The notes below the pieces were generated by a model. That model was not told where the DNA came from. It ran no database searches and saw only the letters and a program-made list of their open reading frames with translations. This document shows, piece by piece, positions 1 to 51,588 of a stretch of DNA of 51,588 bases (its first letter is position 1; each line of letters starts with the position of its first letter). The DNA lies in NCBI GenBank assembly GCA_905612275.1, contig CAJQRM010000031.1, positions 1 through 51,588 of the forward strand. The letters are read 5' to 3'. A program made the translations under genes and the position numbers. Source of the DNA: an uncultured Candidatus Nitrosopumilus sp. (GTDB lineage: Archaea > Thermoproteota > Nitrososphaeria > Nitrososphaerales > Nitrosopumilaceae).

Positions 1-393
1 AAAAAGAAAATAATTGAGCGTAAAGTTTTACTTGAACAAACTGTATTGGATAGTATTGTTACTTTTTGTAAGATGAAACACCCTAATGAAGGAATTTTAA
101 TTTTAAAAGGAAAATCTCGAAGTGGTGAAATAAAAATAGACGGACTTGCTATTCCTCCATTTAATTTCACAGGCCCCACTTTTGCTGGTTTTCCACATTC
201 ATTCTTACCTTTTGATAATAGTTACATTGGAATTGTACATTCTCATCCTGCTGGTTCAGCTGAACCATCTGTAACTGATTTAAATAATTTTTTTGGTTTG
301 GTTTCTTTAATTATTAAATTTCCTTATGATGATAATGATTCAATTTTTGCATGGGATAGTAGTGGTAATCCAATTACCCTGGAAATTAATTAA
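1..393 (+). CDS. JAMM/MPN domain metalloprotease-like protein (5' partial)
   Basis: The reading frame is open to the left edge, so the N-terminus is missing. A JAMM zinc motif is visible: HSHPAGSAEPSVTD, matching H-x-H-P-x6-S-x2-D, with an upstream Glu in the segment NEGILIL as the likely catalytic acid. Stand-alone archaeal JAMM proteins are deubiquitinase-like isopeptidases that can remove ubiquitin-like SAMP modifiers. The visible part, about 130 residues, is close to the size of the whole single-domain family, so little may be missing. The substrate cannot be told from sequence. Confidence 0.8.
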   Translation, partial: KKKIIERKVLLEQTVLDSIVTFCKMKHPNEGILILKGKSRSGEIKIDGLAIPPFNFTGPTFAGFPHSFLPFDNSYIGIVHSHPAGSAEPSVTDLNNFFGLVSLIIKFPYDDNDSIFAWDSSGNPITLEIN

Positions 394-470
394 TTCCTAA
401 AAATTCTTCATATGAAATTGAACAATTCTGACAAAGCTTTATAACCTTTTTTAGGGGAACTTTATTTGAT

Positions 471-812
471 TTGAATCCTCAACTTAAAAAATATTATATT
501 TTTCTAGGTGCATCCCTTGTATTCAGTATTGGTTTACAAATTGTTCTAGGTTATCTTGGTGTGCCTTGGTACATTAGTATTGGATTAGTAATGGCAATAT
601 TCATTTTACTTCCTATGTATATGAGGAGAAAACAAATGGGTCAAATGGGTAACTTTGGTGGCAGATCTAGTGGTGGAGGCGGAGGCTTCTTTGGAAGTGG
701 TGGTCAAAGTGATAGTACCAGTGTTAAGTATGTGTGTCTTGTTTGCAGGAGTAAACACAATGGTGGTTCTTGTCCTAGATGTGGATCAAAAATGCAAAGA
801 GCAGATTTCTAG
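471..812 (+). CDS. Small membrane protein with C-terminal zinc ribbon
   Basis: A 113-residue protein starting at TTG. Two hydrophobic helices (about residues 8-28 and 33-50) are followed by a basic MRRKQ stretch, a Met/Gly-rich linker with long glycine runs (about 55-80), and a C-terminal zinc ribbon CLVC...CPRC (about 90-106). The ribbon is presumably cytoplasmic and tethered to the membrane. A TATA-like CTTTATAACC lies about 27 bases before the start region. No family name is recognised; the architecture suggests a membrane-bound binding protein. Confidence 0.7.
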   Translation: MNPQLKKYYIFLGASLVFSIGLQIVLGYLGVPWYISIGLVMAIFILLPMYMRRKQMGQMGNFGGRSSGGGGGFFGSGGQSDSTSVKYVCLVCRSKHNGGSCPRCGSKMQRADF

Positions 813-820
813 GTAAAAAA

Positions 821-1138
821 ATGGTCTTAGAAGAATTAAGAAAAAAAGCCCTGTACCAAAACTCTATTGAGATCTGGATTGGAATAAGTGAAGAGAAAAA
901 AATAGACTGGGTTATTACTGATAATTATCAAAAGTTTATTGCATTTCTTTTAAAAAATGAACTAAACATGAAACAAATGACTATTTGTTTTGATGAATCA
1001 GATAATGCATCTTACGGCGGTCACAGCAAAAAAGTATTTGCTAATAATTTGGCTGCAATCAATGATGTAAATTCACACTGTTATTCGATAAAATTGAAGG
1101 ATAGTGCAATTGAATTAATTCGAAAATTTGAACTCTAG
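821..1138 (+). CDS. Conserved hypothetical protein, about 105 aa
   Basis: A soluble, mixed alpha/beta-looking protein that I do not recognise. I place the start at ATG 821 because it follows an AGGT-type ribosome binding stretch directly after the stop of the preceding gene. A longer frame starting at 779 would overlap that gene by 34 bases. It is probably co-transcribed with the upstream zinc-ribbon membrane protein. It ends six bases from the convergent ABC permease gene. Confidence 0.55.
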   Translation: MVLEELRKKALYQNSIEIWIGISEEKKIDWVITDNYQKFIAFLLKNELNMKQMTICFDESDNASYGGHSKKVFANNLAAINDVNSHCYSIKLKDSAIELIRKFEL

Positions 1139-1143
1139 TTTTA

Positions 1144-2511
1144 TTATCGTTTTAACTTTGGATTAACAATTGCATCTAATGCATTACCAATAAACACAAA
1201 TGCAAGACCCGTAATTGCAATCATAATTCCTGGTGGTACTATCCACCACCATAATCCTCTTGCTGCTGCACCAAATGTATTAGCATCGTGTAAAATTTGA
1301 CCCCATGTTGGAAATGATGGATCTCCTAGTCCTAGAAAACTTAATCCTGCTTCTGTAGTTATTGCTGCTGGCACTGATATTGCAACACTTGCAAATGCAT
1401 ATGGGAGTAATTGTGGTATTATATGTTTGAGAATCATTTTTGAATCTCTTTGACCCATCATTGTTGCAGCCTCAACATATCCTCTAGTTTTGATTTGTAA
1501 TGACATACTTCTTGCAACTTTTGCAATCCCTACCCATCCAAAAATCATTAAAAATCCCACCATCACAAATATGCTATTGCTAATGGTTACTGAGAGTATT
1601 ATGAGAAATGGTAGTGCAGGTAATGCATAGATGACATCATTAAATCTCATCATTGTTTCATCTGTTTTTTTACCCTTAAACCCTGCATAAACTCCATACA
1701 TCAATCCCATTGTTACTGATGCAATTGATACTACAAGACCTATGAATAATGCCAGAGGTGTTCCCCACAATAACCCAATGGCTAAATCTCTTCTTAATTC
1801 ATCTGTCCCCATTATACCGAAGGATTTACCTCCTATGATTAGATTTGATTCAATAATTTCACCTTTATTTTCTATTTCATACAAATCAATTAAAAATACA
1901 TAATTTCCTTTTAGCGGCTCATTTGATGTCGTTTTTGAAAAAATAATATCTTCTGTAGATACATTTTCTATTCCAAAATTAAATACTTCTGATTGTAACA
2001 TTAATTTTTTTTTAATCATAGCGTCTGTTGAAAATATCCTATCTTCATGGATTATTTTTACATTAGAATATGGGAGTGATGTTGAAATCAATTCTAATTT
2101 AATTCCATCTGGTCTAATTACTGACATTTGAAGTAATGGTGAATTTGAATATTCTGATGAGTATGAATAAATAAAATCATTTGGGAATTGGTCGTAATCA
2201 AAATTTAAATTAAACTGATATGACGATAAATTTATTTCATTGTTTGATGCTTTTTGAACACTTGGATTTGTTAAAATTTTATGTTCTGGAAGTTTTTCAA
2301 ACGATAAAAAATTTACCCAAATTGGAATTGCAGTTTTTGGATATGTAATCCAACTTCCTGGATTATTCCATTCTTGAAAAGTTTCTACTGGAATTAGAAT
2401 TATTGTAATTAATGATGTTAAAATTAAAATTGTGAGAATTGCAATCCCTGCAATTCCCATCTTACTTTTAAAAAATTCTTTTTTAATATCTTGAGCCGTA
2501 ATACTACTCAT
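1144..2511 (-). CDS. Peptide/nickel-type ABC transporter permease (DppC/OppC family)
   Basis: A 455-residue inner-membrane permease. It has one N-terminal membrane helix (about 17-40), then an unusually long extracytoplasmic segment (about 45-235), then the binding-protein-dependent transport domain with five helices. The EAA loop that docks the ATPase reads EAATMMGQRDSKMILKHIIP. The partner permease lies five bases upstream, so the two form an operon. No ATPase or substrate-binding protein is adjacent, so the substrate is unassigned; family members carry di/oligopeptides or nickel. At 455 residues it is longer than the usual 280-300 because of the external insert. Confidence 0.85.
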   Translation of the reverse strand: MSSITAQDIKKEFFKSKMGIAGIAILTILILTSLITIILIPVETFQEWNNPGSWITYPKTAIPIWVNFLSFEKLPEHKILTNPSVQKASNNEINLSSYQFNLNFDYDQFPNDFIYSYSSEYSNSPLLQMSVIRPDGIKLELISTSLPYSNVKIIHEDRIFSTDAMIKKKLMLQSEVFNFGIENVSTEDIIFSKTTSNEPLKGNYVFLIDLYEIENKGEIIESNLIIGGKSFGIMGTDELRRDLAIGLLWGTPLALFIGLVVSIASVTMGLMYGVYAGFKGKKTDETMMRFNDVIYALPALPFLIILSVTISNSIFVMVGFLMIFGWVGIAKVARSMSLQIKTRGYVEAATMMGQRDSKMILKHIIPQLLPYAFASVAISVPAAITTEAGLSFLGLGDPSFPTWGQILHDANTFGAAARGLWWWIVPPGIMIAITGLAFVFIGNALDAIVNPKLKR

Positions 2512-2516
2512 TTTGA

Positions 2517-3569
2517 TTACTCCGTGTTAGTCCTAATTCTAGGATCAAAATAACCATAAAGTAAATCTGCAATGAATATACTCACTAGGAAAAATACTGT
2601 GAGAATGTATGTTGCACCAATAATTACTGGTAAATCCATGACTGTAATTGCCTCAAAATACAATCTTCCCATTCCTGGCCAATCAAATACGGCTTCTGTA
2701 ATTATTGCACCTCCTAATGAGCCTGATAAACTAAGTGCTAAAATTGTAATAATTGGAGGTGCGGCATTTTTTAACGCATGAGTATATGTTATCTTACTTT
2801 GTTTAATTCCAATTGCTTTTTTTGCTATTATGAAATCTTCTTGCATAATTCCAACCATAAAATTTCTTACTAAATATGCCCAAGAACCAAATCCTATCAT
2901 TACTATTGTAATTAATGGCAATGTCATATGATACAATAACGCCCCCAAGTATTCTGGACTTGATGCTGGAATATCTGGAGTTGCCCTTGCTGGAAATATC
3001 TGATATGTAAACGCAAATAAAAATATCATTAACATTCCAATCCACCATACTGGAAAACTTGAACTAATGATTGCAAAACTTGAGGTAATTCTATCCACTG
3101 TGGAACCAATCTTACTTGCTGACAGTGCTCCGACAAATATTCCTATTATTGAAATTAAAATTGTAGCTGTTGTAAATAGGAGGATTGTTCTTGGAAGTTT
3201 TTCAAAAATAATGTCTTTTACATCCGATGATCCTAAATCACTTGTTAGAAATGTGGCTTGTCCAAAATCTAATAAAATTATTTTGTACATTGTTAACCCA
3301 ATTCTTTGAGGCGAATACCATGACTCATCTAATCCTAAATTTTTTATCCGTTCATCTGTTCTATCTTGAATATATGCTTCAAATTCTTGTACTGAAGAAA
3401 AACTTTGAACTATTGCTGGATTTTCAGTAATTTCAGATCTAACTTGAAACCCTACTCCTTGTTTTAGAATTGTGTCCATGTTAGAACCGACAAGAATTAC
3501 TGTGATTAGTAATGTGATTAGTAGTACTCCAAACATCGTTAACCCACGTTTAGCGATATACATTTTCAT
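2517..3569 (-). CDS. Peptide/nickel-type ABC transporter permease (DppB/OppB family)
   Basis: An approximately 350-residue permease, first gene of a two-gene operon with the DppC-type permease. It has an N-terminal membrane helix (about 10-30), an external loop, and a C-terminal transport domain. The EAA-like cytoplasmic loop is at AKKAIGIKQSKITYTHALKN. Possible starts are TTG 3575, ATG 3569 and ATG 3563; ATG 3569 is used here. The two permeases should form the heterodimeric channel of an importer. The missing ATPases and binding protein must be encoded elsewhere or shared. Confidence 0.85.
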   Translation of the reverse strand: MKMYIAKRGLTMFGVLLITLLITVILVGSNMDTILKQGVGFQVRSEITENPAIVQSFSSVQEFEAYIQDRTDERIKNLGLDESWYSPQRIGLTMYKIILLDFGQATFLTSDLGSSDVKDIIFEKLPRTILLFTTATILISIIGIFVGALSASKIGSTVDRITSSFAIISSSFPVWWIGMLMIFLFAFTYQIFPARATPDIPASSPEYLGALLYHMTLPLITIVMIGFGSWAYLVRNFMVGIMQEDFIIAKKAIGIKQSKITYTHALKNAAPPIITILALSLSGSLGGAIITEAVFDWPGMGRLYFEAITVMDLPVIIGATYILTVFFLVSIFIADLLYGYFDPRIRTNTE

Positions 3570-3681
3570 GCTCAATATTGATTTTTGATAAAAATAGCTT
3601 ATAATATTATTAGATTAGGTTACTTTTCGTTAAATTGTATTTTAGGCATGATTTAACTATCGGTTTCAAAAACTCTCTTGA

Positions 3682-4245
3682 TTGACAACAAAATATGATG
3701 ATAAAATACTTGCATTGACTGGTAATTGGAAATTTACAAATGATATAGTTAGAAAAATTGGCGGCGATAAATCTGCTATCATTGAGGCTCTAAAAATGTT
3801 AGAAATTATTGGATACCTTCAGATTAAACCTAATAAAAACAAGACGGTATATAAGAAAAATGACCAGATCCAATCCGAATTTAATTTTTTAATGATGATG
3901 GAACTTTTTGAATCTAATCAAAAAATGGAAATAAATTTTATTAAGCAAATCCCTACCCTCATGAAATCTGATGAAATTCGTTTAAGAGAAAAAAGTTTGG
4001 ATTTACTAGAACGAATACAAAATGATATTGATCGAGCTTATCTTGTTATAATTCGAAATAATCATCATGAGGAATTGGGGCTACTTTCATCTCAAATAGT
4101 ACAAGAGAGAAATAAAAAATTAGATGTTTACATCAACAAAATTGTGAATGTTATTTTAGATAAATACCCACAAAAACACATTAGAAGTGCAATACAAAAA
4201 TACTTTCAAAATAATAATACAAAATTTGAATTTAAAATTTCGTAA
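3682..4245 (+). CDS. Winged-helix-like regulator with helical C-terminal domain
   Basis: 187 residues with a TTG start. The first 60 residues look like a winged helix: a short helix, a recognition-like helix DKSAIIEALKMLEIIGYL, then a beta wing rich in Lys/Asn. Residues 75-187 are helical and highly charged and could mediate dimerisation. It is divergent from the ABC permease operon (106-112 bases between starts), so it could regulate that operon; this is inference from position only. No exact family is recognised. Confidence 0.55.
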   Translation: MTTKYDDKILALTGNWKFTNDIVRKIGGDKSAIIEALKMLEIIGYLQIKPNKNKTVYKKNDQIQSEFNFLMMMELFESNQKMEINFIKQIPTLMKSDEIRLREKSLDLLERIQNDIDRAYLVIIRNNHHEELGLLSSQIVQERNKKLDVYINKIVNVILDKYPQKHIRSAIQKYFQNNNTKFEFKIS

Positions 4246-4289
4246 TGTAATAGTAAGAATTTAATTCATTATTAGATTTTGATTATATC

Positions 4290-4538
4290 ATGAGTAGTCC
4301 TAATACTATCAAAAAAGCAAAAAAATTGGTAGATTCTGGGTGTGTAGTAAAAATTGAAGAAGATTTATTTCAAATAAAATCCTCTTCTGATCCTGAAAAA
4401 TCTTATTTTGTGACTAGTGATACTTGTGAATGTTTTGGATTCAAAAATTATTATAAATTTCATCATGGTAATGGACAAAAAGCTAATTGTTCTCATTTAG
4501 AAGCAATTAGAATTTTTAAACAAGAGAATTCTGATTAA
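4290..4538 (+). CDS. SWIM-type zinc finger protein
   Basis: 82 residues. A CxC pair (CECF) is followed about 20 residues later by CSHLEAIRI, fitting the SWIM zinc finger C-x-C-x(n)-C-x-H. SWIM domains bind DNA or proteins and occur in recombination mediators and in helicases; stand-alone archaeal copies have no assigned role. The gene converges on the ArsC-like gene and overlaps its end by four bases. Confidence 0.7.
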   Translation: MSSPNTIKKAKKLVDSGCVVKIEEDLFQIKSSSDPEKSYFVTSDTCECFGFKNYYKFHHGNGQKANCSHLEAIRIFKQENSD

Positions 4539-4873
4539 TTTTTTATCTCTTTTGGTTCTATTTTCCCTACTATAGCTTTATTTTTTAAAATTATAATTGG
4601 ACGTAAAATTAATCCTGGATATTTGACCATGAGTTTAATAATTTCTGAATCTGTTTTTTTATTTTGATCCAACTTCATTTCTTTGTATGTTTTGTCTCTT
4701 TTTCTAAGTAATTCTTGTGGTTTTTTTCCTGTCATTTTAATTATTTTCTTTAACTCTATTTCTGTAAATGGATCTTTAAAAAAATCTCTGGATTCTACAT
4801 CTATCTTCATTCGTTCCATTTCATTAATTGTTTTTTTACATGTAATACATGATGATTTATGATAAATTTTCAA
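4535..4873 (-). CDS. ArsC/Spx family thioredoxin-fold protein
   Basis: 112 residues with an N-terminal CITC motif (residues 9-12) after a first beta strand, followed by the helical region and the LRPIIILKN cis-proline-like segment typical of the arsenate reductase/Spx/YffB fold. The conserved Arg near residue 92 of the LRP motif matches the family. It may be a thiol-dependent oxidoreductase rather than a true arsenate reductase; no other arsenic genes are nearby. Confidence 0.75.
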   Translation of the reverse strand: MKIYHKSSCITCKKTINEMERMKIDVESRDFFKDPFTEIELKKIIKMTGKKPQELLRKRDKTYKEMKLDQNKKTDSEIIKLMVKYPGLILRPIIILKNKAIVGKIEPKEIKN

Positions 4874-4952
4874 TTAATCTGATTTTTTTATTAGCCTTAA
4901 AAACTCTTTAATTAAAGAAATATTCAAATTCATCTATTGATAATGATTAACT

Positions 4953-5087
4953 ATGATTTGTGCTGCATGTGAAACTCGAAAACATTTTGAGTGTATTGAT
5001 TGCATGAATGACCATAAAACCCATTTATGCAGTTGTGATTGCCATGACGAAAATACCCCTGCACATGAAGTTGGAACTAAACATTAA
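4953..5087 (+). CDS. Small Cys/His-rich protein, 44 aa
   Basis: An ATG frame of 44 codons encoding CAAC, CIDC, then CSCDCH and several His residues, with seven Cys and six His in all. The regular CxxC spacing strongly suggests bound zinc or another metal and argues that the frame is real. It overlaps the convergent PAC2 gene by four bases. Function unknown. Confidence 0.6.
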   Translation: MICAACETRKHFECIDCMNDHKTHLCSCDCHDENTPAHEVGTKH

Positions 5088-5776
5088 TTTTTAAATTTCT
5101 GTTCAATCTCTTGCGCTAATATTTCTAATTCTTCTTTATCCCCTAACTTTCTATATGTCAATTTTTCAATTGTTTTGATAATGCTAATTGCGGCTCTGTA
5201 TTGTGGAATTTCTGGCTGATTTAATTCCCCATACATACCAATTCCTTGAATTTCATATTTTTTAGCAAATCCTAGAATTAAACCATTAAATCCTGTAATT
5301 AGTGATTTTTGAGGAGTCATATCTACTCCTAATCTTTCTATTTGTTTTCTTAATTCTACTGATGTTGTAGTAATGTATGTTTTAGGATTATTTTTTAAAA
5401 GTCTATTTGTGTGAAATCCTCCTAATGTATAAATAAATTTTGCAGAATATTTTTTTGCAACATCAATTACATCTTGGCATAATAAATTTAATTCATTGTT
5501 ATTTTGAGGCTGACCATTTCCTCCACCAAATATAATTAAATCATCGGTGTATTTGTATTCCCAACTTTCATTTGGTAGTTCAATATCTCCTCCATTGTCT
5601 ACTACATATGTTGGAAAAGATACTTTTGCAGTTCTGAATGATTTTGTTTTTAATGATTTATTTATAAAATTAATAACAATACTCCCAACATTCCCCATAT
5701 CTTGCATAGCTGCTATGATTATTGGTTTCTCTACAACTGGCTCATCATTTTGTATGAATTCCATATTCATTATCAC
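5084..5776 (-). CDS. PAC2 family (proteasome assembly chaperone-like) protein
   Basis: About 230 residues. The N-terminal IIAAMQDMGNVGSIV, the central IIFGGGNGQPQ, the YTLGGFHTNRL motif and the internal GITGFNGLILGFAKK-like segment match the archaeal PAC2/COG1938-2047 family. Eukaryotic PAC2 helps 20S proteasome assembly; the archaeal role is not established. Starts at GTG 5776, ATG 5770 or ATG 5764 are all possible. The last 15-20 residues are highly charged and helical. Confidence 0.8.
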   Translation of the reverse strand: MIMNMEFIQNDEPVVEKPIIIAAMQDMGNVGSIVINFINKSLKTKSFRTAKVSFPTYVVDNGGDIELPNESWEYKYTDDLIIFGGGNGQPQNNNELNLLCQDVIDVAKKYSAKFIYTLGGFHTNRLLKNNPKTYITTTSVELRKQIERLGVDMTPQKSLITGFNGLILGFAKKYEIQGIGMYGELNQPEIPQYRAAISIIKTIEKLTYRKLGDKEELEILAQEIEQKFKN

Positions 5777-6011
5777 TTTTAATGAATTTTAAACGTATGT
5801 TACAATGTTATATTTTTGAACTTTTTGATCTTTATTTTAATGACTGCTGATAACCAGTATCAATTAACTATAAATTCATCTTATTCCTTTTTTTAGTCTA
5901 TATTGAAATTTGTAACTTCTATTTTAACTCTTGTAGTTTTTTAATTATTTTTATTATGATCTGATTCAACCTGAAGATTCATAAGACAAAAAAAACTCCA
6001 AGCTACAAATT
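5777..6011. other. Intergenic region with no recognisable gene
   Basis: A 235-base AT-rich gap between the divergently transcribed PAC2 and SNF2 genes. It must hold both promoters. I see no open frame with convincing composition, no hairpin of note and no copy of the TTAGCACTAG element. Confidence 0.5.
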
Positions 6012-7736
6012 ATGGCAACATCACTAGAAAATTTCGGTACATTAGAATACGTTCTTGATAAATATTCTAAAATTTGGTGCTGGAAAGTTACAGGTAAGCA
6101 TGCAGTCGAAATGATTTCAAAATTAACTCCTGAGGCTTGGTATGGCGAAAATGAGAATGAAGTAATTATTGCAGATTCTACTGAAAGCCTAAAAAACCTT
6201 AAACTTCTAATGGATCGATACCCGTTAGACATACTATCCAAATCTATCTGGCAAAGAAAAATTATCACAACATATGCCCCAAAACCTACTCTGCCTCCAA
6301 TTAAACATAAACTAAAACGTGCCAAAGCTGGTGAACAATTTAGAGGTAAACTAATGAACTTTCAAAAAGAAGGTTTAGATTTTTTACTAAAATCTTCCGG
6401 TAATGCATTACTTGCAGATGAAATGGGTCTTGGAAAAACGGTCCAAACCCTAGCATACGTTTCAACAGAAAAACAAACTTTTCCAGTATTAATTGTTGCA
6501 CCATTAGTTACTCTAAAAAATTGGGAACGTGAAATTGAAAAATTCCTTAAGAGAAAGAGTAGAAATGGTAGAATCGTTGAATCTGAATCTCCTAGTGTAA
6601 CTCTAATTCGAACTGGCAAATCTAAAGAATTACCAAAAAGTGATATGTATGTAATTAATTATGAATTACTTCTTAAGCGTTCTGAGGATATTGAAAAAAT
6701 TGGAATACGTACTATAGTTTGTGATGAAGTTCATAATTTAAGATCAAAAACTACTCAAAAATATAGGGCTATTAAAAAACTTGCAGCCCTATCTACAGTT
6801 CAATATAGAATTGGACTTTCTGGTACTCCAATTTACAATCGTGGTTCTGAAATATGGCCCATTATTGATATTTTGAAACCTGGGTTACTTGGAAGTTTTA
6901 AAGAATTTTGTGAATACTTTTGTTATGTGAATGATAAAGGAAAAGCAATTGTTTTAGAAAATAAACGAGCTTCACTTAGAAATGAATTACAAAAACATGT
7001 TATGCTTCGTAGAAAAAAATCTGATGTACTAAAAGAACTCAAAGATAAAGTTAGGTACAAAGAGGTTATTGCATCTGATACTGACTTTTATCTTGAAGAA
7101 CTTGATAAAATTTGGAAAAAACTTGAATCTGAACAAAAAGAAGCTCAAACAGAATTTTCTAAATCTGCATCATATCATAGGGCAATTCAAAGTGAGAGAC
7201 AAATTGCAGGTATTGCAAAATTATCACACGTAATTAATTTTGTCAAAAATATTATGGAAATTGAAGAGAGTGTGGTTGTATTTTGTCACCATAAAGTAAT
7301 TCATAAATTACTCCATGAGAGTCTTCAAGAGTTTTCTCCTGTCTCTATTATTGGTGGACAATCTGATAATTTACGACAGGATCAAATTGATAAATTCCAA
7401 AGAGGTGAATCAAAATTGATGATTGCAGGTATTCGTGCTGGAAATGTGGGAATTAATTTAACTCGAGCCAAATATGTTATTTTCGCAGAACTTGATTGGA
7501 GCCCTGCAATTCATAGACAGGCTGAAGATAGACTTCATAGGATTGGGCAAAAAAATACTGTTTTTGCATATTATTTGATTGGAAATGGAACTTTGGATGA
7601 TCATGTTGCAAGTATTTTAGTTGATAAAAGTTATGAAATTGACGCAATTATGGATGAAACAGTTGATACCTATGAAAATAAGGATAAGGCTGCATTGATT
7701 TTAGCTCAAATTCAAGATAAACTCCATTCAAAATAA
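6012..7736 (+). CDS. SNF2-family DNA-dependent ATPase/helicase
   Basis: 574 residues. An N-terminal region of about 110 residues precedes the SNF2 ATPase core: motif I DEMGLGKTVQTLAYV (about 135-150), motif II DEVH (about 240), motif III LSGTPI (about 275). The second RecA lobe has GNVGINLTRAKYVIF and the motif VI segment HRQAEDRLHRIGQ. The length is that of compact archaeal SNF2 proteins (SSO1653 type), without accessory chromatin domains. Such enzymes translocate on double-stranded DNA and remodel protein-DNA complexes. It is a single-gene unit. Confidence 0.92.
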   Translation: MATSLENFGTLEYVLDKYSKIWCWKVTGKHAVEMISKLTPEAWYGENENEVIIADSTESLKNLKLLMDRYPLDILSKSIWQRKIITTYAPKPTLPPIKHKLKRAKAGEQFRGKLMNFQKEGLDFLLKSSGNALLADEMGLGKTVQTLAYVSTEKQTFPVLIVAPLVTLKNWEREIEKFLKRKSRNGRIVESESPSVTLIRTGKSKELPKSDMYVINYELLLKRSEDIEKIGIRTIVCDEVHNLRSKTTQKYRAIKKLAALSTVQYRIGLSGTPIYNRGSEIWPIIDILKPGLLGSFKEFCEYFCYVNDKGKAIVLENKRASLRNELQKHVMLRRKKSDVLKELKDKVRYKEVIASDTDFYLEELDKIWKKLESEQKEAQTEFSKSASYHRAIQSERQIAGIAKLSHVINFVKNIMEIEESVVVFCHHKVIHKLLHESLQEFSPVSIIGGQSDNLRQDQIDKFQRGESKLMIAGIRAGNVGINLTRAKYVIFAELDWSPAIHRQAEDRLHRIGQKNTVFAYYLIGNGTLDDHVASILVDKSYEIDAIMDETVDTYENKDKAALILAQIQDKLHSK

Positions 7737-7845
7737 TCTCTAGATCACTTCCTTTCAAACTTTTTCTCGATCATTTTGATCTTATTTTATTGAAATAATA
7801 TTGATCAATAGTTAGTATGGATTAAAGATAATCTAAAAATAGACT

Positions 7846-7962
7846 ATGATTCTTTCTCTAGTTATGAAAACATTTTGTAAATGCGGTTGTGAATCTCCAT
7901 TAACTGATTATGAATATAGAAAATGGAGTGGATACAAGCGTGGACATGAACCTCTACCTTAA
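7846..7962 (+). CDS. Tiny Cys-rich protein, 32-38 aa
   Basis: An ATG frame (7846, alternative ATG 7864) encoding CKCGC near the N-terminus and a short aromatic/basic tail ending GHEPLP. The CKCGC...GH pattern resembles short zinc-binding modules. There are too few residues to assign a function, and coding status rests on composition only. Confidence 0.4.
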   Translation: MILSLVMKTFCKCGCESPLTDYEYRKWSGYKRGHEPLP

Positions 7963-7981
7963 TCTTTGATATTTTTAAATT

Positions 7982-8458
7982 TTAATTTTTAAAGTTATTT
8001 TTAGTATTGGAAAATATTCTTAAAAATTTTTCTAATTCTTCTTTTTGTTCTTCTGGTGATGTATTTTCCCAAATTTTTAATTGATTAAATTCTGCTAATT
8101 TGTAGAATAAGTCCTTATCCTCATCACTAAACTCATCATGTCCTTTTTTGTTAATTTTTCCGCGCCTTCTTAATACTCCTTGCCTTCCTTTAGATTCTTC
8201 TTGATATTCGATAATTATTTTATTTTTAAAATCAATTAAATCTGGTACAAATTGTCTGAATCCTTTTTTTCGAAATTCTATTGCTTGTTCTTCTGTTAAA
8301 TATGGTGTTTTTTTCCATGCTCCAAATTCATCTATGACTATTCTTGTTTTTCCTTCTTTTGTATCGGTATCTATGATAAAATTATAATGCTTTTTTTTAT
8401 CAAATTGTTTTATTTGTTGATTAATTTCAAATAATTTTTGAAGATCTTGGATTCCCAT
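7982..8458 (-). CDS. Hypothetical protein, possible PD-(D/E)xK nuclease-like fold
   Basis: 158 residues. The central segment PDLIDFKNKIIIEYQEE places a PD pair and an E-x-Q about 12 residues apart between predicted beta strands, reminiscent of the PD-(D/E)xK nuclease core. It is followed by a basic stretch KGRQGVLRRRGKINKKGHDE. The N-terminus is helical and the C-terminus is acidic and helical. I do not recognise the family, and the nuclease reading is a hypothesis. Confidence 0.5.
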   Translation of the reverse strand: MGIQDLQKLFEINQQIKQFDKKKHYNFIIDTDTKEGKTRIVIDEFGAWKKTPYLTEEQAIEFRKKGFRQFVPDLIDFKNKIIIEYQEESKGRQGVLRRRGKINKKGHDEFSDEDKDLFYKLAEFNQLKIWENTSPEEQKEELEKFLRIFSNTKNNFKN

Positions 8459-8528
8459 ATTTTATCTGTTAAATTTTGGTATATGTGCCGAAGGTTATCT
8501 TCTAATATTTTAATCGATCATTTTTCTG

Positions 8529-9173
8529 TTGGAATCAATTAAATTGATATTTGAATTAAAATCTGTGAATTTGGATACTTTTGAAGCAATTTCTAGTAGA
8601 CGTGCAATTAAAAAATTTGATAGTAACTACAAAATGACATCTGAGCAAGTTGATTCTTTAATGAAATTAACTATTCTTTCACCTACTAGTTATAATCAAC
8701 AGAACTGGAGATTTGTAATTTCAACTGATCAAGATGTCAAAGAGAAAATTTCTATTGCAGCAAGAGGGCAGGCACAACCAAAAGATGGCTCTCTTGTGGT
8801 AGTTTTATGTGGGAATATGGATGCATGGAAGACTGAACCATTACGATATTGGAAAAATCATCCTTCTGAAAAACAAGAAACAGTAAAAGCTGCACTTGAG
8901 AGAAAATATGATGGCAATCCTCAAAATCTTCGAGATGAGGCAGTCCGGTCTTGTGGCATAGCAGCTCAAACCATTATGCTTGCAGCAAAACAGATGGGAT
9001 TAGATTCTTGTCCTATGGTTGGATTTGAATATGATGAATTGGCAAATGTGATTAATTTACCTGAGAATCACATGATAGTGATGATGGTAGTAGTTGGAAA
9101 ACGAGTACAAGATGCATCACAACGTGGCGGTCAACTACCTTTAGATGAAGTCGTTTTTCAAAATAAATTTTAA
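8529..9173 (+). CDS. Nitroreductase family FMN oxidoreductase
   Basis: About 200 residues. The SRRAIKKFD segment near the N-terminus and LSPTSYNQQNWRFVI about 30 residues on are the FMN phosphate- and ring-binding signatures. GIAAQTIMLAAKQMGLDSCPM and the C-terminal VVVGKR segment complete the fold. It reduces nitro or quinone compounds with NAD(P)H in known members; the substrate here is unknown. The start is uncertain: TTG 8529, TTG 8544 or GTG 8565, the last giving the usual family N-terminus. It converges with the HTH-CBS gene. Confidence 0.85.
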   Translation: MESIKLIFELKSVNLDTFEAISSRRAIKKFDSNYKMTSEQVDSLMKLTILSPTSYNQQNWRFVISTDQDVKEKISIAARGQAQPKDGSLVVVLCGNMDAWKTEPLRYWKNHPSEKQETVKAALERKYDGNPQNLRDEAVRSCGIAAQTIMLAAKQMGLDSCPMVGFEYDELANVINLPENHMIVMMVVVGKRVQDASQRGGQLPLDEVVFQNKF

Positions 9174-9178
9174 TTAAA

Positions 9179-9736
9179 CTATTCCATCATTTTTAGAGTA
9201 TCTGATGCTGTGATAATTCCTATGATTTTTGATTTTTTTGATACTAGAATACATTTTGAATATCTTATCAGTGGAACTAAAACATTTGCTGGAGTGTCAT
9301 AATCTACAATTGGTGGAATAATATCCATCGTATCTGATAATTTTGATTTTTTTAACTCTGCTTCCCCTCTATCTGCTAAATGTTTCACAATCCCATCTTC
9401 TGAAACTACTCCTAGCACGCCAGTTGAATCAAAAACTGGAATTTGACTAATTGATAATTGGTGCATTTTTTTAATTGCATCATGTAATGTGTTTGTTGGT
9501 TTTAATTTTATGATGTCCTTACTACAAAAATCCCCAGCTGTATGTGATGATGACTCTCCTTCAAGTTTTGCCAGGTTTTCAAATATTTTTTTTGCAGTTT
9601 CATAACTTGGTTGACTTCTTCCAGATTCTATCTGGTTAATCATTGATGTGCTAACTCCTGTCATTATTGCCAGTTTTTTTTGAGTGATGCCAATTTTTAG
9701 TCTTATTTGTTTTATAGAATCAATTCTTGGAAGCAA
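9179..9736 (-). CDS. HTH (XRE) transcriptional regulator with paired CBS domains
   Basis: 185 residues. Residues 8-60 form an XRE helix-turn-helix with ITQKKLAIMTGVSTSMINQI as turn and recognition helix. Residues 68-185 contain two CBS motifs (ISQIPVFDSTGVLGVVSED and CILVSKKSKIIGIITASD) that usually bind adenosyl ligands. This is a well-known archaeal regulator layout. It lies 37 bases downstream of ppdK on the same strand, so it may sense energy charge for that locus. It starts at TTG. Confidence 0.85.
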   Translation of the reverse strand: MLPRIDSIKQIRLKIGITQKKLAIMTGVSTSMINQIESGRSQPSYETAKKIFENLAKLEGESSSHTAGDFCSKDIIKLKPTNTLHDAIKKMHQLSISQIPVFDSTGVLGVVSEDGIVKHLADRGEAELKKSKLSDTMDIIPPIVDYDTPANVLVPLIRYSKCILVSKKSKIIGIITASDTLKMME

Positions 9737-9773
9737 TTCAATTATGGTTGAATCTTGTTGGTTTTAAAATGTA

Positions 9774-12452
9774 TTATTTTCTCTTCTTTTTTACTTTCTT
9801 TGGTTGCTCAATTGCTGCTTGAGCTGCTGCTACTATTGCAATAGGGATTCTGTGTGGTGATGCGCTAACATAACTAAGTCCTTCTCCATGGCAGAATTTA
9901 ATTGAGCTTGGGTCTCCACCGTGTTCTCCACATATTCCGACTTCCATATTTGCCCTAACTCCACGACCAGCTGTTATTCCCATTTTAATTAAACTGCCTA
10001 CTCCATTAACATCAATTGATTGAAATGGGTTTCTTTCTAGTAGTTCTTTTTCCATATATTCTGGTAAGAATTTACCTTCAACATCTTCTCTACTAAAACT
10101 AAATGTTCCCTGCGTCAAGTCGTTGGTACCGAAACTAAAAAATTCTGCAGTTTTTGCAAGTTCGTTTGCAGTTAATGCTGCCCTAACCACTTCAATCATA
10201 GTTCCAAAGTTTATTTTCAATTTCATTTTATGTTTTGTTTCTGTCTCTTTCTTTATTGTATCATAAATTTTCTTTATGTGGTTTAATTCGGCAATACTAC
10301 TAATCTGTGGTATCATAATTTGTGGATGTGCTTTAACTTTTTTCTTGGTTAACTCTACTAATGCTTCAAATACTGATCTAATTTGCATTTCATAAATTTC
10401 TGGATATGTAATTCCTACTCTAACTCCTCTATGACCCATCATTGGATTAATTTCTGCAAGTTCTCTTGCTCTTTTTAAAACAATTTTTGCTTTATTGACT
10501 TCATTTGTATTTCCTTGTGATTTTAATTTTTGAATTTTTTCAACTAATTCTTCTGGGTTAGGCAAGAATTCGTGTAGTGGTGGATCTAGTAATCTAATTG
10601 TAACTTCATACCCTTCCATTGCTTTTAGAATTTCAATAAAGTCGCTTTTTTGTAATTGACCTAGTTTATTCAAAATCTTGCTTCGCTCTTCAATATTTTC
10701 AGCCATAATCATTTCTACAAATAAATTGATTCTATCACTACCGTTGAACATTCTTTCTGTTCTACATAGTCCAATTCCTTGACCGCCAAACTTTCTTGCT
10801 AGTTTTGCTCCATCTGGAGTATCTGCGTTGGCTCTAATTCCGAGTGTTTTTGTTTTTTGTGCCCATTGCAAAATTTGTTCAAAGTCTTTTGTTACTTTTG
10901 GCTCTACTGTAGGAATTTCTCCGATAAAGACAGTACCTGCACTTCCATCAATAGTAATTGTTTCGCCTTCTTTGATTGTCATTCCGTTTGCAGTTCCTAT
11001 GTTGTTATCGTAATCAATTTCTAATTCTGGACATCCTACTATGCATGGTTTTCCCATACCTCTTGAAACAATTGCTGCATGAGATGATTTTCCTCCTAGA
11101 CTAGTCAAGATGCCTTCTGATGAAAAGAATGCTGGAACGTCTTCTGGTTTTGTTTCTTTTCTTACTAGGATGACCTTCTTTCCTGCATCTCCTAATTCAA
11201 TTGCTTTTTTTACGTTAAATATCACTATTCCACTTGCAGCTCCTGGCGATGCTGCAATTCCTTTTGCTAATTGTTTGAAATCTTTAATTTTGGATTCATC
11301 CATTGTTCTATGTAGCAATGCTTCTAATTGTTGTGCTGGAATTCTTGTAAGTGCCCTATTTTTATCAATTAATTTTTCTTTAACCATATCTACTGATGTT
11401 TTTACTAGTGCTGCTGCACTCATCTTTGCAGTTCTTGTTTGTAACAAGTAAAATTTTCCCTGTTCAATTGTGAATTCAATATCTTGAGGTTCTCTGAAAT
11501 GTTTTTCTAACTTTGCACATGCATTGCTCAATTCTTTGTATGATTTTGGCATATCTTTTTTAAGTAATTCAATACTTTTTCCAGTTCTGGCCCCTGCTAC
11601 TACATCTTCTCCTTGTGCATTGATTAGATATTCTCCTTCTATCTCTTTTTTACCGTTAGAACCATTTCTTGTAAAAACAACTCCTGTTGCACTGTCGTCA
11701 CCCATATTTCCAAATACCATTGTAACAATATTTACTGCAGTTCCATTTGCAATATCTTTTGTAATGTTATTTTTTTCACGATAAACTATTGCTCTTTCTC
11801 CCATCCAACTTTTAAAAACTGCTTCAATTGATAGTACTAATTGCTCATTAGGTGTATCTGGAAATTTTCTTTTTGTATGTTCTTCACATATTTTTTTATA
11901 TTTTGAAACAATTTTCTTTAAAGATTCTACGTTAAGTTTACTATCATCAGTAACACCTTGTTTTTTCTTTGCAGAATTTAAGACATGATTAAATTTTTCA
12001 TCATCTACTCCAAATACCACTTTTCCAAATAATTGAATAAATCTTCTATAGGAATCCCATGAAAATCGTGGATTTTTTGTTTGTTCTGCAAAACCTTCTA
12101 CTGTTTTTTCATTTAATCCTAAATTCAAAATTGTATCCATCATTCCTGGCATTGATACTGCTGCACCTGAACGAACTGATACTAAAAGTGGGTTTTTAGT
12201 TGAATTCCACTTTTTACCTGTCTTTTTTTCCATTTTTGCAATATTTTTCATTACTGCTGGCATGACATCTTTTGGAAGTTTTTTGTTATTATCATAATAC
12301 TTGTTACAAACTTCAGTTGTAATTGTAAATCCTGGTGGTACTGGTAGTTTTAATCTAGTCATTTCACTTAACCCTGCACCTTTTCCACCTAGAAGCATTC
12401 TTTTTTTACTATCTGCTTCTTCAAATGCATAAACTGGTTTGTTTTTTACCAT
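9774..12452 (-). CDS. ppdK: Pyruvate, phosphate dikinase
   Basis: 892 residues, the normal length. The N-terminal ATP-grasp domain begins GGKGAGLSEMTRL and includes SVRSGAAVSMPGMMDT. The swivelling phosphohistidine domain carries GGKSSHAAIVSRGMGKPCIV with the catalytic His near residue 455. The C-terminal TIM barrel has GLCRTERMF, MGHRGVRVGI and GICGEHGGDP. It interconverts pyruvate + ATP + Pi and PEP + AMP + PPi, feeding gluconeogenesis from the thaumarchaeal 3HP/4HB carbon fixation cycle. It sits 27 bases downstream of tpiA and is probably co-transcribed. The C-terminus has a short Lys-rich tail. Confidence 0.97.
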   Translation of the reverse strand: MVKNKPVYAFEEADSKKRMLLGGKGAGLSEMTRLKLPVPPGFTITTEVCNKYYDNNKKLPKDVMPAVMKNIAKMEKKTGKKWNSTKNPLLVSVRSGAAVSMPGMMDTILNLGLNEKTVEGFAEQTKNPRFSWDSYRRFIQLFGKVVFGVDDEKFNHVLNSAKKKQGVTDDSKLNVESLKKIVSKYKKICEEHTKRKFPDTPNEQLVLSIEAVFKSWMGERAIVYREKNNITKDIANGTAVNIVTMVFGNMGDDSATGVVFTRNGSNGKKEIEGEYLINAQGEDVVAGARTGKSIELLKKDMPKSYKELSNACAKLEKHFREPQDIEFTIEQGKFYLLQTRTAKMSAAALVKTSVDMVKEKLIDKNRALTRIPAQQLEALLHRTMDESKIKDFKQLAKGIAASPGAASGIVIFNVKKAIELGDAGKKVILVRKETKPEDVPAFFSSEGILTSLGGKSSHAAIVSRGMGKPCIVGCPELEIDYDNNIGTANGMTIKEGETITIDGSAGTVFIGEIPTVEPKVTKDFEQILQWAQKTKTLGIRANADTPDGAKLARKFGGQGIGLCRTERMFNGSDRINLFVEMIMAENIEERSKILNKLGQLQKSDFIEILKAMEGYEVTIRLLDPPLHEFLPNPEELVEKIQKLKSQGNTNEVNKAKIVLKRARELAEINPMMGHRGVRVGITYPEIYEMQIRSVFEALVELTKKKVKAHPQIMIPQISSIAELNHIKKIYDTIKKETETKHKMKLKINFGTMIEVVRAALTANELAKTAEFFSFGTNDLTQGTFSFSREDVEGKFLPEYMEKELLERNPFQSIDVNGVGSLIKMGITAGRGVRANMEVGICGEHGGDPSSIKFCHGEGLSYVSASPHRIPIAIVAAAQAAIEQPKKVKKKRK

Positions 12453-12479
12453 GTAAAAATTTGTAAATTTTCTGGCTTT

Positions 12480-13136
12480 TTAAACTAATGCCTTGGCAAA
12501 TTCAGAAATTATCTTATTCCAATCTTTTGCCTTAATTATTCCACTTGCAACTAGGATGCCTTTTGATCCTAATTCAATCGCTTTTGCTACATCCTCCCCT
12601 GACACAATCCCTGCACCACAAAGTAATTCTGTTTTATTTTTTGATTTATTGACTATGTCTGCAGCTTTAGCAATTAACTCTGGTTTTTCTTTAGATACTG
12701 TCTTTCCTGACCCAATTAATTCTGGTGGCTCAATTGCAATAAAATCTGGATTAAGTTTAACATATTTTTTAACTTCTGAAATATCTTTTACACATACTAT
12801 TGATAACATTTTTAATTCTTTTAATTTTAAAACCAATTTTTTAATTTCTTTATTTGATATTCTATGTTCGCTGTGGTTGATTAGTGATCCTTTTACTTTA
12901 GATTTTTTTAATAACTCTGGAATAACAAAACCTGTGGTACTTCCAATTTTTGAATCATCTATATGTTGAGCTAAAATTGAAATTGAACTATTTGCAACCA
13001 ATCCAATTAAATGCTGTGGCGGTGATATGGCAATTTTAATTTTATATTTTTTAGATACTTTTTCTGCAATTTTTACAAATTTGATAATTTTATCCCCTGA
13101 TATTTCTTCATAGTTTTTACAATTAATAACAAACAT
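12480..13136 (-). CDS. tpiA: Triosephosphate isomerase
   Basis: 218 residues, the compact archaeal size. NCKNY at residues 5-9 holds the catalytic Asn/Lys. LINHSEHRISNKEI carries the catalytic His, IAIEPPELIG the catalytic Glu loop, and the GAGI...LVASGIIKAKDW end binds phosphate. It interconverts dihydroxyacetone phosphate and glyceraldehyde 3-phosphate. It is first in a probable operon with ppdK, pointing to gluconeogenic flux. Confidence 0.95.
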   Translation of the reverse strand: MFVINCKNYEEISGDKIIKFVKIAEKVSKKYKIKIAISPPQHLIGLVANSSISILAQHIDDSKIGSTTGFVIPELLKKSKVKGSLINHSEHRISNKEIKKLVLKLKELKMLSIVCVKDISEVKKYVKLNPDFIAIEPPELIGSGKTVSKEKPELIAKAADIVNKSKNKTELLCGAGIVSGEDVAKAIELGSKGILVASGIIKAKDWNKIISEFAKALV

Positions 13137-13180
13137 CTTTGTTTGGATTTTTTTATATCGTATTTAATTCTTGGTTGAAT

Positions 13181-13465
13181 TTATTGTACATTAACTGTAT
13201 TTTGATATCTTCTTTTCATTGCTGAAACAACAATCATCAAAATAAGGCCTGCTACGTTCGTGCCTACGATAAATACATCTGATACAATTGCTCCATAAAT
13301 TAGCCATAATATTGATCCAGCTGCGATAAATATCATTAAAAATTTAGAAATATCCTTCATACTTTTGGTTTTGTAGCCTTTGTAGATCTGCTCAACCCAT
13401 CCAGTGAGAATTAAAATTCCTGCAGATACTCCCAGAATTGTTAATAGTGCTCCGTCAACCTCCAT
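13181..13465 (-). CDS. SemiSWEET/PQ-loop family membrane protein
   Basis: 94 residues from ATG 13465. Three hydrophobic helices (about 4-25, 37-57, 62-84) surround the motif GWVEQIYKGYKTKSMKDIS, the PQ-loop-like turn of SemiSWEET sugar transporters. A longer frame starting at 13519 would overlap the polB end by 47 bases, so the shorter start, seven bases after the polB stop, is preferred. SemiSWEETs work as dimers moving small sugars by facilitated diffusion; the archaeal substrate is unknown. Confidence 0.75.
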   Translation of the reverse strand: MEVDGALLTILGVSAGILILTGWVEQIYKGYKTKSMKDISKFLMIFIAAGSILWLIYGAIVSDVFIVGTNVAGLILMIVVSAMKRRYQNTVNVQ

Positions 13466-13472
13466 TATTTCA

Positions 13473-16028
13473 TTAACTCCAAAAGAATTCGTCCAATCCT
13501 GTTTGTTTTGGTTTTCCAAGCATTACATCAAAATCTAAATCCATTGATGATGTTATTTGCTCTAATGTTGATTCTAAAAATTCCATGTATTTTTTGGAAT
13601 CAATTTCTTCTTTTTTTGCTAATTCAACTGGTTTTACTCCTGGCTTGTTTAGTATCTTAATGAATGAAATTTTGTCTCCTTTTTTTATTTCTCTCATTCC
13701 CTCTAATTGTTTTGCTGCCCTGATGTGCTGTGGTATTGTTTTTGTATATTCTGATGGTGCTTTACTTAACATCACATTAAATGTTAAATCTTCTAAAGGA
13801 ATTTCTTTTGCTTCTAATTTTTTACCACATGCTGAAATTTTTTCAGAAATTTGTTTTTTTGCTTTTACAAAATCTTCCATTGTTTGAACTTCAGATAGAA
13901 CATCTACTAATTCAAAAAATAATTTTTTAATAAATGCAGGAGTGTGAGATTTTTTTCCAGTAAGGCCTTTTACATCTACTTTTCCAGAATTTGTTACTCC
14001 CAAATAATTTTTCTTTCTATTACTTAGTACACAATATCTGTATGTCTTGTCAATTTCTAAATCTACACCGTGATCAATTTTAGCTTGTTCAATTACTTTT
14101 TGAATTTGTTCTTGTGTAGGATTTTTAATAAATAATGAATCTGTATCTCCATATAGAACTTCAATATCTATGTCTTCACACTTTTTGATTGTTTCTAAAA
14201 TTGTGTGTCTGCCCACTGCAGTTGTTGCTTCTGCTACTGGGAGAAAATATAGTGGAAATATCTCTGCACCCATTACGCCATAACTAGCATTCAAAATTAC
14301 CTTAAGTGCCTGACTGACAACTGTGTATTGTTCTCTTTGTTCGTCAGTTAACGTCTCTTTTTTAGAGAGACTTTTGTAATAATTTACTCTCAAGTCTCGT
14401 AATGATCCGATGATTAATGCAGTTAATCCATTTTTTTTAGAACATGCCCAATGATTTGTTTGAGGAATTGTATTTTTTTTACATTCTTCATGAGAACATC
14501 TAACTGTTTCATAAGATAAATTTCTAACTTTAATTATGCTTGGATATAGACTTGCAAAATCCATTACAACTACATTAAAATGAATTCCTTGTTTTGGTTC
14601 AATAACTAAACCGCCTCGATATTTTTTATCTTTAATCACTGCATCAGACATAACTCCTTCTGATCTTTTTTGCAATTCTTCTCTTTTTGGGATGAGTGCA
14701 TTTCTTTTTCTATGTTCATAATACATCAAACTTCTAATCCATTGAGATACTCCTACTCTTGCAATATCATCAATTGGCATTCTTCCAATTCTTGCAATAA
14801 TTACAAGTAAATTCATCAATAAGTCGCTGTTGAAACTTGTAAGTTCATAAGTTAATTGTGCATCATTGTAACAATAATTTGCAGTTTGGTAAAGTGATAA
14901 CTTGTCAAACTCTAAACCATAATCAATTTTTTCTTTTCCTAACAGTGCTTTTGATACACTGTTTAAAGAAAAATCTGTATATGATTGACTGAATGCATAT
15001 ATTTGAAATGAGCGATTTGATAATGTTCTATACAAATCAATGTGAACTCCATGTTTTAGAGTGGCAGAATCTCTCATCATGTATAACGGATTATCTTGAT
15101 TTGAAATTCCTAATCGTTCTGCTCTATTATACAAATATGGTAAATCAAATTCATCCCCATTGTATGTGAGTACAAATGGAAATTCTTCAATTATTTTGAA
15201 TGCATCTGCAATCATTTCTTTTTCTTTATCTAAATCATAGAAAGTGACTTTGATATTTTCATTTAATTCGTTATGCCCCTTCTCAGTCCCTTCTGTTTTG
15301 AGCACAAAAATTTGATCAAAATCATCAGTCCCTTTCAGTCCTATTGCAGTAATTCTTTTTTCAGCAAGTTTGGGATCTGGGAATCTCCCTGGATCAAATT
15401 CAACTTCAATATCTACACTTAATCTTTTTATTTTTGGAATTGGTTGATTAAGTAAATCTGCCCACTCTGAAATAAATTCTTTAAACTCTTCTGCATCTAT
15501 CATGCTTTTGCTATCTACTTTATCCCACAACAAACTCTTTAGTGCAAGTTTAACTTCATCTGAGATTTCCATGTTGTGTGGTTTGAGTAAACCATCTGTT
15601 ATTTCATAATATTTTCCAACAATTAATTTTCTATCATACAAGTATGTTTCATAATATTTGATATCTGATTCCCATGTTTCAATTTGATTTTTTATACTAT
15701 CTCCATAATTTCCTCCAATTGAAAGTGGATTGTCTACTGTTATCTTTGATACCTCAATTTCTTTATCTTCGATTAAATCATATTTCTTAACTGTCTTAAT
15801 TTCTAAAACATCTTCTCTCTCCTGCAAAAAATCTAATTCGTCTGGAGATAATTTTGAGTAACAATATGGTTTGTGCCCTATTTCATCTTTCCATAAAAAT
15901 AATTTTTGTGCTGTCGGTTCATAAAATTTTAGAACCGCTGATTTACTTACCCCGTCATATGTTGCAGATACTAACATGGATGGAAGCATTGTTTCTATTT
16001 TTTCTACTTGTGCTACTTTGACTTGCAT
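13473..16028 (-). CDS. polB: Replicative family B DNA polymerase
   Basis: 851 residues. The 3'-5' exonuclease motifs are intact: Exo I DIE at 206-208, Exo II YNGDEFDLPYL at about 289-299, Exo III YCYNDAQLTYE near 385-395. Polymerase motif A is DFASLYPSI (490-498), motif B KVILNASYGVMG (576-587) and motif C YGDTDS (626-631). The C-terminus QTGLDEFF is a PCNA-interacting PIP box. In thaumarchaea PolB works beside the two-subunit PolD. It follows the dCMP deaminase gene by four bases, linking it to nucleotide supply. Confidence 0.97.
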   Translation of the reverse strand: MQVKVAQVEKIETMLPSMLVSATYDGVSKSAVLKFYEPTAQKLFLWKDEIGHKPYCYSKLSPDELDFLQEREDVLEIKTVKKYDLIEDKEIEVSKITVDNPLSIGGNYGDSIKNQIETWESDIKYYETYLYDRKLIVGKYYEITDGLLKPHNMEISDEVKLALKSLLWDKVDSKSMIDAEEFKEFISEWADLLNQPIPKIKRLSVDIEVEFDPGRFPDPKLAEKRITAIGLKGTDDFDQIFVLKTEGTEKGHNELNENIKVTFYDLDKEKEMIADAFKIIEEFPFVLTYNGDEFDLPYLYNRAERLGISNQDNPLYMMRDSATLKHGVHIDLYRTLSNRSFQIYAFSQSYTDFSLNSVSKALLGKEKIDYGLEFDKLSLYQTANYCYNDAQLTYELTSFNSDLLMNLLVIIARIGRMPIDDIARVGVSQWIRSLMYYEHRKRNALIPKREELQKRSEGVMSDAVIKDKKYRGGLVIEPKQGIHFNVVVMDFASLYPSIIKVRNLSYETVRCSHEECKKNTIPQTNHWACSKKNGLTALIIGSLRDLRVNYYKSLSKKETLTDEQREQYTVVSQALKVILNASYGVMGAEIFPLYFLPVAEATTAVGRHTILETIKKCEDIDIEVLYGDTDSLFIKNPTQEQIQKVIEQAKIDHGVDLEIDKTYRYCVLSNRKKNYLGVTNSGKVDVKGLTGKKSHTPAFIKKLFFELVDVLSEVQTMEDFVKAKKQISEKISACGKKLEAKEIPLEDLTFNVMLSKAPSEYTKTIPQHIRAAKQLEGMREIKKGDKISFIKILNKPGVKPVELAKKEEIDSKKYMEFLESTLEQITSSMDLDFDVMLGKPKQTGLDEFFWS

Positions 16029-16032
16029 TTTC

Positions 16033-16560
16033 TTACACAGAATTCTCGTATTTACTAACTAACTCTTTTGCCCATTTTACAATTTTATTTTTATCTAAAT
16101 GAACTACTTCTACACCTGCATCATTTAGTAAACCATAATCTGTTTCAGGATATTTATCAAGACAAACAAATTTTTTTATTCCAATTGTTATTGCCATTTT
16201 TGTACATTCTAGGCATGGCACAAAGGTTGTGTATAGTATAGCTCCTGCTGTACCTGCCTCAATTCCTAAAATTGCACAGTGCATGATTGCATTTGCTTCG
16301 GCATGATTACACAGACATCTATCTAGTGAAGCACCTGATTTGATTTTTCCTTCCATTCTAAGTTGACATCTTTTACATCCTCCTTCAAAACAATTTTTGA
16401 TTCCAGGCGGTGTTCCGTTATACCCTGTTGCTAATTGTCTGTGGTTTCTAACAATTACTGCTCCCACTTGTCTGGTCATACAATTTGAACGTAATTTTGC
16501 CAATTCTGCTTGTAACATAAAATATTCATCCCAATCTGGCCTCTCAAAAGAATCACTCAT
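16033..16560 (-). CDS. dCMP deaminase family zinc enzyme
   Basis: About 175 residues. The zinc site HAEANAI provides His and catalytic Glu, and PCLEC the two Cys ligands. The N-terminal DWDEYFMLQAELAKLRSNC and VGAVIVRNHRQLATGYNGTP match ComEB-type deoxycytidylate deaminases. The extra CFEGGCKRC segment is a second metal-binding site common in this family. It would turn dCMP into dUMP for thymidylate synthesis. An alternative ATG at 16584 adds eight residues. It leads a probable operon with polB. Confidence 0.88.
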   Translation of the reverse strand: MSDSFERPDWDEYFMLQAELAKLRSNCMTRQVGAVIVRNHRQLATGYNGTPPGIKNCFEGGCKRCQLRMEGKIKSGASLDRCLCNHAEANAIMHCAILGIEAGTAGAILYTTFVPCLECTKMAITIGIKKFVCLDKYPETDYGLLNDAGVEVVHLDKNKIVKWAKELVSKYENSV

Positions 16561-16685
16561 ACGAATTATGTCTAATTGTACCATATATGGATCTCGTTAA
16601 TTATGATTTATTTGCGATCATAATTTATTTTAAAATTTATTCTATTCCTCACCTTTAAATTCAAATTAAAATATCAAATAACGAA

Positions 16686-17240
16686 ATGAAACTTAACACA
16701 TTTTTCATCATTACAATGGTTTCTATATTTGCTGTTTCTGCAATAGGTCAATCTGCTTTTGGGTATGGCGGTCCTCCTGAAAATAATTCTGCAAATAACT
16801 ACACTGTAGAAATTACATCTAACCAAGAATCATATGCTCTTGGAGAATCTGTAATATTTACTGGTTCTGTAAATAAATATGATGAAGACCGCTCTTTACG
16901 AATTTCTGTTTTTGATTCTAGTAAAAATTTAATCATAACTAAAAAAACACCTGTTGATACTTATGGTAAATTCTCTTACACTGTAGAATTAAATGAAAAA
17001 TTCTCTGATGGAAAATATATTGTTAAATCTCAATACGGAAATTCTAAATCCACTGTAGACATATCCTCTTTTATGATTAATGCTGGAAATACTCCAACAA
17101 TGGCATCAAATACGTCTGAAATTCCTGTTTGGATTAAAAATAATGCTGGCTGGTGGGCTGATGGCTCCATAGATGACAATTCATTTGTACAAGGAATTCA
17201 ATTCTTAGTGCAAGAAGGATTTATGAAAATTACAAATTAA
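16686..17240 (+). CDS. Exported protein with C-terminal WIKNNAGWWA domain
   Basis: 184 residues. The N-terminus (about 1-26) is a signal peptide ending QSAFG. Residues 40-130 look like an immunoglobulin-like or macroglobulin-like beta domain (YALGESVIFTGSVNKYD, SFSYTVEL-type strands). The last 40 residues are the thaumarchaeal module IPVWIKNNAGWWADGSIDD...VQGIQFLVQEGFMKI, which recurs twice in the exported protein at 29764-30675. Its function is unknown and a role at the cell surface is inferred. There is no C-terminal membrane anchor. Confidence 0.7.
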   Translation: MKLNTFFIITMVSIFAVSAIGQSAFGYGGPPENNSANNYTVEITSNQESYALGESVIFTGSVNKYDEDRSLRISVFDSSKNLIITKKTPVDTYGKFSYTVELNEKFSDGKYIVKSQYGNSKSTVDISSFMINAGNTPTMASNTSEIPVWIKNNAGWWADGSIDDNSFVQGIQFLVQEGFMKITN

Positions 17241-17248
17241 TTTAATTT

Positions 17249-17458
17249 TTAAAATTTCTTTTTTGACAGTTTCTTTCGAATTTTCATACCCATTCCAAAT
17301 GATATGATCATTCCAGTTATAGAAAGTATTGTCAGTGAATTAATATCCACTGTCGATGGTGTTTCAGAAATTAAAGGAATGAATAATGAAAATGTAAACA
17401 TTATTCCACTAAGATAACTAATGTTTTTTAGAATTGGTAATTTATATGGAATTGGCAT
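17249..17458 (-). CDS. Small two-helix membrane protein
   Basis: 69 residues from ATG 17458 (TTG 17470 is an alternative). It has two hydrophobic segments (about 12-32 and 42-60) and a basic C-terminus KIRKKLSKKKF, so the tail is probably cytoplasmic. No family recognised. It ends eight bases from the convergent exported protein. Confidence 0.5.
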   Translation of the reverse strand: MPIPYKLPILKNISYLSGIMFTFSLFIPLISETPSTVDINSLTILSITGMIISFGMGMKIRKKLSKKKF

Positions 17459-17503
17459 GTTTACAATCAATTAATTTATACTTTAAAAATTAATACATGA
17501 TTT

Positions 17504-17656
17504 ATGAAAACTGAAAAAGAAATTGAAGAATTTCGAAAAGATATTGAGCAACGATTGATTGATGTTTCTAATTTACCTGATCCAATGGGTGCTATGAAAT
17601 ATTATCAAGGTGCACTACGTACACTTGAATGGGTAACTACTGGACAAGATATTTGA
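17504..17656 (+). CDS. Small acidic helical protein, 50 aa
   Basis: An ATG frame of 50 codons: a charged helix KEIEEFRKDIEQRL, then VSNLPDPMGAMKYYQGALRTLEWVTT. Balanced amino acid composition and tight packing against the convergent gene at 17660 favour a true gene. Function unknown. Confidence 0.5.
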   Translation: MKTEKEIEEFRKDIEQRLIDVSNLPDPMGAMKYYQGALRTLEWVTTGQDI

Positions 17657-17659
17657 GTA

Positions 17660-17854
17660 TTATTTTTGAATAATTCTAAGAACTATTCCAATTATCAAGA
17701 AAATAATCATAAAGTATGATGACATTACTGTCCATTGAGTAATTGCACCTAATTCTAAATCATTTAATGCTAAAATGGAGAATACTATTGCAAATATTAT
17801 TCCAATTAGTAACATAATATTTTTGATTATGTTTTTTTTATTTAGAATGCCCAT
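17660..17854 (-). CDS. Small two-helix membrane protein, 64 aa
   Basis: Two hydrophobic helices (about 10-30 and 40-61) with a Lys-rich N-terminus that should stay cytoplasmic. No family recognised. It lies among several other tiny proteins (17.2-18.4 kb), a stretch that otherwise holds no enzyme. Confidence 0.5.
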   Translation of the reverse strand: MGILNKKNIIKNIMLLIGIIFAIVFSILALNDLELGAITQWTVMSSYFMIIFLIIGIVLRIIQK

Positions 17855-17895
17855 GATATTTGTCTAGACTTAAATTATTTATTCCAATGTATTTT

Positions 17896-18132
17896 CTAAT
17901 TTACGCCACCACGTCTTTTAATTTCAGGTGTTTCTTCTGCAGTTACATCATTATTAAAATTCTCTAATTTCAATCTGTTTTCTTCAATTTCTTTTTCTGT
18001 CCACTCACGAATAAATTCATCTTTAATATTTACAAAATTTTTACATTTTTCACAAAGCCATAATGCATCTCTTTCCCCTGGAAATGCAATAGGAAATCTT
18101 CTTCCATTACATTCTTTACATAATAATGGCAT
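17896..18132 (-). CDS. Small zinc-ribbon protein, 78 aa
   Basis: CKEC at residues 5-8 and CEKC at about 27-30 form a likely four-Cys zinc ribbon. An acidic helix (about 40-60, WTEKEIEENRLKLENFN) and a disordered tail follow. Such short ribbon proteins are common in thaumarchaea and may be transcription or translation accessory factors; no function is assigned. Confidence 0.6.
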   Translation of the reverse strand: MPLLCKECNGRRFPIAFPGERDALWLCEKCKNFVNIKDEFIREWTEKEIEENRLKLENFNNDVTAEETPEIKRRGGVN

Positions 18133-18230
18133 AATTTTATCTATTTACACTTCTATTTGTATTCACATATTTTGTTTAATTTTTTTAATTTATTCCAAAA
18201 CTTAATGAATTGAATAATCATTTGTTTGAT

Positions 18231-18341
18231 ATGGATAAATTTTGGAGCAAGTATACTGATTCTGTATTTTCTGGTAAAAGTATGATTCTTCTTGTAATTG
18301 GTGGATTGATTGTTGGTGGAATTTTAGCCTTTTTAAAATAA
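18231..18341 (+). CDS. Single-helix membrane peptide, 36 aa
   Basis: An ATG frame: an N-terminal amphipathic part DKFWSKYTDSVFSGKS, then one membrane helix with glycine spacing MILLVIGGLIVGGILAFLK. It is like other single-span small proteins. Support is composition and position only. Confidence 0.4.
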   Translation: MDKFWSKYTDSVFSGKSMILLVIGGLIVGGILAFLK

Positions 18342-18354
18342 TTTATTTCAATTA

Positions 18355-18429
18355 CTATTTTGTCATTGTTAGTAGAATTGCACCTATTATGATTATACAT
18401 ATTCCTAAAATGAGACCCCTGGAAATCAT
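18355..18429 (-). CDS. Possible 24-aa single-helix membrane peptide
   Basis: An ATG frame of 24 codons, almost entirely one hydrophobic helix (GLILGICIIIIGAILL) with a basic N-terminal residue. It converges with the preceding membrane peptide. It is too short for firm support and may be chance. Confidence 0.25.
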   Translation of the reverse strand: MISRGLILGICIIIIGAILLTMTK

Positions 18430-18573
18430 AATTGTTTTACCTGAATAAATTATCTAAATCTATCTTAATCATAATTATTGTATTGGTCACAAATTTTGTG
18501 CCTGAAATCTTTTTTCTCTAATATTGATCAAGATGTAGTATTTTACACATGGAAAGCATAAAATTCCTAAATT

Positions 18574-20100
18574 TTGATTTTTCTTTATACTTTGATTGAA
18601 TATATTGAAAAAAAATACATCCAAAAAAATTCTGTAGAGAAACGAGATTATCAAATTAATCTTGCAAATCAGGCAATGAATGAAAACTGCGTTGTGGTTT
18701 TACCTACTGGTCTTGGGAAGACCACTATTGCATTACATGTCATTGCTGAGTACTTATCTCAAGAATCAGTTGGAATTTTGTTTTTAGCTCCAACTCGAGT
18801 TTTAGTAAATCAACATTTTGAATTTTTAAAACAAAATCTAACCATTGATGATATAACATTAATCACTGGTGAAGATAGTGTTAAAAAACGAACTGAACTT
18901 TGGAATAGTCGTATAATTTGTGCTACTCCTGAAGTTGCTAGAAATGATCTAAATAATAAAATTATAACTTCACAACAATTTAGTTTGGTAATTTTTGATG
19001 AAGTACATCGCACTACTGGAGATTATGCTTACTCTAGCATTGCTGAACATTTTGAAAATTCAAATACTAGACTTTTAGGAATGACTGCAACACTTCCAAG
19101 TGAGCAAGCAAAAGCTACTGAAATTCTAACACGATTAAGAATTTCAAGTGTTGCTGAAAGAACTGAAATTAGTCCTGATGTAAAACCCTACATCCAAGAA
19201 ACTAAAACTGAATGGATTAATGTTGAATTACCTCCTGAATTAAAATCAATTCAGAAATTATTAAAATTAGCTTTAGATGAGCGGTATGATGCACTGAGAA
19301 AAAACGGTCTTAATCTAAATGATCAACAATCTCTTTCAGCCTTACTCCGATTGAGACCATTTGTATTGGCAAAAAGTCGGAAATCTGCAAAACCATTATT
19401 TTCAGGAATTAGAATTCATTATGCTCTTAACATGCTTGAGGCCCATGGCATTACTCCTTTTTTACAATTCTGTAAACGTGCGCAGGCAAAAAAAGGTGTA
19501 GGCGTAAAAGATCTGTTTGAACTTGATCCTAATTTTACTAAAGCATTAACTCTTGCAAAAGAAGCACAATCTCACGGCATAGAGCATTCAAAAATTCCAA
19601 AATTAAAAGAAATTTTGGATTCTGTTCCTGGTAAAGCTTTGATCTTTACTAGTTATCGAGATTCTGTGGATATGATTTTCAATAAACTTACAGAACTTGG
19701 AATTCCTGCAGGTATTTTGATTGGAAAAGCTGGTGATGCTGGATTAAAGCAAAAAAAGCAGATAGAGGTTGTACAAAAATTCAGAGATGGTGAATTCAAA
19801 GTATTAGTTGCAACACGTGTTGGGGAAGAGGGGTTGGATATTGCAGAAGTTAATCAGGTTATTTTTTATGATAACGTTCCAAGTTCAATTCGATTTATAC
19901 AAAGAAGAGGGAGAACTGGTAGAAAAGATACTGGTAAACTAGTTGTATTAATTGCTAAAAATACAATAGATGAGACATACTATTGGATTGGCAAAAGAAA
20001 AATCACTGCAGCAAAATCCATGGGATCTAAAATGACCAAAGTTTTAGAAAAAAATAGGACTGGTGAATCTCAAAAATCTGGTCTTGATGCTTTTATTTAA
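18574..20100 (+). CDS. Hef/FANCM-type superfamily 2 helicase without nuclease domain
   Basis: About 500 residues. Motif I is LPTGLGKTTIALHV, motif Ia LAPTRVLVNQHFEF, motif II DEVHRTTGDYAY and motif III GMTATLP. A helical insert (about 215-330) separates the two RecA lobes, as in Hef. The second lobe has ATRVGEEGLDIAEVNQVIFYDN and RRGRTGRKDTGKLVVL. Euryarchaeal Hef carries a C-terminal XPF nuclease; this protein ends shortly after the helicase, so the nuclease must be separate. Role: remodelling of stalled replication forks. TTG 18574 or TTG 18592 may be the start. Confidence 0.9.
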   Translation: MIFLYTLIEYIEKKYIQKNSVEKRDYQINLANQAMNENCVVVLPTGLGKTTIALHVIAEYLSQESVGILFLAPTRVLVNQHFEFLKQNLTIDDITLITGEDSVKKRTELWNSRIICATPEVARNDLNNKIITSQQFSLVIFDEVHRTTGDYAYSSIAEHFENSNTRLLGMTATLPSEQAKATEILTRLRISSVAERTEISPDVKPYIQETKTEWINVELPPELKSIQKLLKLALDERYDALRKNGLNLNDQQSLSALLRLRPFVLAKSRKSAKPLFSGIRIHYALNMLEAHGITPFLQFCKRAQAKKGVGVKDLFELDPNFTKALTLAKEAQSHGIEHSKIPKLKEILDSVPGKALIFTSYRDSVDMIFNKLTELGIPAGILIGKAGDAGLKQKKQIEVVQKFRDGEFKVLVATRVGEEGLDIAEVNQVIFYDNVPSSIRFIQRRGRTGRKDTGKLVVLIAKNTIDETYYWIGKRKITAAKSMGSKMTKVLEKNRTGESQKSGLDAFI

Positions 20101-20372
20101 TTCTCATATTTTTTGGAAACTCTTTCTATGATCTCTTGTTTTTTTTGTATCACTTTATTTTTCATTCCTGACTCTAAATGATGAATGCTACTTTTTTTTG
20201 CAACTAGTAAATTTTCTAATCTAATATCAAATTGATTTTCTAGAAAACTTTTCACTCCTTGAATTCCTCCTTCTATCTCTAAATTATCAAATGCATCTAT
20301 TGCCAAATTACTAATTGATTTATCTAGATATTCTAGAATATCATTTAGAATTTTTTCAGTTAGAACTGTCAT
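20097..20372 (-). CDS. Hypothetical helical protein, 91 aa
   Basis: Predominantly helical and charged, with a C-terminal basic coil (MKNKVIQKKQEIIERVSKK). No Cys pairs or membrane segment. It overlaps the helicase stop codon by four bases and lies 16 bases downstream of the parvulin gene, so it may be in the parvulin transcript. Not recognised. Confidence 0.5.
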   Translation of the reverse strand: MTVLTEKILNDILEYLDKSISNLAIDAFDNLEIEGGIQGVKSFLENQFDIRLENLLVAKKSSIHHLESGMKNKVIQKKQEIIERVSKKYEN

Positions 20373-20388
20373 TTTTATTAAGATTTTA

Positions 20389-20664
20389 CTATCCTAATCG
20401 TTTGATAATATGATATCCAAATTCTGTTTTAACAGGCTCAGATATCTCTCCAATTTGTAATCTGAAAGCAACATTCTCGAATTCTTTGACCATTTGTCCC
20501 TTTGTAAAATATCCTAAATCTCCATCTTTTTTTCCACTAGGACATGTAGATGCCTCTTTTGCAACTGCTCCAAATTTTTTCCCTTTCTTAATTTCTTCTA
20601 GTAATGCTATGGCTTGACTTTGTTTTTCAACAAGAATATGTGAGCATTTTACTTTATTTGACAA
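20389..20664 (-). CDS. Parvulin-type peptidyl-prolyl cis-trans isomerase
   Basis: 91 residues, a single catalytic parvulin domain. KCSHILV, the [14 protein letters not shown] loop, [16 protein letters not shown], and the end [14 protein letters not shown] with the active-site His are all present. Thaumarchaeal single-domain parvulins (NmPin of Nitrosopumilus, PinA of Cenarchaeum) are the structurally known relatives. It speeds Xaa-Pro isomerisation and probably acts at the membrane or cytosol; there is no signal peptide. It starts at TTG. Confidence 0.93.
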
Positions 20665-20724
20665 CGTATTGTTTCATTTCGCTTATCTTTTATTTGTTTT
20701 TCTTAATTTAAATAAAAATAAAAA

Positions 20725-21039
20725 TTAAGGAGTTACCCTTTCTAACTTTTCATGGATTTTATCATAGTATCCATTTTGTTCCATTGCTGGAACGTTGAAT
20801 GTTGCAGAAATTGTATCTCCAACTTTTGCTTGACAGTTTTCAACAACCACTGAATGTCCTAAAACTGATTCAGCAACACAACCATAATCTGTTATGGCGA
20901 TAACCTGTACTTGCTCAGTGACTGATGTTGGAAGTATGTTCCAAGGTGTTACTGTAAACACCAGTATTACTGAAGTTGCAATTACCACCATCACTAGAAA
21001 TTTTGATTGAGGTGTTTTCTTTTGTATTGCTTGTTGCAT
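20725..21039 (-). CDS. Membrane-anchored extracytoplasmic protein, 104 aa, with TTAGCACTAG promoter
   Basis: One membrane helix (about 14-32) after a basic N-terminus, then a 70-residue external beta-rich domain with two Cys (DYGCVAES and ENCQAK) about 16 residues apart that could form a disulfide. No family recognised. The promoter holds the shared element CTAGTGCTAA about 57 bases upstream of the ATG with a TATA-like ATTTTAAATATAA in between, so I count it in the proposed regulon. Confidence 0.6.
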   Translation of the reverse strand: MQQAIQKKTPQSKFLVMVVIATSVILVFTVTPWNILPTSVTEQVQVIAITDYGCVAESVLGHSVVVENCQAKVGDTISATFNVPAMEQNGYYDKIHEKLERVTP

Positions 21040-21095
21040 TTATCTTCATTCAATATTTGTAAACATTATATTTAAAATAGTGGTAAAGAAATAAA

Positions 21096-21105
21096 CTAGT
21101 GCTAA
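21096..21105 (-). promoter_or_regulatory. Shared regulon element upstream of the 20725-21039 gene
   Basis: CTAGTGCTAA on the plus strand, TTAGCACTAG read toward the gene. It is centred about 29 bases upstream of a TATA-like run at about 21065-21076. Same orientation and spacing as at the other promoters of the cluster. Confidence 0.6.
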
Positions 21106-21118
21106 CTTTATTAGTAAA

Positions 21119-21259
21119 TTATTGCCCTACTGTACCTTGCCAAAATTTCCTACATTTGTAACATTGTTTTTTCCATATTGCAGTTCCATCAGAATCTTTT
21201 TTCATCTCTATATTTCCAAAATCCCTAGAACCACACGTGGGGCATCCTTCATCTTTCAT
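21119..21259 (-). CDS. Small zinc-ribbon protein, 46 aa
   Basis: An ATG frame of 46 codons with CPTCGSRDFG near the N-terminus and CYKCRKFWQG near the C-terminus, a textbook two-CxxC zinc ribbon. It follows the FMN-binding protein gene by six bases and is probably translated from the same transcript. Ribbon peptides of this kind resemble transcription factor or ribosomal ribbons. Confidence 0.65.
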   Translation of the reverse strand: MKDEGCPTCGSRDFGNIEMKKDSDGTAIWKKQCYKCRKFWQGTVGQ

Positions 21260-21265
21260 AATTTT

Positions 21266-21691
21266 TCAAATCCCTTCCATTCTTTTTGAATAATCATATC
21301 TGAATATTTTTTTGGGTGTTATTTCAATAGCAATTTCTGTTTTTGAATTTCTTTTTAGAAATTTAGATAATGTTGATTCATTCTCTCCGAGATATTTTCT
21401 TATTAGAATGCCCAATATTTCTTGGCCTTTTGTAGGAAGAATTTTTGCAATTCCTTCTCCCCGTGATCCTTTATACGGTGGCATATCTGCAGCAATTTCA
21501 AATCCACATGTGGGATTAATTTTTAGATAATCTATAATTTTTGCTGATTTTTGTGTTGCACAATAAATTTTTGAATTGATATCTGCATACCACAATGAAA
21601 TTATTGAAGGTGAACCATTTGGTTTAATGACTGCTAACCTAATTGGTATTTTTGTATCTGAGGACAGTTCCTTTATTTTCATATCCTGCAT
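21266..21691 (-). CDS. Pyridoxamine 5'-phosphate oxidase-like FMN-binding split-barrel protein
   Basis: 141 residues. PIRLAVIKPNGSPSIISLWYAD, IYCATQKSAKIIDYLKINPTCGF and GEGIAKIL are the paired strands of the split barrel that binds FMN or F420. Substrates in this superfamily vary widely, and thaumarchaea use F420, so an F420-dependent reductase is possible. Start ATG 21691 or ATG 21682. Its promoter has two tandem copies of the shared element, so it probably belongs to the proposed light/B12 regulon. Confidence 0.75.
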   Translation of the reverse strand: MQDMKIKELSSDTKIPIRLAVIKPNGSPSIISLWYADINSKIYCATQKSAKIIDYLKINPTCGFEIAADMPPYKGSRGEGIAKILPTKGQEILGILIRKYLGENESTLSKFLKRNSKTEIAIEITPKKIFRYDYSKRMEGI

Positions 21692-21759
21692 GTTTCTTCA
21701 CCATTTTGCAATTCCTTGATTTATTTTTTTCTGTATATGAGTAATCAAAAAAATTTTCT

Positions 21760-21794
21760 ATAGTGCTAACCTGAAATAATTGTATTTGTGCTAA
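21760..21794 (-). promoter_or_regulatory. Tandem shared elements upstream of the FMN-binding protein gene
   Basis: The proximal copy ATAGTGCTAA (21760-21769) and the distal copy TTTGTGCTAA (21785-21794) have the same orientation and are exactly 25 bases apart. The proximal copy is centred about 28 bases from a TATA-like GTATATGAG around 21736. The orientation favours the minus-strand gene, though the plus-strand gene at 21821 may also be affected. Confidence 0.55.
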
Positions 21795-21820
21795 AATACT
21801 ATTTTTTTTTAAATTAAGAT

Positions 21821-22501
21821 ATGAATAAAATTATTATTTTATTTTTTTTACTTACAATTATTTCAACAAGTCCCGTATATGGTCATAAATTAATTAGCCA
21901 TGATGACTCTCATAGAGATTTTGATTCTGCATTAGTTATTCCAGATCATAAAATTTCTTGGGCAATTTATGAAAATTTAGGTGCAAGTGAAACTAAATTT
22001 TATACATTTGATGCTAAAGAGGGAGATTCATTTTATGCCAACATTGTTATTCCTAATCTTGATGGTCTTGAAAATTATTCTCCTTCCATTATTTTGATGA
22101 ATGATGAGATGTTTAGTGGTAAGAATATTTCATCCGATATTGAATCCAACATTCAAAAATTTCTCTATGAGGGTGATTATCCTGGAAATGAATTCTATGA
22201 ACCTTTTGGTCAAGTGACATATTGGGAAAGACAAGAAGTAAAAATCACTATTCCTGCTGATGGTCAATATTTTATTTTAGTCTTGGATGAAAAAAATCAA
22301 AGTGGAAAATATAGTCTAGCTATAGGGACCATTGAAGATTTTTCTGGCTCCGATTTTTTTACTATATTGCCAAAGGCATGGTTTGATACAAAATTATTTG
22401 TAAATGATTATCTTTCTATTGTAATTTCAATTTTTATATTGATTGGAATTCCTACTTTGCTGTTCATAATAATATTAAGAAAAAAAATATTTAAAAAATA
22501 A
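21821..22501 (+). CDS. Exported, C-terminally anchored surface protein, 226 aa
   Basis: Signal peptide at residues 1-21 ending VYG. A His/Asp-rich start (HKLISHDDSHRD) follows, then a beta-sandwich domain (about 40-175) resembling pre-peptidase C-terminal domains in layout (GASETKFYTFDAKEGDSFYA, GQYFILVLDEKNQSGKYSLAIG). A single membrane helix lies at about 198-220 with a basic cytoplasmic tail. The His/Asp cluster could bind metal. It is divergent from the FMN-binding protein gene across a region with two shared elements. No precise family name. Confidence 0.65.
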   Translation: MNKIIILFFLLTIISTSPVYGHKLISHDDSHRDFDSALVIPDHKISWAIYENLGASETKFYTFDAKEGDSFYANIVIPNLDGLENYSPSIILMNDEMFSGKNISSDIESNIQKFLYEGDYPGNEFYEPFGQVTYWERQEVKITIPADGQYFILVLDEKNQSGKYSLAIGTIEDFSGSDFFTILPKAWFDTKLFVNDYLSIVISIFILIGIPTLLFIIILRKKIFKK

Positions 22502-22549
22502 AATATACTTTTTAAAATTATTTTTATACAATTGAATTGTACAATTTTA

Positions 22550-22750
22550 CTATGTTTTTTTCTTACTTCGTGGCTTGGTTCTTAAAACGGCTTTGCAACA
22601 GATACATCTTACATCATCCAAATCCAAAAAAATTCCACAAAATGTGCATCTTTTTTGACCAATTTCATACCTAATTTTGTTGGGAACAGGGTCTGCCCGA
22701 TATCTTGTACAAATATTTCTACAAGTTCTACCCAATTGATACATCTCCAA
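22550..22750 (-). CDS. Small zinc-finger protein overlapping the tfb 3' end
   Basis: About 64-66 residues. CRNIC, CTFC and CICC provide three Cys pairs, with a basic C-terminus RTKPRSKKKT. It overlaps the end of the tfb gene by up to 23 bases (start ATG 22750 or 22744), so the two are almost certainly co-transcribed. The conserved segment YRADPVPNKIRYEIGQKRC is recurrent in thaumarchaea as far as I recall. It may be a TFB accessory factor; this is inferred from coupling only. Confidence 0.65.
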   Translation of the reverse strand: MEMYQLGRTCRNICTRYRADPVPNKIRYEIGQKRCTFCGIFLDLDDVRCICCKAVLRTKPRSKKKT

Positions 22751-23639
22751 TTTTTTTTACTACTTCTTTTCTTCTTTCTCTAATTGTTACTGCACTTATT
22801 CCTGAAATTTCAGAGATTTTTAATTGAGATACGCGCTCATTGTTGATGGTGGATGCAAGATGAATTGCTGCAGCAGTCATTGCCATTGGATTTTTACTGG
22901 TTGAAACTTGCTTTTTTGCACATTGATCCAATATCTTAAATGCTAACCTTTGTGTTTTTTCAGAAAGTGACAAACCTTTTGCTACCCTTGTAACAAATTC
23001 TGATGGTGTATATGCTTCAGGACTAATGTCTAATTCTCTAGCAAGAAATCTATATGTTCTTTGAAGAACTTTTTTCTTAATATTTCCTGCATCCGCAACA
23101 TCCTGCAATGTTCTAGGTGTACCTGTAATTCTACATGTTGCATAAATTGTTGCTGATAACATTGCTGATGTTGATCTGCCTGCAAGAATTTTTCTTGCTG
23201 CAATTTTTCTAAATAGATAAGCACTTTCTTCTACTACTGACTCAGGTAGACCTAGTTTTGAACTCATTGCATCTAATAATGTAAATGCCTTTTGAAATGA
23301 TTTGGATGTAATTGCAGAACGACTATTTCTATCCCACATTCTTAATCTATAGAACATTCTTTTATTCTCAACTGATAATGATTTTCCTGCTACATCTTTA
23401 TCTTTAGATTCAATTAATGTTGATAATCCCATATCTATCATTTTCAATGATCTTTTAGCACCAACTCTAGAATTATTTTGATAATCAGTTGGATTTGATC
23501 CAAATGTCTCTGCACCTAAATCTATAATTGGCTCAGATGAAACACTCCCACAACTACTACATGCGATTTCTCCTGTATATGCATCTGTTATCATCTCATT
23601 TTTTTTACAATTTTTTTGATGAACTAATTCAACTAACAT
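22728..23639 (-). CDS. tfb: Transcription initiation factor B paralogue with altered zinc ribbon
   Basis: 303 residues: N-terminal ribbon region (1-35), B-reader/linker with SLKMIDMGLSTLIE, then two cyclin folds (about 105-195 and 200-295) with the typical ATCRITGTPRTLQDVADAGN. It recruits RNA polymerase to TBP-bound promoters. The ribbon is unusual: C27 and C30 (CSSC) and C11 are present, but the usual first Cys three residues before C11 is replaced by Gln, with His at position 7 as the only nearby candidate ligand. A TATA box about 26 bases upstream of ATG supports this start. The promoter carries the shared element, so it is part of the regulon. Confidence 0.92.
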   Translation of the reverse strand: MLVELVHQKNCKKNEMITDAYTGEIACSSCGSVSSEPIIDLGAETFGSNPTDYQNNSRVGAKRSLKMIDMGLSTLIESKDKDVAGKSLSVENKRMFYRLRMWDRNSRSAITSKSFQKAFTLLDAMSSKLGLPESVVEESAYLFRKIAARKILAGRSTSAMLSATIYATCRITGTPRTLQDVADAGNIKKKVLQRTYRFLARELDISPEAYTPSEFVTRVAKGLSLSEKTQRLAFKILDQCAKKQVSTSKNPMAMTAAAIHLASTINNERVSQLKISEISGISAVTIRERRKEVVKKIGDVSIG

Positions 23640-23686
23640 GCAATAATTTTATTTTTATTTTATTTAAAGAACCAAAAATTTTCTAT

Positions 23687-23696
23687 CTAGTGCTAA
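23687..23696 (-). promoter_or_regulatory. Shared regulon element upstream of tfb
   Basis: CTAGTGCTAA on the plus strand, reading TTAGCACTAG toward tfb. It is centred 27 bases upstream of a TATTTAAA box (23661-23668), which is 26 bases from the tfb ATG. This suggests a leaderless tfb transcript under the regulon's control. Confidence 0.6.
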
Positions 23697-23729
23697 TTTA
23701 GGCAAAAATTGCTTAATATTTTGATTTTT

Positions 23730-23764
23730 TTAGCACTAGACTGTTTTAATTTTATTGGCACTAT
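23730..23764 (+). promoter_or_regulatory. Tandem shared elements upstream of the 23812 gene
   Basis: The distal TTAGCACTAG (23730-23739) and proximal TTGGCACTAT (23755-23764) are 25 bases apart in the same orientation, the same spacing as at the FMN-binding protein promoter. The proximal copy is centred 29 bases upstream of TTTATAAA (23785-23792), which lies about 24 bases from the ATG. Confidence 0.6.
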
Positions 23765-23811
23765 GGATTTTTTGATTTAGCGTTTTTATAAAAAATTATT
23801 GTAGAGAAAAC

Positions 23812-24171
23812 ATGCCTCACATTGTATTGGATAGAAGTTTGAATCTTTTTGATTTTTCAATTTTGTTTAAACCTACATTTCAAAAATTTCCTTTAATTAA
23901 AATTTCAGACATGTACATTGATACTCGAGGTAGCACTGCTCTATTCTCTACAGTTGTAATTGATGATTCGCACCATGAGTTCTTTATTCAATTGATAAGT
24001 GGTAAAGATAGAACAACAATTCGATTATTACCTCTTTCTGATCCTGTAAAAACTGATGCAGTAAAACAATCTTTGGCTAATTTATATTTTAAAATTCTAG
24101 AATGTTATCCTGACATAAATATCCTACAATCAAATTTATGGGATTATATTAAGTCAGATATTATCCAATGA
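23812..24171 (+). CDS. Hypothetical protein in the regulon, 119 aa
   Basis: Soluble and alpha/beta in appearance: VLDRSLNLFDFSILFKP, IDTRGSTALFSTVVIDDSHHEFFIQL, then a C-terminal helix. No motif recognised. Its stop overlaps the start of the SRPBCC gene by four bases (ATGA), so the two are translationally coupled. With tandem shared elements in the promoter it is a core regulon member. Confidence 0.55.
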   Translation: MPHIVLDRSLNLFDFSILFKPTFQKFPLIKISDMYIDTRGSTALFSTVVIDDSHHEFFIQLISGKDRTTIRLLPLSDPVKTDAVKQSLANLYFKILECYPDINILQSNLWDYIKSDIIQ

Positions 24172-24605
24172 ATAAAAATCTTATTCAAACAAGTAAACTT
24201 GATCGTGATGTAATCTTTAAAATCAGTACAGATGTAGAAAACTTTCATAAAATAATGCCCAAATATTTTAAATCTTTAAAGATAATTAGTGATTCCTTAA
24301 ATGAAAAAGTTGTATTGGAATCTATTAATTTTTTAGGTAGAAAAATCAAAATTAAAACAAAACATGTTATTGTAAAACCCAATGTACACCAGGTGTTTAT
24401 TTTGACTGGTCCTGTGAGAAATACTTCTTTTATTGAAACATATAATTCAACTATATCTGGAACTAATATTTCTATTTTAGTGGATTTGAAACTCCATGGA
24501 ATTCTTAAATTAATTCCATTTTTAAAAATTTTAGTATTAAAAAAAATGAATTCTGTTATGTCTGAATTTATAATGTGTGCTGAGATTTATTCTAAATCTA
24601 ATTAA
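24168..24605 (+). CDS. SRPBCC (START/polyketide cyclase-like) ligand-binding protein
   Basis: 145 residues. An N-terminal strand, then DVIFKISTDVENFHKIMPKYF, a long run of antiparallel strands, and a C-terminal helix KKMNSVMSEFIMCAEIYS fit the helix-grip fold of SRPBCC proteins, which hold lipids, quinones or other hydrophobic ligands. It is coupled to the preceding gene and followed 70 bases later by the FAD oxidoreductase, suggesting it binds that enzyme's substrate or product. Confidence 0.7.
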   Translation: MNKNLIQTSKLDRDVIFKISTDVENFHKIMPKYFKSLKIISDSLNEKVVLESINFLGRKIKIKTKHVIVKPNVHQVFILTGPVRNTSFIETYNSTISGTNISILVDLKLHGILKLIPFLKILVLKKMNSVMSEFIMCAEIYSKSN

Positions 24606-24617
24606 ATTCATGTCTAG

Positions 24618-24627
24618 TTAGCACTAT
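24618..24627 (+). promoter_or_regulatory. Shared regulon element upstream of the FAD oxidoreductase gene
   Basis: TTAGCACTAT, centred 27 bases upstream of ATTAAATA (24646-24653), which is about 26 bases from the GTG start at 24676. This implies a separate leaderless promoter for the oxidoreductase in addition to read-through from the SRPBCC gene. Confidence 0.6.
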
Positions 24628-24675
24628 TCAATTAAGTTAGCCTCCATTAAATAGAAAAATCTAGAAATTTTTATC

Positions 24676-26022
24676 GTGTCTCTTCCTACAATCATCATAG
24701 GTGCAGGCGTAGGCGGTTTAACAACTGGTGCTTTGTTGGCACATGATGGTCATAATGTTATGATTTTAGAAAAATCAACCAAGTTAGGTGGGCGAACTGC
24801 ATCGATGAAATTTAAAAATCATATTCTTGATAATGGATTTCACATAATGCCATTTTACAAAAAATCTGCAATTTTTACTATTTTAAAAAATTTAGGTATT
24901 GAATCTAGATTAAAACTAGCAAAAGTTGATGATATTGCATTTTATGCGACAACAGGTTTTCATATTTATCCTAAAGGAATGATTGATTTACTTAAACTAT
25001 CTTTAATTCCATTCAAAAGTAGGGTTAGACTTCTTAAATTATTATTGCCCTTGGCATTTTCTTCCATTGAAAAAACAGAATTATGGGATGAGATACCATT
25101 AACAAAAATTACTAATGACTTGGATGCGGATACAAATGCATTTTTTGAAGCAGTATGTATGTTAGCTTTTGCTGATACTGCTGATCATATTTCATTAGGT
25201 GAATTTGCTAGAACTATTATTCGTGCTAATCCCTTTAAGGGTGGTACAAGTGAATTTGCATATCCTGATGGTGGTGGATATGATTCAATATGTCATGTTC
25301 TTGGAGATTTTATTTTAGAAAAAGGTGGTGATATTCAAACAAAACAATCTGTAAAGAAAGTAATTATTGAAAATTCTAAAGTTACAGGAGTTATTGTATG
25401 TGATTCTTCAAATTCTGAAAAATTCATTCCTACAAATTCGGTTGTAATTTCATATCCTGCATATACTGCATTAAATCAATTGTTTGAAGAAAATGTAATT
25501 GATAGAAAATTTGTTCAAAAAATTGATAAATTAAATAAAACTACTTCCGTAGTTGAAGTACATTTTGCGCTAAATTCTCAGATAGATACTCGCCAAGTTG
25601 TATTTCCTGTAGGTGATGATTATGTAACTAAGGGAATATTTTTCATATCCAACATCACTCCATCTGTTTCCCCTTCAGGTGAACATTTGATTATTGCAGG
25701 AACTCCTGTACTCCCTTCAGAAACTGAAGATTCTGAAAAAATTAAGAATATTGTTAGTAAAATGAAACAAGAAATATCCTCAATTTATCCTAAATTTAAT
25801 TCTGCATTACTTTGGGAACGTCCTATGGCATGGAAATTAGTTGAATCTGTTGTTAAAGAACCTGGTAAAGTTTGGAAGTCTAAGATGCCCCACCAAATTC
25901 CTGGCATTGAAGGTTTATTTTTTGTTGGTGACTCTACAATTAGCTATGGTATAGGAACTGATTCTGCTGCACATAGTTCCATTTTATGTGCTCCAAAAAT
26001 TGAATCTTTTTTAAATTGTTAA
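24676..26022 (+). CDS. Phytoene-desaturase-like FAD-dependent oxidoreductase
   Basis: 448 residues, GTG start. The dinucleotide-binding GAGVGGLTTGALL is followed by Glu about 20 residues later, then KLGGRTASM, the GG doublet signature of carotenoid desaturases, protoporphyrinogen oxidases and amine oxidases. The C-terminal GLFFVGDSTISYGIGTDSA binds the FAD ribityl. The substrate is probably hydrophobic (isoprenoid or lipid); no phytoene synthase is in the window, so carotenoid synthesis is not implied. In bacteria, related FAD enzymes are frequent targets of CarH/LitR light regulators. It converges with the cobalamin-binding protein gene, overlapping by four bases. Confidence 0.85.
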   Translation: MSLPTIIIGAGVGGLTTGALLAHDGHNVMILEKSTKLGGRTASMKFKNHILDNGFHIMPFYKKSAIFTILKNLGIESRLKLAKVDDIAFYATTGFHIYPKGMIDLLKLSLIPFKSRVRLLKLLLPLAFSSIEKTELWDEIPLTKITNDLDADTNAFFEAVCMLAFADTADHISLGEFARTIIRANPFKGGTSEFAYPDGGGYDSICHVLGDFILEKGGDIQTKQSVKKVIIENSKVTGVIVCDSSNSEKFIPTNSVVISYPAYTALNQLFEENVIDRKFVQKIDKLNKTTSVVEVHFALNSQIDTRQVVFPVGDDYVTKGIFFISNITPSVSPSGEHLIIAGTPVLPSETEDSEKIKNIVSKMKQEISSIYPKFNSALLWERPMAWKLVESVVKEPGKVWKSKMPHQIPGIEGLFFVGDSTISYGIGTDSAAHSSILCAPKIESFLNC

Positions 26023-26873
26023 TTAGTTAATGGTATTTTTCTTAAAATCTTTGGAATATCTTCCAAACTGGTATCCCCTATCACATTACCTTCAAATTTT
26101 GGAGTATTTTCAATTTGCATTGCGTAACCTCCAACTAAAATTGGAATTTTGCTTTGTCCTCTAATTTTTTTTGCTAACCTTTGTCCTGCAAGTATGTTGT
26201 CTTGAATTGTAATTGAAATTAAAACTATGTTTGGTTTTTTCATGTTTATAAATTCCATTATTGATTCAGTTGGAATTGATGTTCCCATATTGAAAACTTT
26301 GAATCCCTTTATTGTTAGATATGTTTCAAGTACATCGCATCCCATATGATGTTCTTCTCCAACTGGTACACAAATCATTACTTTCTTTTTATTTCCAGCA
26401 CCTGAAGATTGTTCCATGATGATTTTTACTAATGTTTGAGCAATATTGCTTGCTACGTGTTCTGTTGCAATTGTTAATTTTCCAGTTTCCCAATCTTTTC
26501 CTATTTTGACCATTACTGGTCTTAGAATTTTATCAAAGAAATCTGCTATGTTGAATATTTCCACGTAATTTTTGTAAATTTTAATACATTCCTCTATGTT
26601 TCCATCTGTTAATTTTTTGAATAATTGCTGTTTTGATTTTTTTGTTGCATCCTCTCTCTTTTGTATATCTTCTGGGTTGTATGATGCTAGAACTGATAAA
26701 ATTTTAGCATCATTTCTGAATTCTAATGGTATATCGTCTTTGATTACATCTGAAGCCTTACCTAGATATTTTATAATTTCTTGTTTTGATGTGCTTCTTT
26801 TAGAATCCCATATACTTTTGACTAGATACAGATATTGATCAGATTTCACTTTTTTAGCCCTAATGTAGACCAT
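26019..26873 (-). CDS. Cobalamin-binding protein with CarH/LitR-type photoreceptor signature
   Basis: 284 residues. Residues 1-45 (YIRAKKVKSDQYLYLVKSIW...IIKYLGKA) resemble the short N-terminal module of some transposases, not a MerR helix-turn-helix. Residues 75-155 are a four-helix cap with W128-x9-E138-H139, the Wx9EH motif of AdoCbl photoreceptors. Residues 163-280 are a Rossmann B12 domain with E173-x-H175-x-x-G178, H175 being the likely lower axial ligand, then GTSIP and VGGYAM loops. The residue after W128 is Glu, not the His that becomes a cobalt ligand in light in Thermus CarH. Corrinoid methyltransferase proteins share the fold but lack the Trp motif. Its promoter carries the shared element. 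Confidence 0.85.
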   Translation of the reverse strand: MVYIRAKKVKSDQYLYLVKSIWDSKRSTSKQEIIKYLGKASDVIKDDIPLEFRNDAKILSVLASYNPEDIQKREDATKKSKQQLFKKLTDGNIEECIKIYKNYVEIFNIADFFDKILRPVMVKIGKDWETGKLTIATEHVASNIAQTLVKIIMEQSSGAGNKKKVMICVPVGEEHHMGCDVLETYLTIKGFKVFNMGTSIPTESIMEFINMKKPNIVLISITIQDNILAGQRLAKKIRGQSKIPILVGGYAMQIENTPKFEGNVIGDTSLEDIPKILRKIPLTN

Positions 26874-26920
26874 TGATCTTATTCAACTTTTAGATATTTA
26901 ACTAATGGTAACCATTCACA

Positions 26921-26960
26921 CTAGTGCTAATATTTTTAAAATATTATTTCTTAGCACTAG
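26921..26960. promoter_or_regulatory. Perfect inverted pair of shared elements between B12 protein and the 27008 operon
   Basis: CTAGTGCTAA (26921-26930) and TTAGCACTAG (26951-26960) are exact reverse complements separated by 20 AT-rich bases. The left copy is 28 bases from a TAGATATTTA box serving the B12 gene. The right copy is 28 bases from TTAAATAT (26980-26987) serving the plus-strand operon, whose ATG is about 25 bases further. One site therefore faces each divergent promoter. Confidence 0.7.
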
Positions 26961-27007
26961 ATTCAATTATCGTCGTCCGTTAAATATTATAAATTAAAAA
27001 AAACAAC

Positions 27008-27196
27008 ATGGCAGAAGAACAAGAATGGGCAAATTTACTTGCTGAAATCTTTGACAAACTTACACAAAAACACGCCTCAATCACTTATGATTTTGACAAT
27101 CTTGAGATGGCTGGTAAGATTATGAAGGATGAGCAAGTTGTTCCAACTGGTACAGTTTCCCTAACTGGTAAACTAACCATTACAGCAACAAAATAG
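27008..27196 (+). CDS. Hypothetical protein, 62 aa, first gene of SDR operon
   Basis: An acidic helical N-terminus EEQEWANLLAEIFDKLTQKHASITYDFDNLEM, then two short strands ending TGTVSLTGKLTITATK. Leaderless start by its TATA spacing. The stop codon TAG abuts the next gene. It may form a complex with the next protein. Not recognised. Confidence 0.55.
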   Translation: MAEEQEWANLLAEIFDKLTQKHASITYDFDNLEMAGKIMKDEQVVPTGTVSLTGKLTITATK

Positions 27197-27574
27197 GTGT
27201 GGATGACAATGAAAGATTTTGACCTTCCCGCTAATTTTTTATCTTATATTGATAATGGAAAATTAAGTGTAACTTGTAATGATTCACCAGCAGTTAATTT
27301 TCATGTAGATGGTAGCACAAAAATTATTGATGTAATTGATATCCCAATTGAAATAACAAAAATGCCTGGTTTCTTGAAACAATTATCTGAAGCAAAAGAT
27401 CTTGCAAAAAATTTAGCCAAACAAAAAACTACGATAGAGGTTAGACTGAGAGGTGACACGGTATTGAAACTTGGTGAGAAAGCAAATCCTAAACTTGCAA
27501 AAATTGTTACATTAAGTAGTAATATAGAAATCACCGATTTAAGAAAATTAAAGAAATTGAGTGATGTATTCTAA
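27197..27574 (+). CDS. Hypothetical protein, about 123 aa, in SDR operon
   Basis: GTG 27197 directly follows the previous stop; ATG 27203 is an alternative preceded by GGTGTGG. It is a beta-rich N-terminus, then a helix MPGFLKQLSEAKDLAKNLAKQ and strands TTIEVRLRGDTVLKLG. The layout loosely recalls sterol-carrier-like lipid-binding domains, but I cannot confirm this. It ends two bases before the SDR gene. Confidence 0.5.
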   Translation: MWMTMKDFDLPANFLSYIDNGKLSVTCNDSPAVNFHVDGSTKIIDVIDIPIEITKMPGFLKQLSEAKDLAKNLAKQKTTIEVRLRGDTVLKLGEKANPKLAKIVTLSSNIEITDLRKLKKLSDVF

Positions 27575-27576
27575 AA

Positions 27577-29004
27577 ATGTCTGATGTAATATCTCAAAAT
27601 AAACCCTATGATATTTTGGTAACCGGTTCTACTGGATTTATTGGAAAAAAATTATTAGCAAAATTATCTGATTCTGGATATAAGATCAAAGCTATGTCAA
27701 GATCAAAATATGCTGATACTGAAAATATTCGTTATGTGCAAGCAGATGCTTTTAATGTTGATTCCTTATCTGCTGCTACTGAAGGAATTGAGACTGCATT
27801 TTATTTACTACATTCAATGGAAGGCTCAAAAAAAGAGTGGGCTGAATTTGCAAATAGGGAAAAACAGCAGGCTCAAAATTTCTTAAAATCTGCAACTGAA
27901 TCTGGAGTCAAGAGAATTGTATATCTTGGTGGGTTAGTCAATCAAAGTTTAGATTTATCAAAACATATGAAAAGTAGACATGATGTTGGTAGAATTTTAG
28001 CATCTGGAGATATACCTGTAACTGAATTGAGGGCATCTGTGATTGTTGGTGCCGAAGGTGGTTCTTATGCTATGTTGCGATATCTTGTTGAAAGATTACC
28101 TTTGATGGTTTGTCCAAAATGGGTTAAATCACAAACACAACCGATTGCTGTTGATAATGTTATTGATTATTTGATTGGAGTAATGAAAAATCCCAAAACA
28201 ACTGGAAAAATTTTAGAAATTGGTGGTCCTGATATAATGACATATGAGCAATTAATGAGATTATATTCTTACATTTTGAATAGAAATCTTAACATTATTC
28301 AAATTCCATTTTTAACTCCTAGATTGTCATCTTATTGGATTGATTTAGTTACTCCTGTAAAAGCATCTTTGGCAAGACCTCTTGTCGATAGTCTAGTTCA
28401 TGATTCAATTGTTAAAGACAAATCTGTACAACAATTAGTTCCAGTTCATCTTAAACAAATGACCGAAGCCATTACCATCGCAAGAGAAGAGGCAAAAACA
28501 TTCAAACCTATTACAAAATCTGCTGAGGAAAAAACATCTTACAAAGTTAATCAAAAGATTCTTTTGATTACTTTGTGTGCCATGGCATTTATTGGCACAA
28601 CATACTATTGGATGGATGATCGAACTGATGTTTGGCAAATTCCTTGGTTGGCTGGTTCTGTTATTTGGTATGCCGCAATTCTTTTTGCCATTTCTTTTGT
28701 AAAACAAAAGGCAAGATTAGGTTATTTGATAGGTGGTGTATTGGCCTGGGTGACTATGGCCTTTTGGTTATTTGACAACTTCTATGTTGTATTTGATATT
28801 TCATTGGTAGCTTCTGAACCTAGTCTTGATGTAACTATAAGAAATTTCATTGGTGTGGCTATTGCTGGGTTAGCAATATTTTCATCTCATAATGTATTTC
28901 ATAAAGTTAGAGTTTATCAGGCAAGAGGGGAACCTGTATCTGAATCTGCTTCAGCAGAAGTCCCAAATGGTGCAAGACCTGTATACAATACAAATTTTTC
29001 TTGA
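27577..29004 (+). CDS. Atypical SDR (NAD(P)-binding) protein with C-terminal membrane domain
   Basis: 475 residues. The N-terminal Rossmann fold has TGSTGFIGKKLLAKL (about 12-26) and the characteristic AFYLLHSMEGS segment of a distinct NmrA/complex I NDUFA9-like SDR subgroup; VYLGGLVNQ and ELRASVIVG follow. Residues 300-320 link to four hydrophobic helices (about 325-455, with WMDDRTDVWQIPW and FWLFDNFYVVFD loops). The soluble domain is probably cytoplasmic and held at the membrane, acting on a lipid or quinone. Last gene of the 27008 operon under the shared element. Confidence 0.8.
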   Translation: MSDVISQNKPYDILVTGSTGFIGKKLLAKLSDSGYKIKAMSRSKYADTENIRYVQADAFNVDSLSAATEGIETAFYLLHSMEGSKKEWAEFANREKQQAQNFLKSATESGVKRIVYLGGLVNQSLDLSKHMKSRHDVGRILASGDIPVTELRASVIVGAEGGSYAMLRYLVERLPLMVCPKWVKSQTQPIAVDNVIDYLIGVMKNPKTTGKILEIGGPDIMTYEQLMRLYSYILNRNLNIIQIPFLTPRLSSYWIDLVTPVKASLARPLVDSLVHDSIVKDKSVQQLVPVHLKQMTEAITIAREEAKTFKPITKSAEEKTSYKVNQKILLITLCAMAFIGTTYYWMDDRTDVWQIPWLAGSVIWYAAILFAISFVKQKARLGYLIGGVLAWVTMAFWLFDNFYVVFDISLVASEPSLDVTIRNFIGVAIAGLAIFSSHNVFHKVRVYQARGEPVSESASAEVPNGARPVYNTNFS

Positions 29005-29054
29005 TTATACAATTAATTTTTTCTTTAATTTGATATTTCTTAGTTAAAATGATT

Positions 29055-29618
29055 CTAATTTTTTATTTTGTTTTCTTCTAGTATTTTAAAGATATTTCCT
29101 TGTTCTGTATTTGCATATAACAAAAAATATGTTTGACTTGTTAGGTATGTTTTATTGAATCTATATACTATTGGATGAACCTCTGCAAGAATTTCACCTA
29201 TTGTCATTTTTTCACTTTTATAATCTTGTAATAATTCAAAAAATTTATCCTTTTCTAAAGTAGAAAATTCTTTTGAAAAAAATCCAAAAATATGTAATAA
29301 TACATTACTATGTGTTTTTATTGTAGGTTTGGATTCTAAGGCTAATTTTAAATGATTTTCATACTTGATTAATATTTCTGATAATTTAATTTTTTTATTA
29401 CTGGCAACAATTCTTCCCAATACTTGTAATTGATCTTGACTATGTGCCATTATCATAAATTTATTCATGGCTTGAAATCCAACTAGTTCTTTTATTTTGT
29501 TATTTTTTTTAATTTCTTCAAATCTTCCTTTTACAAATAATTTGATATCTTTTTCAGTTAATTCTTTGTAAACATTATCTATGCCTTGCTTACCTGATCC
29601 GCATAACTCTTCATTCAC
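29055..29618 (-). CDS. DUF1722 (YbgA-like) protein
   Basis: 187 residues. The family signatures are clear: FQAMNKFMIMAHSQDQLQVLGRIVA, then HSNVLLHIFGFFSKEF, and the end TYLTSQTYFLLY. In many bacteria DUF1722 is fused to DUF523, and in E. coli ybgA lies beside the photolyase gene phr; its biochemical role is not settled. Here it stands alone, without DUF523. The divergent promoter region holds two shared elements, one 30 bases from a TATA box (CATATAAAC) correctly placed for this gene. Its presence supports a light-response theme. Confidence 0.82.
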   Translation of the reverse strand: MNEELCGSGKQGIDNVYKELTEKDIKLFVKGRFEEIKKNNKIKELVGFQAMNKFMIMAHSQDQLQVLGRIVASNKKIKLSEILIKYENHLKLALESKPTIKTHSNVLLHIFGFFSKEFSTLEKDKFFELLQDYKSEKMTIGEILAEVHPIVYRFNKTYLTSQTYFLLYANTEQGNIFKILEENKIKN

Positions 29619-29669
29619 TCTAAAATTAATTTTTTATTTGCATATAAACAACAACTACCAAAAATAACG

Positions 29670-29715
29670 TTAGCACTATTATTATCTTAATTTATCTAGA
29701 AATTTTTAGCACTAG
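29670..29715. promoter_or_regulatory. Two shared elements between DUF1722 and exported-protein genes
   Basis: TTAGCACTAT (29670-29679) and TTAGCACTAG (29706-29715). The second is centred 27 bases upstream of TTTTAAATA (29733-29741), which is 26 bases from the ATG at 29764. The first is 30 bases from the DUF1722 TATA box but in the reverse orientation to other minus-strand promoters; the element is nearly palindromic. Confidence 0.6.
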
Positions 29716-29763
29716 AATTTAATTTGGCACCATTTTAAATACGATAATTAAAATTTTTTAATA

Positions 29764-30675
29764 ATGAAAACCCTATTAGCTGCAATTTCTACAATTGCAG
29801 TACTATTGCTTGTTGGCTCAAGTGTATCATCTGTCTACGCAGAGGTTCCATCTTGGATTAAAAATAATGCAGGATGGTGGGCAGAAGGAACAATCGATGA
29901 TGATTCATTCGTTCAAGGAATTCAATTCTTGATCAAAGAGGGAATAATGGAAATTCCTTCAACTACACAAGGCGTAAGTTCTACTAACGAAATTCCAGTA
30001 TGGATTAAAAATAATGCAGGATGGTGGGCTGATGGCTCCATTGATGACTCTTCATTCGTTCAAGGAATTCAATTCTTGATCAAAGAGGGAATTATGAGTA
30101 TTACTCAAGCTCAAGAACCTAAAAAATCTATTTCAATTGTTTCTACAAGCAATGATTCTGTTATTGCATCACTAGAATCTCAACTTGAAAAATGCTCTGA
30201 AATTATTAAAGCATACAAACGAATTGATTGTGAAAAACCACTTGATAAAGCAATTATGCTTTACAATTACCAAACAAATGCTGAGCACTTTGATCTAGGA
30301 CCAATTACATATCATTGGTTTGGTGTAGGTTCTGAAGGTAATGGATTTGAAATCACTCCAACTGGACAACCAATATTGTCAGTCCGCATGCTTGCAGAAA
30401 ATACTAGTTCTGAAATTACAGCGATAAACTGTACTAGTCCTGCTATATGTAATTATGATGTTTGGGATGGTTCAAAGTCATTCAAATATGCTGGAATGGA
30501 CTTTACAAGTGGACAAATTGTAATGAATCCTGGTGATTCAAGAGAATTCAATATTCTCTTTGGACCAAACATTGGATACGGTGGGACTCAATTTGTATAT
30601 GATTCATCAAAGAGTTATGAATTTAGAATTAATGAGCCATTTGGAAGTCTAAATGTTCATCTAGACTTGGAATAA
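29764..30675 (+). CDS. Exported protein with two WIKNNAGWWA domains
   Basis: 303 residues. Signal peptide 1-27 ending VYA. Two near-identical 40-residue modules (about 28-65 and 76-113) with PSWIKNNAGWWAEG / PVWIKNNAGWWADG and SFVQGIQFLIKEGIM. A C-terminal beta domain (about 160-303) contains Cys pairs CSEIIKAYKRIDC and CTSPAIC and ends LNVHLDLE. It is probably secreted or loosely surface-bound, with no anchor. A leaderless promoter with the shared element places it in the regulon, so the cell surface may change with the signal. Confidence 0.7.
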   Translation: MKTLLAAISTIAVLLLVGSSVSSVYAEVPSWIKNNAGWWAEGTIDDDSFVQGIQFLIKEGIMEIPSTTQGVSSTNEIPVWIKNNAGWWADGSIDDSSFVQGIQFLIKEGIMSITQAQEPKKSISIVSTSNDSVIASLESQLEKCSEIIKAYKRIDCEKPLDKAIMLYNYQTNAEHFDLGPITYHWFGVGSEGNGFEITPTGQPILSVRMLAENTSSEITAINCTSPAICNYDVWDGSKSFKYAGMDFTSGQIVMNPGDSREFNILFGPNIGYGGTQFVYDSSKSYEFRINEPFGSLNVHLDLE

Positions 30676-30725
30676 TATCCCTTTTTCTTATTTTTTGAAT
30701 AACTATTTTTTTATGTGATGCCTAA

Positions 30726-31286
30726 TTAGTCGTATACCATCAAATCTTTTTCTTCTAGTAAGCTATGAATTTGGTGAACTGAACGATGAATTTCTGTTTC
30801 CAGTTTAGCACCAACACAAACCAATTTCCCTGATGCAAAAATCAAAATGACTGTTTTTGGATCAAGCATTCTGTGAATCAATCCTGGGAATTGTTCTGGT
30901 TCGTACATACTTCTTGGCAGAGTTCTTGCTGCTTGTTCCAAGTTAACTTTGCCTCCAAGATTAATTGAAGAAACAATATTTTGAATTGTAACGACGGCGT
31001 CTTTTTTTATTTTGATTTTACCTTTTCTTAATATTTTTACTACGTTTGAAACTGCAGTTTCTGCTAATTCTTGGGATTTTGCACCCGTACATACCATTTT
31101 ACCTGAACTAAATAGCAGTGTGGCTGTTTTTGGATTTTTTAATCTGAATACTGCACCTGGAAATTGTTCTGGATGATATTCTACATCTGGAAATTTTTTT
31201 GTAATATCTACAAGGTCTAATTTTTGATCAATTGTTGCTGAAGCTACTACATTCACTATTGCAATTATTGGTTTTGTTTGTGGCAT
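30726..31286 (-). CDS. tbp: TATA-box-binding protein
   Basis: 186 residues forming the two-repeat saddle: repeat 1 with EQFPGAVFRLKNPKTATLLF and GKMVCTGAKS, repeat 2 with EQFPGLIHRMLDPKTVILIF and GKLVCVGAK. It binds the TATA box and recruits TFB and RNA polymerase. It lies 11 bases downstream of the second tfb on the same strand, an operon of the two core initiation factors. Confidence 0.97.
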   Translation of the reverse strand: MPQTKPIIAIVNVVASATIDQKLDLVDITKKFPDVEYHPEQFPGAVFRLKNPKTATLLFSSGKMVCTGAKSQELAETAVSNVVKILRKGKIKIKKDAVVTIQNIVSSINLGGKVNLEQAARTLPRSMYEPEQFPGLIHRMLDPKTVILIFASGKLVCVGAKLETEIHRSVHQIHSLLEEKDLMVYD

Positions 31287-31297
31287 CGTATCTTATT

Positions 31298-32197
31298 CTA
31301 CCTTACAATACTCTGATCTAATCTCAGTCCTTTGTATCTATTTCTTATTGTTACTTCTGTTACATTTGCAGCTTCTGCAATATCCCTTTGAGTTCTATCT
31401 TCCCCATTTTTAACACATGATAAGTATAGTGCTGCTGCTGCAAGGCCCATTGGATCCTTACCTGCTGATTCTTCATGTTCTTGTGCTTCTCTTAATACTT
31501 TAATTCCATAACGTTTTGTTTTTTCTGATATCTGTAATTTACTTGCAATTTTTGCGACACACTGTGTTGGATCAACTACTGGCATTTTTAATTCTAATTC
31601 CCTATGTAATAATCTGTAGCATCTTGCAATATCTTTTTTCTTAATGTTTCCTGCATCTGCAACATCTTTTAGTGTTCTTGGTGTTTCAGTATCTCTACAT
31701 GCTGCATACAATGCTGATGCAATTAATGCTGAAATTGAACGACCTTTTACTAATCCTTTTTCTAATGCTTTTCTGTAAATGTAAGCTGCTTTTTCAATAA
31801 CTGAATCTGAAAGTGAAAGTTTATCCTTTAAAGTTGCTAATTCACTTAATGCTTGTCTCAAATTTTTATCTGATGATGCATTAACTTTACTTCGACTATC
31901 CCAAGTTCTAAGACGTTCAATTGTACTTTTCATTGATGTTGATAATGGTTTTCCAGATGCATCTTTGTTTAGAGGATTGATTATTGTTGCAAGTCCTCTA
32001 TCGTGCATTGTCAATGATGTTGGGGCTCCAGTTCTTGTTGGATCTGCTCCCCCTTCTTTTGAAAATGATCTCCATTCTGGTCCTGCATCTTGTAAAGTCT
32101 CCGAAATTACAAAACCACATTTTCCACAGAATCTTTCTCCTGTGACGTTATCTGTGAGCATGCCATTTTTACCGCAACGACCACAAATTGTATCCAT
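31298..32197 (-). CDS. tfb: Transcription initiation factor B (canonical)
   Basis: About 299 residues from ATG 32197; a longer frame to 32236 is possible but adds 13 non-conserved residues. The ribbon is canonical: CGRCGKNGMLTDN...RFCGKCG with four Cys. The B-reader GPEWRSFSKEGG is followed by two cyclin folds with AACRDTETPRTLKDVADAGNIKKKDIARCYR. Paired with tbp, this is probably the housekeeping TFB, in contrast to the ribbon-altered paralogue at 22728-23639. Confidence 0.96.
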   Translation of the reverse strand: MDTICGRCGKNGMLTDNVTGERFCGKCGFVISETLQDAGPEWRSFSKEGGADPTRTGAPTSLTMHDRGLATIINPLNKDASGKPLSTSMKSTIERLRTWDSRSKVNASSDKNLRQALSELATLKDKLSLSDSVIEKAAYIYRKALEKGLVKGRSISALIASALYAACRDTETPRTLKDVADAGNIKKKDIARCYRLLHRELELKMPVVDPTQCVAKIASKLQISEKTKRYGIKVLREAQEHEESAGKDPMGLAAAALYLSCVKNGEDRTQRDIAEAANVTEVTIRNRYKGLRLDQSIVR

Positions 32198-32399
32198 ATT
32201 CGTAATTTCTTGAACCAAAATAATACAGTGTTTCACAACGCTGTTAGTATATAACCTATTCCAAATTCTTATAAAAAAATTAATCTTTAGAGTAAAATCA
32301 TCCTTAATTTCTGGTTTTTAGGACACTTCTATTTGCTGTGATTTCATATTTTAGCCACATTTTCCAAATCTTATTACAAAAGCAATTTTACTCATTTTT

Positions 32400-33458
32400 A
32401 TGACTAGTCATACTGAACCATCTGAAATTTCATCTTCTGAATGGTTATCTTTGAATCAATTTTTACAAGAATTAAAGGAAATCAATACTCAGTGTATTTC
32501 TGTATATTATCCATATGGAAAAGGACAAAATACGATTCAATTACTACAAGAAACAAACCGTTCTGAATCATTAAAAAAGATTGAAATAAAAATTGAAAAA
32601 AAAATCTTGGAATTAAAAAAGAATCCTGTATCGGTTGGAAAATTTACTAAAACATTATGTATTTTTGGTTGGATTAAAAATGGAAAAATTGAGATTAAGG
32701 TAATTGGAACATCTCAAAAATTACCTTATATCTATATGGAAAATAAAAAACCATACGTTAAACCGTTTTCTGATATTTTAAAAACAAATTATAATGTTTT
32801 ACTAGTAACTGTTGATCAAAAAACTGCAAAAATACAAAAATTTCAAGGTAGTCAAATTATTCAAGAATCAAAACTAAAAATTGATTTACAAGGAAGACAT
32901 AAGAAAGGTGGTCAGAGTCAAGGTCGTTTTTTACGTGCAAGACAAACAAAAATCCATGTCTTTTTCAAAAAAGTTGCAAATAAAGTTAGACTAATGGATG
33001 TGGATTCTGAATTGATACTTTTAGGTGGAAATGGTCCTGGAAAAACAGAATTTTACGATGAATTAAATTCTCAATTAATTTCTAAATGTCGATTTGTTGA
33101 AGGTCTATCTTTTACAACTTCTATTAATGATATTCATAAAATAATTATTCATCATTTGTATGAATATAGAAAAAAACACATGGAAGAATTGATTCAAAAA
33201 TATGAGAAATTAGTAAAGGATGGACTAACTGCAAAAAGAAATAATGTTATTTATCGTGCGTTAGAAATGAGTGCTGTTGAAACCTTAATTGTTTCTACAA
33301 ACTATCATACCCACTCTCAATTTAAAAATATAATAAAGATGTTAGAAATTGCTAAAAAAACATCTTGTAAAATTGAGTTTGCTGTTTCTTCAAAAATAAT
33401 TAAAAAATTAGAAATTGATGACTCTGTATTAGCTATTTTACGATATAAAATAAAATAA
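32400..33458 (+). CDS. eRF1-like (aRF1/Vms1/baeRF superfamily) protein with GGQ loop but no NIKS
   Basis: 352 residues. A central domain carries GRHKKGGQSQGRFLRARQTK with GGQ at residues 170-172, the peptidyl-tRNA hydrolysis loop of class I release factors. A C-terminal Rossmann-like domain has AVETLIVSTNYHTHSQFKNI. The N-terminal domain (1-130) lacks the NIKS and YxCxxxF stop-codon motifs of true aRF1 and is shorter. It could therefore release peptides from stalled ribosomes without reading stop codons, like Vms1; this is inference. A canonical aRF1 should exist elsewhere. Confidence 0.75.
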   Translation: MTSHTEPSEISSSEWLSLNQFLQELKEINTQCISVYYPYGKGQNTIQLLQETNRSESLKKIEIKIEKKILELKKNPVSVGKFTKTLCIFGWIKNGKIEIKVIGTSQKLPYIYMENKKPYVKPFSDILKTNYNVLLVTVDQKTAKIQKFQGSQIIQESKLKIDLQGRHKKGGQSQGRFLRARQTKIHVFFKKVANKVRLMDVDSELILLGGNGPGKTEFYDELNSQLISKCRFVEGLSFTTSINDIHKIIIHHLYEYRKKHMEELIQKYEKLVKDGLTAKRNNVIYRALEMSAVETLIVSTNYHTHSQFKNIIKMLEIAKKTSCKIEFAVSSKIIKKLEIDDSVLAILRYKIK

Positions 33459-33464
33459 TTATTT

Positions 33465-33743
33465 TCAACTAAAAATCCTCTCTCTGATCTCTGGAATGTG
33501 TTTGTAAATGATGTCCCTAACTCTAATTTGATCTTCCGCTGTTGGGGGCTTTTCTTGTGCACTTAGTATTGCACCGCTCATTCCTAATGCCATTCCCATT
33601 ACTACTCCATATACAAATTCTTCAGCATTTTCAACTTTTAGTGTATCCTTGTTTTCCCTAATTTCTTCCATATATCCTGGAATTGTAGATATTGCTCCAT
33701 TAATTGTCTGTAAAATTATTGCCTCTAGTGGATCTTCACTCAT
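33465..33743 (-). CDS. Conserved hypothetical protein, 92 aa
   Basis: Starts at ATG 33743 (TTG 33749 possible). Helical and acidic, with the central Gly/Met-rich EFVYGVVMGMALGMSGAIL helix and C-terminal RDIIYKHIPEIRERIF. The central helix could pack in a multimer or touch membrane. Not recognised. Confidence 0.55.
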   Translation of the reverse strand: MSEDPLEAIILQTINGAISTIPGYMEEIRENKDTLKVENAEEFVYGVVMGMALGMSGAILSAQEKPPTAEDQIRVRDIIYKHIPEIRERIFS

Positions 33744-33814
33744 ATTCAATTATGTATATCATTCTTAATAAATTTGCACCTAAGATTTTTAATCTGGTTT
33801 TTTTTAAAAATACC

Positions 33815-34216
33815 ATGTTCAAATTTTTTACTGCAAATCAAGCAAATGATGCATTACCTGATGTAATTAAGAAATTTGATTATGCACTGACTAAAAAAAA
33901 TGATATTACAAAAATAGAAAAAGAATTACAACTTTCTATGTCTACTACTGATTCTTTTGAAAAATATATGGTATTGAAACAGCAATTAAATTCTGCAATA
34001 ACAAAATTCTATCAATCAATTGAAATATTGGAAAGTACTGGTGTGATGATTAAAAGTATTGAACAAGGTTTACTTGATTTTCCATCTAAAAGATTTGATG
34101 AAGAAGTTTGTCTTTGTTGGAAGCATGGTGAAACAGAAATAAAATTTTGGCATGAGCGAGATTCTGGTTTTATGGGACGAAAACCTATTGAAGTTAATGA
34201 TGAGTCTTTAATTTAA
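33815..34216 (+). CDS. DUF2203 family protein
   Basis: 133 residues from ATG 33815; longer in-frame starts exist but overlap the divergent gene. Signature elements: FFTANQANDALPDVIKKF at the start, LESTGVMIKSIEQGLLDFPS in the middle, and CLCWKHGETEIKFWHERDSGFMGR near the end. The family is widespread in bacteria and archaea without known function; the conserved CW..GE..I..WH suggests a binding pocket. Confidence 0.8.
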   Translation: MFKFFTANQANDALPDVIKKFDYALTKKNDITKIEKELQLSMSTTDSFEKYMVLKQQLNSAITKFYQSIEILESTGVMIKSIEQGLLDFPSKRFDEEVCLCWKHGETEIKFWHERDSGFMGRKPIEVNDESLI

Positions 34217-34224
34217 AATAATTC

Positions 34225-34431
34225 TTAATTTGTTGTCCTTTTTTTATCTCTGCAAACACCACAAAGATATGTTTTTTTAAATTCCTCTAAATCTCTATTG
34301 AATTCTTGTGTGTTGAAATAAGTTTCTCCGGATTTCATCCCTCCTGGAACTTTTTTGCAACAATTAACACATTGCATTTCAACATTAAATTTTACTATTT
34401 TTTCATTTTTTTCAATTTTTCCAAATATCAT
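34225..34431 (-). CDS. Small zinc-binding protein, 68 aa
   Basis: CVNCCKKVPGG at about 21-31 and CGVCRDKK near the C-terminus form a probable four-Cys zinc site separated by a helical charged stretch. Converges with the DUF2203 gene. Function unknown. Confidence 0.55.
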   Translation of the reverse strand: MIFGKIEKNEKIVKFNVEMQCVNCCKKVPGGMKSGETYFNTQEFNRDLEEFKKTYLCGVCRDKKRTTN

Positions 34432-34463
34432 GAGTGTAATTCAATTTATTTTCATATAAAATA

Positions 34464-35402
34464 TTGGATAAAATCCAAACTTATGAATATAATCCTGAAA
34501 AAATAGAGTCATCCCTAATGATTTCAGTATGGTTACGTGTAATTCGAGTTCGCTTTCTTCTAGCCTCTATTATTGCAGTTTCTGTGGGATTGGCACTGCA
34601 TTGGTCTCAAAATGGTTCCATTGATTATCTTGATATAATTTTGACTTTTGCTGGAGTATTGGCACTTCATGCTAGTGTTGATTTACTAAATGATTATTGG
34701 GATTTTAAAAGAGGTATTGATACTAAAACAACTCGAACAAAAATGAGTGGTGGAACTGGTGTTTTGCCTGAGGGTTTGCTTAAACCTTCTTCTGTTTATC
34801 GTGCAGGTGTTGCATTTTTAATAATTGGCTCTTTAATTGGAAGTTATTTTGTAATTACAAATGGAATTTTAATTGCAATAATTTTGGGATTTGCTATATT
34901 GTCCATTTATTTTTATTCAACTAAAATTGTTGATTCTGGTTTAGGCGAATTCTTTGTGGCTGTAAAAGGCTCCATGATTGTTATTGGAACATTTTTTATT
35001 CAATCTGGGGAAATAACTGTTGAATCCATTCTTGCAGGTATTGTTATTGGAACATTATCTTCATTAGTCTTATTTATTGCATCTTTTCCTGATCATGATG
35101 CTGATAAATCTAAAGGCAGAAAAACTTTAGTCATTGTAGTTGGAAAGGAAAAAGCAATAAAATTATTTTGGCTTTTTCCACTAGTATCCTATGTTGTAAT
35201 TTTAATTGGAGTTTCTGTAAATTTATTTCCTCTTTTGTCTTTAATCAGTTTACTTAGTTTTCCATTAATGATAAAATCTGGCTTAGGTTTACAAAAAAAC
35301 TATGATGCAATTGATGATTTAGTTCCATTCATGTCTTCCACTTTACAATTTAGTAGACTAACTGGTATTCTATTTGCTTTGAGTTTTTTAATTCCCTTCT
35401 AA
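34464..35402 (+). CDS. UbiA-family prenyltransferase (MenA-like)
   Basis: About 295-312 residues with eight to nine membrane helices. The first Asp-rich motif NDYWDFKRGID (about 77-87) and the second DHDADKSKGRK (about 208-218) bind the Mg-prenyl diphosphate. GGTGVLPEGLL after the first motif is typical of MenA, which attaches a prenyl chain to dihydroxynaphthoate in menaquinone synthesis. The start is TTG 34464 or ATG 34518. No other menaquinone genes are adjacent, so digeranylgeranyl transfer to other acceptors cannot be ruled out. Confidence 0.8.
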   Translation: MDKIQTYEYNPEKIESSLMISVWLRVIRVRFLLASIIAVSVGLALHWSQNGSIDYLDIILTFAGVLALHASVDLLNDYWDFKRGIDTKTTRTKMSGGTGVLPEGLLKPSSVYRAGVAFLIIGSLIGSYFVITNGILIAIILGFAILSIYFYSTKIVDSGLGEFFVAVKGSMIVIGTFFIQSGEITVESILAGIVIGTLSSLVLFIASFPDHDADKSKGRKTLVIVVGKEKAIKLFWLFPLVSYVVILIGVSVNLFPLLSLISLLSFPLMIKSGLGLQKNYDAIDDLVPFMSSTLQFSRLTGILFALSFLIPF

Positions 35403-35436
35403 ACAGACATAAATTTACCACTTTTCTAAACTCATC

Positions 35437-36537
35437 ATGATTTCAGGATTTGCAACAACTGAGGGAACTACAAATTTTGTCCAAAATTCAGGCATAAATT
35501 CTCTCAATTTCAATAAATTTGAAGATCTTTTTCTTTCTAATGTTGGAATTGGAACTTATCTTGGCGATTCTGATAATAAAACTGATGAACTAGTAAAAAA
35601 TGCAGTAAAACAATCTATTTTATCTGGTCTTAATGTCATCGATACTGCAATTAATTACCGTTCTCAAAAAGCTGAGCGCTCTGTTGGTAAAGCAATATCT
35701 GAATTAATTGCTGACAAAAAAATTACCCGTGATCAAATATTTGTTAGTAGTAAAAATGGCTATGTAACAAATGATGGTGATATTCAAGAGGATTTAATGC
35801 AGTATGTAATACGTGAACTTGGTAAACCTGGAATTGTAAAGGAAGGTGATATTACATCTGGCTATCATTGTATGACTACTCCATATCTATCTGATCAATT
35901 AGATAGAAGTTTAAAAAATTTAGATTTAGAATGTATTGATTTAATGTATCTTCACAATGGTATTGAGGGACAAATTAAAGATATTTCAAAAGAACAATTT
36001 TTAGAAAAATTAAAATCTGTTTTTGAATTATATGAGCAAAAACGTGATGAAGGAAAAATTAAATTTTATGGTATGGCAACTTGGGAATGTTTTAGAGTTG
36101 GAATAGAAAATCCCCAATATCTCTCACTTGAAAATATTGTTGAAATGGCAAAAAAAATTGGTGGTAATGATCATGGATTCAAATTCATACAGTTACCATT
36201 TAACATGACTTATGATCAAGCATTGCTTGCAAAAAACCAATCTGTTCAAAATAAACCTGTATCTATTTTAGAATCTGCTGTTACTTTGGACATTGGTGTA
36301 TTCACTAGTGTGCCGTTTATGCAAGGCAGGTTACTATCTCCTGGTGTAATGCCTGAATTTAATGAGTTAAAACCATCATTGCGTGCTTTACAGTTTATTC
36401 GTTCATCTCCTGGTGTCCTTGCTCCCTTGGTAGGTCAAAAATTACCTGAGCATGTCTCAGAAAATCTGGAAATTATGAATATTCCGCCAATTAATAATGA
36501 TGATTTTTTAGCCTTAGTCAAAAAGCTTACATCTTAA
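35437..36537 (+). CDS. Aldo/keto reductase family oxidoreductase
   Basis: 366 residues, a TIM barrel. NVIDTAINYRSQKAERSVGKAI carries catalytic Asp and Tyr, DQIFVSSKNGYV the Lys strand, and DLMYLHNG the His. RDEGKIKFYGMATWECFRVG continues the barrel, with a C-terminal FIRSSPGVLAPLVGQ phosphate-binding loop. It has an internal extension (about 110-150) absent in the shortest members. NAD(P)H-dependent carbonyl reduction is expected; substrate unknown. Confidence 0.85.
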   Translation: MISGFATTEGTTNFVQNSGINSLNFNKFEDLFLSNVGIGTYLGDSDNKTDELVKNAVKQSILSGLNVIDTAINYRSQKAERSVGKAISELIADKKITRDQIFVSSKNGYVTNDGDIQEDLMQYVIRELGKPGIVKEGDITSGYHCMTTPYLSDQLDRSLKNLDLECIDLMYLHNGIEGQIKDISKEQFLEKLKSVFELYEQKRDEGKIKFYGMATWECFRVGIENPQYLSLENIVEMAKKIGGNDHGFKFIQLPFNMTYDQALLAKNQSVQNKPVSILESAVTLDIGVFTSVPFMQGRLLSPGVMPEFNELKPSLRALQFIRSSPGVLAPLVGQKLPEHVSENLEIMNIPPINNDDFLALVKKLTS

Positions 36538-36598
36538 TTTTATTTTTAAAATTTTATACAAAGATAATAAGAAGGAGTTTTTTTAGTATTTTGATACT

Positions 36599-36964
36599 TT
36601 GTCTTCTAAGATTTATGATTATGGCTCAATTTGTAATTCTATATTGTCTATTGATCCTAAAATTAGATTTGCAGGTGTGATCAATGAAGGTGGTAGATTA
36701 ATTGCAGGTGGAATGAAAAATAATGTTGAACCTTTAGAAACTCAAAAAGATGATGAACTGATTTTCATGGAGCTCGCTTTACGTGTAAAAATGAGAAAAG
36801 AATTTGATAAACAACTTGGTTCAGTTAATTTTGCAATGGCTTCTCGTGAACATGCTCTTGCAATTAGTATGATCCTTAATGAAGATATTTTATATGTTGT
36901 AGCAGAACCTGATTATGATTATTGCATTCTTCCTAAAAAAATCCTTAATATTATTAATTCATAA
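36599..36964 (+). CDS. Conserved thaumarchaeal protein, 121 aa
   Basis: TTG start. Small alpha/beta protein: ICNSILSIDPKIRFAGVINEGGRLIAGG at the front is roadblock-like, then LRVKMRKEFDKQLGSVNFAMASREHALAISM and VVAEPDYDYCILPKKIL. It may belong to the DUF6659 family, which I recall as restricted to ammonia-oxidising archaea, but I am not sure. The fold suggests a sensory or small GTPase-associated domain. Confidence 0.55.
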   Translation: MSSKIYDYGSICNSILSIDPKIRFAGVINEGGRLIAGGMKNNVEPLETQKDDELIFMELALRVKMRKEFDKQLGSVNFAMASREHALAISMILNEDILYVVAEPDYDYCILPKKILNIINS

Positions 36965-37071
36965 ATTTTAATTCAATTACTTGTTTTAGTCCCATTACTT
37001 CACATGCATTTTAAATCCTAGTCAATGATGATTTCTGAATCTATAAATAGAAATTAACGGTAAATTTTTTT

Positions 37072-37218
37072 ATGCCAGTTGATCCAGTATGTGGAATTGA
37101 ACTTGATGAGGATTTAGCATTAATTCATGATCATAATGGAAAAAATTTTTATTTTTGTTGTAATGGCTGCCGTAAAATTTTCATTAAAAAGCCACGTAAA
37201 TACAAGAATAATATCTAA
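37072..37218 (+). CDS. YHS domain protein, 48 aa
   Basis: An ATG frame of 48 codons starting MPVDPVCGIELDED and continuing FYFCCNGCRKIF, the YHS metal-binding domain (DPVCG plus F-x-C-x2-C). YHS domains bind copper or other soft metals and occur in copper chaperones and ATPases. The stop codon overlaps the convergent asparagine-synthase-like gene by four bases. Confidence 0.75.
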   Translation: MPVDPVCGIELDEDLALIHDHNGKNFYFCCNGCRKIFIKKPRKYKNNI

Positions 37219-38159
37219 ATGGGGAATGCCCCACACATTCTACAGAATTTTGAATTTTTAACTTCATGCTTACAATATGGACATGAGTTTTCTGCATTTC
37301 TATTAACTGGTGAACCATATTTTTTTTTAAAAATTTCATAGTAGTGCATTGATTCTCTACTTCTAATTACTACTTCGTCTTCTTTTTCAACTGTTAATTT
37401 TTTCTCAACATATGATTCCTCATTAATTATAGATTCAAATAAATTTGTTAATCCTGAGGTTCCCGCTCCTTCTTGCATTGGAGATTTTCGTCTCCATGCA
37501 ATTTGGAATGGTATGTGTTTTTCAAATGTTTTACGTAGAATCCACTTTCCATATCTTTTATTATTTTCCTCTTTTACTTTCAACTTTACTGGGATTTGAT
37601 TGGCTAACTCTATTACTTTTTGATTTAAAAATGGTGATTCTATTTCAATCCCTAATGCTTTTCCAATCTTTTGAGTTGGAAAATGCATTATTGAACACAC
37701 TCTTTTAATTTCATCCTCTAATTCCTTTTCTGACTTGTTGACTAGAAAATTATATCCTGCAAATATTTCATCTGCTCCATCACCTGTAATTATTGATTTT
37801 TGATTATTTTCTTTTGCCCATTTTATTGCTAAATACATTACAACATTATTTCTAATTTCAATATCGTTAAAATTTTTTAATATTTTAATTGTATTTTCAA
37901 TCGCTTCAAGTATTGTAGATGTGGATACGTTGTATATTGATAATGGAATTCCCATTTCTTTTGAAATCATTTGACAATATGTTAGATCTGTTGAAACAAA
38001 GTCTTCCGAAATAATTGCAACGGCCTTTGGATTTTTACCCTTAAGAAAATGTGCTATGATTGAACTGTCTAATCCTCCTGACAATGAAATCATATTGGAT
38101 TTACAGGAATTACAAGATTCCTCTAAAATTTGGTATAATTTTTTAGAAACATCTTCCAA
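37215..38159 (-). CDS. Asparagine-synthase-domain protein with C-terminal zinc ribbon
   Basis: 314 residues. The N-type ATP pyrophosphatase P-loop is MISLSGGLDSSIIAHFL (about 22-38), and SIITGDGADEIFAGYN matches the asparagine synthetase/beta-lactam synthetase core. There is no N-terminal glutaminase domain, so ammonia or another amine would be the nitrogen donor; in an ammonia oxidiser free ammonia is plausible. The C-terminus adds CPYCKHEV...FCRMCG, a zinc ribbon not usual in AsnB. The real substrate is uncertain. Confidence 0.75.
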   Translation of the reverse strand: MEDVSKKLYQILEESCNSCKSNMISLSGGLDSSIIAHFLKGKNPKAVAIISEDFVSTDLTYCQMISKEMGIPLSIYNVSTSTILEAIENTIKILKNFNDIEIRNNVVMYLAIKWAKENNQKSIITGDGADEIFAGYNFLVNKSEKELEDEIKRVCSIMHFPTQKIGKALGIEIESPFLNQKVIELANQIPVKLKVKEENNKRYGKWILRKTFEKHIPFQIAWRRKSPMQEGAGTSGLTNLFESIINEESYVEKKLTVEKEDEVVIRSRESMHYYEIFKKKYGSPVNRNAENSCPYCKHEVKNSKFCRMCGAFPI

Positions 38160-38266
38160 TAATGATCTAGCAATTTTGAAATTAAAATAGCTATGCCTAG
38201 GGTTGTATCTGATTTTTCATTTTGTTATTGGAAACTTTAAATTTACATCATCATACTTCAGAAATT

Positions 38267-38683
38267 ATGTTACTTCCTGCTGAAATTGAATCTAAAACAT
38301 TAATTCCTGCATTGAGAGCAATATTAGCTAAAAAATTAGCCGAAGAACATGATATTAGAGAAGAGGAAATTTCAAAAATGCTTGGCGTGACACAAGCTGC
38401 AATTAGTAATTACATTCGTGGCACTCGTGGTGATCCATCTTTAATTGCAAAATTATTGGCAGAAAAGCAAGTTGCACAATTAATTAATGAACTATGTGAC
38501 CATCTATCTTCAGATTTAGCTTATACTCCATCCAGTCTTTCTAAATTTATTGGATTATGTAATTATATTAAATCTAGTTTGCTAATTTGTGAGATACATC
38601 ATAATTTAGAATCAAACATTGATGAACAAGTGTGTAAAGAATGTGAAAATATGCTTCTAAAAGGCCCTGGTAGCGTTTACTGA
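38267..38683 (+). CDS. Archaeal HTH transcriptional regulator (COG2522 type)
   Basis: 138 residues from ATG 38267; an upstream TTG frame adds 15 residues, but MLLPAEIESKTLIPALRAIL is the usual family N-terminus. The helix-turn-helix is EEEISKMLGVTQAAISNYIRG (about 36-56). The C-terminal part has LCNYI, ICEIHH and CKEC, Cys residues that may hold zinc or an Fe-S cluster. Target unknown. Confidence 0.75.
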   Translation: MLLPAEIESKTLIPALRAILAKKLAEEHDIREEEISKMLGVTQAAISNYIRGTRGDPSLIAKLLAEKQVAQLINELCDHLSSDLAYTPSSLSKFIGLCNYIKSSLLICEIHHNLESNIDEQVCKECENMLLKGPGSVY

Positions 38684-38976
38684 TTTTTTTTAATAATTAT
38701 TTCAACTGTTGATATCATATTCCCTATACCTGCTTCTGCAACCGTATCAAGATTAATTTTTTCAACTATTGAATTACCTTTTAACATTTTTTCTGTAATG
38801 ATATTTGCAACTGCAACTGCATTGGGAATGGATTGACCTCTCGCTTTCAAAATTATTTGGTTTTTGATCATAAGTTTTGACAACACATCTACTGCAGTGA
38901 GCATTACTGGATCGTTTCCAATGTTTATGATGGTCTGCTCTTGACCTGTCGGTTCATTAATCTCTTCCATGAGCAT
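38677..38976 (-). CDS. albA: Alba DNA/RNA-binding chromatin protein
   Basis: 99 residues. IINIGNDPVMLTAVDVLSKLM, ILKARGQSIPNAVAVANII and ISTVEIIIKK are the Alba fold, with the Lys-Ala-Arg-Gly segment lining the nucleic-acid groove. Alba coats DNA and RNA as dimers. The start is ATG 38976 or ATG 38970. It overlaps the convergent HTH regulator by seven bases. Confidence 0.9.
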   Translation of the reverse strand: MLMEEINEPTGQEQTIINIGNDPVMLTAVDVLSKLMIKNQIILKARGQSIPNAVAVANIITEKMLKGNSIVEKINLDTVAEAGIGNMISTVEIIIKKNQ

Positions 38977-39030
38977 TATACAACATTTAGAAATTTTTTG
39001 TTCTTTTAAGTTTTATCGATGATTGGTTCT

Positions 39031-39558
39031 TTAAGCAAAATAATTGATCGGAATATTCTGGTAATCTCCATTTGGTAATACTCTTCTAATTGTAATTGGA
39101 ATTACTTTTTGTTCTAATTCTACCATTGAAATATCTAAAGAAATTCTTGCATCTTTAGGAATTGTAATGAATGGTGGTGCCCCTAGTGATAATTGTAATG
39201 CTCTTGCGCCCATAATTCTTGCTTTTTCAAATCTAGTTAATGTTGGTGGACCAATTGTAATTTTCCCCTTTACACAAGGAATTTCTGTTGCTTCATGTTC
39301 TTCTATTTTTTCTACAACTTCTCTTTCTTCAATTTCCTTAATTCTATTTTCAAGATTTACCTGTTCTTTGTCTGTTAATGGTTCAGTTGGATTATCTGTA
39401 TTTTTTTCAATCAATTTTCTGTATGTATCTAATGCTTTGTTTAATCCCACATTTGGATCCACTTCATCACCAACTTCTTCTGGTGTATCTAATTTTGGTT
39501 CTTCGGGTACATTCAATTTTGCTTCTTTTGATTTAGATAATTTATTAGCACCTGACAA
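39031..39558 (-). CDS. rpo6: RNA polymerase subunit Rpo6 (RpoK/omega) with long N-terminal extension
   Basis: The C-terminal 75 residues carry LTRFEKARIMGARALQLS and IPITIRRVLPNGDYQNIPI, the universal omega/Rpo6 core that clamps the largest subunit. An acidic, Glu/Pro-rich extension of about 100 residues precedes it, where many archaeal Rpo6 have almost none. I choose TTG 39558 because it is 26.5 bases from the centre of TTATATAA (39581-39588); longer starts up to TTG 39609 would place that TATA box inside the gene. Confidence 0.88.
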   Translation of the reverse strand: MSGANKLSKSKEAKLNVPEEPKLDTPEEVGDEVDPNVGLNKALDTYRKLIEKNTDNPTEPLTDKEQVNLENRIKEIEEREVVEKIEEHEATEIPCVKGKITIGPPTLTRFEKARIMGARALQLSLGAPPFITIPKDARISLDISMVELEQKVIPITIRRVLPNGDYQNIPINYFA

Positions 39559-39580
39559 GTACAAAAATTCTCTTAAAACG

Positions 39581-39588
39581 TTATATAA
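39581..39588. promoter_or_regulatory. Symmetric TATA box shared by rpo6 and the divergent cyclophilin-like gene
   Basis: TTATATAA is a perfect palindrome. Its centre (39584.5) is 26.5 bases from the TTG at 39611 (plus strand) and 26.5 bases from the TTG at 39558 (minus strand). Both distances match the archaeal TATA-to-start spacing, which implies two divergent leaderless transcripts from one box. Confidence 0.55.
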
Positions 39589-39610
39589 TCTAATCATTTT
39601 AAAATACAAA

Positions 39611-39997
39611 TTGGATACTTCATCAGTCTCACGAAAACAATTGATTTTAGAAATTCGTGGAAAAATAAAACTGTCTTGTGATCTAAAACGACATCTATCT
39701 CCAAGAACTGTTGGATCTATAATGAGATCATTACCATTGGAGGGTAATTCTCATTTTTTGGGACAAAGTATTGTTTATTTTGAAACCAGTGTTGATTCTG
39801 GAATTGAGCGGGCAAGATCTGAATTTAAAAAAGGAGATATTGCGTTTTTACCTTCTACTGGCAGTTTTTGTTTTTTTATTAGAAATGTTGAATCTGCAAA
39901 AACTATGACTCCTATTGGGAAGTTTAATGATGACCTTGATGAATTAAAGAATGTTAAACCTGGAGATGTTTTACGTCTCTATGAGGAAACAACTTGA
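39611..39997 (+). CDS. Cyclophilin-like fold protein (COG2164/TM1367-like)
   Basis: About 128 residues from TTG 39611. LILEIRGKIKLSCDLKRHLSPRTVGSIM, YFETSV, FKKGDIAFLPSTGSFCFFI and MTPIGKF are the strands of the small cyclophilin-like barrel seen in archaeal COG2164 proteins. It probably lacks isomerase activity; the function is unknown. The much longer frame upstream (to 39167) runs antisense through rpo6 and is not credible. It overlaps the convergent S25e gene by 19 bases. Confidence 0.7.
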   Translation: MDTSSVSRKQLILEIRGKIKLSCDLKRHLSPRTVGSIMRSLPLEGNSHFLGQSIVYFETSVDSGIERARSEFKKGDIAFLPSTGSFCFFIRNVESAKTMTPIGKFNDDLDELKNVKPGDVLRLYEETT

Positions 39998-40284
39998 TAC
40001 AAGTAATGCCCTGAATATCCGCCAACTTTTTTTACAGTTCCTTTTATTGCTGATTCTTTTAAGAATGCATTTGCAGCCGATATTTTGACCCCTGTTTGTC
40101 TTGCAAGATCTTGTACCGTGACAACTTTAGAATTTTGAATTATTTTCATAGCTTGTTTCTCATTTACCATGACTGTAATTTCGGCCTTTCTTGGACCTCC
40201 TTCTCCCTTGTCTTTTTTACTTTTCTTTGAATCTTTAGTACCACTTGGTTTGTTTGTGGTAGTTGATTTTTTTGCTCCAGCCAT
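39979..40284 (-). CDS. rps25e: 30S ribosomal protein S25e
   Basis: 101 residues from ATG 40284. A Lys/Ser-rich disordered tail (about 1-40) is followed by the winged-helix domain: VVTVQDLARQTGVKISAANAFLKE and KGTVKKVGGYSGHYLYQ. The family is shared by archaea (thaumarchaea, crenarchaea) and eukaryotes. An upstream ATG at 40326 adds 14 hydrophobic residues not typical of the family. Confidence 0.9.
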   Translation of the reverse strand: MAGAKKSTTTNKPSGTKDSKKSKKDKGEGGPRKAEITVMVNEKQAMKIIQNSKVVTVQDLARQTGVKISAANAFLKESAIKGTVKKVGGYSGHYLYQVVSS

Positions 40285-40652
40285 AAAACTAGAAAAAAAT
40301 ATTCCTCTTATAAACGATGAACACATTCAAGTTCATTTCTTCTAAACTTTTAGGTATACAATTTCCAAAAAGCACCCTCATTTTTGAAAAGGATTTTGCT
40401 TCTATTGTTTAATTCTAGTATGGTTTATTTTTTTAGATTTTAATATACTAAAATTTGAAATTAATTGTTTCTGATGACATCCGCTATGATGAGGATCTAT
40501 ACGGTGTCATTAGAAACACTGATCTTACAATATCTTTTACTAAGACGATTATTTTCTATTCCATCTGTCCTAATCCTGGATAAATTTTAAATTATTTTTT
40601 ATAAAAATCAAAAATTCTAAATCTATCTCAACTATAAATAACATCTTGATTA
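40285..40652. other. 368-base gap between divergent S25e and zinc-protein genes
   Basis: No credible open frame. It contains the hairpin ncRNA candidate at 40467-40517 and TATA-like boxes at about 40438-40447, 40600-40607 and 40632-40640. The last two may serve the gene at 40653; the rest is AT-rich without clear structure. Confidence 0.5.
40467..40517 (+). ncRNA. Candidate small RNA: long imperfect hairpin with C/D-box-like motifs
   Basis: GTTTCTGATGACA (40467-40479) pairs with TGTCATTAGAAAC (40505-40517) with one G-T wobble, and CCG/CGG extends the stem across a one-base bulge, leaving an 18-base loop. TTTTAATATA at 40438-40447 sits about 26 bases upstream of 40470, so a transcript beginning here is plausible. 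TGATGA at 40472, ATGATGA at 40486 and CTGA at 40519 resemble C, C' and D boxes, but their spacing is wrong for a standard guide. Confidence 0.4.
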
Positions 40653-40874
40653 ATGAATAGTGTGGGTATTGTTTCCAAAGGTGCAAAATGTAATGTTGAA
40701 GGATGTGATCAGGATGGTGCTCGTTCAATTAATACAACTAAAGTTGAAAATGCAGGTTTACGTGTAAATTCTACTGGCAAGAAAACTGCTCTTTGCAAAG
40801 ATCATTACAAAGAATGGAAAAAAGAATCTAAAGATGATAGATCACTTGAACGTGCTAGATTTGATAAGTTTTAA
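40653..40874 (+). CDS. Small zinc-binding protein, 73 aa
   Basis: CNVEGCDQDGARSIN near the N-terminus and ALCKDHYKEWKKE near the middle supply C-x4-C and C-x2-H, a probable zinc site; the rest is highly basic and charged. Such compact proteins in archaea may bind nucleic acid. Two TATA-like boxes precede it. Confidence 0.6.
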   Translation: MNSVGIVSKGAKCNVEGCDQDGARSINTTKVENAGLRVNSTGKKTALCKDHYKEWKKESKDDRSLERARFDKF

Positions 40875-40879
40875 TTTTT

Positions 40880-41959
40880 TTATTCTTTTTTAATATTATT
40901 TGGATTTTTGAAATAATCTTTACTTAGTTTATTGTAAAGTTCTCCTATTTTCTTGTAAAGTCTTTTTGGCTCTCTTGATTGTTGATTACTTAGAACATAG
41001 AGTGCTAAAATTGGAAATGCAATTGTTGTATCTGCATAAACTGTAACCATGCCTTCATGGGAATCATGAATTTTACCCCAGCTTTTACCTTCTTGTAATG
41101 TTGCACCTGATAAACCTCCTGTATCTGGTCGTGCATCTGTAATTTGTATGATGTAATCTTGACCTCCATCATTTCTTTTTAAAATTTGATCTAATAGTGG
41201 ACCTGTTTGTTGAGCTGTATTTTTTGGAACTCCTCCACCTAGTTCTACAATTGCTGATTTTTTTGAATCATATACAATTGCAGCCTGCTCTATTATTTCT
41301 CTAACAAAATCTAAATCAAATTTTTTATTCTCTAATCTGTGCACTGCTAAATTTAATGCTAATGATGAATCTTTCATTGTAGAAATGTATACTGGAACAT
41401 CATACTCGTATGCTGATGTTATGAAACTTTTTTCTGGATATTTTGCATTTGCTTTACTTCTTTTACCTAACAAATTACAAAATTCTGCAGTAGTAAATGA
41501 TTTATCTTGAAAATCATTTGCAAACATTTTTTGAATTTGTTGATCCTCTGCTTCTAATGTTTCTTGAAATTTAATGTAGATATCTCTAATTCTTACAATT
41601 TCATTTTCATATAATTTCATGTCATCTACATCAAAACTACCTTGTTTTATTGGAAGTCCTAATGCAAAATGATCTTCATGATATACATTTGCACCTGTTG
41701 TTATAATCCAATCTACAAAACCTCGTTCAATCAATGTTTTGATAATTCCTCCAAAACCAACTGGTGTCAATGCACCTGACACAGTAAGACAAATTGTTGC
41801 ATCTTCTTTAATCATTTTGGCATATAGTTTTGCAGCTTCTCCTAACTGCCTTCCATTAAATCCTGAACTAGCAAATACTTCAACTAAATCCTCAATAGTC
41901 ATTTTTGGATCTAATTTTATGTGTGGAATATCTTTGCCATGAAATTTGTGTGGATCCAT
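40880..41959 (-). CDS. dys: Deoxyhypusine synthase
   Basis: 359 residues. LTVSGALTPVGFGGIIKTLIERGFVDWIITTGANVYHEDH-type NAD-binding segments, VELGGGVPKNTAQQTGPLL, and SGATLQEGKSWGKI with the active-site Lys are all present. It transfers the aminobutyl group of spermidine to a Lys of translation factor aIF5A. The agmatinase gene at 44344, an enzyme of polyamine synthesis, is 2.4 kb away. Confidence 0.95.
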   Translation of the reverse strand: MDPHKFHGKDIPHIKLDPKMTIEDLVEVFASSGFNGRQLGEAAKLYAKMIKEDATICLTVSGALTPVGFGGIIKTLIERGFVDWIITTGANVYHEDHFALGLPIKQGSFDVDDMKLYENEIVRIRDIYIKFQETLEAEDQQIQKMFANDFQDKSFTTAEFCNLLGKRSKANAKYPEKSFITSAYEYDVPVYISTMKDSSLALNLAVHRLENKKFDLDFVREIIEQAAIVYDSKKSAIVELGGGVPKNTAQQTGPLLDQILKRNDGGQDYIIQITDARPDTGGLSGATLQEGKSWGKIHDSHEGMVTVYADTTIAFPILALYVLSNQQSREPKRLYKKIGELYNKLSKDYFKNPNNIKKE

Positions 41960-42071
41960 TTTTACTAAGTTTTATTGACTGTAAATAATACTTGTGTAAT
42001 TACCATCTTTGTTACATCTGATTATTTTTAATCAGATATTACTTATCTAGTAAAAATTCTGTATTTATGAT

Positions 42072-42407
42072 ATGGATATCATTGATATGCATAATCCTGA
42101 CCGAGTCAAGGGAAACCCTGATTCTGTAGAAATTTTATTGTCTTCTGGAAACTTCATTCAAGATGAATTTATTATATCTAAAGTAGAACTACGGCTCTAT
42201 AATGAACAAATTGATGATAGATTGGGTGCGTATTCGTTGATTACTTCTTTTGTTGAAACTGATAAGGGCTCAGTTGAGATGATTTATGATGAAGGATTTC
42301 GTGGAGTGGACTCTCTTTCAAGAGCTTCATCATTTCTAATTAGTAATTTAGGCATATCTGGATTAATTCTTAGATCTGTTATTGTTCTTCGTGAAAAAAC
42401 ATCCTAA
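42072..42407 (+). CDS. Hypothetical protein, 111 aa
   Basis: Acidic alpha/beta protein with ELRLYNEQIDDRLGAYSLITSFV and a C-terminal ASSFLISNLGISGLILRSVIVLRE. No recognised motif, no membrane segment. It precedes thrS by 60 bases on the same strand; a TATA-like patch in that gap leaves co-transcription open. Confidence 0.5.
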   Translation: MDIIDMHNPDRVKGNPDSVEILLSSGNFIQDEFIISKVELRLYNEQIDDRLGAYSLITSFVETDKGSVEMIYDEGFRGVDSLSRASSFLISNLGISGLILRSVIVLREKTS

Positions 42408-42467
42408 TAATACGATATTTTGTATTTTACGTAAACATTTAATTCAATTAATTTTCTGTTTGAAATT

Positions 42468-44336
42468 ATGAGAATATTACAATTACATTGTGATAGTATA
42501 GAATACACTCCAACAAAAAAAGAGATCCAAAGTGCAGAGGATATCGATAACCCTCAAACTCAAAAATTAGAAGAATTAGTGGTTGTTTTTGTAGCTATGG
42601 AGGATGGTGATGATTCCAGCGTAGCTCAAGATGCAATCTCTCAAATAAAAAACTCCATGGAAAAAATTGGTTGTAAAAAATTATTACTATACCCTTATGC
42701 TCATCTTAGTTCCAATTTAGCAAAACCTTCTGTTGCAATTGCATTGTTAAAAGAAATGGAATCTGGTGCATCTGAATTAGACGTTTCACATTCTCCTTTC
42801 GGTTGGACGAAATCTTATAAATTACAAGTTAAGGGACACCCATTAGCTGAAAGTTCAAAAGTTGTAACTAAAGATTCTCAAAAAATTACTGCTGATTCTG
42901 AATTAACCTCTGATGCATTAGAGGGTGAATCCAAAATCCGTTCTACTTGGAAAATAATGTCTCCTGATGGAACAATGTCTAATATCGCTGATTTTAATTT
43001 TTCCAAATATCCCAAATTAGAAATTTTGGCAAAATATGAAGCTGCAAAACAACGTCAAGTTGATCAACCCCCACCACATGTTGCATTAATGAAAAAAATG
43101 GGTATTGCTGATTATGAACCTGCATCTGATTCTGGTAACATGAGATTTTTTCCAAACGGTCGTTTGATTAAATCTCTTATTGAGAGATATGTTACTGATA
43201 GAGTTAAAGAATATGGTGGTTATGAAGTTGAAACTCCAATAATGTATGATTCAGAACATCCAAGTATGGTTAGTTATTTCAATCGTTTCCCTGCAAGACA
43301 ATACAATATTGATTCAGATGGCAAAAAATTATTTTTAAGATTTGCTGCATGTTTTGGTCAATTTCTGATGGCGAATCACTTTCAAATGTCTTTCAAGAAC
43401 TTACCTTACAAACTCTATGAGCTTACTAGATACAGCTTTAGACGTGAACAATCTGGTGAACTGGTAGGTCTTAGAAGACTTAGAGCCTTTACTATGCCTG
43501 ATTGTCATGCATTTTGTGCTAACATGAATCAGGCAATTGATGAAATTAAAGTAAGATTTGACTTATCCCAAAGTGTTTTGAGTAATCTTGGTATTGAACA
43601 GTCTGATTATGAGATGGCAATTAGATTTACTGGAGACTTTTACAATGAAAATAAATCTGCAATTGAAGAATTAGTAAAAAAGAATGGAAAACCTGTCTTA
43701 GTTGAAATGTGGACTGAAAAATTCTTTTATTTTGTTTTAAAATGGGAATTTAATTTCATTGATAATCTTGGAAAGGCATCTGCGCTTTCAACTGATCAAA
43801 TTGATGTTGAAAATGGTGATAGATATGGAATTGAGTTTGTAGATGAAAATAATGAGAAAAAACATCCTATAATTTTACATAATTCTCCTAGTGGTGCTAT
43901 CGAACGAATCATTTATGCATTATTAGAAAAAGCTGCAACTGATTCACATGAAGGTCGAAAACCTCAATTCCCATTATGGCTATCCCCTACACAAGTTAGA
44001 ATTATTCCATTAAAAGAAGAATTCAATGATTTCTGTGAACAATTAACTGATAAAATTTCTGCTAATTCTATTCGTGTCGACATAGATGATAGAAATGAAA
44101 GTATTGGAAAAAGAATTCGTGAAGCAGAAAAAGAATGGATTCGATATATTCTTGTTATTGGTGACAAAGAAGTAAATTCTGAAAATCTTAGTATTCGTGA
44201 TAGACAAACTGGTGCAGTTAAAGAATTATCTTTTGATGATTTCTTAGATGAAATTAAGGAACAAACAAAAGATAAACCATTCACTGGCTTGAATTTTCCA
44301 AAACATATATCAAAACGTCCAAATTTAATGGTGTGA
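42468..44336 (+). CDS. thrS: Threonyl-tRNA synthetase, archaeal type
   Basis: 622 residues. The N-terminal 140 residues form the archaeal D-aminoacyl-tRNA deacylase-like editing domain (MRILQLHCDSIEY, SPFGWTKSYKLQVKGHPLAE). The class II core follows: motif 1 near ETPIMYD, motif 2 YELTRYSFRREQSGE, motif 3 SPSGAIERIIYALLE. The C-terminal anticodon-binding domain includes PTQVRIIPLKEEF. It charges tRNA-Thr and edits Ser. Seven bases separate it from the agmatinase gene. Confidence 0.96.
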   Translation: MRILQLHCDSIEYTPTKKEIQSAEDIDNPQTQKLEELVVVFVAMEDGDDSSVAQDAISQIKNSMEKIGCKKLLLYPYAHLSSNLAKPSVAIALLKEMESGASELDVSHSPFGWTKSYKLQVKGHPLAESSKVVTKDSQKITADSELTSDALEGESKIRSTWKIMSPDGTMSNIADFNFSKYPKLEILAKYEAAKQRQVDQPPPHVALMKKMGIADYEPASDSGNMRFFPNGRLIKSLIERYVTDRVKEYGGYEVETPIMYDSEHPSMVSYFNRFPARQYNIDSDGKKLFLRFAACFGQFLMANHFQMSFKNLPYKLYELTRYSFRREQSGELVGLRRLRAFTMPDCHAFCANMNQAIDEIKVRFDLSQSVLSNLGIEQSDYEMAIRFTGDFYNENKSAIEELVKKNGKPVLVEMWTEKFFYFVLKWEFNFIDNLGKASALSTDQIDVENGDRYGIEFVDENNEKKHPIILHNSPSGAIERIIYALLEKAATDSHEGRKPQFPLWLSPTQVRIIPLKEEFNDFCEQLTDKISANSIRVDIDDRNESIGKRIREAEKEWIRYILVIGDKEVNSENLSIRDRQTGAVKELSFDDFLDEIKEQTKDKPFTGLNFPKHISKRPNLMV

Positions 44337-44343
44337 TTATACT

Positions 44344-45216
44344 ATGAGTTTTCTTGATTTATACATGAATAAAAATCCGCTAATTACCGGATCTGATGAG
44401 GGTGGTGAGCCTGTTGCCACTATTTTTGGAGTACCTTTTGATTCTACTCATTCATACAAACCCGGTTGTAGATTTGGACCTGATACCATTCGAGATTCAT
44501 TTAACAATATTGAACTTTTTCATCCTGAGCTTGGAATTGATTTAGAATCTGTAAATATTGAAGATTTGGGAAATACTCGTCATACTGTAGTTGCATCTGA
44601 AATGATTGATATGCTACGAAAAATTACTACTGAACTTGTTGCTAAACAACGTCAACTTTTCATTTTAGGTGGTGAACATTCAATTACATATGGAACGTAT
44701 ACTAGTTTTCCAAAAGAAACTGGATATGTTGTTTTTGATGCACATTATGATTTGCGTGATGAATTTGCAGATATCAAATTAAGTCATGCATCTTACTTGA
44801 GAAGAATTGTTGAGGAGAGAGGTGCTGAAAATATTTTACATGTTGGAGCCAGAGCATTTGTCAAAGAGGAACTAGAATTTCTTACTGAAAATAAAATTAA
44901 AACAATTTCTGATAGGGAAATTAGAGATGGTAAAGGACCACAACTAGTTAAAGATCATATATCTACTTTTGACACTGTATACTCTAGTTTTGATCTTGAT
45001 GTTTTAGATCCTGCATATGCTCCAGGAGTTGGTAACCCTGAAGCTGTAGGAATAACTTCTAGAGAATTATTTGATATGATTAATTCTCTCAAAGAAACAA
45101 AAGTAATTGGGGTGGATATCGTAGAATTAAATCCATATCACGATAATGGAGCAACTGCATCATTGGCAGCAAAAATAATTTCTACAATGATTGCCATGAA
45201 TTTATCCCAAAAATAA
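44344..45216 (+). CDS. speB: Agmatinase/arginase family ureohydrolase
   Basis: 290 residues. The binuclear manganese ligands are visible: GGEHSITYGTY, FDAHYDLRDEF (D-A-H-x-D) and SFDLDVLDPAYAPG (D-x-D). GVDIVELNPYHDNGATA closes the fold. Agmatinase makes putrescine and urea; urea can feed ammonia oxidation, and putrescine the spermidine needed by deoxyhypusine synthase. Probably an operon with thrS. Family members in archaea are sometimes guanidinobutyrase-like, so substrate remains open. Confidence 0.88.
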   Translation: MSFLDLYMNKNPLITGSDEGGEPVATIFGVPFDSTHSYKPGCRFGPDTIRDSFNNIELFHPELGIDLESVNIEDLGNTRHTVVASEMIDMLRKITTELVAKQRQLFILGGEHSITYGTYTSFPKETGYVVFDAHYDLRDEFADIKLSHASYLRRIVEERGAENILHVGARAFVKEELEFLTENKIKTISDREIRDGKGPQLVKDHISTFDTVYSSFDLDVLDPAYAPGVGNPEAVGITSRELFDMINSLKETKVIGVDIVELNPYHDNGATASLAAKIISTMIAMNLSQK

Positions 45217-45230
45217 TCATTATTTTCAAT

Positions 45231-45320
45231 AAAGCAGGCTGAATTTGTAAGGTAGATGGTATTTTCGAATGCAATCTACTTTATTAGATGGTATCTGAAA
45301 ATACCCCCTACCTCTGCTTT
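45231..45320 (+). ncRNA. Candidate structured RNA element (copy A) upstream of the repeat protein
   Basis: Nested stems are readable: AAAGCAG (45231-45237) with CTGCTTT (45314-45320); AGGTAG (45250-45255) with CTACCT (45308-45313); an inner hairpin GTATT-TTCG-AATGC (45259-45272); and GGTAT-CTGAAA-ATACC (45290-45305). Together these make a branched three-way-junction-like fold. It could be a cis-regulatory leader or a small RNA. A partial copy lies at 46130-46190. Confidence 0.4.
45235..45294 (+). repeat. Flanking repeat copy A
   Basis: Sixty bases starting CAGGCTGAATTTGT and ending CTTTATTAGATGGTAT. The ends match copy B at 46130-46190 nearly exactly (only the base after the first block and one nearby base differ), while the middle is diverged. 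The two copies bracket the repeat-protein gene. Confidence 0.7.
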
Positions 45321-45431
45321 TCTTTACGTCAATCATGTTATTGCTAACACTAAACATGACTAGATCTTAAACATTCTCATATTATTTTGTAATTAGGTAC
45401 CTTAACTAAATCCAATTCATGAAATTCTGTT

Positions 45432-46085
45432 ATGAGTAAAGATGGATTCAACAAAGATGGATATCACAAAGCAACTGGAACAAAATTCAACAAAGAAGGA
45501 TATGATCAAGATGGATTCAGTAGAAATGGATATGATGAAAATGGATATGATAAAAATGGCATTCACATAGCAACTGGTACTTTGGTTAATACTGCTGGAT
45601 TAAATAAAGAAGGAAATTATGAAGCAACTGGAACAGCATTCAACAAAGATGGATATCACAAAGCAACTGGAACAACATTCAACGAAGAAGGATTTGATAA
45701 AGATGGTTTTGATAAACTAGGATATGATCAAGATGGATTCAACAAAAACGGATATGATAAAAGTGGATATGATAAAAATGGTACTTACATAACAACTGGT
45801 ACTTTGTTTAATGCTGCCGGATTAAACAAAGAAGGAAATTATGAAGCAACTGGAACAAAATTCAACAAAGAAGGATTTGATAAAGATGGTTTTGATAAAC
45901 TAGGATATGATCAAGATGGATTCAGTAAATATGGATATGATAAAAATAATTTTGATAAAAATGGTACTCACTTAGTAACTCATACTTTGTTTAATACTGC
46001 CGGATTCAACAAAGATGATTTCAACAAAGATGGTTTTGATAAACTAGGAAAGAATAAACAAGAATTGACGAGTAATGAAGACTAA
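45432..46085 (+). CDS. Low-complexity tandem-repeat protein (DKDGFDKLGY type)
   Basis: 217 residues built almost wholly from five-residue units of the form (D/N)K(D/N/E)G(F/Y), interspersed with ATGT and NTAGLNKEGNYEATGT segments. A larger unit repeats with period 74 residues (AGLNKEGNYEATGT at 55 and 129) and a shorter one near 190. There is no signal peptide, membrane segment or Cys. The acidic Asp/Asn-Gly turns recall calcium-binding loops, but no family is recognised. The gene stands alone between two copies of a 60-base repeat. Confidence 0.65.
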   Translation: MSKDGFNKDGYHKATGTKFNKEGYDQDGFSRNGYDENGYDKNGIHIATGTLVNTAGLNKEGNYEATGTAFNKDGYHKATGTTFNEEGFDKDGFDKLGYDQDGFNKNGYDKSGYDKNGTYITTGTLFNAAGLNKEGNYEATGTKFNKEGFDKDGFDKLGYDQDGFSKYGYDKNNFDKNGTHLVTHTLFNTAGFNKDDFNKDGFDKLGKNKQELTSNED

Positions 46086-46129
46086 TTAGAAAAATACGCT
46101 CAATTAACTAATAATTATTGTGCATAAAT

Positions 46130-46190
46130 CAGGCTGAATTTGTGAGGTCGATGGGTTGCGATACTCCAATTTAGCTTTATTAGATGGTAT
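46130..46190 (+). repeat. Flanking repeat copy B, just upstream of the CDP-alcohol phosphatidyltransferase
   Basis: Begins CAGGCTGAATTTGT and ends CTTTATTAGATGGTAT like copy A, 895 bases away. The outer ATAAA/TTTAT pairing is kept, but the downstream closing stems of copy A are missing. It ends 14 bases before the GTG at 46205, so it could be the 5' leader of that gene. Confidence 0.65.
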
Positions 46191-46204
46191 TTTGGGTGTA
46201 ATTT

Positions 46205-46777
46205 GTGTTAAATAATTTAAGGGAAACTCTTCAACCGGCATTGGAAAAATTGGGCAAAGGATTTGCTGCAACTGGACTTTCTCCTAACTTTTGGACTGTG
46301 GTTAGTCTTATCGTTGCATTATCTGCTGCTGTTGTTTATGGTATGGGTATTGAATTTGGATTAATTATTGGTGGAATTTTGTTACTTGTTTCTGGATTTT
46401 TTGATATGGTTGATGGTCAAGTTGCAAGAGTAACTGGAAAGACTTCCAAGAAGGGTGAATATCTTGATTCGATGTTTGATAAAATTTCTGAAGTTGCAAT
46501 ATTTTTAGGAATTTTAATTGGTGGATATGCAGAACCATATCTTGTATTGCTTGCAATCACATTGTCTTTATTAGTTAGCTACGCTAGAGCAAAGTCTGAT
46601 TTAATTAACATAAAACTTCAAGGAATTGGAATTGGTGAAAGAGCTGAAAGACTTTTGGTGATTGCAATAATTGGTATTATTGGTTTTATGGATTATGCTG
46701 TAATTATTGTAATAATTATTGCAGGAATTACATTAATACAAAGAATGATTTTCACTACAAAAAATATTAAGGAATAA
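46205..46777 (+). CDS. CDP-alcohol phosphatidyltransferase family membrane enzyme
   Basis: 190 residues, GTG start. The signature DGQVARVTGKTSKKGEYLD, matching D-G-x2-A-R-x8-G-x3-D, continues to the last Asp in SMFD. About five membrane helices surround it. It joins a CDP-activated lipid to an alcohol; the compact archaeal form fits archaetidylinositol phosphate synthase. The second D-box residues are all present. The start lies just after repeat copy B. Confidence 0.87.
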   Translation: MLNNLRETLQPALEKLGKGFAATGLSPNFWTVVSLIVALSAAVVYGMGIEFGLIIGGILLLVSGFFDMVDGQVARVTGKTSKKGEYLDSMFDKISEVAIFLGILIGGYAEPYLVLLAITLSLLVSYARAKSDLINIKLQGIGIGERAERLLVIAIIGIIGFMDYAVIIVIIIAGITLIQRMIFTTKNIKE

Positions 46778-46779
46778 TA

Positions 46780-47070
46780 TTAACCACGGAGTTTACCGCG
46801 TTTTCTTCTACTTTCTTCTGATCTAACTTTGATAATTTTGAAATGAACTGCACATGAAATACAATAATGTTTCAAAACAGTTGGTGATGCAATATATGCT
46901 CCCTGTGCACGTAACTCTTTTGCTAATGTATGCTCTACTAAATTCAATTTAGAAGTAACTTTTTTTGCTTTGTCTTTTGGAACTGTTTGTCCACAGTTTG
47001 TACATTGTACTGTGCCTGAAGATCCTTTCCCTCCTTTTGTTCGACCTCTACTTGCACGTTTTAATGGCAT
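46780..47070 (-). CDS. rps26e: 30S ribosomal protein S26e
   Basis: 96 residues. A basic N-terminus KRASRGRTKGGKG is followed by VQCTNCGQTVPKDKAKK and YCISCAVHFKIIKVRS, the paired CxxC zinc site of S26e, and a basic end RRKRGKLRG. The protein is shared with eukaryotes, where it binds mRNA near the exit channel. It converges with the phosphatidyltransferase gene, three bases apart. Confidence 0.93.
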   Translation of the reverse strand: MPLKRASRGRTKGGKGSSGTVQCTNCGQTVPKDKAKKVTSKLNLVEHTLAKELRAQGAYIASPTVLKHYCISCAVHFKIIKVRSEESRRKRGKLRG

Positions 47071-47199
47071 AAAATTCAGCCATTTTGCCTACTTATATTC
47101 TTGCGGATAATTTAGAAAAATGTCTAAATTTATGCCTAAATTCATGGAAAAAACACTTTATCTTTTAATCCTATGTTGACTCAATACTTATGATCAATT

Positions 47200-47307
47200 T
47201 TGGAAGGATTATGTCATTATTGTTTTAGATCTGGTATAAAATTAATAATTTCAAAGGGTATGATAATATGTTCTGATTGTCTTAAGAAAAATAATGCAAA
47301 AAACTAA
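47200..47307 (+). CDS. Small zinc-ribbon peptide, 35 aa
   Basis: A TTG frame of 35 codons: GLCHYCFRSG, a beta-hairpin-like IKLIISKGMIIC, then CSDCLKK. The two CxxC pairs at correct ribbon spacing support coding. It lies 26 bases upstream of the PfkB kinase gene on the same strand. Function unknown. Confidence 0.5.
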   Translation: MEGLCHYCFRSGIKLIISKGMIICSDCLKKNNAKN

Positions 47308-47333
47308 ATCCAGTAAACTTAAAAATTAAAGAA

Positions 47334-48203
47334 ATGAAGATATCAATTTTCTCTCATTGTGCCCTTGATACTATCCATCTTGAAGGAAATTCTTATGAAC
47401 AAATTGGTGGTGCCGCATCTTACTGTGGTATTATGGCACGTGAATTCAAATTTGATGTAAATCTTTTTACAAAATTTGGTTCTGATTTTCCAAAACAATA
47501 TCTCACTGAACATAAAATTAACTTAATAAATTCAGAATCCGATAAAAATACTACCAAATTTTCTATATCTATTTCTGGCACTGATAGAACTTTGAAACTT
47601 GAAAATGAATGTGATCCAATTGATTATTCTAATCTTGATGCTGATGGTCATATTGTTAGTCCAATTTTTCATGAAATTTCTAATGATGTTTTTAAGAAAA
47701 TTAAAGATGATTCCAATTTTCTACTTGTTGACCCTCAGGGATTTTTACGTCAAAAGGATTCTAAAAATAATATTATTTTAAAAAAAACTGATCTTGATTT
47801 ATCTGATGTAAATGCAATTAAAATTAATCCTGAAGAAGGTCAAAATATTGTTAGTGGGTCACATGATGAAATGATGTTAGCATTGCAAAAAAAAGGAATT
47901 GAATATGTGTTGTTAACTAACAAATCCGATGTTTCTTTATTGGTAAAAAATAGAGTTTATTCTCTTAAATTACCAAATAAACATATTCATGATACAACTG
48001 GAATTGGAGATATCTTTTGTTCTGCATTTACTTGTACTATGTTAAAGGAAAAAGATTTTTTGTGGGCATTATGTTTTGCAGCAGGTTCTGCTCAGGCTGC
48101 ACTTGAATCTAATAATGTCGGTTTACAAAAAATTCCTAAAAAAGGGATGGTAGAAAATAATGCTTCTTATTTTTATAATTTAGTAGATTTTCGAGACTTG
48201 TAA
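47334..48203 (+). CDS. PfkB (ribokinase) family sugar/nucleoside kinase
   Basis: 289 residues. The N-terminal QIGGAASYCGIMAREF has the Gly-Gly substrate loop, and HDTTGIGDIFCSAFTCTML near residue 225 is the PfkB signature with catalytic Asp and anion hole. The first signature is shortened, as in many archaeal members. It phosphorylates a sugar, nucleoside or inositol phosphate precursor; specificity is not readable. Forty bases separate it from the NAD kinase gene. Confidence 0.85.
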   Translation: MKISIFSHCALDTIHLEGNSYEQIGGAASYCGIMAREFKFDVNLFTKFGSDFPKQYLTEHKINLINSESDKNTTKFSISISGTDRTLKLENECDPIDYSNLDADGHIVSPIFHEISNDVFKKIKDDSNFLLVDPQGFLRQKDSKNNIILKKTDLDLSDVNAIKINPEEGQNIVSGSHDEMMLALQKKGIEYVLLTNKSDVSLLVKNRVYSLKLPNKHIHDTTGIGDIFCSAFTCTMLKEKDFLWALCFAAGSAQAALESNNVGLQKIPKKGMVENNASYFYNLVDFRDL

Positions 48204-48243
48204 TGCATTATTCTTTTATTCTCCTCTTTGGATTTGTTCTTCA

Positions 48244-49242
48244 ATGCAAATAGGAATTTATGGTTCTGGAACATTTGAAACTGCATCCAAAACCATTAAA
48301 AAAATTTTGGATGATTCAAATATTGAATCATTTAATATTGTAAAATCTAAAAATAAACACGCCGATTGTATAATTGTTTTAGGTGGAGATAAGGGTGTTA
48401 GAAATTACTTTCATAGAACTTTCGATTCTACTTCTCCTGTATTGGGTATTAGTGAAGGGGAGGCAAGTGGATTTTTGGCCCAAATTGAACTCCGGGAATT
48501 TTCTTCCTTTGTTAATATTTTAAAAAAACAAAATTTTACTATTGAAGAAGTTCCTCGCTTAGGTGTTAAAATTGATGGAAAGAATGTTTATCCTGTTTTA
48601 AATGACGTAGCTGTATTTTCTTCTAAAAGTGCAATGCTCATGGAACATACATTACGTGTTAATGGGGATGAAGTTTGGCATGATAATAGTGACGGAATAA
48701 TCGTTTCTACTCCAATTGGTTCTTCTGCATATTCAATGTCTGCTGGTGGACCTGTATTGTTTCAAGATTCTGCAGTGTTTGAAATAATTTCTGTAAATTC
48801 TCTTGATGTTACTAGGAGACCAATTATTGTTTCAAATACTAGCTTTATTGAAATTGATGATATTTCTGCAAGATTACATTGTGAAGTTGTTTTAGATGGT
48901 TTGGATAGATACAAGGTCAAAAAAACCGTTGAATGTTCTAAATTTATTCCTCCTGCAAAAATTATTCGTCTTAAAAAAGATACCACTGGAATTTCTGCTT
49001 TAGCAAAAAAAGTTCATCTTGCTGAAGAGCTACTTAGTATGCCTCCTAGCTCTAAATTATTATTAAAAACACTCGAGTATGAGGGAGCACTAACCCAAAA
49101 AGATTTAGCAAATAAAACATTACTTCCTGATCGAACTGTTCGTTTAGCATTAAGTCATTTATTGAAAAAAGGATATGTGAAAAAGAAAGTTTCCATTAGG
49201 GATGCAAGACAAAAAATTTATGAAATTTCTAAAATTGAATAA
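48244..49242 (+). CDS. nadK: NAD kinase fused to a C-terminal winged-helix domain
   Basis: 332 residues. The kinase part (1-250) has IIVLGGDKGVRNYFHR, a variant GGDG motif with Lys in place of Gly, and SDGIIVSTPIGSSAYSMSAGGP, the second NAD kinase signature. Residues 262-332 form a winged helix (SSKLLLKTLEYEGALTQKDL, LPDRTVRLALSHLLKKGYVKKK) like MarR-type regulators. It makes NADP from NAD; the extra domain suggests DNA binding or autoregulation. The fusion is unusual outside thaumarchaea. Confidence 0.85.
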   Translation: MQIGIYGSGTFETASKTIKKILDDSNIESFNIVKSKNKHADCIIVLGGDKGVRNYFHRTFDSTSPVLGISEGEASGFLAQIELREFSSFVNILKKQNFTIEEVPRLGVKIDGKNVYPVLNDVAVFSSKSAMLMEHTLRVNGDEVWHDNSDGIIVSTPIGSSAYSMSAGGPVLFQDSAVFEIISVNSLDVTRRPIIVSNTSFIEIDDISARLHCEVVLDGLDRYKVKKTVECSKFIPPAKIIRLKKDTTGISALAKKVHLAEELLSMPPSSKLLLKTLEYEGALTQKDLANKTLLPDRTVRLALSHLLKKGYVKKKVSIRDARQKIYEISKIE

Positions 49243-49249
49243 TTTTGAA

Positions 49250-50852
49250 TTATTTTTCAGATGATGCTTTGATAAATGCAGAGAATGCTTCTTCTGGAAA
49301 TCCTGGTCTACTGTTAAATTCTGGATGAAACTGTACTCCTAGGTAGAATTTATGGTTTGGAATCTCCAACATTTCCATTCTTTTACCTCCATCACTATCT
49401 GCTGAAAATATTAGTCCATTTTTTTTCAAATTCAGATATGTATTCTTTATTTATTTCATATCTATGTCTGTGCCTTTTGTTGATTTTTATGGAATTATAG
49501 ATTTTTTCAGCATTAGAGTTTGTTTTGATTATTACTTCGTTTGCACCTAATCTAAGAGATCCACCCATATCTAAAACATCTTTTTGTTCTGGAAGTAAAT
49601 CTACAATCGGATTTTTTGTATCTGCTTTGATTTCTGTAGAATTTGCATCTTCTAAATTCAAAACATTTCTACCAAATGCAATTGCTGCTAATTGAAATCC
49701 AAAACATATTCCAAGATATGGGATATTTTTTTCTCGTGCAAAATTTGCAGTTTGAATAATTCCTTCTGATCCCCTTGTTCCAAATCCTCCTGGAACTAAA
49801 ATTCCATCATATTTTGATAATTGTTCATAATCTGTTATTGATTCTGAATCTATCCAATCAATATCAATTGCTTTTCCGATTTCTGCACCTGCATGTTTTA
49901 ATGCATGATTTACACTTACATAACTATCTGCAAGTGTTACATATTTTCCAACCATTGCAATTTTTATTTTTTGATCATCATGATTAATCATTTTTTCTGC
50001 AATTTTATTCCATTTATCCCAATTGGCTGATGCATTAACCATTCCAACTTTCCCAAACTTTGTAAATATTGAATCCATAATGCCCTGTTCGTATAGTATT
50101 TGTGGTACTTCAAAAATTGATTTTGCATCATGACATGATAATACATCATTTGGAGTTACATTAGTAAACATTGCAATTTTTTTCTTTGTTTTTTCTTGTA
50201 ATGGTATTGTACATCTAACTGCTAAAAAGTCTGCTTGAATTCCTATTCTTCTTAATTCTTGTACACTGTGTTGTGTGGGTTTTGTTTTTTGTTCTCCTAC
50301 AACATCTAAGGATGGTGCTAATGTAACATGTACAAAAATTACTCCTTGTGGACCTTCTTCCACTCTCATCTGTCTTAATGCTTCTAAAAATGGAAGTGAT
50401 TCAATATCTCCTACTGTTCCTCCACATTCTACAATTAGAAAATCTAATTTTTCATCTACTGCAACTTTTCTAATTCTATTTTTTATCTCATCTGTAACGT
50501 GAGGAATTATTTGTACACATGCTCCCAGATACTCTCCTTTTCTTTCTGCATCTATTACTGAAGAATAAACTTGGGCAGTCGTAATGTTATGATCCTTTGA
50601 GATGTCTTGGTTTAGAAATCTCTCATAATTTCCAATATCCATATCACATTCACCCCCATCTTCTGTAACAAAGACTTCTCCGTGGGCTATTGGATTCATA
50701 GTTCCTGCATCATAATTTAGATACGGATCAATTTTGATACATGATACTTTTTGATCTGATAATTGTAGTAATTTTGCAATTGATGATGTCGTTACTCCTT
50801 TTCCAAGGCCTGACATCACTCCGCCTGTAACAAAAATAAACTTCGTCTGCAC
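49250..50852 (-). CDS. pyrG: CTP synthase, reading frame broken by a one-base shift
   Basis: The first frame (50852 down to 49395) gives 485 residues: synthetase domain with [40 protein letters not shown] and QVIPHVT-like segments, then the glutaminase with the Cys nucleophile in [10 protein letters not shown]. It ends prematurely after an A8 run on the coding strand (T8 at 49419-49426). Removing one A restores [20 protein letters not shown] through [13 protein letters not shown] to a stop at 49250, bringing back the catalytic His and Glu. Probably a sequencing error, but slippage or a real mutation is possible. It makes CTP from UTP and glutamine. Confidence 0.9.
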
Positions 50853-50908
50853 ATTATTGAAATAAACATCTAGTTTTTTGTATGTTTTGTATCTTTTATG
50901 TGTAATAA

Positions 50909-51588
50909 TTATTGAGAAATTGTTTGTTTTTTTAGACTTTTTGTAAATGATATTACCTTTGATTCAAGATCCTGTTGTTTTGTTCTTTCTATTAATTTCA
51001 AATATGCACTACCTACAATTACTGCATCAGCTCCAGCTTTGATGTATTTTTTTACATCCTCTGGAGTAGATACTCCAAATCCAATACCAATTGGGATTTT
51101 ACCTTTGGTTTGTTTTTTTACATTTTTGATTGCTTTTAGCGTATAATTTTTGATACCTGTTTTTACACCTGTAGTTCCAAATACTGCAACAAGATACAAA
51201 AACCCTGTTGATGCTTTCGCAATTTTTTCTATTCTAGTTTTACTTGTATTTGGTGATATCAAAAATATGGTATCTGCATTATTTTTTGCTGCTTGTAGAT
51301 AATCTTTTGATTCTCCAATTGACATATCTGGAAGAATGAATCCGTCAATTCCTACTTTTTTTGCATTTGTGATGAATTTCTGATAACCCATACGATGTAG
51401 GATGTTGGTATATGTCATTAATACCAGTGGAATGTCTGTCTCTTTTCTAATTTTTTTTACAATGTTGAAAAATTTTGAAATATTAAATCCTTTTTCAAGT
51501 GAAATGGTACTTGCATTTTGAATAACTGGACCATCAGCTAAAGGATCTGAAAATGGAAATCCTAATTCTATTATGTCTACTCCTCCCT
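50909..51588 (-). CDS. trpA: Tryptophan synthase alpha chain (5' partial at window edge)
   Basis: The frame runs in from the right edge. ELGFPFSDPLADGPVIQ is the alpha-subunit signature with the catalytic region, then MTYTNILHRMGYQKFI, GFILPDMSIGE, FLISPNTSKTRIEKIA, and GIGFGVSTPEDVKKYI with DAVIVGSAYLKLIE for the phosphate site. It cleaves indole-3-glycerol phosphate. The N-terminal 30-50 residues are missing. An internal Met at 51418 is not the start. trpB should lie upstream. Confidence 0.93.
   Translation of the reverse strand, partial: GGVDIIELGFPFSDPLADGPVIQNASTISLEKGFNISKFFNIVKKIRKETDIPLVLMTYTNILHRMGYQKFITNAKKVGIDGFILPDMSIGESKDYLQAAKNNADTIFLISPNTSKTRIEKIAKASTGFLYLVAVFGTTGVKTGIKNYTLKAIKNVKKQTKGKIPIGIGFGVSTPEDVKKYIKAGADAVIVGSAYLKLIERTKQQDLESKVISFTKSLKKQTISQ

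Follow-up and report, generated by a model that had tools for sequence, protein, structure and literature searches.

A predicted B12-based light-responsive regulator and its candidate operator in the Nitrosopumilaceae

Analysis of a 51,588-nucleotide stretch of DNA from an uncultured Candidatus Nitrosopumilus sp. (contig CAJQRM010000031.1, hereafter the window; the host MAG is 54% complete, 733 kb) identified a gene whose product is likely to be an archaeal AdoCbl-dependent, light-responsive transcription regulator of the Nitrosopumilaceae, built on the helical-bundle and Rossmann module of the CarH type. To judge from its sequence, this product is very probably a light sensor with B12 as its pigment, which turns on genes of sun protection and DNA repair. 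The residue signature, the fold, the gene context and the repeated upstream box reported below were all established computationally.

The ammonia-oxidising archaea of the sea are highly abundant, and they are sensitive to light. A full-text search of open-licence papers found no description of an archaeal B12 photoreceptor, nor of a light receptor or light regulon of marine ammonia-oxidising archaea.

The gene product carries a CarH-type B12 module

The open reading frame encodes 284 amino acids from an ATG at 26873-26871 on the minus strand; the plus strand across 26019-26873 is closed by many stops. The domains and signature residues are located as follows:

26019..26873, minus: predicted B12 light-sensor regulator gene (translation, Pfam, 63 orthologues)
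26733..26873, minus: N-terminal module, residues 1-47, a basic three-stranded beta-meander replacing MerR, putative DNA-binding part (AF2 pLDDT 90, conservation)
26418..26630, minus: four-helix bundle, residues 82-152, B12-binding_2 (Pfam, AF2)
26490..26492, minus: W128, the Trp which caps the adenosyl group in CarH (63/63 conserved)
26457..26462, minus: E138-H139 motif (63/63 conserved)
26112..26384, minus: Rossmann B12-binding domain, residues 164-254 (Pfam)
26349..26360, minus: G172-E-E-H175, the GxxH with the lower axial His (63/63 conserved)

Two Pfam domains matched the protein far over chance level, B12-binding_2 at residues 82-152 (E 3e-11) and B12-binding at residues 164-254 (E 3.5e-11); this helical bundle followed by a Rossmann domain is a feature of the CarH/LitR family and was also recovered in the fold matches. 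The best NCBIfam match was CarH (E 6e-15, 55 bits, below the family cut-off of 400 bits), followed at no more than 49 bits by methyltransferase corrinoid proteins, all under their cut-offs (TIGR02370, 48.6 bits against 215). The protein ends about 30 residues past the Rossmann domain, and a C-terminal bilin-binding globin domain of the photocobilin type was absent from the translation, the Pfam matches and the AF2 model.

The AF2 model of the sensor (43 orthologues) had a mean pLDDT of 86. Its best 50 fold matches in the PDB were all CarH/LitR, photocobilin or CtMerR, an outcome in line with the CarH-like receptor for which the first-pass annotation had proposed a structural comparison. Against PDB sequences the family profile scored photocobilin at 72 bits, CtMerR at 61, AbDPcob at 57, methyltransferase/MetH at 52 and CarH at 50-51, the identity of the B12 module to CarH being 20%.

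The first-pass annotation had read W128-x9-E138-H139 and E173-x-H175-x-x-G178, with a Glu (E129) after the Trp, and these residues are indeed found at those positions of the protein. The motifs GxxW, EH, GxxH and GxxxP, derived and tested for light-responsive cobalamin domains by Yu et al. (SignatureFinder; PMC11796333), are all present (G125-W128, E138-H139, G172-H175 and G197-P201). G125, W128, E138, H139, G172, E173, H175 and P201 are invariant in the 63 full orthologues, and G197, the first residue of GxxxP, is retained in 40/63. For Wx9EH and ExHxxG, which are said to define CarH homologues (PMC8156234), the W, E, H, E and H are found in 63/63 and the last Gly, G178, in 61/63.

The residue after the Trp is never His: in the 63 orthologues it is Ala in 39, Glu in 9, Ser in 8, Lys in 3, Asp in 2, Gln in 1 and another residue in the last. 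Alignment showed that Azoarcus LitR likewise has Glu at this position and that the tested photocobilin SasPcob has Gln. Substitution of His132 by Ala in Thermus CarH (H132A) leaves His177 on the cobalt, which then binds water as well (PMC10442372), and in a photocobilin without that His the light state is water/hydroxide (PMC10979010). The absence of His at position 129 is therefore no bar to light sensing, but it predicts a different light state, which is probably water-ligated as in photocobilin and not bis-His as in Thermus CarH.

The photocobilins SasPcob and AbDPcob, ranked as the best PDB match by both profile and fold, have the same adenosyl pocket, no His after the Trp and the water-ligated light state expected for the sensor too. 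They differ in carrying a bilin-binding globin C-terminal to the module and GGDEF or other outputs, whereas the module of the sensor is itself C-terminal and no bilin domain is present. CtMerR of Chloracidobacterium (8JBS), an AdoCbl photoreceptor without a bis-His state, has the same signature as the sensor, but is bacterial and has a MerR DNA-binding domain.

The sensor family is distinct from methyltransferase corrinoid proteins

The two-domain cobalamin fold of the sensor is also that of MtaC, MtbC, MttC and MetH, and placement among methyltransferase corrinoid proteins had been named from the start as the result that would count against a photoreceptor. Alignment with 21 such proteins, including the solved structure 4jgi, and with the four MetH rows that aligned properly, showed that all of them lack the W and the EH and carry DxHD; the sensor has GEEHHMG (ExHxxG) at this site in place of DxHDxGK. 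The ML tree placed the methyltransferase/MetH rows on one side of a branch supported at 100/100, and the sensor family formed its own branch (100/99). For the sequences sampled, the tree excludes nesting of the sensor within the methyltransferases, without proving common descent with the bacterial photoreceptors: these joined the sensor family with weak support (81/47), CtMerR being drawn to the other side on a long branch, and grouping of the sensor family with the methyltransferases against the bacterial photoreceptors was not rejected by the AU test (p 0.127).

That non-significant test of the wider grouping, together with the matches to corrinoid methyltransferase proteins in both Pfam and NCBIfam, could be taken to indicate a corrinoid protein that serves methyl transfer, or the remnant of a protein like MetH, with no sensory role. 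On its motifs and the tree a methyltransferase corrinoid protein or a piece of MetH was rejected, and no methyltransferase gene was found near the sensor at the mapped loci; we regard this reading as extremely unlikely and retain that of a photoreceptor.

A conserved beta-meander takes the place of MerR

The description of a separate N-terminal module instead of MerR was borne out. Pfam found no MerR domain in the sensor, and the AF2 model gives a beta-meander with strands at residues 2-9, 12-23 and 28-39 (pLDDT 90). Residues 1-47 are the most conserved region of the protein, with a mean column identity of 87% against 73% in the B12 part (63 orthologues), and the first 42 residues include 10 K/R against 4 D/E. 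No PDB relatives of the module were found by sequence or by fold (Foldseek). The module appears not to have been described before; its basic charge and conservation, as well as the box described below, suggest that it probably contacts DNA.

The resemblance of the N-terminus to the start of transposases, also proposed earlier, could not be reproduced: a 60-residue tblastn gave no match in 72,556 plasmids and, in the light of this and of the missing PDB match, an origin from a transposase was rejected. Outside the orthologues, a module-like start on a full-length ORF was seen only once, in a Fic-domain protein of another Nitrosopumilaceae genome (L137, 733-1620, minus strand), of which the first 43 residues resemble the module (E 7.5e-4).

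The sensor gene is accompanied by genes of bacterial light clusters

All 63 full orthologues belong to the Nitrosopumilaceae, with named relatives in Nitrosopumilus, Nitrosarchaeum and other Nitrosopumilaceae being 68-90% identical; the orthologue at L032:9887-10738 is 86% identical. By score, a true member of the sensor family was found in 68 of 151 Nitrosopumilaceae genomes; weaker matches in 830-aa frames are MetH. A search with the N-terminal profile in 200 genomes of the phylum found the sensor family in the Nitrosopumilaceae only. The conserved neighbours of the sensor gene in the window, with their occurrence at the 65 loci mapped, are:

22728..23639, minus: TFB paralogue, possible light-induced general factor (PF00382, E 2e-33; 39/65 loci; box upstream)
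23812..24171, plus: 119-aa protein whose gene opens the FAD oxidoreductase operon (36/65 loci; box 29/36)
24168..24605, plus: 145-aa protein with a weak DUF6845 match, judged SRPBCC-like by eye (36/65 loci)
24676..26022, plus: FAD amine-oxidase/CrtI-HpnE-like oxidoreductase, convergent to the sensor (32/65 loci)
27577..29004, plus: SDR/epimerase, 34% identity over 282 aa to the SDR of the Thermus carH locus (47/65 loci)
29055..29618, minus: DUF1722 (YbgA-like) protein (PF08349, E 6e-31; 43/65 loci)

A photolyase lies at 14 clustered sensor loci among the 65. In other genera, where protein identity is 44-50%, DUF1722, SDR and photolyase are still found, in varied arrangements (L053, L058, L060, L061 and L063). 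The sensor gene was present in 31 of the 33 genomes with a photolyase versus 37 of the 118 others, with a Fisher p of 4e-11 which, as these genomes are related by descent, overstates their independence, as do the other Fisher values. Co-occurrence of the sensor with DUF1722 was 42/45, and for 22 of the 33 photolyases the sensor or its paralogue is no more than 11 kb away. Next to Thermus carH are phr, an SDR related to that of the window and a gene for an FAD oxidoreductase, the match between the FAD proteins of the window and of Thermus being limited to the FAD-binding start. DUF1722 is known in fused form from light operons (PMC11417400).

The region 27008-27571 holds two small genes that share a frame, of 62 and 125 codons, with a TAG between them. 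A single gene broken by this in-frame stop (27194-27196) was considered and rejected, relatives showing the second part as a gene of its own. Elsewhere in the window, 29764-30675 and 16686-17240 encode secreted proteins with repeated VPxWIKNNAGWWAxGxIDDxSFVQGIQFLIxEGIM units, a family found near 51/65 sensor loci and preceded by the box in 48/67 copies.

A directly repeated box abuts the TATA box of the sensor gene

A box, TTAGCACTAG/CTAGTGCTAA (consensus TTAGCAYTAG), precedes the sensor gene and neighbouring genes of the window:

21096..21105: box preceding the 104-aa gene (20725-21039)
21760..21769: box with one mismatch, preceding the 226-aa gene 21821-22501 (box in 13/19)
23687..23696: first of two boxes that separate TFB from the 23812 operon
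23730..23739: the other box in this TFB-23812 interval
24618..24627: box with one mismatch, preceding the gene of the FAD oxidoreductase (box in 26/32 orthologues)
26894..26901, minus: TATA box of the sensor promoter, TTAAATAT, 21-28 bp ahead of the ATG
26902..26911, minus: box 2, TTACCATTAG, abutting the TATA box
26921..26930, minus: box 1, TTAGCACTAG, 19 bp upstream of box 2
26951..26960, plus: inverted box (TTAGCACTAG on the plus strand) facing the divergent 27008-29004 operon
29706..29715: box in the gap from DUF1722 to the 29764 gene (a copy with one mismatch lies at 29670-29679)

The sensor promoter shows TTAGCACTAG and then, exactly 19 bp on (52/53 pairs across the loci), TTAGCATTAG, which touches the TATA box. 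CarH binds tandem direct repeats (PMC9304148), and the repeats at the sensor promoter form a candidate operator of the CarH/LitR kind.

The perfect box occurs six times in the window against 0.03 expected from shuffles, and 0/100 shuffles reached six. The six copies are all intergenic: one precedes the 104-aa gene, two belong to TFB and the 119-aa operon, two to the sensor and the SDR operon, and one to DUF1722/29764. The host genome contains ten CTAGTGCYAA, six in the window and two in the photolyase cluster, and 0 copies of the reversed control. Over all loci the box was found upstream of 55/65 sensor genes, 33/42 DUF1722 genes and 25/56 TFBs, versus 33/762 other genes. The mean number of boxes was 9.7 in genomes with the sensor and 6.1 in those without it (p 8e-4), the reversed control giving 2.3 and 2.6, respectively. 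At sensor loci 205/222 boxes were intergenic versus 0/21 in three sensor-less genomes (Fisher p 3e-20), where all 21 boxes inspected lie inside ORFs. The shuffles and the sensor-less genomes exclude a chance or common sequence. Two kinds of exception would fit a box owned by another factor: in a 95% complete genome where no sensor was detected (G027) a box precedes DUF1722, and several unlinked photolyases are without one.

Of 20 boxes unlinked to the sensor in sensor-bearing genomes, 12 were intergenic. They precede genes for a UbiX-like flavoprotein (L233, L239), a ferritin/Dps-like protein (L231), an ATPase reading as UvrB (L234) and geranylgeranyl-reductase-like proteins (L188, L225), among others, all candidates for a wider regulon.

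The presence of general stress genes in this unlinked set, such as those for the ferritin/Dps-like protein and the ATPase, would also suit a regulator that binds AdoCbl as a metabolite and senses the level of cobalamin, not light, the box then controlling a response to B12 or to oxidative stress; such a protein would look alike in its fold and its AdoCbl pocket. However, photolyase, DUF1722, SDR and FAD oxidoreductase together make up the gene set known from light clusters of bacteria, the co-occurrence with photolyase is strong, and no cobalamin synthesis gene was found among the conserved neighbours of the sensor. We consider sensing of cobalamin level quite unlikely, and light the signal to be preferred.

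A predicted dark repressor acting over the TATA box

The most economical model for the sensor copies the logic of CarH, an AdoCbl-dependent oligomer on direct repeats (PMC9304148), and places it over the TATA/BRE. By this comparison the sensor is probably a dark repressor, and we infer AdoCbl binding, photochemistry, binding of the box by the sensor itself and the sign of control as follows. In the dark, AdoCbl would be bound with H175 as lower ligand, its adenosyl group capped by W128 and held by E138, and would promote a head-to-tail oligomer with the N-terminal beta-meanders placed on the direct TTAGCAYTAG repeats 19 bp apart; TBP/TFB would be shut out of the promoter, as the inner repeat lies directly against the TATA box. 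In the light, the Co-C bond would be cleaved, the adenosyl group would depart and the oligomer would dissociate, allowing transcription of a regulon made up of DUF1722, SDR, FAD oxidoreductase, TFB, the photolyase cluster and the sensor itself. We lean towards accepting this scheme as a whole, in which a CarH-type module, fused to a DNA-binding domain of a beta-sheet kind not described before, would block TATA/BRE in the dark and in the light free a photoprotection and repair regulon that includes a TFB, the signal being relayed via a general factor.

The helical bundle and Rossmann domains, Wx9EH and ExHxxG are common to the sensor and to CarH/class I LitR (e.g. Thermus thermophilus CarH), as are direct repeats at the promoter, which form only a candidate operator in the case of the sensor, a divergent regulon with photolyase, SDR and FAD oxidoreductase, and the autoregulatory position. 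The sensor differs in being archaeal, in having a beta-meander for the MerR wHTH, no His after the Trp and a TATA-box promoter, and in its TTAGCAYTAG box at 19-bp spacing, where CarH has 11-bp TnnACA repeats. We keep it apart from the CarH class because the MerR domain is absent, though it was CarH-like in all tests made. Signature, fold, separation from the methyltransferases, neighbours and the operator-like repeat thus all favour the CarH/LitR-like cobalamin photoreceptor predicted for an archaeon by the first-pass annotation.

If correct, the scheme would tie archaeal cobalamin metabolism to sunlight through a B12-based receptor, would explain the control of photolyase and related genes in lit waters and would supply a concrete operator; the sensor module of CarH would have been joined in archaea to a different DNA-binding part with the operator logic of direct repeats retained. 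Were the box the operator of the sensor, the TFB at 22728-23639 would be a light-controlled general transcription factor. Two TFB genes lie within 10 kb of each other in the window (22728-23639 and 31298-32236), with two boxes at the promoter region of the first.

A paralogue lacks the B12-light residues

The host genome also encodes a paralogue of the sensor, 36% identical to it (L069). Its group comprises L067-L069 and L071, with L070 at a greater distance; all of them have lost the W and the EH, and ExHxxG is kept except in L070. CarA of Myxococcus is a CarH paralogue which acts without B12 (PMC8156234); the archaeal sensor likewise has a paralogue without the B12-light residues, so that the parallel with CarA/CarH would extend to this loss.

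The N-terminus of the paralogue is 60-70% identical to that of the sensor, yet its promoter carries a different, ACTCACC-type sequence. This would be expected if the sensor perceived light via AdoCbl without binding DNA and acted on a neighbouring TFB, or on an HTH protein, to which the box belonged. The N-terminus without a recognised DNA-binding fold, the TFB in the cluster and the location of box 2 where a TFB-recognition element is expected all agree with such an arrangement. Nevertheless, the box is kept at sensor promoters with no TFB in the mapped 7-8 kb (L051, L053, L056, L058 and L063), which disfavours a TFB element only, and direct repeats at a fixed 19 bp together with inverted copies are unlike TFB elements. 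We therefore think a sensor that does not bind DNA rather unlikely, and direct binding of the box by the beta-meander the better reading.

The paralogue adjoins a photolyase in L068 and L069, and genes for a MEDS-type and a small HTH-like protein in L067-L069 and L071. About 40 bp before the paralogue gene, in L067-L071, a conserved palindrome-like sequence, ACTCACCWAGGTGAG, lies just before the TATA box and is a candidate second operator. In the host genome (L069, G000:C34, 6141-10700) the paralogue is part of a second light cluster with the divergent MEDS-type gene, a 91-aa HTH-like protein, a CPD photolyase and a 184-aa protein; two boxes are found in this cluster, near two small proteins of 133-146 aa.
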